34,200 nucleotides of DNA. Source: Lachnospiraceae bacterium C7. GTDB taxonomy: Bacteria > Bacillota > Clostridia > Lachnospirales > Lachnospiraceae. Under the pieces are notes generated by a model. It did no database searches, was not told the DNA's origin, and saw only the letters and a list, made by a program, of their open reading frames with translations. Position 1 is the first letter of the stretch; every line of letters starts with the position of its first letter. The stretch lies in NCBI GenBank assembly GCA_900113385.1, contig FOPE01000032.1, positions 1-34,200 on the forward strand. The letters are read 5' to 3'. The translations under genes and the position numbers were made by a program. Positions 1 through 34,200 of the stretch are shown here, piece after piece.

Positions 1-19
1 ATTATAATTTAATAAAGAT

Positions 20-93
20 GGCGAGGTAGCTCAGTTGGCTAGAGCACGCGGTTCATACCCGCGGTGTCGGGGGTTCGAATCCCTCCCTCGCTA
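20..93 (+). tRNA. tRNA-Met (CAT), elongator type
   Basis: A complete cloverleaf can be drawn. The acceptor stem GGCGAGG pairs with CCTCGCT, including a G-U first pair. The D stem is GCTC/GAGC, the anticodon stem CGCGG/CCGCG encloses the loop TTCATAC (anticodon CAT), and the T arm carries GGTTCGAAT. The discriminator base is A93. The next bases are CTA, so CCA is not encoded. Overall sequence resembles Bacillus elongator tRNA-Met rather than initiator tRNA, which would have a mismatched first pair and GGG/CCC next to the anticodon loop. A tRNA-Ile2 with modified CAT is less likely. Confidence 0.93.
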
Positions 94-102
94 CTAATTA
101 TG

Positions 103-127
103 AAACAGGTTTTATGCCTGTTTTTTT
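103..127 (+). terminator. Rho-independent terminator of tRNA-Met
   Basis: AAACAGG (103-109) pairs with CCTGTTT (117-123) across a 7-nt loop and leads into a T run to 127. It lies 10 nt after the tRNA. Confidence 0.85.
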
Positions 128-237
128 CCTTTTGTAAGAAGATTTAGTATTGAAACATTACAATTATTTGAAAGAAGTAAATTGTTTCTTGAATATAAGA
201 TGAGCAAGAATTTTAAAGAAAAATATAAGTAAAAAAT

Positions 238-274
238 AAAAACTTATCACTAGTATAACCAGTGATAAGTTTTT
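238..274 (-). terminator. Terminator of the cstA-family gene (bidirectional)
   Basis: A 14-bp stem (238-251 with 261-274, core ACTTATCACT/AGTGATAAGT) has a 9-nt loop and T-rich runs on both strands. It sits just after the stop codon of the minus-strand transporter gene and could also stop transcription from the tRNA side. Confidence 0.85.
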
Positions 275-282
275 TTGATGCT

Positions 283-2025
283 TTAGTTTGTTGAACTGAT
301 ATAATCATTTGTTTTTTCATTTGCAGAATTTTTGTGATTAAATAATTTTTGTATACAAGTAATTGTAACAAGGACACCAAGTATAATTAAAAATGTTGCA
401 ATAATTAATTGTAGACCATTAACAAGGAAAGTTCCCTTATGTTCTAAAAGTAAAGTTAAGTTTTTTTGTACATTTAGTATAATGGCTGTAAATGTAACAC
501 ATAGCATGAAGAACATTGGTATATAAAGTGTGATACCTTTTCGGTTAGTTGCTTTTAAAAATACAGCAATGCCTATTAAAACAAGGGCAGCAAGCATTTG
601 GTTTGCAGCACCAAATAGTGGCCAAACATTTTGGTATCCACCTAAACAAAGTAGATAGCCAAAGAAAAGGGTGATAACTGTTGCAAAATATTGATTGGTG
701 AAAATTTTTTGCCAAAGAGGCATGCTAGTCCTATCTGTTGTATCACCCATAAAAAGCTCTTGGAATGACATTCGACCAATTCTGGCAACAGAATCAAGAG
801 AGGTAAGCGCAAGAGCTGAAACACACATAGTCATAAAAACATTTGCAATAGAATTTGGAAGGCCAAATTTTTCTAAGAATCCTGCTACACCTTGAGAAAA
901 AATTTGGAAAGGTGTAAGGCCTGCAGGAACAGTTCCATTAACGGCAACGGCACCAACAACGATAAGTGAAACAACACCTAAAAGGGTTTCAACTATCATA
1001 GCTCCGTAACCAACAAATTTCATATCTTTTTCATTCTTTATAGTTTTTGAAGATGTACCAGAAGATACCAAGCTGTGGAAGCCTGAAACAGCACCACAAG
1101 CAATTGTTACAAAAAGTGTAGGGAATAAATAACTTGTTTCACCAGCTGCATTAGTTAAAGTAAAGCCAGAAAAAGCGTTCAGTTTCATAGCAGGGTGAAT
1201 AAATAATACACCTACTACTGCACCAATTACCATGCCAAGCAACATAAAGGTAGTAAGGTAGTCACGAGGCTGCATAAGTAACCACATAGGCATTACTGAC
1301 GCGAGGAATAGATAGGCCATGATTACGTAATTCCACTGACTAGCGTTTAAATAAATAGGAAGATTCATACCAGCTGCAAACATAATAATTAAAAATGCAA
1401 TAGCAGTGACAGCTTTGACAAGCTCAGACATATTTTTAACAGCTTTTTGGAGTAAACCAAAGCCAATAGCTACAACAATAAAAAGCATTGAGATTGTTGC
1501 AGAGGCTGCACCGTTAAAATTTTTGACTACAGCATTACCTTTTGGTGTAGGTGTAAAACCATTAAATGTACTAGAAACCATAGATGTAAATGCTGCAATT
1601 ACAAGCAATGTAAATAACCAACAAAATAGTGAAAAAAATCTTCTACCAGTTTTTCCAATATATTTTTCAATAATTAAACCAATTGATTTACCATCGTTTT
1701 TAACAGATGCATAGAGGGCGCCAAAATCTTGAACGGCTCCAAAAAAGATACCACCTACTAAAAGCCAAAGTAAAACAGGAACCCAGCCAAAAGCAGCTGC
1801 AAGAATAGGACCTTGCACAGGACCGGCACCAGCAATTGAAGAAAACTGGTGAGCAAAAACTGTGAATTTAGAAGAAGGAACGTAATCAGTACCATCTTCA
1901 TATTTTTCGGCAGGAGTCTTAGAGTTAGGATTGATGCCCCATTTTTTCGCTAAGAAACCACCGTAAAAGACATAACCGCAAAGTAAAAATACTGCAGCGA
2001 TTAAAAGAATAAATAAACTATTCAT
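283..2025 (-). CDS. cstA: CstA-family carbon starvation/pyruvate-type transporter
   Basis: Integral membrane protein of the CstA family (peptide or pyruvate uptake in characterised members). An open frame continues upstream to a TTG at 2121, but the family N-terminus begins at the ATG at 2025 (MNSLFILLIAAVFLL, then YGGFLAKKWGINPN), giving 580 aa. Family hallmarks are visible: FAHQFSSIAGAGPVQGPILAAAFGW near the N-terminus, FHSLVSSGTSSKTI in mid-protein, and a dozen or more hydrophobic helices. No good Shine-Dalgarno lies directly before this ATG. The nearest, AAAGGAG, is about 35 nt upstream, with a perfect hairpin between them. The gene follows the AraC gene on the same strand but has its own promoter. 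Its neighbours suggest use under altered carbon supply; the substrate is not determined by sequence. Confidence 0.9.
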   Translation of the reverse strand: MNSLFILLIAAVFLLCGYVFYGGFLAKKWGINPNSKTPAEKYEDGTDYVPSSKFTVFAHQFSSIAGAGPVQGPILAAAFGWVPVLLWLLVGGIFFGAVQDFGALYASVKNDGKSIGLIIEKYIGKTGRRFFSLFCWLFTLLVIAAFTSMVSSTFNGFTPTPKGNAVVKNFNGAASATISMLFIVVAIGFGLLQKAVKNMSELVKAVTAIAFLIIMFAAGMNLPIYLNASQWNYVIMAYLFLASVMPMWLLMQPRDYLTTFMLLGMVIGAVVGVLFIHPAMKLNAFSGFTLTNAAGETSYLFPTLFVTIACGAVSGFHSLVSSGTSSKTIKNEKDMKFVGYGAMIVETLLGVVSLIVVGAVAVNGTVPAGLTPFQIFSQGVAGFLEKFGLPNSIANVFMTMCVSALALTSLDSVARIGRMSFQELFMGDTTDRTSMPLWQKIFTNQYFATVITLFFGYLLCLGGYQNVWPLFGAANQMLAALVLIGIAVFLKATNRKGITLYIPMFFMLCVTFTAIILNVQKNLTLLLEHKGTFLVNGLQLIIATFLIILGVLVTITCIQKLFNHKNSANEKTNDYISSTN

Positions 2026-2027
2026 AA

Positions 2028-2072
2028 CTAATTGTTGTCTGCTAAAAAGAAAAGCAGACTCTCCTTTCTCAT
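2028..2072 (-). CDS. Possible 14-codon leader peptide before cstA
   Basis: ATG at 2072 opens MRKESLLFFLADNN and stops with TAG 2 nt before the cstA ATG, an arrangement typical of translational coupling. Its codons 2-4 contain the AAAGGAG sequence, and its middle contains the 2037-2059 hairpin. It has no obvious Shine-Dalgarno of its own; AGGAG lies about 28 nt upstream. It could equally be a chance frame. Confidence 0.3.
   Translation of the reverse strand: MRKESLLFFLADNN
2037..2059 (-). promoter_or_regulatory. Hairpin between Shine-Dalgarno and cstA start
   Basis: On the minus strand GTCTGCT pairs perfectly with AGCAGAC around a 9-nt pyrimidine loop. AAAGGAG lies immediately 5' of the stem, and the ATG lies 11 nt 3' of it. 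Folding would shorten the effective spacing between ribosome-binding site and start codon. This looks like a structured translation initiation region. Confidence 0.5.
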
Positions 2073-2201
2073 AATTTTTCTCAGAAGAAAATATAAAATC
2101 TCCTGAAAATATAATTCCCAATATAATTCCTGCGATAAAGAATAAAGAAATAAAAGAACACGTTAAGACTTTATCGCGTTACAGAACGTAACTTTTAATA
2201 T

Positions 2202-2230
2202 AAGATATCATTGCAGGTTATGAATGTCAA
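2202..2230 (-). promoter_or_regulatory. Promoter of cstA
   Basis: On the minus strand there is TTGACA (2225-2230), a 17-nt spacer and TATCTT (2202-2207). This predicts an untranslated leader of about 170 nt. A short inverted repeat GTTAC-N5-GTAAC (2178-2192) lies just downstream of the expected start point. Confidence 0.7.
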
Positions 2231-2244
2231 CGATAATCGCTACC

Positions 2245-2259
2245 ATAACTTTAAGTTAT
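2245..2259. other. 15-bp palindrome ATAACTT-T-AAGTTAT
   Basis: Perfect odd-length palindrome between the AraC gene stop and the cstA -35 box. No T run follows on the minus strand, so it is more likely a protein-binding site than a terminator. Function unknown. Confidence 0.4.
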
Positions 2260-2271
2260 AGAAGTGCAAGG

Positions 2272-3231
2272 TTAATTCGATTTACGATAATCACGAGGCG
2301 TTTGTCCATAATATTTTTTGAATAATCTATAAAAATAACTAACGTTTTCATAGCCAACAGAATAGCTTATATCGGCTATGGAAAGGGTAGAAGTAGTAAG
2401 TAATTCTAAAGCTTTTGAAAGTCGTTTCTGTTGCAAAATTTCCTTATAATTAAAGCCGGTGTATTTGTGAATGACACGGGATAAATAGGTTAGTTCTAAA
2501 TGTAGGGAATTTGCAATATCAGTAAGAGATCCATCTTTATAATGTAAATCTATATATTTTAAAACATCAAAAACTATTTTTTGCTCGTAGGAACCTTTAT
2601 CAGTATCCATAACTTCTGTATGAGACAAAAGTTGCAAAAAAAGGAGTCCCATGGTTATTTCATTTGCCATATCGTTAGACTCTTTCTCATAGAGAAGGGA
2701 ATAAATTAGATTTTCTACAAGATTTTGGATTGGTAATATGTTAGAAACCTTAAAATGTAGATAATCTACTTTTGATTGGCTAGTGCCAAGACAACTAGTT
2801 AAAAAATCGTTTAATGCATTGTGCTCGTGCCCCAAAAAACGTAGTGTTTGGTCAAAAAACTCAGGTAAAATAATAAAATTAATAGCTATGTCATTAACAC
2901 CAGCTGCAGAAATTTCCTGGACAGCATTTTGATTCATAATAAGAAGTTCTCCAGTGCCAAGATCTATTTTATTGCCATTTACAGTATGATGAGTTGATCC
3001 AGAGCACATATAAACCATTTCTACATAGTTATGAGTGTGCTTTGGAAAGTCTATAAAGCGAGTATGGGTTCTAATTTGAATCAAGCTACCTGATGTAAGA
3101 ATTTTATTACTATCAATGATAAATTTACCAAGATTAGTGTATAAATTTTTTTCAACATTAGTGGCACCTTTAAGTATTCTGTCTTCTTCCTTAGTTATAG
3201 GACTTAATTTGTTTAAAATAGTTTTATTCAT
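2272..3231 (-). CDS. AraC-family regulator, likely rhamnose-responsive (RhaR-like)
   Basis: Protein of 319 aa. The N-terminal half has a cupin-like sensor segment (FPKHTHNYVEMVYMCSG at about residues 62-78). The C-terminal 100 residues form a two-HTH AraC DNA-binding domain ending LSIADISYSVGYENVSYFYRLFKKYYGQTPRDYRKSN-style. The ATG at 3231 has GAGGTAA about 8 nt upstream. It is transcribed divergently from rhaBAD, and the shared 279-nt gap contains paired direct repeats and an element upstream of the rhaB -35 box. Most AraC proteins of this kind are ligand-dependent activators, so it is inferred to activate rhaBAD and the downstream rhamnosidase genes in response to rhamnose. It resembles the second AraC regulator at 25833-26957 in architecture. 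Confidence 0.88.
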   Translation of the reverse strand: MNKTILNKLSPITKEEDRILKGATNVEKNLYTNLGKFIIDSNKILTSGSLIQIRTHTRFIDFPKHTHNYVEMVYMCSGSTHHTVNGNKIDLGTGELLIMNQNAVQEISAAGVNDIAINFIILPEFFDQTLRFLGHEHNALNDFLTSCLGTSQSKVDYLHFKVSNILPIQNLVENLIYSLLYEKESNDMANEITMGLLFLQLLSHTEVMDTDKGSYEQKIVFDVLKYIDLHYKDGSLTDIANSLHLELTYLSRVIHKYTGFNYKEILQQKRLSKALELLTTSTLSIADISYSVGYENVSYFYRLFKKYYGQTPRDYRKSN

Positions 3232-3250
3232 GATAATTACCTCGATTATA

Positions 3251-3342
3251 ATATGTATTATTAATAAATGCTAAGTTGTATGTGTGTTCTGCATAAATAC
3301 CATCACCACTTAAATATGTATTATTAATAAATTTTAAGTAGT
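3251..3342. promoter_or_regulatory. Paired 29-bp direct repeats, candidate AraC operator
   Basis: A 19-bp identical core (ATATGTATTATTAATAAAT) occurs at 3251-3269 and 3314-3332. The match extends to 3279 and 3342 through a shared TAAGT-N-GT tail. The offset is exactly 63 bp, six turns of B-DNA, placing both copies on one face of the helix. They lie in the divergent regulator-rhaB intergenic region. Confidence 0.65.
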
Positions 3343-3410
3343 GTTTAATTATAGAAAAACTATAATTGTTAATACGAAATGTTAAATCAGTAAATATAAT
3401 ATCATATTTT

Positions 3411-3430
3411 TGCAAATAAGGACATATTTT
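3411..3430 (+). promoter_or_regulatory. rha activator element, copy 1
   Basis: TGCAAATAAGGACATATTTT is identical, over 20 nt, to 7083-7102. In both places it begins exactly 36 nt upstream of the predicted -35 hexamer, as expected for an AraC-type activator contacting RNA polymerase. Confidence 0.7.
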
Positions 3431-3446
3431 TATTCAAATGACGTTC

Positions 3447-3475
3447 TTGTTAGAGCTAGTGATAGAGACTATAAT
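3447..3475 (+). promoter_or_regulatory. Promoter of rhaBAD
   Basis: TTGTTA (3447-3452), a 17-nt spacer and TATAAT (3470-3475). The expected leader is short, about 30 nt to the rhaB ATG. Confidence 0.8.
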
Positions 3476-3510
3476 CTAACCATAAAGTGGTTGATACGGA
3501 GGGGGAACAC

Positions 3511-4950
3511 ATGAAATATTTTCTAGCAATAGATATTGGTGCTTCTAGTGGACGTCACATATTAGGACATATGGACAATGGTAAAATAAGGCTAGAAGAG
3601 ATATACCGATTTGATAATGGAATGGAAAATAAGGATGGACATCTAGTATGGGATGTAGAGAAACTTTTTACAAATATCAAAGAAGGACTTAAGGTTTGCA
3701 AAAAAATAAATAAAATCCCAGAGACAATGGGTATAGATACATGGGCTGTAGATTATGTATTGTTAGACAAAGAAAACAATATTATTGGAAAAACATACGG
3801 CTACAGAGATCATAGAACAGATGGAGTTGACGAGGAAACTTACAATAAGGTTTCTGAGGAAAAACTATATAGTAGAACAGGAATCCAAAGACAACAGTTT
3901 AATACTATTTTTCAATTGATGGCTACAAAAAAGGACAATCCAGCTGAACTAGATAAGGCGGAAGCTATGTTGATGCTTCCTGACTATTTTAACTTCTTGT
4001 TAACAGGTAAAATGAAGCAAGAATATACAAATGCTACATCAACAGGACTTGTAAATACGGATACAGATGACTGGGATGAACAGTTAATAGAAAAATTAGG
4101 ATTACCAAATAAAATTTTTAAACCAATTAGTGTACCAGGTACAATGTTAGGAGATTTTTCAGAAGAGATTCAAAAAGAAATTGGTTTTAACACAAAGGTA
4201 ATGTTAGTTGCAAGTCATGATACAGCATCGGCTGTAATGTCAGTTCCAAGCAAAGAAGATGATACACTTTATATAAGCTCAGGAACATGGTCATTGATGG
4301 GAGTGGAAAATAAAAACGCAGTCACTAGTGAAGAAGCTAGAAAGCTTAACTTTACTAATGAAGGTGGATATGAATATAGGTATAGATTTTTGAAAAATAT
4401 CATGGGCCTATGGATGATTCAATCAGTTAGACATGAGTTAAACGATGGATTTTCTTTTGCGCAGTTGTGTGAACTTGCAGAAGGGGAAACAGAATATGAA
4501 GGAATAGTTGATGTAAATGATGAAGCGTTTTTAGCTCCTAAAAATATGACTGAGGCTATTAAAAAGTATTTAAAAGATACCAATCAGCAAGAACCACAAA
4601 CAGTTGGTCAACTTGCTAAGGTTATATATAGAAGTCTTGCAATTTCTTATGCCAAGACATTAAAGGAAATTGAAAATTTAACAGGAAAAGAATATGACAC
4701 AATTCACATTATAGGTGGAGGTTCTAAAGCGGATTATCTGAATAAGTTGACTGCAAGGGAAACAGGATGCAGAGTCTTAGCAGGACCAGGAGAGGGAACA
4801 GCCTTAGGAAATATTTTGGCACAGTTAATCTATGATGGTGAATTTTATGACCTAAAGTACGCAAGAGAATGCGTTAAAGAATCGTTTGATATAAAGGAAT
4901 ATAAGGAGATGGAAAATTATGACAAGACAAGAGAGATATCAATCAGCTAA
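3511..4950 (+). CDS. rhaB: Rhamnulokinase
   Basis: Phosphorylates L-rhamnulose to L-rhamnulose-1-phosphate with ATP in the cytoplasm. The FGGY kinase fold is clear: N-terminal phosphate motif LAIDIGASSGRHI, DTWAVDYVLLD, the substrate loop YGYRDHRTDG, ASHDTASAV, SSGTWSLMG, and the C-terminal adenosine motif IIGGGSKADYLNKLTA. The open frame extends back to a GTG at 3487, but the ATG at 3511 is preceded by GGAGGGGG at ideal spacing and starts the domain, giving 479 aa, normal for RhaB. It is the first gene of the rhaBAD operon, and its last 32 nt overlap rhaA. RhaB rather than fuculokinase or xylulokinase is supported by the adjoining rhaA and rhaD. Confidence 0.96.
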   Translation: MKYFLAIDIGASSGRHILGHMDNGKIRLEEIYRFDNGMENKDGHLVWDVEKLFTNIKEGLKVCKKINKIPETMGIDTWAVDYVLLDKENNIIGKTYGYRDHRTDGVDEETYNKVSEEKLYSRTGIQRQQFNTIFQLMATKKDNPAELDKAEAMLMLPDYFNFLLTGKMKQEYTNATSTGLVNTDTDDWDEQLIEKLGLPNKIFKPISVPGTMLGDFSEEIQKEIGFNTKVMLVASHDTASAVMSVPSKEDDTLYISSGTWSLMGVENKNAVTSEEARKLNFTNEGGYEYRYRFLKNIMGLWMIQSVRHELNDGFSFAQLCELAEGETEYEGIVDVNDEAFLAPKNMTEAIKKYLKDTNQQEPQTVGQLAKVIYRSLAISYAKTLKEIENLTGKEYDTIHIIGGGSKADYLNKLTARETGCRVLAGPGEGTALGNILAQLIYDGEFYDLKYARECVKESFDIKEYKEMENYDKTREISIS

Positions 4951-6178
4951 AGAGATTTATAAAAAATATGGAGTAGATACAGATGCAGCAATGGAAAAAT
5001 TAAAGGAAATTCCAGTTTCGCTACATTGCTGGCAAGGGGATGATGTTAAAGGGTTTGATCAAGATGGCCCATTAACAGGTGGAATTCAAACTACAGGAAA
5101 TTATCCAGGAAAAGCACAAACACCTGAAGAATTAATGGCAGATTTAGAAGAAGCCATGAAACTTATGCCAGGTAAAAAGAAATTAAATCTTCATGCAAGC
5201 TATGCAATTTTTGAAGAAGGCGAACATGTAGATAGAGATAAAATTGAACCAAAACATTTCAAAAAATGGGTAGATTTCGCTAAAAAGCATAATATGGGTA
5301 TTGATTTTAACCCAACATTTTTTTCACATAACAAAGTAAAAGATGGATTGACATTATCAAGTCCAGATGAGGAAATTAGAAAATTTTGGATTGAGCATGG
5401 AAAAGCTTGTATCAGAATCTCAGAGTATTTTGCAAAGGAAACGGGAATTCCTTGTGTAATGAATATTTGGACAGGAGATGGTTACAAAGACATTCCAGCT
5501 GATCGTCTTGGACCTCGTATGAGATATAAAGATTCTATAGAACAAATTATTGCAGAACCACATGATCCAAAACTTGTAAAACCTTGCGTTGAGTCAAAAG
5601 TATTTGGAATTGGTGTAGAAAGTTTCACTGCTGGTTCTAGTGAGTTTGCACTTATGTTTGCAGCTTCACATGATGGGGTTTTGCCACTTATGGATAATGG
5701 ACACTATCATCCAACAGAAGTAGTTTCAGATAAAATTCCAGCATTACTTTGTTATTTTGATGAAATTGCACTTCATATTACTAGACCGGTTAGATGGGAT
5801 TCAGATCATGTTGTATTATTTGATGATGAAACAAAAGAAATGGCAAAAGAAATTGTAAGAAACGATGCTCTTGATAGAGTAGATATGGCACTTGATTTCT
5901 TTGATGCGTCAATTAATAGAATTTCAGCTTGGACTGTGGGATTTAGAGCATGGCAAAAAGCATTACTTAGTGCATTAGTTACACCAAGTGCAAAATTGAA
6001 AGAATTACAAGATAACAATAAGTTAACAGAGCTTATGGCTTTGCAAGAAGAAATAAAAACACTTCCATTTGGAGATATTTGGGAAGAATACTTAGAACGT
6101 TGCAACGTTTTAGGTGGAATGGAATGGTTTAAAGAAGTAGAAAGATATGAGAAAGAGATTTTGGAGGTACGTAAATAA
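4919..6178 (+). CDS. rhaA: L-rhamnose isomerase
   Basis: Interconverts L-rhamnose and L-rhamnulose; the family is a metal-dependent TIM barrel. The protein has 419 aa, the family's usual length. Diagnostic segments are SLHCWQGDDVKGFD (residues 34-47), GGIQTTGNYPGK, LNLHASYAIFEEGEHVDRD, GIDFNPTFFSH, and MDNGHYHPTEVVSDKI followed by RPVRWDSDHVV. The ATG at 4919 lies inside rhaB, with AAGGAG at 4903-4908, so translation is likely coupled to rhaB. The stop TAA overlaps the rhaD ATG by one base. Confidence 0.97.
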   Translation: MTRQERYQSAKEIYKKYGVDTDAAMEKLKEIPVSLHCWQGDDVKGFDQDGPLTGGIQTTGNYPGKAQTPEELMADLEEAMKLMPGKKKLNLHASYAIFEEGEHVDRDKIEPKHFKKWVDFAKKHNMGIDFNPTFFSHNKVKDGLTLSSPDEEIRKFWIEHGKACIRISEYFAKETGIPCVMNIWTGDGYKDIPADRLGPRMRYKDSIEQIIAEPHDPKLVKPCVESKVFGIGVESFTAGSSEFALMFAASHDGVLPLMDNGHYHPTEVVSDKIPALLCYFDEIALHITRPVRWDSDHVVLFDDETKEMAKEIVRNDALDRVDMALDFFDASINRISAWTVGFRAWQKALLSALVTPSAKLKELQDNNKLTELMALQEEIKTLPFGDIWEEYLERCNVLGGMEWFKEVERYEKEILEVRK

Positions 6179-7047
6179 TGAAAGTATTAGATGCAAAATT
6201 TGTAAAGGAATTTATTAAGACAACAGAGTTAGGATTTAGCTTAGGCTGGCACGAGAGAAATGGTGGAAATCTTTCATATAGAATTAAAACAGAAGAAGTA
6301 GAAAGTGTTAAAGAAAATTTTGTAGCAAAAGAATGGCAAGGAATTGGCACAAGTGTACCAGCTCTTGCAAACGAATATTTTTTAGTAACAGGTAGTGGAA
6401 AATATTTTGGAAATGTAAAAGAAAATCCAGAAGAAAACATTTGCATTATCGAATTAGATGATAAAGGTGAAAACTACAGAATTTTATGGGGACTTGTAAA
6501 TGGAGGTCGTCCAACAAGTGAACTTCCATCACATCTTATGAATCTTGAAGTTAAGAAAAAAATTGATCCAGATTATCGTGTAGTTTATCATGCACATACA
6601 ACAAATATTATTGCACTTACATTTATTTTACCATTAAAAGATGAAGTGTTTACTAGAGAACTTTGGGAAATGGCCACAGAGTGTCCAGTAGTATTCCCAG
6701 ATGGAGTAGGCGTTGTAAAATGGATGGTTCCAGGAGGAAAAGAAATTGCTGTAGAAACAAGCAAGTTAATGAAACAATATGATTTAGCAATTTGGGCACA
6801 CCATGGAATGTTTGCAGCAGGAAGAGATTTTGATGAAACATTTGGATTAATGCATACAGCAGAAAAATCAGCAGAAATACTTGTAAAAGTACTTTCATGT
6901 GCGCCTCAAAAACGACAGACTATTCAGCCAGATGAGTTCCGTCAACTTGCAAAAGACTTTGGTGTAACATTACCAGAAAAATTCTTATACGAAAAAGAAG
7001 CGAAAAATTTAAATAGTGAAAAAGAATTAGAAATTAATGTATACTAA
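6178..7047 (+). CDS. rhaD: Rhamnulose-1-phosphate aldolase
   Basis: Class II aldolase that splits L-rhamnulose-1-phosphate into dihydroxyacetone phosphate and L-lactaldehyde. Of its 289 aa, the zinc site is seen as HAH (residues 138-140) and HHG (208-210), with the catalytic glutamate in SELPSH (about residue 115) and the phosphate-binding stretch HERNGGNLSYR near the N-terminus. The order of motifs matches E. coli RhaD closely. The start overlaps the rhaA stop (TAATG), and a ribosome-binding site GGAGG lies within the end of rhaA. It closes the rhaBAD operon. No lactaldehyde reductase gene follows, so that step must be encoded elsewhere. Confidence 0.96.
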   Translation: MKVLDAKFVKEFIKTTELGFSLGWHERNGGNLSYRIKTEEVESVKENFVAKEWQGIGTSVPALANEYFLVTGSGKYFGNVKENPEENICIIELDDKGENYRILWGLVNGGRPTSELPSHLMNLEVKKKIDPDYRVVYHAHTTNIIALTFILPLKDEVFTRELWEMATECPVVFPDGVGVVKWMVPGGKEIAVETSKLMKQYDLAIWAHHGMFAAGRDFDETFGLMHTAEKSAEILVKVLSCAPQKRQTIQPDEFRQLAKDFGVTLPEKFLYEKEAKNLNSEKELEINVY

Positions 7048-7074
7048 TTCCTTATATAAATGTACAAACAAAAT

Positions 7075-7130
7075 AACGCAAATGCAAATAAGGACATATT
7101 TTATATCAAAACATGTCCTTGTTTTGCGTT
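7075..7130 (+). promoter_or_regulatory. rha activator element copy 2 inside a large dyad
   Basis: Contains the second copy of TGCAAATAAGGACATATTTT (7083-7102). Around it is a nested inverted repeat: AACGCAAA (7075-7082) with TTTGCGTT (7123-7130), and AAGGACAT (7090-7097) with ATGTCCTT (7113-7120). As RNA it would fold at the end of the rhaBAD transcript, but it has no T run, so termination would be weak. As DNA it abuts the -35 box of the next gene. Confidence 0.6.
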
Positions 7131-7147
7131 TTAAGCTATTATAAAAT
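7119..7147 (+). promoter_or_regulatory. Promoter of the GH106-like gene
   Basis: TTGTTT (7119-7124), a 17-nt spacer and TAAAAT (7142-7147). Its -35 box lies at the same offset from the 20-nt element as in the rhaB promoter. Confidence 0.65.
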
Positions 7148-7177
7148 TAAATAAAGATAGTATTTGGAGGGAAGAAT

Positions 7178-9979
7178 ATGATAGAAAAAATTAAAGGCTT
7201 ATTAAAAGATAAGTGTGGAAATTATATATTACCATTTTTTTGGCAGCATGGAGAAGATGAAGAGAAACTTAGAGAATATATGGAAGTCATTGACAATTCA
7301 AATATAAAAGCAGTATGTGTAGAAAGTAGACCACATCCTGATTTTGTAGGAGCAAAATGGTGGGCTGATATGGACGTCATATTAGATGAAGCAAGAAAAA
7401 GAAATATGAAGGTGTGGATCTTAGATGACAGCCATTTTCCAACAGGATATTCAAATGGTGCAATGGCTAATCAGCCAGACGAAATGTGTAGACAAAGCAT
7501 TTTAGCAGATGTGAAAAAAATCGCAAAAAATGACACATTTATAATGACCAAAGAACAGTTGAAAAATGCACCAAAAAGAAAAACTACGGAAATTGAAATG
7601 TTTGCTGGTGAAAAAGAAAGAAGACATTTTGATGATGATAGATTGCTTGGGGTATATGGTGTAAATAAAGCAGGAAAATTAACAGATTTTTATGGAGCAA
7701 TTACAGAGGATGGTCTAAATGCGACTGTAAATGAGGACATGACCGTCTATGCAATTTATTTATCTAGGAATTATGGATATCATACGAGTTACATAAATAT
7801 GATACAGGAAAAATCAGTTAGGGTGTTGATAGACACAGTTTATGAACCACATTGGGAGCACTATAAAGATGATTTTGGTAAGACAATTGCTGGATTTTTC
7901 TCAGATGAACCAGAATTAGGAAATGGTTATTTATATGATCCAAATGGTCAAATGGGAACAAAAGGAATGGACTATCCATGGAGCAATGAATTAGAAGAAG
8001 CAATGATAGAAAAATTTGGAAAGGAATTTCCAAAGAAAATGTATCTTCTATGGGATGAAAATGTAAATGAACAAGAAAAAGCAGAAGTAAGATTTGAATA
8101 TATGGATTCGTTAACTAAGCTTGTAAAAAAAGATTTTTCATTCCAAATTGGAACATGGTGTAGAGAGCATGGAGTAAAATATATTGGACATCTTATTGAA
8201 GATAATGATATGCATGCAAGAACAGGCTCATCTTTAGGACACTATTTCAGAGGATTAGCCGGACAAGATTACGCAGGAATAGATGATATTGGAGGACAAG
8301 TTTATCCACAGGGAGAATATGAATCCTATGCAAAAGGTCCTTTTGACACAAGGAATGGAGAATTTTATCATTTTATGATGGGAAAATTAGCAAGTTCAGC
8401 AGCAGCTATTGAACCATTAAAAAAAGGAAACTCTATGTGCGAAATCTTTGGCGCATATGGATGGCAAGAAGGTGTGAAACTAGAGAAATATTTAGTGGAT
8501 CATTTTATGGTTAGAGGAATTAACCACTTCGTTCCTCATGCTTTTTCTGCAAAAGAATTTCCGGATCCAGATTGCCCACCACATTTTTATGCTAATGGAC
8601 ATAATCCACAGTATCGCCATTTTGGTGAGCTAATGAAATATACTAATAGGGTTTTAGAGCTCCTAAATGGAGGAAAACATAAAGGCGATGTAGCAATTTT
8701 GTATCATGGAGATAGTTCATGGAGCGGTCAGGCAATGACAAGTCATGAGGTTAGCAGGATTTTTACAGAAAACCAGATGAATTTTGATTTTATTCCACAG
8801 GATGCCTTGATAAATACAGAAGAGTATAATACAAGAATTGAAGATAAAAAATTAAAGATAAATACACAGGAATATACGAAATTTATAGTACCTCAATGCG
8901 ATTATCTTAGAGCTGGATTTGTGAAAAAAATTATAGAGATAGCTGAAGCAGGAGTGGAGGTTATTTTTGTAGGTGGAAGGCCAAAAGGTATAGTAGAAAC
9001 TTGTGATTTTGATAATGAATCTGAAGGAATAATTAAAAAATCAAGCGAAAAACTAATAACGAATCCAACAGAAAAGTTATTAGATGATTTAGTTAAAAAA
9101 GCTAAAGTTATTTCCTTAGAAGAATTAGAAAAAAATGCCAAGGAGAACTGTTTCATAGAACCATTAAATAAATATATCAGATTTTATGAATATACAGATT
9201 TAGCAGAGAGTGATAAGGTTTATATGTTTGTAAATGAAGGAACGGAAGCTTATATTGGGTTAGTAGACTTAGCTAAAGAAACTTCAAACGGCAATTGTGA
9301 ACAAGAAAAAAATTATTATATTTATGATGCATATAATAATAAAATATATAATGGAAAAACTAGAGACAAGAAGATACTTCTAGATATTGAACCATTGCAA
9401 AGTGTTCTTATTATTGAAACAGATGAAGATTTACAAGCTCAAGGATTAGTAGAAAAATCTCTAGAGGATAGAATTTCAGACCTTGATGTGGCAATTCAGA
9501 TGAACTCTTGCAATGAAGTTCAAAAGAGACTTGTAGATAGAGGCTGGAAGAGAAAACTTACAAGTAGTAAAATGTATCCAAACTTTGAAGAGAAAACTCT
9601 TAAAGAAGAGGTACAATTACCAGATTGTTTAGAAAAGAAAATGCCAAAATGGTCGGGAATTGCAAGATATGAAACTACTATTCAATGTGAAAAAGATAGC
9701 AATTACTACATGATTATAACTGATGCATCTGAAGGTGTAGAAGTTTTTGCAAATGGTAAGAGCCTAGGAATTCAAGTGGTTCCAACATATAGATATGATT
9801 TAACTGACTATATAGTAGATGGAAATAATGAAATAGCCATTGAAGTAGCCACAACATTAGAAAGAGAGGCAGTAGACTTCTTTGATCCACTTGATGAAAT
9901 AAGAGGTAAAAAAGAACCAAAATCTAAATCAGGATTATGCGGTTTAGTAATGCTTTATTCTGGACCCCAAAATTTATAA
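7178..9979 (+). CDS. GH106-like glycoside hydrolase, probable alpha-L-rhamnosidase
   Basis: Large cytoplasmic enzyme of 933 aa without signal peptide. The N-terminal third reads like the catalytic barrel of GH106-type enzymes: PFFWQHGEDEEKLREY (19-34), VESRPHPDFVGAKWW (48-62) and VWILDDSHFPTGYSNG (79-94). FFSDEPELGNG (240-250) and CEIFGAYGWQEG (421-432) supply candidate catalytic acids. A middle Rossmann-like domain follows (GDVAILYHGDSSWSG from about 503), then a C-terminal jelly-roll sugar-binding domain (IARYETTIQ...VEVFANGKSLG). The ATG at 7178 has TTGGAGGG upstream. The promoter element shared with rhaB and the adjacent GH78 gene favour rhamnoside hydrolysis. Family assignment is by resemblance only; an unclassified clade or another sugar specificity is possible. 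Confidence 0.75.
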   Translation: MIEKIKGLLKDKCGNYILPFFWQHGEDEEKLREYMEVIDNSNIKAVCVESRPHPDFVGAKWWADMDVILDEARKRNMKVWILDDSHFPTGYSNGAMANQPDEMCRQSILADVKKIAKNDTFIMTKEQLKNAPKRKTTEIEMFAGEKERRHFDDDRLLGVYGVNKAGKLTDFYGAITEDGLNATVNEDMTVYAIYLSRNYGYHTSYINMIQEKSVRVLIDTVYEPHWEHYKDDFGKTIAGFFSDEPELGNGYLYDPNGQMGTKGMDYPWSNELEEAMIEKFGKEFPKKMYLLWDENVNEQEKAEVRFEYMDSLTKLVKKDFSFQIGTWCREHGVKYIGHLIEDNDMHARTGSSLGHYFRGLAGQDYAGIDDIGGQVYPQGEYESYAKGPFDTRNGEFYHFMMGKLASSAAAIEPLKKGNSMCEIFGAYGWQEGVKLEKYLVDHFMVRGINHFVPHAFSAKEFPDPDCPPHFYANGHNPQYRHFGELMKYTNRVLELLNGGKHKGDVAILYHGDSSWSGQAMTSHEVSRIFTENQMNFDFIPQDALINTEEYNTRIEDKKLKINTQEYTKFIVPQCDYLRAGFVKKIIEIAEAGVEVIFVGGRPKGIVETCDFDNESEGIIKKSSEKLITNPTEKLLDDLVKKAKVISLEELEKNAKENCFIEPLNKYIRFYEYTDLAESDKVYMFVNEGTEAYIGLVDLAKETSNGNCEQEKNYYIYDAYNNKIYNGKTRDKKILLDIEPLQSVLIIETDEDLQAQGLVEKSLEDRISDLDVAIQMNSCNEVQKRLVDRGWKRKLTSSKMYPNFEEKTLKEEVQLPDCLEKKMPKWSGIARYETTIQCEKDSNYYMIITDASEGVEVFANGKSLGIQVVPTYRYDLTDYIVDGNNEIAIEVATTLEREAVDFFDPLDEIRGKKEPKSKSGLCGLVMLYSGPQNL

Positions 9980-10073
9980 AGTAGTCTAGCACAATAAAAT
10001 ATTAGACAAAATAAGAAACTAAAGTTCCCAAAAAACAGGAAAAAAACTTTTGGAAAAAAGATTGATTTTTTAA

Positions 10074-10111
10074 ATTAAAAAATGTCGGATTGTTCCTAAA
10101 AATCTACATGG
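10074..10111 (+). promoter_or_regulatory. Bipartite sugar-locus motif, copy 1
   Basis: ATTAAAAAATGTCG (10074-10087), 18 nt, then ACATGG (10106-10111). Copies with the same spacing are at 15698-15735 and 27108-27145. Here the downstream half overlaps a terminator-like hairpin. Confidence 0.6.
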
Positions 10112-10129
10112 AGCAGTTCGGCTTTTTTT
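10084..10129 (+). terminator. Terminator or attenuator between GH106-like and GH78 genes
   Basis: GTCGGATTGTTCC (10084-10096) pairs over 13 positions, counting G-U pairs, with GGAGCAGTTCGGC (10110-10122) and runs into seven T (10123-10129). It can end the upstream transcript. Because it lies 36 nt before the next start codon, it could also act as an attenuator in the GH78 leader. Confidence 0.75.
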
Positions 10130-10164
10130 GTTAACATAACTATAACAGACGGAGGTATATAATT

Positions 10165-12960
10165 ATGATTGTTAGAGATATTAAAATAAATGGAGTAGAA
10201 AAGCCAGTTGGTTTTTCTGTAGATAAAAAGGTTTTGTCATACAAGGTAGATGAAACTGAAAGTAAAAAGGCTATAAGTAAGAAAATTGTAGTTAGTACAA
10301 ATGAAGATTTCTCTGAAATCGTTTTCCAAAAAGAAGGGGAAGAAATAAAGGCGAAAGGAACACAGCTTGATTTTGAAGTATCTCCAAAAACTAGATACTA
10401 TTGTAGAGTAGAAATTCAAGGGGATAAAGGAGATAGAGCTGCTGGATATACATATTTTGAAACAGGAAAAATGGATGAACCATGGCAAGGAAAATGGATT
10501 GCAATGGATGAAAAAGAGCAGTGTCATCCAATTTTTAGAAAGAAAATTAAAGTTGAAAAGCCTGTAAAAAAAGCAAGATTATATGCCACTGGCGTAGGTG
10601 TTTTTGAAGCATATGTTAATGGAGAAAAGTTAGGAAATGAGTTCTTAGCCCCATTTAACAGCCATTATGAGACCTATTTAGAAACATTAACTTTTGAAGT
10701 AAACAACATTAAAGAAGGAGAAAATGAGCTTTCATTTTTACTTGGAAAAGGTTGGTTTTTAGGTGAATTTGGCCTAGAAGGAACAAAGGAAAATTATGGC
10801 GACAGAATGGCAGTAATTGGTGAATTAGTTCTAGAATATACAGATGGTCAAAAAGATGTTATTTATACAGATGACTCCTTTGAATATAAGGCATCTGATA
10901 TTGAGGAATCAGGCATTTATTATGGTGAAACAATTAATAGGCTTTTATGGTCTGATGAGACAAAAAATCCATGGAAGAAAGCTATTATTTTAGAAAATGT
11001 AGAAAAAAATAAAGGAACAGAAAATTTAGCAAAAAATAGATTGAAAGATAGAAATAGTCCTAGACTTACATGTCATGAGCAGATGAAAGTTAAAGAAATT
11101 ATAACAACAAAATCTGGGGAGACAGTACTTGATTTTGGACAGAATTTTGCAGGATTAATTAAGTTTAATGTTGATTTTGAAAAAGGTACAAAAATAGTTT
11201 TAGATTTTGGAGAGATCCTTCAAGATGGCGATTTCTATAGAGAAAATTATAGAGAAGCCAATTCTCAATTTGTCTATATTTCAGGTGGTAAAAAAGAAAC
11301 TGTAGAGCCTCACTTTACATATTTTGGCTATAGATACGTAAGAGTAACTGGATGGCCTAGAGAAATTAGTAAAGATGATTTTGTAGGTGAAGCACTATAT
11401 TCAGAAATGACACAGACAGGTTTTATATCAACGTCAAACGAAAAAATTAATCAGTTGATTTCAAACACTATGTGGGGGCTTAAATCTAATTTTATGGATC
11501 TTCCAACAGATTGCCCACAGAGAAATGAAAGATTAGGCTGGACTGGAGATGCTCAAGTTTTTGCACCAACAGCATGCTATCACATGGACACAAGAGCTTT
11601 TTATAATAAATTTGTAACTGATTTACGAGGTGAGCAAAGATTTTTAGATGGAGGAATTCCTAATTACATTCCAAACATCGGTCATAAAGATGATTGTGCA
11701 TCAGTATGGGGCGACGTTGCTACATTCCTTCCAACAACAGTTTATAAAATGTTCGGAGACATTTCAGAATTAGAAAGAAGCTACAACCTAATGAAAGACT
11801 GGGTTGATTACATTGATAGAAGAGATGGAAAAAGAGGAGAAAAGAAATATTTATTTGACTTTGGATTCCAATTCGGCGATTGGTTAGCTCTAGATGGTGC
11901 AACAGAAGAAAGTTTTAAAGGAAGCACAGAAGATGCATATATTGGTTCAATCTACTATTATCAATCAGCAGACATGGTAGCAAAAGCCGCAAAAGAGTTA
12001 GGAAAAGAAGAGGATGCTAAGCATTATGAAAAACTTGCAAAAAAAATAAAAGATGCTGTTTTAGATGAGTACGTAACAGCAAATGGCAGATTAGCTGTTG
12101 ATACACAAAGTTCTTATATCATAGCTTTAAAATTCGGAATTTATAGAGATAGAAACCGTATGATAGAGCAATTTAAGACAAGATTGAAAAAGGACGGATA
12201 CAAAATTAGATGTGGTTTTGTAGGGGCACCTTTATTATGTACTGTTTTAGCTGAAAACGGAATGATTCAAGAAGCTTACGACTTTTTACTAAATGAGGCA
12301 TTTCCAAGCTGGCTATATTGTGTCAACTTAGGTGCAACAACAGTGTGGGAAAGATGGAATTCAGTTATGCCAGATGGTTCAATGAGTAAAACAGGTATGA
12401 ATTCATTAAATCACTATTCATATGGATCTGTGATGGAATTCGTTTACGCGTATGCAGCAGGTATACGACCTCTTGAAAATGGATTTGAAAAAGCAATAAT
12501 TGCACCAAATCCAAATGCAAGATTGCCAAAAATCCAATGTACTTATGATTCGGTAAGCGGAAAATATGTATGTAATACTGAAATCTGCGCAGATGGAAAA
12601 GTAGTAGTAGACATTGAAATTCCATTTGAATGTGAGGCAAAAGTTATTTTACCAGGATACAAAGAAAAAGAAATGGAACTTTCAGCAGGAAAATATCATT
12701 TTGAATATATTCCAGAAAATGATTTAAGAAAGATTTTTAATGAAAGTACACCAATTTCAAAATTAGTAAAAAATGAAAAAGCATTACAGATTTTACAGGA
12801 AAAAACACCAATGATAGCTGGAATGGCAATGGGAGGAAATCCAGAATTTGAAAATAATGGTTTAGCTGAATTTAAATATTTAAGCTTTTTACCAATTAAA
12901 AAAGAGGATTTAGAAGACGTAATTGCAAAAATTTCAGACATAAATGTGGTGGAAAAATAA
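10165..12960 (+). CDS. Alpha-L-rhamnosidase, family GH78
   Basis: Removes terminal alpha-L-rhamnose from glycosides or oligosaccharides. At 931 aa it shows the whole GH78 layout: N-terminal beta-sandwich modules (KKARLYATGVGVFEAYVNGEKLG at 135-157), then the (alpha/alpha)6 barrel with MDLPTDCPQRNERLGWTGDAQ (444-464). Asp449, Glu455 and Asp462 there correspond to the conserved acid cluster. TTVWERW (725-731) carries the second conserved glutamate. A C-terminal beta domain and an extra ~80-residue tail follow. No signal peptide, so it acts inside the cell on imported substrate. The start has GACGGAGG 9-10 nt upstream. It sits after the GH106-like gene and before GH2 on the same strand. Confidence 0.95.
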   Translation: MIVRDIKINGVEKPVGFSVDKKVLSYKVDETESKKAISKKIVVSTNEDFSEIVFQKEGEEIKAKGTQLDFEVSPKTRYYCRVEIQGDKGDRAAGYTYFETGKMDEPWQGKWIAMDEKEQCHPIFRKKIKVEKPVKKARLYATGVGVFEAYVNGEKLGNEFLAPFNSHYETYLETLTFEVNNIKEGENELSFLLGKGWFLGEFGLEGTKENYGDRMAVIGELVLEYTDGQKDVIYTDDSFEYKASDIEESGIYYGETINRLLWSDETKNPWKKAIILENVEKNKGTENLAKNRLKDRNSPRLTCHEQMKVKEIITTKSGETVLDFGQNFAGLIKFNVDFEKGTKIVLDFGEILQDGDFYRENYREANSQFVYISGGKKETVEPHFTYFGYRYVRVTGWPREISKDDFVGEALYSEMTQTGFISTSNEKINQLISNTMWGLKSNFMDLPTDCPQRNERLGWTGDAQVFAPTACYHMDTRAFYNKFVTDLRGEQRFLDGGIPNYIPNIGHKDDCASVWGDVATFLPTTVYKMFGDISELERSYNLMKDWVDYIDRRDGKRGEKKYLFDFGFQFGDWLALDGATEESFKGSTEDAYIGSIYYYQSADMVAKAAKELGKEEDAKHYEKLAKKIKDAVLDEYVTANGRLAVDTQSSYIIALKFGIYRDRNRMIEQFKTRLKKDGYKIRCGFVGAPLLCTVLAENGMIQEAYDFLLNEAFPSWLYCVNLGATTVWERWNSVMPDGSMSKTGMNSLNHYSYGSVMEFVYAYAAGIRPLENGFEKAIIAPNPNARLPKIQCTYDSVSGKYVCNTEICADGKVVVDIEIPFECEAKVILPGYKEKEMELSAGKYHFEYIPENDLRKIFNESTPISKLVKNEKALQILQEKTPMIAGMAMGGNPEFENNGLAEFKYLSFLPIKKEDLEDVIAKISDINVVEK

Positions 12961-13085
12961 ACTCAACAATATAAATAAAACAACAAAAGCAACAAAAGCA
13001 AAAAAACAAAAGTAAAAAATAAAACAAATAAAAACAAAATAAAAAATAGAACATACAAGAAAAGGATTTAGGAAGGTAAAGAAAA
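12961..13085 (+). other. A-rich unstructured spacer between GH78 and GH2
   Basis: 125 nt made almost wholly of A with scattered AC and AG steps, including repeated CAACAAAAG-like units. No T run, hairpin or promoter was seen. It ends in GGAAGG, the GH2 ribosome-binding site, so GH78 and GH2 are probably co-transcribed across it. Confidence 0.5.
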
Positions 13086-15677
13086 ATGAAAGAAATTAAT
13101 TTTAATGAAGGATGGAAAGTTTGGAAAGAAAAAGATTCTTTTGCACTTGTTTGGAGTACTCCAGAAGATGCAAAAGAGGTCACTCTTCCACATGATGCCA
13201 TGATAGAAGAAAAACCATATGCAGAGAGCAAAAATGGTGGAAATACAGGATTTAGAGATGGCGGATACTATACATATGTAAAGAATATAGAAGTATCAAA
13301 AGAAGACATAAATAAAAAATTTATTTTGCGCTTTGACGGAATTTATATGAATGCATATGTTTATGTAAATGAGCAGTTATGTGCGCAGAATCATTACGGA
13401 TATACAGCATTTTATGCTGATATTACATCTTATCTTAGATTTGGTGAAAAAAATGAAATCCGAATACAGGTAAGAAATGGCGCAATGGGCAATAGTAGAT
13501 GGTATACCGGAAGCGGAATATATAGAGATGTAACTCTTTTGACATCTTCTCAGCTATATGTAAAGCCAGGTTCTGTAAAAATAACAACTTTAGAGGCAGA
13601 TGAAGACTATGCAACAGTTAACGTTAAGGCAATTGTAAAAAATGAAACATCATTTAAACAAAACATTTTAGCAATTGCAGACATAGATAAAGAGCATAAG
13701 GGCGAAAGCGAAACGAAAAATTTTGAAATAAAAGAGTTAACCTTAATGCCACATGAAGAAAGAAAGGTTGAATTTAGACTTGTGGTAGATAATCCAAAAT
13801 TGTGGAGCGAGGAAACTCCAGAACTATATGGCTGCAAGATTTTAGTGAAAAATAAAATAGAAGAATCAGAAACCTCAGAAAATGTGGAAGAAATAATTTG
13901 GGACCAAACAAAAACTACATTTGGAATTAGAACTCTAGACCTTGATGTTAAAAGAGGGTTAAGAGTTAATAAAAAAGTAGTGAAATTAAGAGGCGCTTGC
14001 ATTCATCATGATAATGGATTGTTAGGATCTGCTACATATTTTGAATCAGAATATCGTAGAGTTAAAATCTTAAAAAAGGCTGGATTTAATGCAATTAGAA
14101 TGTCTCATCATCCATCATCAGAAGCCTTGTTAAAAGCATGTGACATTCTTGGAATGTATGTTATGGAAGAGGCTTTTGATATGTGGACAAGATGTAAAAC
14201 AGATTATGATTACAATCAATTTTTTATGGATAATTGGGAAAAAGATATTACTTCAATGGTAGAAAAAGACTATAATCATCCATCAGTTTTAATGTATTCA
14301 ATTGGAAACGAAATTCCGGAAATAGGTACAGACGAAGGCGCAAAAATAGCATATATGCTAAGTGAAAAATGTAAAGAATTAGATCCAACAAGATATACAT
14401 TAGCATCTATTAATGGTGTTTTTGCTGCTGGAGATTCTGTGGACAAAATTGTTGAGGATGTGATGAAAGAAGTTGCAACGGAAGAGGCTCAAAAAAGTAG
14501 TGAAGTTGCTAATTTAGATACAAAAGAACAGCAAGATAAATGTTGTAAAGATGGCCAGCAAGGACAAGAAGACCAGGAAAGCCAGCAAGATCAAGGCTCA
14601 GGCAACGTTAACGATTTTATGACTATCATGGACAAGCAAATGGGTAAAATAGTAGTTCACGAAGAAATTACAAAACGTTTAGACAAAGCTTGTGCACATT
14701 TAGACATCGCTGGATATAACTATATGACAGAAAGATATGCATTAGACGCCAAGGAGCGCCCTAACAGAATAATGGTAGGAAGTGAAACTTACCCACCTGA
14801 AATTGCAAAAAACTGGAATGAAGTTATGAAATATCCTCAAGTAATCGGCGATTTTACATGGACAGGATGGGACTATATTGGAGAAGCAGGTGTAGGAATT
14901 CCAGCTTATAAATTTGGAGAAGGTGGCTTCGGCGCACAGTTTCCAGCACAAATTGCATATGTTGGAGACGTTGATATAACTGGCTTTAGACGTCCTGCAT
15001 CATATTATAGAGAAATTGTATTTGGCCGTCGTAAGAAGCCATATATTGCAGTGCAAAATCCAGAACATTTTGGAGAAAATCTAATTAAGACTCCATGGGT
15101 AATTAGTGATGCAATTTCATCTTGGACTTTTAGTGGCTATGAGTACAAGCCTGTTGTTGTAGAAGTATATTCACCAGCAGATGAAGTAGAACTTCTAGTT
15201 AATGGTAAAACTATTGCAAGAAAACCTAGTGGAAAAAATGTCGGATTTAGAACATGTTTTGAAACAGTTTATGAGCCAGGGGAAATTAAGGCAGTATCTT
15301 ATATTGGCGGAAAAGTAGATGAAATAACTACAATTCAGACAGCTGGATATGAAGATAAAAAAAGTGGCTTAGAAAAGATAAATATTAAAGCAGAAATTGA
15401 AGAATCAGACAATGCTACAAAGAAATTCGGGGATGGAAATATTGTCTACGTTCCAATAAGTTTACAAGATAGCAAGGGTAACATCTTTACAGATAGAGAT
15501 ACTGAAATAGAAGTTTCTAATTTAGTTGACTGCGAAATTTTAGGATTTGGCTCAGCAGATCCTAAGACAAGTTACATGTATAATGTAAAAGTAACAAAGA
15601 CTTGGAACGGTAGAGCACTACTTATTTTAAGAAAAACAGGTGAAAACTTAAAATTTGACGTATCGATATTAAAATAA
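13086..15677 (+). CDS. GH2 glycoside hydrolase (beta-galactosidase-like)
   Basis: Cytoplasmic GH2 enzyme of 863 aa. The N-terminal sugar-binding domain (FNEGWKVWKE...VTLPHDAMIEE, GGYYTYVKNIEV, RWYTGSGIYRDVTLL) and an immunoglobulin-like domain precede the TIM barrel (LRGACIHHDNGLLGSATYFE; GFNAIRMSHHPSSE; VMEEAFDMW). The acid/base is Glu409 in YSIGNEIPE, and the nucleophile is probably Glu567 in MVGSETYP. A C-terminal beta domain binds sugars or stabilises. Residues about 465-510 form an unusual Gln/Asp/Gly-rich insertion inside the barrel. The substrate could be beta-galactoside, beta-glucuronide or another beta-linked sugar. Context suggests trimming of a rhamnose-containing glycan such as galactosylated rhamnogalacturonan-I fragments, which is inference only. 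Confidence 0.9.
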   Translation: MKEINFNEGWKVWKEKDSFALVWSTPEDAKEVTLPHDAMIEEKPYAESKNGGNTGFRDGGYYTYVKNIEVSKEDINKKFILRFDGIYMNAYVYVNEQLCAQNHYGYTAFYADITSYLRFGEKNEIRIQVRNGAMGNSRWYTGSGIYRDVTLLTSSQLYVKPGSVKITTLEADEDYATVNVKAIVKNETSFKQNILAIADIDKEHKGESETKNFEIKELTLMPHEERKVEFRLVVDNPKLWSEETPELYGCKILVKNKIEESETSENVEEIIWDQTKTTFGIRTLDLDVKRGLRVNKKVVKLRGACIHHDNGLLGSATYFESEYRRVKILKKAGFNAIRMSHHPSSEALLKACDILGMYVMEEAFDMWTRCKTDYDYNQFFMDNWEKDITSMVEKDYNHPSVLMYSIGNEIPEIGTDEGAKIAYMLSEKCKELDPTRYTLASINGVFAAGDSVDKIVEDVMKEVATEEAQKSSEVANLDTKEQQDKCCKDGQQGQEDQESQQDQGSGNVNDFMTIMDKQMGKIVVHEEITKRLDKACAHLDIAGYNYMTERYALDAKERPNRIMVGSETYPPEIAKNWNEVMKYPQVIGDFTWTGWDYIGEAGVGIPAYKFGEGGFGAQFPAQIAYVGDVDITGFRRPASYYREIVFGRRKKPYIAVQNPEHFGENLIKTPWVISDAISSWTFSGYEYKPVVVEVYSPADEVELLVNGKTIARKPSGKNVGFRTCFETVYEPGEIKAVSYIGGKVDEITTIQTAGYEDKKSGLEKINIKAEIEESDNATKKFGDGNIVYVPISLQDSKGNIFTDRDTEIEVSNLVDCEILGFGSADPKTSYMYNVKVTKTWNGRALLILRKTGENLKFDVSILK

Positions 15678-15697
15678 GTCGTATTAAAAAACAGCAT

Positions 15698-15735
15698 ATT
15701 AAAAAATGTCGGTTTTTTGAAAAATGGATACATGG
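15698..15735 (+). promoter_or_regulatory. Bipartite sugar-locus motif, copy 2
   Basis: ATTAAAAAATGTCG (15698-15711) and ACATGG (15730-15735), separated by 18 nt. It brackets the -35 box (15717-15722) of the transporter promoter. The 17-nt stretch CATATTAAAAAATGTCG is identical to that before the beta-PGM gene. Confidence 0.65.
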
Positions 15736-15745
15736 TATATAAAAT
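15717..15745 (+). promoter_or_regulatory. Promoter of the GPH transporter-GH3 operon
   Basis: TTGAAA (15717-15722), a 17-nt spacer and TAAAAT (15740-15745). Confidence 0.7.
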
Positions 15746-15750
15746 CTCCT

Positions 15751-15803
15751 GATGGTATTATTATACTATCAAATAAAGGAACGGGTTGCTTGGGGGAGCA
15801 ACC
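15751..15803 (+). promoter_or_regulatory. Two leader hairpins before the transporter gene
   Basis: GATGGTAT/ATACTATC (15751-15770) forms a stem near the expected transcript start. A second, perfect stem GGTTGCT/AGCAACC (15784-15803) with loop TGGGGG stands just upstream of the ribosome-binding site AAAGGAG. They may tune transcript stability or translation. Confidence 0.45.
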
Positions 15804-15821
15804 TGAAAGGAGAAAAAAATT

Positions 15822-17276
15822 ATGGCAAGAGGAAAGGGTAACTCAGAAAATAAGTCGGAAGTAAGCAAAAGTTTTAAATTTTTTCATGCTACTTCAGTAA
15901 ATGGTGGAGCAATGATGGTTGCAGCAGTAATGGCAAGTTGGATGTCAGTTTATATGACAGATACATTAAAAATTCCAGCTGCAATGGCTTCACTAGTAAT
16001 GTTGATCTCAACATTATGGGATGCAATTAATGATCCAATCATGGGTGTTTTAGCAGATAGAACACATACAAAAATAGGACGTTACAGACCATACTTTTTA
16101 GTAGCACCTATTTTACTTACATTTTTTGCAACAATGGTTTGGGTTGATTGGGGATTTGCAACAGCAACTCAACGAGCAATATATGTATTGATTATGTACA
16201 TTGGTTATGGAATGACAGTTACAATGTACACAATGCCTCAAATGGCTATTCTTCCAGCAGCAGTAAAGGGAGACAAAGAAAGAAATACAATTATTACAAT
16301 GGGTGCAGCAAGTTGTGCAATTGCTTTTACAATTGGTAACACATTTGCATCAAACATTACAGGATTCTTCAATTCAATTGGATTTAAAAACGGATATGTT
16401 CCATTTATGTTAATTTGTGGTGCTTTATCATTTGTTTCATTCTGGGGATTATTTAAAGCATCAAAAGGACAGGAAAGATACTTATCAGAACCAGACAAAG
16501 GAAATCCACTTAATGGATTAAAAACAGTTTTAAAATACAAAGAAGTATATCCAAACATTATTGCATGGATTGCAGCTTCAGTTGGTTATGGATTGATGTT
16601 CTCATCATCAGTTTATTATATTACATACTACATCGGAAGACCTGATTTAATCCCAGTATACATGGGTGTTATTTCTATCGGTGCTTTGCTTTCAATGGTA
16701 GTAGCAATGCCAATTTTCTTAAAAGTGTTTAAGTCAGGAGCAAGAGCTCTTAGAGCTTCTCAGATTATTACAATGGTAGGATACATTTTGTTATTCTTCT
16801 TTGGAAAACAAAACTTCGTATTTTTATGTGTAATAACATTTATTTCTTCAGTAACAGGTGCAATGCAGAATGCATTAGTAAACGTACTTGTAAATGACAC
16901 AATTGATTTTATTCAATTAAAAGAAGGAAAATCAGCAAACGGTTTAATTTCATCAATAAAAGGTTTTGCACAGAAATGTGGTAACACAATCACAAACTCA
17001 GGAATTCTTGCAGTACTTGCTATATCTGGATATGTAGCAGGAGCAATTGGAAAACAGCCTACAACAGCATTATTTGCTATTAACTTTATTAAATTTGGAC
17101 TTCCATGTATAACAGGTTTAGTACTTATTGTATGTGTAAGCTTTAATCCTATTTCAAAATACAAGAGCCAAATTGAAGCTATGAAAGCTGAAATGGCAGA
17201 AGAAAATGCTAAAAAAGAGATTTTAGAAGAGGAAAATAGTAATGATAGATATGAAGAAAAAGCCGTTCTATCTTAA
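15822..17276 (+). CDS. GPH-family (MelB-type) oligosaccharide:cation symporter
   Basis: Membrane protein of 484 aa with about twelve hydrophobic helices. The cytoplasmic-loop signature of the glycoside-pentoside-hexuronide family is seen as WDAINDPIMGVLADRTHTKIGRYRPYF, followed by repeated MFS-like helices (YVPFMLICGALSFVSFWGLF; ALVNVLVNDTIDFIQLKEGKSANG). The C-terminal tail is charged and Glu/Lys-rich. It has its own promoter, with AAAGGAG 9 nt before the ATG, and the end of the gene overlaps the GH3 gene by 35 nt. It is the only sugar importer in the rhamnoside locus, so it is inferred to bring in the rhamnosylated oligosaccharide or glycoside that the cytoplasmic GH106-like, GH78, GH2 and GH3 enzymes then break down. 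Confidence 0.92.
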   Translation: MARGKGNSENKSEVSKSFKFFHATSVNGGAMMVAAVMASWMSVYMTDTLKIPAAMASLVMLISTLWDAINDPIMGVLADRTHTKIGRYRPYFLVAPILLTFFATMVWVDWGFATATQRAIYVLIMYIGYGMTVTMYTMPQMAILPAAVKGDKERNTIITMGAASCAIAFTIGNTFASNITGFFNSIGFKNGYVPFMLICGALSFVSFWGLFKASKGQERYLSEPDKGNPLNGLKTVLKYKEVYPNIIAWIAASVGYGLMFSSSVYYITYYIGRPDLIPVYMGVISIGALLSMVVAMPIFLKVFKSGARALRASQIITMVGYILLFFFGKQNFVFLCVITFISSVTGAMQNALVNVLVNDTIDFIQLKEGKSANGLISSIKGFAQKCGNTITNSGILAVLAISGYVAGAIGKQPTTALFAINFIKFGLPCITGLVLIVCVSFNPISKYKSQIEAMKAEMAEENAKKEILEEENSNDRYEEKAVLS

Positions 17277-18951
17277 TGATACACAGATTGAATGGGTAAA
17301 GGATACATTAAAAAACATGTCACTAGAGGAAAAGATTGGACAGATTTTCTGTCCAATCAGTGACAGAACTGAAGAAAAAAGTATTAAAGAATTTATAGAT
17401 GAATTTCATCCTGGTGGAGTTTTGTATAGACCAATGGAATCATCGGTTATTCAAAATATACACAGAACTTTTCAAGAAAATAGTAAAATTCCGCTTCTCA
17501 TAGCAGCGAACCTAGAGTCAGGCGGAAATGGAATCGCAAGTGATGGAACGTATTTTGCAAGACCAATGGAAGTTGCGGCTACGGATAATGAAGAGAACGC
17601 ATACAAATTGGGATACATTGCAGGAAAAGAAGCAGCAGCAGTAGGCTGCAACTGGTCATTTGCACCTATTTGCGATATTGATAATAATTACTTAAATCCT
17701 ATCATGAATGTTCGTACTTTTGGATCAGATAAGGATAGAGTAATTCGAATGGTTAAAAAGCAACTTGAGGGATTAAATGCTAATAATGTTGCAGCAGCAG
17801 CAAAACATTTCCCAGGAGATGGAGTGGATTTTAGAGATCAACATTTGCTTGCTTCTGTAAATAGTTTATCAGTGGAAGAATATGATAATAGTTATGGAAA
17901 AATCTGGCAGGAAGTTGTAAATAGCGATGTCTTATCTGTAATGGTAGGTCACATTTTGCAACCAGCATATAGCAAATATTTTAATCCAAATTTAAAAGAT
18001 GAAGATATTTTACCAGCAACATTATCAAAAGAAATTCTACAAGGTCTTTTAAGAAAGAAATTAGGCTTTAATGGTGTAATCGTTACTGATGCAACACCAA
18101 TGGTTGGTTTTAACGTATCAATGCCAAGAGAAAAGGCTATTCCAGCTTGTGTAATGGCAGGTTGTGATATGATTTTATTCAACAAAGACATTAGAGAAGA
18201 TTACCAATTTATAAGAAATGCCTTGGAAAATGGAGAACTTACAGAGGAACGATTAGAAGAAGCAGTAACTAGAATTTTAGCTATGAAAGCTTCTATGAAT
18301 TTACCTGAAATGAAGAAGAACAATACTTTAGTACCAGGGGCAGACGCGCTAAAAGTAGTTGCTTCAGATGAGCATAAGAAATGGTCAAGACAATGCGCTG
18401 ATGAAGCGGTTACTTTGGTAAAAGATACACAAAATATTTTACCAATTAGCCCTAAAAAGTACAAAAAGATTCGCTTATACATGCTTGATGATAAAGTGGC
18501 AGGGGGCTTTAAAGATGGAGATGGCCAAGCTGCGAATATCAAGAATTTACTAGAAAAGGAAGGCTTTTCGGTAAGTGTATATGATTATAGTAAATTAGAT
18601 TTCCAAGAAATATTTGAAGGTGGAGTTAAGGACATTAAAGAAAAATTTGATTTAGCTATTTATGTGGCATCAATTGATACTGCTAGTAATCAATCAGTTC
18701 GAAGGATTGACTGGTTACACCTTATGGCAGCAGATGCACCATGGTTTGTCTGTGATGTCCCAACAATATTTGTTTCACTAGCAAATCCATATCATCTAGT
18801 AGACGTCCCAATGGTTAAGACATTTATTAATGCATACACACCAAATAGCGAAACAGTGGAAGCTGTAGTAGAAAAATTGGTGGGACGCTCAGAATTTAAA
18901 GGAAAAACCCCAATCGATCCGTTTTGTGGAATTTGGGGAGCTAAATTTTAA
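17242..18951 (+). CDS. GH3 glycosidase, NagZ-type clade
   Basis: Cytoplasmic GH3 enzyme of 569 aa with two domains. The barrel carries KHFPGDGVDFRDQH (188-201), the motif of the beta-N-acetylglucosaminidase-like clade in which an Asp-His pair acts as acid/base. The nucleophile is Asp283 in VIVTDATPM. A C-terminal alpha/beta domain follows (DEAVTLVKDTQNILP...). It differs from the 771-aa GH3 at 27981, which lacks the DxH loop and has a fibronectin-like domain. The ATG at 17242 lies within the transporter gene with AGAGGA upstream; a second ATG at 17251 is also possible. Translational coupling to the transporter suggests it acts on the imported substrate. It may be a hexosaminidase, a beta-glucosidase or a phosphorylase. 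Confidence 0.88.
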   Translation: MIDMKKKPFYLNDTQIEWVKDTLKNMSLEEKIGQIFCPISDRTEEKSIKEFIDEFHPGGVLYRPMESSVIQNIHRTFQENSKIPLLIAANLESGGNGIASDGTYFARPMEVAATDNEENAYKLGYIAGKEAAAVGCNWSFAPICDIDNNYLNPIMNVRTFGSDKDRVIRMVKKQLEGLNANNVAAAAKHFPGDGVDFRDQHLLASVNSLSVEEYDNSYGKIWQEVVNSDVLSVMVGHILQPAYSKYFNPNLKDEDILPATLSKEILQGLLRKKLGFNGVIVTDATPMVGFNVSMPREKAIPACVMAGCDMILFNKDIREDYQFIRNALENGELTEERLEEAVTRILAMKASMNLPEMKKNNTLVPGADALKVVASDEHKKWSRQCADEAVTLVKDTQNILPISPKKYKKIRLYMLDDKVAGGFKDGDGQAANIKNLLEKEGFSVSVYDYSKLDFQEIFEGGVKDIKEKFDLAIYVASIDTASNQSVRRIDWLHLMAADAPWFVCDVPTIFVSLANPYHLVDVPMVKTFINAYTPNSETVEAVVEKLVGRSEFKGKTPIDPFCGIWGAKF

Positions 18952-19023
18952 AATTTGCGCTATGGTATAGCACAGCGCAGTATAGTGCAGTATAATATAG
19001 CACATTATAGAGTATAAACTGCT

Positions 19024-19066
19024 AAAAGGTTCAGAATCTATTACATTATAGAGACTGAACCTTTTT
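19024..19066 (+). terminator. Terminator of transporter-GH3 operon
   Basis: AAAAGGTTCAG (19024-19034) pairs with CTGAACCTTTT (19055-19065), with an inner TCTAT/ATAGA stem, followed by a T run. Confidence 0.9.
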
Positions 19067-19220
19067 AATTTGGAAGATTTTATAGCTGGGAATCTAAAAC
19101 ACAGTCTGAAAGGCCCAAATACAGGCAAATATACTTTGGAAGGCCACCAATAACAGCCTAAAAATGCAAAAAGGGGACGGAAAAGTCGTTTTAGAAGTCA
19201 AAATTGAATTGTTTTTAGAC

Positions 19221-19463
19221 TGGAACCAGAAAATTTACGTGTAAAAATTAAAAAAATGAAAATTTACACGTAAGATTTTTGGAAAATGGAAACAAAAAAT
19301 AGAATTTCATTTGATTTTTAATAAAATTAATAAAAAAATAGGTGGAAAATGGAAATGATTTAATAAAAATTAGAGATTTTCGTATACTTATTGAAGATTA
19401 TTAAAAAATATTACGTGTAAAATCTAAAAAAAATAGATTTACCACGTAAAAAAGTGAGTTCCA
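19221..19463. repeat. Miniature inverted-repeat element, copy 1
   Basis: The left end is TGGAAC-N8-TTACGTG-N25-CACGTAA (19221-19273). The right end is TTACGTG-N25-CACGTAA-N8-GTTCCA (19411-19463). The two 39-nt dyads have identical length, and the outer GGAAC/GTTCC lie at identical offsets. The interior is A/T-rich and non-coding. A second element with the same geometry is at 32652-32889. Confidence 0.75.
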
Positions 19464-19610
19464 CTAGTATTTCTTATATAAAAAAATCATTGAAAAGTTT
19501 CCAAAACTATTTTGAAAGATAATTCAAAGATAATTCAAAAGTATTCTGATAATTCTCAGGCATTATTTCCCCAAAATACTTCAAATAATACCCAAGCAAT
19601 ACTTCTACCC

Positions 19611-19649
19611 CAAACACTACCTCCAAACACTACCTCCAAGCACTACCTC
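19611..19649. repeat. 13-bp tandem repeat, three units
   Basis: Units are CAAACACTACCTC twice, then CAAGCACTACCTC, with degenerate copies on both sides. Nothing else is recognised. Confidence 0.8.
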
Positions 19650-19743
19650 CAAGCAAAATAATTGCGCAAAATTAAAAAACATTCGACAACTAAAAAATAA
19701 AAAGGTATTATAATAGTAAAACATAGGATAGGAGTTAAGCATT

Positions 19744-21093
19744 ATGGAAAAAGACATTGAAAAAGATATGAAAAATCAAATTAAATCTAAAATTGTTAAT
19801 AACAACAGCAACCTTCAGCCAGGAAGCCCAAGCAACGGCAACACACAAATCAATACAGCAAAGCACTCTATTTTTAGAAGTTTGCCTTTTAAATTATTTA
19901 TGGCCATGGCCTTAGGAACGATATTAGGAATTGTATTTGAAAAAAACGCAAACAATGAAATTGTAAAAGGGGCCTTAAATGTAGTGGTAACAGTGAAATA
20001 TATTGTTTCCCAAATAATTAATTTTTGCGTGCCTCTTATAATCATAGGTTTTATTGCTCCATCAATTACAAAAATGGGGAAAAATGCGTCAAAGCTTTTG
20101 ATGGTTGCATTAGGTATTGCATATGTGTCATCAATCGGAGCAGCATTTTTTGCAACAGGGTCAGGATATATAATCCTTCCACATTTGTCGATAAATCCTG
20201 AAGTAGAAGGATTAAAAAAATTACCAGAGGTTGTATTTAAATTAAATATTCCACAGATTATGCCAGTAATGTCAGCACTATTTTTCTCAGTGATGATTGG
20301 ACTTGCAGCAACATGGACAAAAGCAGAAACAACGATAAAATTATTAGATGAATTCCAAAAAATAGTATTAGAATTGGTAAAAAAAATAGTTATTCCAATT
20401 TTGCCAATTTTGATCGGAGTAACATTTTTAGGATTAAGTTATGAGGGAACTATAACAAAACAATTGCCAATTTTTATAGTGATAATTTTAATTGTTATGC
20501 TAGGACACTATTTGTGGTTATTTTTGCTTTATTCAATTGCCGGATTATACAGCCAGAAAAATCCATTCAATATAATAAGAAACTATGTTCCAGCATATCT
20601 TACAGCAGTAGGAACAATGTCAAGTGCAGCAACATTGTCAGTTGCGCTAGATTGTGCAAAAAAATCAGAGCCAACTTTAAGAGACGACATGGTAGATTTT
20701 GGAATTCCATTATTTGCCAATGTTCATTTATGTGGTTCAGTAATGACAGAAACATTTTTTGTTATGGCGGTTTCAAAAATGTTATATGGAAGTTTTCCAA
20801 CTGTAACAAATATGGTTTTATTTTGTGTATTGCTAGGTGTTTTTGCGATAGGAGCGCCAGGAGTTCCAGGTGGAACAGTAATGGCATCACTAGGATTGAT
20901 TACAGGTGTGCTAGGATTTAATGAAACAGGAACAGCACTTATGCTCACAATATTTGCATTGCAAGATTCATTTGGAACAGCTTGTAATGTTACAGGAGAT
21001 GGCGCTTTAACATTGATTTTAACTGGATATGCTAAGAGAAAAGGCATCAAAGAAGCAAAAAATAATCCAAAAGATATTTTAGAAACAGCGTAA
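19744..21093 (+). CDS. Dicarboxylate/amino acid:cation symporter (DAACS family)
   Basis: Membrane protein of 449 aa in the GltP/SstT/DctA superfamily. The first ~45 residues are an Asn/Gln/Lys-rich hydrophilic extension, longer than usual. The core begins at FRSLPFKLFMAMALGTILGIVF. Family features include the first re-entrant loop AVGTMSSAATLSVAL, GSVMTETFFVMAVSKM, the second loop GAPGVPGGTVMASLG and the cation/substrate helix ALQDSFGTACNVTGDGALTLILTGYA. The ATG has AGGAG about 8 nt upstream, and a TATAAT box lies at 19709-19714. The substrate may be serine/threonine, glutamate or a C4-dicarboxylate. Its position just before serine acetyltransferase makes serine an attractive guess, not a demonstrated one. 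Confidence 0.9.
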   Translation: MEKDIEKDMKNQIKSKIVNNNSNLQPGSPSNGNTQINTAKHSIFRSLPFKLFMAMALGTILGIVFEKNANNEIVKGALNVVVTVKYIVSQIINFCVPLIIIGFIAPSITKMGKNASKLLMVALGIAYVSSIGAAFFATGSGYIILPHLSINPEVEGLKKLPEVVFKLNIPQIMPVMSALFFSVMIGLAATWTKAETTIKLLDEFQKIVLELVKKIVIPILPILIGVTFLGLSYEGTITKQLPIFIVIILIVMLGHYLWLFLLYSIAGLYSQKNPFNIIRNYVPAYLTAVGTMSSAATLSVALDCAKKSEPTLRDDMVDFGIPLFANVHLCGSVMTETFFVMAVSKMLYGSFPTVTNMVLFCVLLGVFAIGAPGVPGGTVMASLGLITGVLGFNETGTALMLTIFALQDSFGTACNVTGDGALTLILTGYAKRKGIKEAKNNPKDILETA

Positions 21094-21180
21094 ATACAAT
21101 TGAATAAATCATAGTAAAATGGTAGACTTATATAATCTAAAACTTTTGTGAAATACGAACACAAAGGATAGGAGGAAAAA

Positions 21181-22134
21181 ATGCATAAATTTGAAGAAAA
21201 AGATTTAGTAAGAGATATAGTTGAAAACATTTTAGCTGACTACAAAAATGGTAGAGATATAGATAAAATGACTGTTTTTCATCAACCTGATAGAGAAGCA
21301 ATAATTGATATCGTAAGAAAATTAATGAGAATTTTCTTCCCAGGATATTACAGAGATAAGGTTTACCGTTTTTATAGTGTAAGAAATAATGTATCTGTTT
21401 TGATAGAAGATGTAATGTATAATATGCAAAAACAGATAGCAATAGTATTGCACAACAAGTGCCAATTTGAATGTTGTGATGAAGATGATATTCAAAAAAC
21501 AGCTCAAGAGTTGACCTTTGAATTTTTCCAGAAGATTCCAAAAATTCGTGAATATTTAAATACAGATTTGCAGGCAACTTTCGATGGTGACCCAGCAGCA
21601 AATGGAAAAGACGAAATAGTATTGTGTTATCCAGGATTTTTGGCAACAACAATTTACAGAATTGCTCATGAATTGTTTGAATTGAAGGTTCCACTTATTC
21701 CAAGAATCATGACAGAATATGCTCATAGCAAAACAGGAATCGATATTCATCCAGGAGCAACAATTGGAAAATATTTCTTTATTGACCATGGAACGGGTAT
21801 CGTAGTAGGATCAACTACAACGATTGGGGAGCATGTAAAAGTGTACCAAGGCGTCACATTAGGTGCCCTTTCAACACGAGAAGGTCAGAAACTCCATGGT
21901 AAAAAGAGACATCCTACAATTGAAGATGATGTTACAATTTATGCAGGAGCATCAATTTTAGGCGGAGCAACAGTAATCGGAAGCAATTCAGTAATAGGAA
22001 GTAACGCATTTATTACCAAGGCTGTTGAAAAAAATTCTAGAGTAAGTATTCAAAATCAAAAATTATGCTGTAGACCTGGCAAAAAAACACAGGCTGAGCT
22101 AACAGATTTAAACTTAAATGACGGCTGGTATTAG
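21181..22134 (+). CDS. cysE: Serine O-acetyltransferase
   Basis: Makes O-acetylserine from serine and acetyl-CoA, the committed step of cysteine synthesis. The protein has 317 aa. The N-terminal helical domain is longer than in Bacillus CysE and resembles the EpsC/SAT type of many anaerobes. The C-terminal left-handed beta-helix shows TGIDIHPGATIGKYFFIDHGTGIVVGSTTTIGEHVKVYQGVTLGALS and hexapeptide repeats to about residue 290. GGAGG lies right before the ATG. A CTTTTGTG/CACAAAGG hairpin (about 21142-21166) stands next to the ribosome-binding site. With the sulfhydrylase at 24322-25596 it supplies an O-acetylserine route to sulfur fixation. A short ~45-bp direct repeat follows the gene. Confidence 0.95.
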   Translation: MHKFEEKDLVRDIVENILADYKNGRDIDKMTVFHQPDREAIIDIVRKLMRIFFPGYYRDKVYRFYSVRNNVSVLIEDVMYNMQKQIAIVLHNKCQFECCDEDDIQKTAQELTFEFFQKIPKIREYLNTDLQATFDGDPAANGKDEIVLCYPGFLATTIYRIAHELFELKVPLIPRIMTEYAHSKTGIDIHPGATIGKYFFIDHGTGIVVGSTTTIGEHVKVYQGVTLGALSTREGQKLHGKKRHPTIEDDVTIYAGASILGGATVIGSNSVIGSNAFITKAVEKNSRVSIQNQKLCCRPGKKTQAELTDLNLNDGWY

Positions 22135-22172
22135 TAATAAATAAAAAAATTGCTGTTTGTAAAAAAATAAAT

Positions 22173-22253
22173 TTAGAGACAAATTGCTAGAAACACAGCA
22201 AGTAATTTGAAGGAAACTTAGAGACGAGTGGCTAGAAACACAGCAAGTAATTT
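22173..22253. repeat. 36-bp direct repeat, period 45
   Basis: 22173-22208 and 22218-22253 match at 33 of 36 positions; the common tail is GCTAGAAACACAGCAAGTAA. Each copy can form a small AGC/GCT hairpin. The array runs up to the start of the U32-like gene, so it will be in that gene's leader. Confidence 0.8.
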
Positions 22254-22275
22254 ACAAGAAATTGAGGTAACATAA

Positions 22276-23202
22276 ATGGTTGATACACCAAAAAAAATTG
22301 CATATTTTCACCTTCCAGGGCTATTTGAATTTTATGAAATGTATAAGGTATTTTTGCCAATTTATAAAAAACATAGAAACTATTTTTATGATTGGTGTGA
22401 AATCGGCTCGATATATGGAGCTCCCACAGATTGTTTGTGGGGCGGTGGTCGTGTAGAATATGGCTCAGTTAATGAAAAAGAAGTTCTAGGACTGATGAAA
22501 AAATACGAAATTTCAGCGAGACTAACATTTAGCAATTCGCAGTTGAGACAAGAACATTTGCAGGATAAACAATGCAATGAATTGTGTGAATTATTTGAAA
22601 AAAATGCTGGAGTTAGTAGAAATAAGCCACGAAATGGAGTTATTATTCATTCAGAACTTTTATTAGAGTATATAAAAGAAAATTATCCAGATTTATATTT
22701 GGTGAGCTCAACCACAAAGGTGTTAACAGATTTTAGGAATTTAGAAAAAGAGCTACAGCGAGAAGATTTTTCTTATGTTGTGCCAGATTTTCGTTTAAAT
22801 AAATCTCTAAAAAAATTAGAACAACTAAATCAAAAAGAAAAAGATAAAGTAGAATTTTTATGTAATGAGTGTTGTTGGTATGGTTGCAAAGATAGAAAAC
22901 AGTGCTATGAAGAAGTGAGTTTTCGTAACTTAGGCGAAAAAGGAAACGGACATGTTTGCAAAGCGCCGAATGCAAAGGAAGGCTATAAATTTTCATTAGC
23001 AATGGAAAATCCAGGATTTATTTCTGTTAACGATATAGAAAATATCTATATGCCTATGGGATTTAGCAATTTTAAAATCGAAGGCAGAGGGCTTGGAAGT
23101 GCACTTATACTTGAATTTTTGCTTTATTATATGACGAAACCAGAATATCAAATACACGTAAGGGAAGAGATGTATCTCGATAATATGTTGGATTTGTTTT
23201 AG
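22276..23202 (+). CDS. Cysteine-rich U32-like TIM-barrel protein
   Basis: 308 aa with ten cysteines. The cluster C196-x2-CC-x3-C204-x5-C210, with C228 further on, follows a strand-like EFL segment. This is the place where U32-family proteins (UbiU/UbiV, TrhP) bind a 4Fe-4S cluster. FKIEGR at 266-271 is the U32 C-terminal signature. Between them, YLVSSTTKVLTDFRNLEKEL resembles barrel strands. No signal peptide. GAGG lies about 9 nt before the ATG at 22276. The gene follows cysE and precedes a HAD phosphatase on the same strand. U32 relatives act in oxygen-independent hydroxylation, tRNA modification or peptide degradation; which applies here is unknown. The family link rests on these motifs alone. 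Confidence 0.65.
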   Translation: MVDTPKKIAYFHLPGLFEFYEMYKVFLPIYKKHRNYFYDWCEIGSIYGAPTDCLWGGGRVEYGSVNEKEVLGLMKKYEISARLTFSNSQLRQEHLQDKQCNELCELFEKNAGVSRNKPRNGVIIHSELLLEYIKENYPDLYLVSSTTKVLTDFRNLEKELQREDFSYVVPDFRLNKSLKKLEQLNQKEKDKVEFLCNECCWYGCKDRKQCYEEVSFRNLGEKGNGHVCKAPNAKEGYKFSLAMENPGFISVNDIENIYMPMGFSNFKIEGRGLGSALILEFLLYYMTKPEYQIHVREEMYLDNMLDLF

Positions 23203-23301
23203 TGTAAAATTGTGAGAAAAATTAAAACAAAAAACAAAACAGATAAAACAAAAAATATAACACATATTGAGACAAACTATCCTTACAAGCGGAGGATTAT
23301 G

Positions 23302-24045
23302 ATGCAAAATTATGAAAACTTTTTATTTGATTTGTACGGAACGTTAGTTGATATTCGTACGAATGAAGATAGCCAAAAGCTGTGGGAAACAATGAGGTTA
23401 CTGTATGGATACGAAGGCGCTATTTATACTACTAAAGAATTGCAAGAGAAATATCATCAATTTGTTAGCGAAGAAAAAGCAAACGTAAGAAAACGTAATA
23501 GGGATAGAGAGTTTATAGACATTAACCTAGGCAAAGTATTTAAAAAATTATTTAAATATAAAAATGTTAATAGAGTGTCAGAAACTAAAATAAAAAATTT
23601 AGCGGCAACATTCAGAAGTATTTCCACCGATATGATTCAAGTCTATGATGGAGTGTATGAGTTGTTAGATTTTTTAAAGGAAAATGATAAAAAAGTAATT
23701 TTGTTATCGAATGCTCAGAGTTTATTCACATTAAATGAAATAAAAATGTTTGGTTTAGATAAATATTTTGATGATATTTTTATAAGCTCAGAATATGAAG
23801 TTAGTAAACCAGACAAAGAATTTTTTATGATACCAATAAAAAAATATAATCTAGATCCTCAAAAAACTGTTATGATAGGAAATGATTTTATTTCTGATAT
23901 GCAAGGTGCGGTAAAGGCCAATTTGCATGGGATTTATATTCACCAGGAGATTTCAACACCAGTAGATGATGAAGAAAAAATTGTGGCAGATTATAAAATA
24001 ATGGATGGAAACGTAAAAAAAATAATAGAGTTTTTGAAGGGTTAG
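23302..24045 (+). CDS. HAD-superfamily hydrolase (YjjG-like phosphatase)
   Basis: 247 aa from the second ATG of ATGATG at 23299-23304. GGAGG (23291-23295) is 6 nt from 23302 but only 3 nt from 23299. An in-frame stretch upstream to 23212 is Lys/Thr-rich and not needed. HAD motifs are in order: I FDLYGTLVD near residue 8-16, II LLSNAQ, III the lysine in SKPDKEFF, IV MIGNDFISDM. An inserted helical cap lies between motifs I and II (ENDSQKLWETMRLLYG region). It is likely a small-molecule or nucleotide phosphatase, but the substrate cannot be inferred. Confidence 0.88.
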   Translation: MQNYENFLFDLYGTLVDIRTNEDSQKLWETMRLLYGYEGAIYTTKELQEKYHQFVSEEKANVRKRNRDREFIDINLGKVFKKLFKYKNVNRVSETKIKNLAATFRSISTDMIQVYDGVYELLDFLKENDKKVILLSNAQSLFTLNEIKMFGLDKYFDDIFISSEYEVSKPDKEFFMIPIKKYNLDPQKTVMIGNDFISDMQGAVKANLHGIYIHQEISTPVDDEEKIVADYKIMDGNVKKIIEFLKG

Positions 24046-24102
24046 ATTTGATTTATAGTTTTAGAAATAACCATAAAATGATTTTTTACATTAACTAAAA
24101 AT

Positions 24103-24148
24103 AGCTGATTATAAATAGCTAGATAATACTAGCTAGATATAATCAGCT
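24103..24148. terminator. 20-bp palindrome, probable bidirectional terminator
   Basis: 24103-24122 pairs with 24129-24148 at 18 of 20 positions (AGCTGATTATA/TATAATCAGCT outside, TAGCTAG/CTAGCTA inside) around the loop ATAATA. It lies between two convergent genes. The plus-strand trailing sequence TTAATTTATTTT is only moderately T-rich. Confidence 0.65.
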
Positions 24149-24159
24149 TAATTTATTTT

Positions 24160-24282
24160 GTATATATTAATTAATAACATTCACGCATTAATCTATCGTA
24201 GTATATATTAATTAATAACATTCACGCATTAATCTATCGTAGTATATATTAATTAATAACATTCATGCATTAATTTACCGTG
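24160..24282. repeat. 41-bp tandem repeat, three copies
   Basis: Copies start at 24160, 24201 and 24242. The first two are identical over 41 nt; the third has diverged in its second half. Each contains TTAATTAA and a GCATTAAT motif. The array lies between the convergent HAD and sulfhydrylase genes. Confidence 0.9.
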
Positions 24283-24321
24283 CTACATATTAAGTATATA
24301 AAATACATATGTTAAAGTATT

Positions 24322-25596
24322 TTATAAATAAGTTAATGCATTTTTGATATCGTCTAGGATATCATCAACGTTTTCAATACCAACTGATAATCTAACTAAA
24401 TCAGGAGCTACGCCACCTTGAATTAATTCTTCATCAGTTAATTGTCTATGAGTTGAAGAAGCTGGATGCAAGATACAAGTTCTAGCGTCAGCAACATGAG
24501 TTGCAATCATAACAACCTTTAGATGTTTCATGAATTCTTCGGCTTTTTTTCTACCACCTTTCACACCAAAAGCAATAACACCACATGTTCCGTTAGGCAT
24601 ATATTTTTGAGCAAGATCGTAGTATTTATTTCCCTTAAGGCCAGGATAATTTACCCAAGCAACCTTGTCGTTAGATTCTAAAAATTCAGCAACTTTTTGT
24701 GCATTGCTACAATGTCGTTCCATACGAACTGCAAGGGATTCGATTCCAAGATTTAATAAATAAGCGTTCATTGGAGCAGGTGTAGAACCTAAATCACGCA
24801 TTAACTGAGCAGTTGCTTTAGTGATAAAAGCACCTTCGTTTCCGAATTTAGTTGCGTAAGTAATTCCGTGATAAGACTCATCAGGTGTAGTCAATCCAGG
24901 GAATTTATCTTTGTGGGCCATCCAATCAAATTTACCGCTATCAACTATACAGCCACCAACTGTAGCATCATGTCCATCTAAATATTTAGTAGTAGAATGA
25001 GTGACAATATCAGCACCCCATTCAAAAGGTCTACAATTAATAGGTGTAGCAAAAGTATTATCGATAATAAGTGGTACACCGTGTTTGTGAGCTGCATCAG
25101 CAAATCTCTCAATATCAAATACAATTAAAGCTGGGTTAGCGATTGTTTCACCAAATACAGCCTTTGTGTTAGGTTTAAAAGCTTGTTCAAGTTCTTCATC
25201 GCTACAATCAGGCTCAACGAAAGTGAAATCAATTCCCATTTTTTTCATAGTAACATTAAATAAGTTAAAACTTCCACCATAAATAGAAGAAGAAGCTACA
25301 ACGTGATCGCCAGCTTGGGCAATATTAAAAATTGCAAAAAAATTGGCAGCCTGTCCAGAAGCTGTAAGCATTGCTGCTGTTCCGCCTTCTAAGTCAGCTA
25401 ACTTTTTGGCAACGTAGTCAGAAGTTGGGTTTTGTAAACGAGTATAAAAATATCCTTCAGCTTCTAAATCAAAAAGCTTACCCATATCTTCACTAGTGTC
25501 ATACTTAAAAGTAGTACTTTGAATAATAGGAATCATTCTTGATTCGCCATTCTTAGGTTGATATCCACTGTGAATGCATTTTGTTTCTTGTTTCAT
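24322..25596 (-). CDS. metY: O-acetylhomoserine/O-acetylserine sulfhydrylase
   Basis: PLP enzyme of the Cys/Met metabolism family that makes homocysteine (or cysteine) from the O-acetylated amino acid and sulfide. 424 aa from the ATG at 25596. The frame reads back to a TTG at 25614, but that codon is part of the GGAGGAAC ribosome-binding site. Diagnostic parts are SGYQPKNGESRMIPIIQSTTFKYD, the aromatic pair YFYTRLQNPTSD, SGQAANFFAI, DNTFATPINCRPFEWGADIV, the PLP lysine in HSTTKYLDGHD, and the C-terminal RLSVGIENVDDILDDI. It is convergent with the cysE-U32-HAD group. No SAM riboswitch or T-box was seen in its short leader. MetY fits better than MetB or MetC because of its length and the indel pattern before the lysine. 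Confidence 0.93.
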   Translation of the reverse strand: MKQETKCIHSGYQPKNGESRMIPIIQSTTFKYDTSEDMGKLFDLEAEGYFYTRLQNPTSDYVAKKLADLEGGTAAMLTASGQAANFFAIFNIAQAGDHVVASSSIYGGSFNLFNVTMKKMGIDFTFVEPDCSDEELEQAFKPNTKAVFGETIANPALIVFDIERFADAAHKHGVPLIIDNTFATPINCRPFEWGADIVTHSTTKYLDGHDATVGGCIVDSGKFDWMAHKDKFPGLTTPDESYHGITYATKFGNEGAFITKATAQLMRDLGSTPAPMNAYLLNLGIESLAVRMERHCSNAQKVAEFLESNDKVAWVNYPGLKGNKYYDLAQKYMPNGTCGVIAFGVKGGRKKAEEFMKHLKVVMIATHVADARTCILHPASSTHRQLTDEELIQGGVAPDLVRLSVGIENVDDILDDIKNALTYL

Positions 25597-25640
25597 ATTA
25601 TGTTGTTCCTCCAATTATTAAATAAATTTTCATAGATTCA

Positions 25641-25669
25641 ATTGTACTCTAAAATTTTTGAAGTTTCAA
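25641..25669 (-). promoter_or_regulatory. Promoter of metY
   Basis: On the minus strand there is TTGAAA (25664-25669), a 17-nt spacer and TACAAT (25641-25646). The leader is about 40 nt, too short for a riboswitch. Confidence 0.8.
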
Positions 25670-25711
25670 CATATTTCGGAAAAATCATAGCAAAGTTGTA
25701 GGCTTTTTAAT

Positions 25712-25751
25712 AAAAAAACGGTATAAATTAAATTTAATCTAATTTATACCG
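25712..25751 (-). terminator. Terminator of the second AraC gene
   Basis: CGGTATAAATTA (25719-25730) pairs perfectly with TAATTTATACCG (25740-25751). On the minus strand seven T follow the stem. Confidence 0.85.
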
Positions 25752-25823
25752 CAAAATAAAATTATAAGCCAAAATAAAATTAAAAGCCAAAATAAAATTA
25801 TAAGCCAAAATAAAATTAAAAGC
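25752..25823. repeat. 18-bp tandem repeat, four units
   Basis: Units of CAAAATAAAATTATAAGC alternate T and A at one position (units 1 and 3 versus 2 and 4), so a 36-bp pair was duplicated. A partial fifth unit runs into the stop region of the AraC gene. It lies between that gene and its terminator and is transcribed. Confidence 0.9.
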
Positions 25824-25832
25824 CAAAACAAT

Positions 25833-26957
25833 TTATTCAGTTGAAAAAGGAACAAATGAATTGTCCACTTGCTGTTTCTTTCGATAAGCTAAAGGCGACA
25901 TTTTGTATTCATTTCTAAAAACTCTAGAAAAATGATCCGCAGAGTTATATCCGACAAGTTCAGCAATTTCGCTAATTTTTATATCAGTGTTTTCTAAGTA
26001 GCTAACTGCATCTTTAAGTCTAAGGCGTTTCATTAGTTCTGTAAAAGTAAAACCTGTATTTTGCTTAATAAGATTGCATAGATATGGTTCACTATAGTGA
26101 AAAAAATTCGCTAAAGAAGAAAGGGTAAGAGACTGATAATTGTGCTGAATGTATTGGAGCACAAGAGAAAAATCAGAGTCCATTTCATAGTTATAAAAGC
26201 GAACAGTTTTACTGTAATTACGCATAAGTTCTGTAAAAATTAGATTGACAATTGCATTGCAACAGGTGTTGCTATAATTATCAGTTCGAATACTTTCAAT
26301 AAGTAGACGATGAAGCATAGCCCTCATTCCATAGCCATTTCCCGAAAAGAACAACAGATAATTGGAACGATCAGTTCCTTTTAAAATTTGTCGGAAAAAG
26401 TATGAAAGTAAATCTTGCCGACTTATGAGAGGAAAAAATGCTGTATCAAAAGAACTTTTTCGTATACATAATGTGTAAACGGTAGAGTCGTCTTCGATTA
26501 TAAAATCATGAGTAGAACCTGGTGCAATTATGCAAAGTTCTCCCTCTTGCATTACGTGATTTTCATCTTCAAAAATAAAAGTTCCGTTTCCTTTTGCAAC
26601 GTAATTAACTTCAAAATAATTGTGCTTGTGTGAAAAACGTCTAGTATATCTTGGATGACGAATAGTAAAAACGTCGGAAGCATTTGGAATTATTGTGTCT
26701 TCACTAACTTTTTTTTGCATAGGTGAACCAATATGCGATGTAAGTTGCATAGGAATTTTGTTAATAATCTCCTCAAATTCATCTTCATCCATGGTTTCAA
26801 AATTTCGAGGAATCTTAAATTCTGCAGGAATATCTGTAAGCATTCCAAGTTCGGCCATTCGATTAGTCATTTCCGTAAATTGTAATTTAGTTCCTGTTTT
26901 TAAAAAATAGTTTTTTAATTCTGTTTGTAATTTTCCATATGTTGTATATCCTACCAT
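25833..26957 (-). CDS. AraC-family regulator of the beta-PGM/GH3 module
   Basis: 374 aa. An N-terminal ~125-residue segment of unknown role (MVGYTTYGKLQTELKNYF...) precedes a cupin-type sensor (RRFSHKHNYFEVNYVAKGNGTFIFE). The AraC double HTH fills roughly the last 100 residues (LTLSSLANFFHYSEPYLCNLIKQNTG; ISEIAELVGYNSADHFSRVFRNEYKMSPLAYRKK). AAGGAG lies 6 nt before the ATG. It is divergent from pgmB, and the gap between them contains the bipartite motif shared with the rhamnoside genes. The HxHNYxE sensor core also occurs in the rha regulator, suggesting related ligand-binding pockets. The inducer is unknown; a beta-glucoside or phosphorylated glucose derivative is a reasonable guess from the neighbours. 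Confidence 0.9.
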   Translation of the reverse strand: MVGYTTYGKLQTELKNYFLKTGTKLQFTEMTNRMAELGMLTDIPAEFKIPRNFETMDEDEFEEIINKIPMQLTSHIGSPMQKKVSEDTIIPNASDVFTIRHPRYTRRFSHKHNYFEVNYVAKGNGTFIFEDENHVMQEGELCIIAPGSTHDFIIEDDSTVYTLCIRKSSFDTAFFPLISRQDLLSYFFRQILKGTDRSNYLLFFSGNGYGMRAMLHRLLIESIRTDNYSNTCCNAIVNLIFTELMRNYSKTVRFYNYEMDSDFSLVLQYIQHNYQSLTLSSLANFFHYSEPYLCNLIKQNTGFTFTELMKRLRLKDAVSYLENTDIKISEIAELVGYNSADHFSRVFRNEYKMSPLAYRKKQQVDNSFVPFSTE

Positions 26958-26994
26958 AGTAATCTCCTTGTAACGGGCTAAAACCCTTCATTAA

Positions 26995-27023
26995 ATTATA
27001 CTATGCCCCCTTAGCTAAGACAA
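26995..27023 (-). promoter_or_regulatory. Promoter of the second AraC gene
   Basis: On the minus strand there is TTGTCT (27018-27023), a 17-nt spacer and TATAAT (26995-27000). Confidence 0.7.
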
Positions 27024-27068
27024 GAATTCACAAAAAAGTTTATTAAATATACACAAAGTTCACATTTT

Positions 27069-27083
27069 AAACACAATGTGTTT
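27069..27083. promoter_or_regulatory. Palindrome AAACACA-A-TGTGTTT
   Basis: Perfect 15-bp odd palindrome upstream of the araC promoter and 20 nt before the bipartite motif. It may be an operator. Its T run also makes it resemble a weak plus-strand terminator. Confidence 0.4.
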
Positions 27084-27102
27084 TTTGGTGAAAATGATTA
27101 AA

Positions 27103-27145
27103 GACATATTAAAAAATGTCGTAAAGAGTAGAAAAAGTTACATGG
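27103..27145 (+). promoter_or_regulatory. Bipartite sugar-locus motif, copy 3
   Basis: ATTAAAAAATGTCG begins at 27108, and ACATGG is at 27140-27145 after 18 nt. Here the left part is a full dyad GACAT-N8-ATGTC (27103-27120). GACATATT is also the core of the rha activator elements. The likely -10 is around 27151-27158 (TATGTAAT), so the motif covers the -35 region. Confidence 0.65.
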
Positions 27146-27218
27146 AGGTATATGTAATTTTACTTTAAAATTTAGTATATCAGGAGAGAAATATACAAAA
27201 ATTATTGGAGGAAAAGAA

Positions 27219-27863
27219 ATGGTACGCAGTAGTAAAAAAAATTGGATTTTTGATTTAGATGGAGTAATTGTTTTTACAGATAAATTTCATTATTTAGCAT
27301 GGAAGAAAATGGCAAAAACAATTGGAATAGATTTAGATGAGAAAACTAACAATCGCTTAAGAGGAGTAAGTAGAGCAGATAGTTTAGAGATTATTTTAGA
27401 ACAATATAAAGGTGAGCCATTATCTCAGAAAAAGAAAAATGAGTTAATGGAAGAAAAAAATAATTTATATAGAGAATATTTAAACGAAATGACACCAAAT
27501 GATGTTTCAGATGACGTGAAAAAAACGTTAAGGGTTTTGAGAGAAAGAGGAGATAAATTAGCTATTGGATCTTCAAGTAAAAATGCCCGTTTAATTTTAG
27601 AAAAAGTTGGACTTACAGATGCATTTGATGAAATCGCAGATGGAACAAATATTAAAAAAGGTAAGCCAGATCCAGAAGTTTTTCTAAAGGCAGCAGAATT
27701 TTTACATAAAGCACCGGAAAAATGTATTGCAGTAGATGACGCATTTTCTGGAATTGATGCAGCAAAAAATGCAAATATGAAGGCGATAGGAATTGGTGAT
27801 TCTGCAAGATATGAGAAAGCAGATTATAAAATAAATAAGTTTTCAGATTTGTTAGCTATATAG
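27219..27863 (+). CDS. pgmB: Beta-phosphoglucomutase
   Basis: HAD enzyme converting beta-glucose-1-phosphate to glucose-6-phosphate. 214 aa, the normal length. Motif I IFDLDGVIVFTDKFHYLAWKKMA includes the nucleophile and acid aspartates. The cap has NNRLRGVSRADSLEIIL with the arginine that binds the substrate phosphate. IGSSSKNA, KKGKPDPEVF and AVDDAFSGIDAAKNA complete the active site. GGAGG lies 7 nt before the ATG at 27219. It stands divergent to an AraC regulator and 117 nt before a GH3 gene. The usual supplier of beta-glucose-1-phosphate, a GH65 phosphorylase, is not in this window. Confidence 0.94.
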   Translation: MVRSSKKNWIFDLDGVIVFTDKFHYLAWKKMAKTIGIDLDEKTNNRLRGVSRADSLEIILEQYKGEPLSQKKKNELMEEKNNLYREYLNEMTPNDVSDDVKKTLRVLRERGDKLAIGSSSKNARLILEKVGLTDAFDEIADGTNIKKGKPDPEVFLKAAEFLHKAPEKCIAVDDAFSGIDAAKNANMKAIGIGDSARYEKADYKINKFSDLLAI

Positions 27864-27893
27864 ACTATAGTAATGATAAATGATACAATTTAA

Positions 27894-27932
27894 TTGTGTG
27901 AATGATTTGTTGAAAAACTAAACACCACACAA
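27894..27932 (+). promoter_or_regulatory. Inverted repeat between pgmB and GH3 gene
   Basis: TTGTGTG (27894-27900) and CACACAA (27926-27932) are perfect arms with a 25-nt gap. No T run follows, so it is more likely an mRNA processing or binding site than a terminator. Confidence 0.35.
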
Positions 27933-27980
27933 TGGCAAAACGTATAAAGTAATATAAGGGTTAAGGAGAAATAACGCAAT

Positions 27981-30296
27981 ATGAGTAAACAATTAAAACA
28001 TAATCGAGATATTAAAAAATTAGTAAGTCAGATGACTTTAGAAGAAAAAGCTAATATGTGTTCAGGAATAGATTTTTGGCATCTTGGTTCAGTAGATAGA
28101 CTAGGTGTTCCAAGCGTGATGGTAAGTGATGGCCCTCACGGATTGCGAAAACAAGACGAAGAAGCAGACCACTTAGGAATTAACGATAGTATTAAAGCGG
28201 TTTGTTTTCCACCAGCATGTTTGTCAGCATGTTCATTTGATAAGGATTTAATGGAAAAATATGGTGAAACTGTTGGAGACGAGGCAATGGCCAATGATTT
28301 ATCCGTTGTATTAGGACCAGCGGTAAACATTAAAAGATCACCACTTTGCGGACGAAATTTTGAATACTACTCAGAAGATCCATTTTTGTCAGGAGAAGTA
28401 GCAACAGCTTTTATAAAAGGTGTTCAGTCAAAAAATGTAGGTACATCAATTAAACATTTTGCTGCAAACAGTCAAGAATACTATCGAATGAGTTGTTCGT
28501 CAGATGCTGATGAAAGAACATTAAGAGAAATATATTTCCCTAGCTTTGAAAAAGCAGTTAAAGAGGCAAAACCATATACAGTAATGTGTTCTTACAATAG
28601 AATAAATGGAACTTATGCTTCAGAAAATAAATGGCTTTTGACAGATGTTTTAAGAAAAGAATGGGGCTTCGATGGATATGTCATGTCAGATTGGGGTGCT
28701 GTTTCAGATAGAGTCAAAGGAATAAAAGCAGGATTAGATCTTGAAATGCCAAGCTGCAATGGAATAAATGATAAAAAAATTGTGGAAGCCGTTAAAAACG
28801 GGGATTTAGATGAAAAAATCCTAGACAAAACAGTGGAAAGAATTTTAGATGTGGTATTTAGATACTACGATAATAGAAAGAAACAAGAATTTACCTTAGA
28901 GGCGGATCATAATGAGGCACGCCATATTGCTGAGGAATCAATGGTTCTTTTGAAAAATGAAGAAAATATTTTACCATTGAAAAAGGATGAAAAAGTAGCC
29001 TTTATTGGTGCATATGCTAAAAAGCCACGTTTCCAAGGTGGTGGAAGCTCTCACATTAATAGTTTTAAAGTAGATAATGCCTTTGATACAGCTTCAGAGA
29101 TTGCTACGGAGACTATAAGATATGCAAAAGGATTTGCAGGAGATAAAGATGTATATGATGAGAATCTTGCAAAAGAAGCGATTGACCTTGCAAAAACAGT
29201 TGATAAAGTAGTTATTTTTGCAGGATTGCCAGATAGCTTTGAGTCTGAGGGATATGATAGAACTCATATGAGAATGCCAAAGGCGCAGAATAGATTGATA
29301 AAAGAAATTGCAGAAGTAAGTAAGAAAGTTGTTGTAGTTTTACATAATGGCTCACCAGTTGAAATGCCATGGAACAATGATGTTTCAGGAATTTTAGAAG
29401 CATATTTAGGTGGCCAAGCAGGTGGAAGTGCTGTTGCAAAAATCTTATATGGAGAAGTTAATCCATCAGGAAAATTAGCAGAAACAATGCCTATTAAATT
29501 GTCAGATAATCCATCATATTTAAATTTTGGTGGAGTATCACATGTTAATTATCAAGAAGGTGTTTTTGTAGGATATAGATACTATGATTCTAAAGATGCA
29601 GAAGTATTGTATCCATTTGGACACGGACTTTCATATACAAGTTTTGAATATAGCAATATGAAGTTAGACAAAGATAAAATATCGGAAAATGATAAATTAA
29701 TAGTATCTGTTGATGTGAAAAATACAGGAAAAGTATTCGGAAAAGAAATTGTGCAGGTATATGTATCTGATTTGACAAAGCAAGTAGTTAGACCAATTCA
29801 TGAATTAAAAGGTTTTGCAAAAGTTGCCTTAGAACCAGGTGAAACAAAAACTGTGAAAATTGAATTAGACTTTAGAAGCTTTGCATGGTACAACGAAGAA
29901 ATTCATGATTGGTACGCAGCATCAGGAAAATATGAAATACAGGTTGCAGCATCTTCTAGGAATATAAAAGAAGTTGCAGTTGTAGAATTTGATGCTCAAA
30001 AAGAGTTGCCTATAAAAGTAGATATTAATACTACTGTAGGTGAGCTTTTGTTAAATAAAAAAACAAAGAAATATGGAAAAGATTTGCTAAAAGCTTTAGA
30101 TGCCTTCTTTGGGGGACACCAAGATACAGAAGAAAAACCAGATGCAGCAGATGAATATGAAACTGATGAAGCTGTTTCTATGGAGATGGATAAAGCTATG
30201 GGATTGTCAATGCCATTACGCAATCTTATTACATTTGGAATTTATTCAGAAAAAGAATTAACAGAAAAAATTGAAGAGATAAAAAAAGCAGTTTAA
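27981..30296 (+). CDS. GH3 beta-glucosidase
   Basis: Cytoplasmic enzyme of 771 aa. The layout is barrel (VMVSDGPHGLR 47-56, RNFEYYSEDP, SIKHFAANSQE), nucleophile Asp237 in GYVMSDWGAVSDR, then the alpha/beta sandwich with the acid/base glutamate in ESEGYDR (421-427). A fibronectin-III-like domain follows (GKEIVQVYVSDLTKQVVRPIHELKGF). An extra ~110-residue tail includes an acidic stretch and MPLRNLITFGIYSEKELTEKIEE, seen in many clostridial GH3 proteins. It removes beta-linked glucose, or in some relatives xylose or other sugars. No signal peptide. AAGGAG lies 12 nt before the ATG. It is probably co-transcribed with pgmB and controlled by the AraC regulator upstream. Confidence 0.94.
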   Translation: MSKQLKHNRDIKKLVSQMTLEEKANMCSGIDFWHLGSVDRLGVPSVMVSDGPHGLRKQDEEADHLGINDSIKAVCFPPACLSACSFDKDLMEKYGETVGDEAMANDLSVVLGPAVNIKRSPLCGRNFEYYSEDPFLSGEVATAFIKGVQSKNVGTSIKHFAANSQEYYRMSCSSDADERTLREIYFPSFEKAVKEAKPYTVMCSYNRINGTYASENKWLLTDVLRKEWGFDGYVMSDWGAVSDRVKGIKAGLDLEMPSCNGINDKKIVEAVKNGDLDEKILDKTVERILDVVFRYYDNRKKQEFTLEADHNEARHIAEESMVLLKNEENILPLKKDEKVAFIGAYAKKPRFQGGGSSHINSFKVDNAFDTASEIATETIRYAKGFAGDKDVYDENLAKEAIDLAKTVDKVVIFAGLPDSFESEGYDRTHMRMPKAQNRLIKEIAEVSKKVVVVLHNGSPVEMPWNNDVSGILEAYLGGQAGGSAVAKILYGEVNPSGKLAETMPIKLSDNPSYLNFGGVSHVNYQEGVFVGYRYYDSKDAEVLYPFGHGLSYTSFEYSNMKLDKDKISENDKLIVSVDVKNTGKVFGKEIVQVYVSDLTKQVVRPIHELKGFAKVALEPGETKTVKIELDFRSFAWYNEEIHDWYAASGKYEIQVAASSRNIKEVAVVEFDAQKELPIKVDINTTVGELLLNKKTKKYGKDLLKALDAFFGGHQDTEEKPDAADEYETDEAVSMEMDKAMGLSMPLRNLITFGIYSEKELTEKIEEIKKAV

Positions 30297-30369
30297 AAAG
30301 CAATTAAAAAATTAGTAAAAAAGGCTGTTTAAAAGAGTAGTTTGAAAAAGTAGTTTAAAAGAATTAATA

Positions 30370-30398
30370 TTGTAGAAATTTAGAAACTATGATATACT
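30370..30398 (+). promoter_or_regulatory. Promoter of perR
   Basis: TTGTAG (30370-30375), a 17-nt spacer and TATACT (30393-30398). Confidence 0.7.
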
Positions 30399-30403
30399 AA
30401 AAT

Positions 30404-30418
30404 TAATAATCATTACTA
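30404..30418 (+). promoter_or_regulatory. PerR/Fur-type operator
   Basis: TAATAAT-C-ATTACTA is a 7-1-7 dyad with one mismatch, close to the Bacillus PerR box (TTATAATNATTATAA). It lies 6 nt after the -10 box, covering the expected transcription start, as in autorepression. Further downstream GTTCAT/ATGAAC forms a leader hairpin. Confidence 0.65.
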
Positions 30419-30495
30419 TTTACGGGAGAGAGTGTTCATTGCGCTAGTTTTTGCATGAACTAAAAAGAATTATATGAAAGAGATAGAGGTATGTC

Positions 30496-30882
30496 ATGGC
30501 TTTAAAAAAAAGTAAGCAAAGAACAGCAATATTAGAATTTTTAAAGACACGTAAAGATCATCCAACAGCTGATGTAGTGTATCAAAAGGTAAAGGCAGAA
30601 CAGCCTAAACTTAGTTTAGGTACAGTGTATAGAAACCTTACAGTATTAGCAGATATCGGAGAGATACAAAGACTAAGAGTGGGTGATGGAACAGAGCATT
30701 TTGATGCAGATATTTCAGAGCACAATCATTTTGTCTGTGAGAAATGCGGAAGTGTCATCGATTTGCCACAGATTCCTATTTTAGATGAAATCGACGGTGA
30801 AATGAATAAGGAATTTGATGGTACAATATCAGGCCATAAAATGTATTTTTATGGTGTTTGTAAAAAATGCCAAAAAGCATAA
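30496..30882 (+). CDS. perR: PerR-type peroxide-sensing repressor (Fur family)
   Basis: 128 aa. Winged helix at the N-terminus (QRTAILEFLKTRKDHPTADVVYQKV, LSLGTVYRNLTVLADIGEI), then the metal-binding dimer domain. All five residues that bind the regulatory metal in B. subtilis PerR have counterparts: His22, Asp70, His76, His78 and Asp89. An aspartate at the last position is the PerR mark, whereas Fur has glutamate there. Structural zinc ligands are CEKC (81-84) and CKKC (122-125). The start is the ATG at 30496 with GAGG upstream. Its own promoter carries a PerR-like box. It should control peroxide-defence genes, none of which is in the window. Confidence 0.92.
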   Translation: MALKKSKQRTAILEFLKTRKDHPTADVVYQKVKAEQPKLSLGTVYRNLTVLADIGEIQRLRVGDGTEHFDADISEHNHFVCEKCGSVIDLPQIPILDEIDGEMNKEFDGTISGHKMYFYGVCKKCQKA

Positions 30883-30895
30883 CTACAAGAATGCC

Positions 30896-30942
30896 AAAAA
30901 CAATAAGACTAGCAAGGATAGTAAAAACAATAAGACTAGCAA
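30896..30942. repeat. 20-bp direct repeat after perR
   Basis: AAAAACAATAAGACTAGCAA occurs at 30896-30915 and 30923-30942 (period 27), followed by related A-rich copies. It lies in the perR 3' region before the terminator. Confidence 0.85.
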
Positions 30943-30959
30943 AAGCAACAAGAACAATC

Positions 30960-30999
30960 AAAAAGACGAAGAAGTGAAATTCATTTCTTCGTCTTTTTT
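30960..30999 (+). terminator. Terminator of perR
   Basis: A 14-bp stem (30960-30973 with 30985-30998, core GACGAAGAA/TTCTTCGTC) with a TGAA/TTCA inner pair and a T run. Strong and A/T-symmetric, so it probably works in both directions. Confidence 0.92.
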
Positions 31000-31077
31000 A
31001 ATAATTTTTTTAATACTTTTTAAATATCTTACTTTAATATGTTTGTATTAAAATGTTTGTATTAAAATTTTGCTTTA

Positions 31078-31485
31078 TTATTTTCTGCTATTATTTTTGG
31101 CTCTAAGAGCTTTTTTCTTCTTAATTAAATTACCATCTGCCATGTATTTTTCAAAAGCATTACGTAGTCTTGGATGTTTAAATAAAAAATGTATAGCTGG
31201 CGACTTACTTTTTGAGACCATAACCCATTTTCCATCGTGACTTGTAATGGAAATGTTTTGAATATGAGGATTCTCGTTAGACTTTACAGTATAATTTGGA
31301 ACCTTATCTGCAAAACGTCTAGTTAATTCGAGATGTTCTAGATATTCAGGATATGTGTAATAAATATTGTCTTCACAAAAAGTTTTTGCTAATGATAAAG
31401 CAACAGGATGTTTTTCGAATTCTTCTTTTGTTAAAATAGGTACTTCATCTATTAAAGGTGAGGTACGTGTGCAAGTTCGTGCCAC
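31078..31485 (-). CDS. Unrecognised 135-aa protein, possibly a gene remnant
   Basis: The frame ends at 31078 and can start only at the GTG at 31485, with a stop codon three codons further upstream. The only ribosome-binding candidate is a weak AAGAGA, and no ATG occurs near the N-terminus. The sequence is soluble and charged, with PILTKEEFEKHPVALSLAKTF, YPEYLEHLELTRRFADKVP, HDGKWVMVSKSKSPAIHFLF and a very basic tail KKKKALRAKNNSRK. It does not match a family I can name. Codon use resembles its neighbours, and the composition is not that of a shadow frame. It may be a short intact gene or the C-terminal remnant of a longer one. Confidence 0.55.
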   Translation of the reverse strand: MARTCTRTSPLIDEVPILTKEEFEKHPVALSLAKTFCEDNIYYTYPEYLEHLELTRRFADKVPNYTVKSNENPHIQNISITSHDGKWVMVSKSKSPAIHFLFKHPRLRNAFEKYMADGNLIKKKKALRAKNNSRK

Positions 31486-31528
31486 ATCTCTTGTTTAGAG
31501 TGGTTTTATATGAGGAGGCTAAAAATGT

Positions 31529-32485
31529 ATGAAAGTAAAAGGCAAACTTCATAAGTTTTTAGTAGTATTAGTGATATCAAGTTTTGTATTTGCAGTTGTA
31601 GGATGTGGAAAAAACTCCCAGCAAGAACTTAAAAAAACAACATCAAAAAAGCAAGATAATAAAAATTCAACTGCTAAGATGCAGGATAAAAAATCTTCTG
31701 AAAAAGCAATATTAAAGAAGAAAGATGCCGGTAAGATGGCGATGAAGTATAAAGACATCAAAAATCTTCAATTTGCTTGCTTTGATGAAGATGACAACTG
31801 GGTTACGGTAATTGACATAGATGAAAATGGCAATTTTACAGGAAAGTATTTTGATTACACTAAATTGAATAGCGTTAAACAAAAAGAGGCAGTAGACCAA
31901 GACGATGCAGTAAGTCAAGGTAATGTAGCAGGCCAAGGTAATGCAGTAAGCCAAGGCGAGGCAGTAGACCAAGGCGATGCAGTAGGCCAGGGCAATGTGA
32001 AAAATCAAAATAATGTGGCAGCAGATTGTGTGAAGTTTAAGGGAAAGTTTGCTGCACTTGAGTACTGTGATAAAGAAATGGTAACTACAAGCATTACAAA
32101 TTTGGAATATACGCAAGAGTCAATTTCAGGCAGAAAACCACAAACAATATCTGAAAGTAAGCAGGTTTTCTTCTATATAAAAGGTGCCGACATAAAGGGC
32201 ATTAATAAAAAAGAAGATAATAAAGAAGATATTAATAAAAAAGATATTAATAAAAAAGCTATCGATAAACAATCTACTGATATTGAAAGTGATAAAAAGC
32301 TTGATGAAATTAAAAAAGCGTATATAAAGAGTGCAGGAAAATATGATTTAAAACTTAAAAATAAAACAAAAATGCCATATTATGGAATGTATCTAAAAGA
32401 CATAGATACTGGATACATCAGTGATAAGAAGGGAACTTTTGATTACCTTGATGTGACTGGAAGTAACCAAAAAAAATGGAAATAG
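31529..32485 (+). CDS. Lipoprotein with Gln-rich hexapeptide repeats
   Basis: 318 aa, secreted and lipid-anchored. A basic N-terminus, hydrophobic core and lipobox VVGC (Cys about residue 27) precede a Lys/Ser/Gln-rich linker. Residues 120-161 are seven hexapeptides of the type (E/D/N)-(A/V)-x-x-Q-(G/D), e.g. EAVDQD, DAVSQG, NAVSQG. A second low-complexity tract lies near residues 225-255 (repeated INKKDINKK). The rest contains beta-strand-like pieces (FACFDEDDNWVTVIDIDENGNFTGKYFDY; MPYYGMYLKDIDTGYISDKKGTFDYLDVTG). GAGGAGG is followed by ATGTATG. The second ATG (31529) opens this frame; the first (31525) opens only nine codons. Function unknown. Confidence 0.82.
   Translation: MKVKGKLHKFLVVLVISSFVFAVVGCGKNSQQELKKTTSKKQDNKNSTAKMQDKKSSEKAILKKKDAGKMAMKYKDIKNLQFACFDEDDNWVTVIDIDENGNFTGKYFDYTKLNSVKQKEAVDQDDAVSQGNVAGQGNAVSQGEAVDQGDAVGQGNVKNQNNVAADCVKFKGKFAALEYCDKEMVTTSITNLEYTQESISGRKPQTISESKQVFFYIKGADIKGINKKEDNKEDINKKDINKKAIDKQSTDIESDKKLDEIKKAYIKSAGKYDLKLKNKTKMPYYGMYLKDIDTGYISDKKGTFDYLDVTGSNQKKWK
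31886..32011 (+). repeat. 18-bp coding repeat, seven units
   Basis: Seven in-frame 18-nt units with the core GCAGTA-N3-CAAGGC, encoding the hexapeptides of the lipoprotein. A likely site for slippage and length variation between strains. Confidence 0.8.
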
Positions 32486-32487
32486 CC

Positions 32488-32527
32488 AAAAAGACACTTA
32501 GAAGGTAGAACTTTTAGGTGTCTTTTT
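32488..32527 (+). terminator. Terminator of the repeat lipoprotein gene
   Basis: AAAAAGACAC (32488-32497) pairs with GTGTCTTTTT (32518-32527). The stem continues inward through TTAGAAG/CTTTTAG with wobble pairs. Confidence 0.9.
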
Positions 32528-32651
32528 AGATGATTGAAGCAAGCTAGGGCAAGAACTAGCTACCGCTGTTAGGCATCTGCCACCAGTAAGCCAGAACCAG
32601 CCAAATCAGGCTAAGGGAACGATTCACTCCCCAAAAATCAAGAAAAAAAGA

Positions 32652-32889
32652 ACTGGAACTCGAAATCTTACGTGTAAAAATGAAAAAAGTGAAAAAATCC
32701 ACGTAAGAAAAATAGAAAAAGTGTAAAATTATATAGATAACCCTGTTTAAAGCTTATATCAAAGACAAAAAAACGGCTGAAAATCCACTGAAATCGCTCA
32801 AAATGGCCAATTTCGTTTCCAAAACAGCAAAACCTTACGTGTAAAAATGGAGTTTTTGAGAATTTCCACGTAAAAATCCCAGTTCCGGT
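32652..32889. repeat. Miniature inverted-repeat element, copy 2
   Basis: The left end is ACTGGAAC-N8-TTACGTG-N25-CACGTAA (32652-32706). The right end is TTACGTG-N25-CACGTAA-N8-GTTCCGGT (32835-32889). Every spacing equals that of the element at 19221-19463. The interior differs in sequence. The right terminal GTTCCGG is repeated in the adjoining tandem array. Confidence 0.75.
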
Positions 32890-33068
32890 CAAAAAACGCC
32901 CCCTGAACAGACCAAATTGTTCAATAGCCATCAATCCACTCTGGTTCCGGTTCGAAAACGCCCCCTGAATTAGCCAAAACGTCCAATAAGCCACCAATCC
33001 ACTTCAGTTCCGGTCCCAAAACGCCCCGCCTAATTCGCAAACCAAGCCAAAACGTCTCAGAAATCACT
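32881..33068. repeat. 62-63-bp degenerate tandem repeat, three units
   Basis: Units begin at 32881, 32943 and 33006. Each starts (A/G)GTTCCGGT, has AAAACGCCCC about 10 nt later, then a GCCAAA-type tract; the first two end near CAATCCACT. The first unit begins inside the right end of the inverted-repeat element. Confidence 0.8.
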
Positions 33069-33166
33069 AATCAATCCTACACCACATCACATACCGTTAA
33101 ATAGTACATTTTTCTGCATAATTCGTCCTAAAAATTGAAATATTTGCAAGAAATTACAACTTAAAG

Positions 33167-33195
33167 TTGCAAATACTCGGAAACTATTATAAAAT
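33167..33195 (+). promoter_or_regulatory. Promoter of the second lipoprotein gene
   Basis: TTGCAA (33167-33172), a 17-nt spacer and TAAAAT (33190-33195). Confidence 0.55.
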
Positions 33196-33302
33196 ATCAA
33201 GAATGAGACTCCATATAAATAAGGGGGACTGAGCGGTAACAAAAATCAAGGCTAGTTCTTTTGCACAGAGGCCCTAATCATGGATAAAGAAAGGTATTTT
33301 AA

Positions 33303-33812
33303 ATGAACAATCAAGAAACAAATCAAATGACAGATCAAGGGACTAATCACATGAAGACTCAAATAACAATGAAAACAAGAAACAACCAAAGCAAGAAAAA
33401 TAGTCAACTATTTGGAAAAGCTAAAATGGTATTGTCAGTGATGTTTATCGTATCATTGATGGTATGTGGACTTGCAGGATGTGGCAGTAGTGAGGACAAA
33501 GCTACTCATAGTCAGGTAAAACCAAAATTAAAAAACAAAATCGTAAAAGTAACACCAGATTATAATTCAGACCAAGAAGCAAGAGAAGCATTAGACGCAG
33601 GAAAAGATCTTGAAGGTAAAACAATCAAGATAACAGTAGCAAGACAAAAAACAAATGAGGTAGCAACTGGTTTATATACAGATAGCCATCTTGCATTTAT
33701 ATCAAAAGAGAATCCAAATGTAGAAAACGGAGAAACAATTATCGTAAAAATAAATAGTAAGATATCTCAAGACGATATGTACTATTCATTCTTTTATGAA
33801 AGAATCCAATAG
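33303..33812 (+). CDS. Small lipoprotein with OB-like domain
   Basis: 169 aa with a polar 40-residue N-terminus rich in Asn, Gln, Thr and Met, then a hydrophobic helix and lipobox GLAGC. Starts at 33303 (AAAGG upstream) or 33351 (AAGGGA upstream) are both possible; the second gives a more normal signal peptide. The mature part has DLEGKTIKITVARQKTNEVATGLYTDSHLAFISKENPNVENGETIIVKI. This resembles a small beta-barrel module that I recall from other Firmicute lipoproteins, in which a GKTV strand and an LxFxSxxxPxV-G-T segment recur. Function unknown. The gene lies between the repeat-rich intergenic region and an IS30 element. Confidence 0.8.
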   Translation: MNNQETNQMTDQGTNHMKTQITMKTRNNQSKKNSQLFGKAKMVLSVMFIVSLMVCGLAGCGSSEDKATHSQVKPKLKNKIVKVTPDYNSDQEAREALDAGKDLEGKTIKITVARQKTNEVATGLYTDSHLAFISKENPNVENGETIIVKINSKISQDDMYYSFFYERIQ

Positions 33813-33910
33813 AATAAAAAACCTAGAATGAAAAATTAAACCTGTACTTTGACAACTGAAAATGGCTAAAAAAGTCTAGTTTACTTTTGCAACGGCTTCT
33901 TCTAGCAGAG

Positions 33911-34004
33911 ATGATATAGTAAAGATATCGATTACTATCTGCTGGAAAGGAGCAGATATGATATAGTAAAGATATCGATTACTATCTGCTGGAAAGGAGC
34001 AGAT
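33911..34004 (+). repeat. Perfect 47-bp tandem duplication with ribosome-binding hairpins
   Basis: 33911-33957 is repeated exactly at 33958-34004. Each unit carries the stem ATAGTAA/TTACTAT and the stem ATCTGCT/AGCAGAT, whose 7-nt loop GGAAAGG is part of the Shine-Dalgarno sequence. The second unit abuts the transposase ATG; the first leads to ATG-ATA-TAG, a two-codon dead end. Confidence 0.92.
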
Positions 34005-34200
34005 ATGAACTACTACAGAAATAAAGGACAAATGGATTTGTCGGATCGACTTGCGATTGAAACTGGAATACACAACAAAGATTCCCTTAAAAAGATAGCA
34101 AAATTAATCGGTAGACATCCTTCCACAGTTGCACATGAAATCAAGGAAAATAGAACTTATATCCATAATACGTATTATCTTGGTAAAGACTGTGCAAACG
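34005..34200 (+). CDS. IS30-family transposase, N-terminal part (cut by window end)
   Basis: ATG at 34005 with GGAAAGGAG upstream opens a frame that reads to the window edge (65 codons), starting MNYYRNKGQMDLSDRLAIE. DSLKKIAKLIGRHPSTVAHEIKENRTYI is the helix-turn-helix that begins IS30 transposases, followed by a segment leading to the cysteine (LGKDCAN) usual in clostridial members. The left inverted repeat of the IS was not identified; it should lie between the lipoprotein stop (33812) and 33911. Expression may be held down by the hairpins in the duplicated leader. Confidence 0.85.
   Translation, partial: MNYYRNKGQMDLSDRLAIETGIHNKDSLKKIAKLIGRHPSTVAHEIKENRTYIHNTYYLGKDCAN

Follow-up and report, generated by a model that had tools for sequence, protein, structure and literature searches.

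Gene-less dyad arrays in a Lachnospiraceae genome as candidate dispersed copies of the arrays adjoining a PD-(D/E)XK-like protein family

In the literature (PMC2817692 and PMC8266576), the REP/RAYT system, or 'REPtron', is described as a gene (RAYT, or TnpA-REP) flanked by its own palindromic repeats, copies of which lie between other genes, and the REP sequence is reported to change together with its RAYT protein. Tn7-like ends, according to PMC8649781, carry arrays of inverted sites for the TnsB transposase in intergenic DNA, and TIGR-Tas loci, as described in PMC12045711, comprise tandem units located up- or downstream of one effector gene, with a unit sequence that differs from locus to locus. 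Word searches of open PubMed Central papers did not return a description of the gene-array system reported here. We put at roughly two in three the probability that the two intergenic elements analysed in this work (W1 and W2) are scattered, gene-less copies of arrays that serve an uncharacterised PD-(D/E)XK-like protein family as binding sites, in a system resembling REP/RAYT.

The window elements and their copies

The window, that is, the whole stretch of 34,200 nucleotides analysed, contains four dyads of the form TTACGTG-N25-CACGTAA, against none in 100 dinucleotide-preserving shuffles, and all four open with TTACGTGTAAAA. As a previous sequence-only reading had described, they form two pairs bounded by GGAAC and GTTCC, with N8 offsets, spacings of 176 and 167 bp and the same start; its outer coordinates were 1 to 3 bases off and are corrected here to the minimal spans listed below.

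19024..19066, + strand: terminator-like hairpin and T-run after the glycoside hydrolase gene, with W1 lying 3' of the hairpin (read from sequence)
19222..19462 (241 bp), no strand: W1, minimal span from GGAAC to GTTCC (read from sequence)
19222..19226, + strand: GGAAC motif, 8 bp outside W1 dyad 1
19235..19273, no strand: W1 dyad 1, TTACGTG-N25-CACGTAA (pattern search)
19411..19449, no strand: W1 dyad 2, starting 176 bp from dyad 1 (pattern search)
19458..19462, + strand: GTTCC motif, 8 bp outside W1 dyad 2
19463..19505, no strand: right extension of W1 common to two copies on contig C40, with GTTTCC at 19497-19502
32488..32527, + strand: terminator-like hairpin and T-run after the gene upstream of W2 (read from sequence)
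32655..32886 (232 bp), no strand: W2, minimal span from GGAAC to GTTCC (read from sequence)
32655..32659, + strand: GGAAC motif flanking W2
32668..32706, no strand: W2 dyad 1 (pattern search)
32835..32873, no strand: W2 dyad 2, starting 167 bp from dyad 1 (pattern search)
32882..32886, + strand: GTTCC motif flanking W2
32879..33027, no strand: 62-bp tandem repeat (2.4 copies) that contains GTTCCGG and overlaps W2 at its right end

W1 is flanked by genes for a glycoside hydrolase of family 3 and a dicarboxylate symporter, and resembles the two C40 copies within 19211-19505. The frames on either side of W2 have no Pfam match at E 0.001. Rfam identified only a tRNA over the window. The 62-bp repeat unit at the right end of W2 (32879-33027) measures about six helical turns; a further tandem repeat (41 bp, 3.4 copies, at 24160-24301) is, as far as seen, unrelated to the dyads.

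The 2.84-Mb draft genome to which the window belongs holds 22 dyads at 12 contig places, 20 of them exact and two with one mismatch, the reversed control pattern at N25 yielding no exact dyads. Ten of these places are pairs spaced 167-208 bp apart, and the other two are single dyads cut by contig ends. Because C21 at its end and C72 at its start have 107 identical bases in common, they probably represent one copy, and the true number of places, counting C21/C72 once, is probably 11; C56 and C91, the end and start of which match at 176/184 positions, are separate copies. The sequence-only reading had named the presence of only two copies in the genome as an argument against mobility, and the 11 or 12 places counted here dispose of it. 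Allowing up to three mismatches, the dyad was no commoner than the reversed control (77 vs 125 matches), and dyads with two or three mismatches were hence left uncounted; some of these matches are sites of the type associated with a second paralogue (C34). The exact dyad was present in 0/59 other genomes searched. Four single dyads in viral contigs, none with a partner, were taken as chance.

Alignment of 39 half-sites from the window genome yielded the consensus TTACGTG(T/G)AAA(A/T)TT. The youngest group of copies (C21/C72, C56, C91 and C86) presents 93-96% identity in alignments no longer than 343 bp, except for the identical C21/C72 overlap and two shorter C21-C56 alignments at 90%, and the C86 copy spans about 370 bp in all. 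Outside the common end points the flanks are unrelated, both on the left (C21, C56, C86) and on the right (C72, C91, C86). Two copies on C40 (L018, 14343-14705 and 17427-17789), about 3 kb apart and with similar left flanks, have 364 bp in common at 82% identity.

A nuclease-like protein family adjoining dyad arrays

One dyad pair is situated some 600 bp upstream of a gene whose uncharacterised product, 288 aa long, has a predicted PD-(D/E)XK-like domain. The family to which this protein belongs comprises 503 homologues at E up to 0.001 (120 of these listed) and is present in 29/60 genomes of the window's genus and, at a stricter cut-off, in 25/146 genomes of the order. Its members are predicted to combine a helix/three-strand/helix part at the N-terminus with a PD-(D/E)XK-like part at the C-terminus. 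The candidate E...PD...E active-site pattern is conserved, as are the motifs RSKSE, PDF and WEH, and the candidate nuclease residues are nearly invariant among 80 aligned proteins, these being the members of the 88-protein set with at least 180 aligned residues that were used for the tree and residue counts. The N-terminal part had no significant fold match, with lambda integrase and the MBD domain appearing only at E ~1 to 2.4, and a sub-threshold match to an arm-binding domain (E 0.019) was seen in 1/24 members. No transposase family occurs among the Pfam matches of four members listed in full. Rpn proteins are recombination-promoting nucleases; their models gave no Pfam match in four members and no NCBIfam match at E up to 0.01 in 24.

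The association between gene and array was examined with a detector that is supplied with no motif and reports, within 1 kb, families of dyads having the same arm word and the same loop length. Three or more dyads were found at 52/88 family loci, compared with 0/30 control FUR-gene loci from the same genus and 0/264 shuffles, and two or more at 75/88, 1/30 and 17/264, respectively; L149 and L173, which repeat L057 and L056, were omitted from the 88 loci. One sampling frame of 30 loci (21/30 with arrays) came from genomes chosen for holding TTACGTG dyads, and the two frames not chosen in this way had arrays at 15/30 and 16/28 loci. Family genes in gut and rumen bacteria, Treponema included, tend to adjoin tandem dyad arrays. 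One Treponema family gene next to a six-dyad array (L045, 1270-2045) is broken by a frameshift.

The half-site word is common to close orthologues and often different between paralogues. The 52 arrays present 48 distinct raw 7-mers, an upper bound on the number of words because register and axis split one word into several. Proteins with TTACGTG-type arrays do not form one clade: the protein tree, which included 9/11 TTACGTG-labelled rows, has seven changes, a number as low in 21/500 shuffles.

The dyad search returned 29 stretches, 20 of which are arrays or copies of one, from 10 genomes. Nine lone dyads were dropped from the 29 (L025, L029, L031, L033, L034, L035, L041, L044 and L050). The protein family is present in all 10 array-bearing genomes, and 7/10 have a TTACGTG- or CTACGTG-type array beside a family gene, although it was at three of these seven loci that the link first came to light, and the case of G093 is weak. 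In G084 and G085 no array of these types lies beside any family gene, and in G091 none lies beside the four of its ten family genes that were examined.

The C-terminal part of three members is matched by the PADLOC profiles PDC-S68, a candidate system, and HEAT_CxxC_PDDEXK (E ~1e-28 to 1e-6). These matches, the patchy distribution of the family and its changing words would be in line with an anti-phage system, in which the nuclease is directed at invading DNA and the arrays in the chromosome retain it, control it or act as its decoy. Such a system would nonetheless leave the dispersal of gene-less copies unexplained, and the two long proteins encountered with this domain lack an array of three or more dyads: the order search recovered them as open frames of 1,232 aa (L169) and 1,213 aa (L170) matching the same nuclease part, the former with no dyads nearby and the latter with two, 404 bp apart. 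We deem a defence function highly improbable.

Helical phasing and signs of movement

The dyads are composed of inverted half-sites of 7-8 bp, and the modal periods of the 52 arrays cluster at 51-54, 62-64 and 72-75 bp, with single arrays elsewhere between 32 and 106 bp. At 10.5 bp the Rayleigh R is 0.78 (p ~1e-14 on the assumption of independent arrays, which holds only in part), and thinning to proteins less than 40% identical leaves 19 arrays with an R of 0.85 (p ~1e-6). Only two arrays are off phase by more than 0.2 turn. L164 (10 dyads, 41 bp) and L171 (5 dyads, 32 bp) have unusually short periods, near four and three turns. The pair spacings of the window family are phased as well (8 distinct values, p ~0.003), so the sequence-only claim that the ends are under selection and the middle is not holds only in part, the length of the middle being helically phased.

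In arrays of at least four dyads (3758 dyad-columns), agreement between the arms of a dyad was no higher than between dyads. Phasing to the helix together with this lack of arm covariation argues for double-stranded protein sites rather than hairpins, and the dyads indeed look like protein sites on double-stranded DNA. An earlier suggestion of paired sites for a DNA-binding protein gains from these observations and from the nuclease-like family with putative sites in its flanks. The same data bear on a CRISPR- or TIGR-like reading, in which the arrays would be transcribed into small guide RNAs; the likeness lies in tandem units of varying interior next to the gene of a nuclease. Besides the spacing that tracks the DNA helix and the arms that do not covary, some interiors beside the gene in genome G097 are duplicates (20 of the 24 are distinct; mean identity 0.50). 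Pfam matches at E up to 1, complete for four members, include no Nop domain, which was also absent among the best 25 of 40 Pfam families for 24 members. We accord this explanation almost no credence.

Cognate dyads are dispersed beyond the gene. G097 has one family gene and at least 60 cognate dyads at up to one mismatch, against five in the reversed control, arranged in arrays that flank the gene on either side and spread over at least four contigs. The second paralogue in the window genome has a different word, of the CTACGCKC type, which flanks its gene on either side and recurs in three clusters on C34. Two species of Butyrivibrio contain scattered copies, up to about 320 bp long and 93-100% identical, with older copies near 70% identity beside them. 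WCD3002 contains four copies more than 90% identical: two lie at places shared with MB2005, one faces a nearly empty site (322 bp against 10 bp between matching flanks) and one faces different DNA. A second Butyrivibrio place was rejected as an empty site, MB2005 having there about 2.7 kb that include an IS6-like gene and a further gene resembling the neighbouring one.

The near-identical, sharp-ended copies and the nearly empty site point to mobility. A MITE family, as the sequence-only reading had conjectured, would account for dispersed gene-less copies, for sharp ends in unrelated flanks and for the occupied/nearly empty Butyrivibrio pair; on the other side, inspection by eye revealed no target-site duplication at the window-genome copies or at eight Butyrivibrio copies, nor did it show the window-family copies to end in terminal inverted repeats. 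More broadly, the arrays could be passengers moved by DDE insertion sequences or MITEs, the dyads and the nuclease gene being irrelevant to movement. In 7/8 near-complete Butyrivibrio copies GTAGTGTCAAAT/ATTTGACACTAC stands at or just past the right end, and it also adjoins an IS6-like transposase gene in MB2005, so that a transposase may have helped. Yet the opposite end of those copies does not match GTAGTGTCAAAT/ATTTGACACTAC, which was not found in the available DNA of copies L038, L042, L043 and L192 either; a second end of the IS-like element was looked for and not found; the window-family ends look different by eye; and passenger status leaves the link between gene and array unexplained. 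We regard it as unlikely.

The position of the arrays relative to genes also admits a site-specific regulator, bound to arrays in front of its own gene and of others; the dispersed arrays would then form a regulon, with the nuclease fold as a side issue. The best 1-kb cluster lies 5' of the family gene in 37/52 arrays and 3' in 15/52, and 6/8 Butyrivibrio copies, at five distinct sites, have their left end 11-18 bp upstream of an ATG that opens a frame of at least 211 codons, the copy ending by a Shine-Dalgarno-like stretch. These copies are L186, L187, L189, L023, L024 and L037, with L186 and L024 representing one site in two species; the same test placed no left end near an ATG in L026 or L038. 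Against regulation stand the near-invariance of the candidate nuclease residues, the occurrence of one word both 5' and 3' of the gene at seven loci and in G097, and the distance of W1 and W2 from the next listed right-hand frame, which begins about 280 and 420 bp past their ends. A purely regulatory role appears distinctly unlikely.

Proposed mechanism and relation to known systems

In the dispersed-copy reading preferred here, the tandem dyads of inverted half-sites beside a family gene would be sites of the gene's own protein, and gene-adjacent and scattered sites would form one system, in the manner of RAYT transposase and REP repeats. From the association and from the words shared by close orthologues, we infer that the cognate protein binds its own array, the candidate for TTACGTG-N25-CACGTAA being the product of C40:7742-8605; as the dyads are mostly whole turns apart, a protein oligomer could line one face of double-stranded DNA. 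With less certainty, cleavage at arrays by the protein would drive their copying to new places, which would yield sharp-ended insertions without target duplications. Tentatively, and at somewhat less than even odds, we propose that Lachnospiraceae and other gut bacteria, Treponema among them, harbour a previously undescribed type of mobile or selfish DNA, in which predicted PD-(D/E)XK nucleases with fast-diverging specificities bind their own phased half-sites and cutting drives the copying of intergenic arrays, with or without the gene. If correct, this would provide a large unnamed protein family with a partner and a testable role, and would bring a class of nucleases into the set of enzymes associated with dispersed bacterial repeats. 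Natural versions with many half-site words and whole-turn spacings make the recognition code directly testable.

Several described systems resemble parts of this arrangement. PDC-S68 and HEAT_CxxC_PDDEXK are candidate defence profiles that match the nuclease-like part of the family, but the PDC-S68 match is limited to the last part of profiles some 1,200 positions long, and the two long proteins of that kind encountered are without array. TIGR-Tas loci likewise have tandem units by one gene, with a sequence varying by locus; they differ from the dyad family, in which no Nop domain was found, arms do not covary, spacing is phased on the DNA helix and gene-less copies exist. MITEs are similar in being short, gene-less, dispersed and intergenic, with sharp ends, and one nearly empty site is known here; in contrast to them, no target duplication was seen and the window family has no visible terminal inverted repeat of a parent transposase. 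Tn7-like ends are also inverted-site arrays in intergenic DNA, and TnsA is a PD-(D/E)XK nuclease, whereas the gene beside the dyad arrays does not encode a DDE transposase, periods are mostly 51-85 bp and gene-less arrays are scattered.

The likeness to REP/RAYT lies in a gene beside its own repeats and in the dispersal of cognate repeats. RAYTs, however, are HuH enzymes acting on single-stranded REPs, in which the palindrome follows a GT(A/G)G head, whereas the dyad family has a predicted PD-(D/E)XK-like part, with no HuH (Y1) transposase among the Pfam matches of four members, and its arms, unlike REP palindromes, present no hairpin-type covariation and are phased on the double helix. Though sharing no component with RAYT and REP, the nuclease family and its arrays would, by analogy, work like them.
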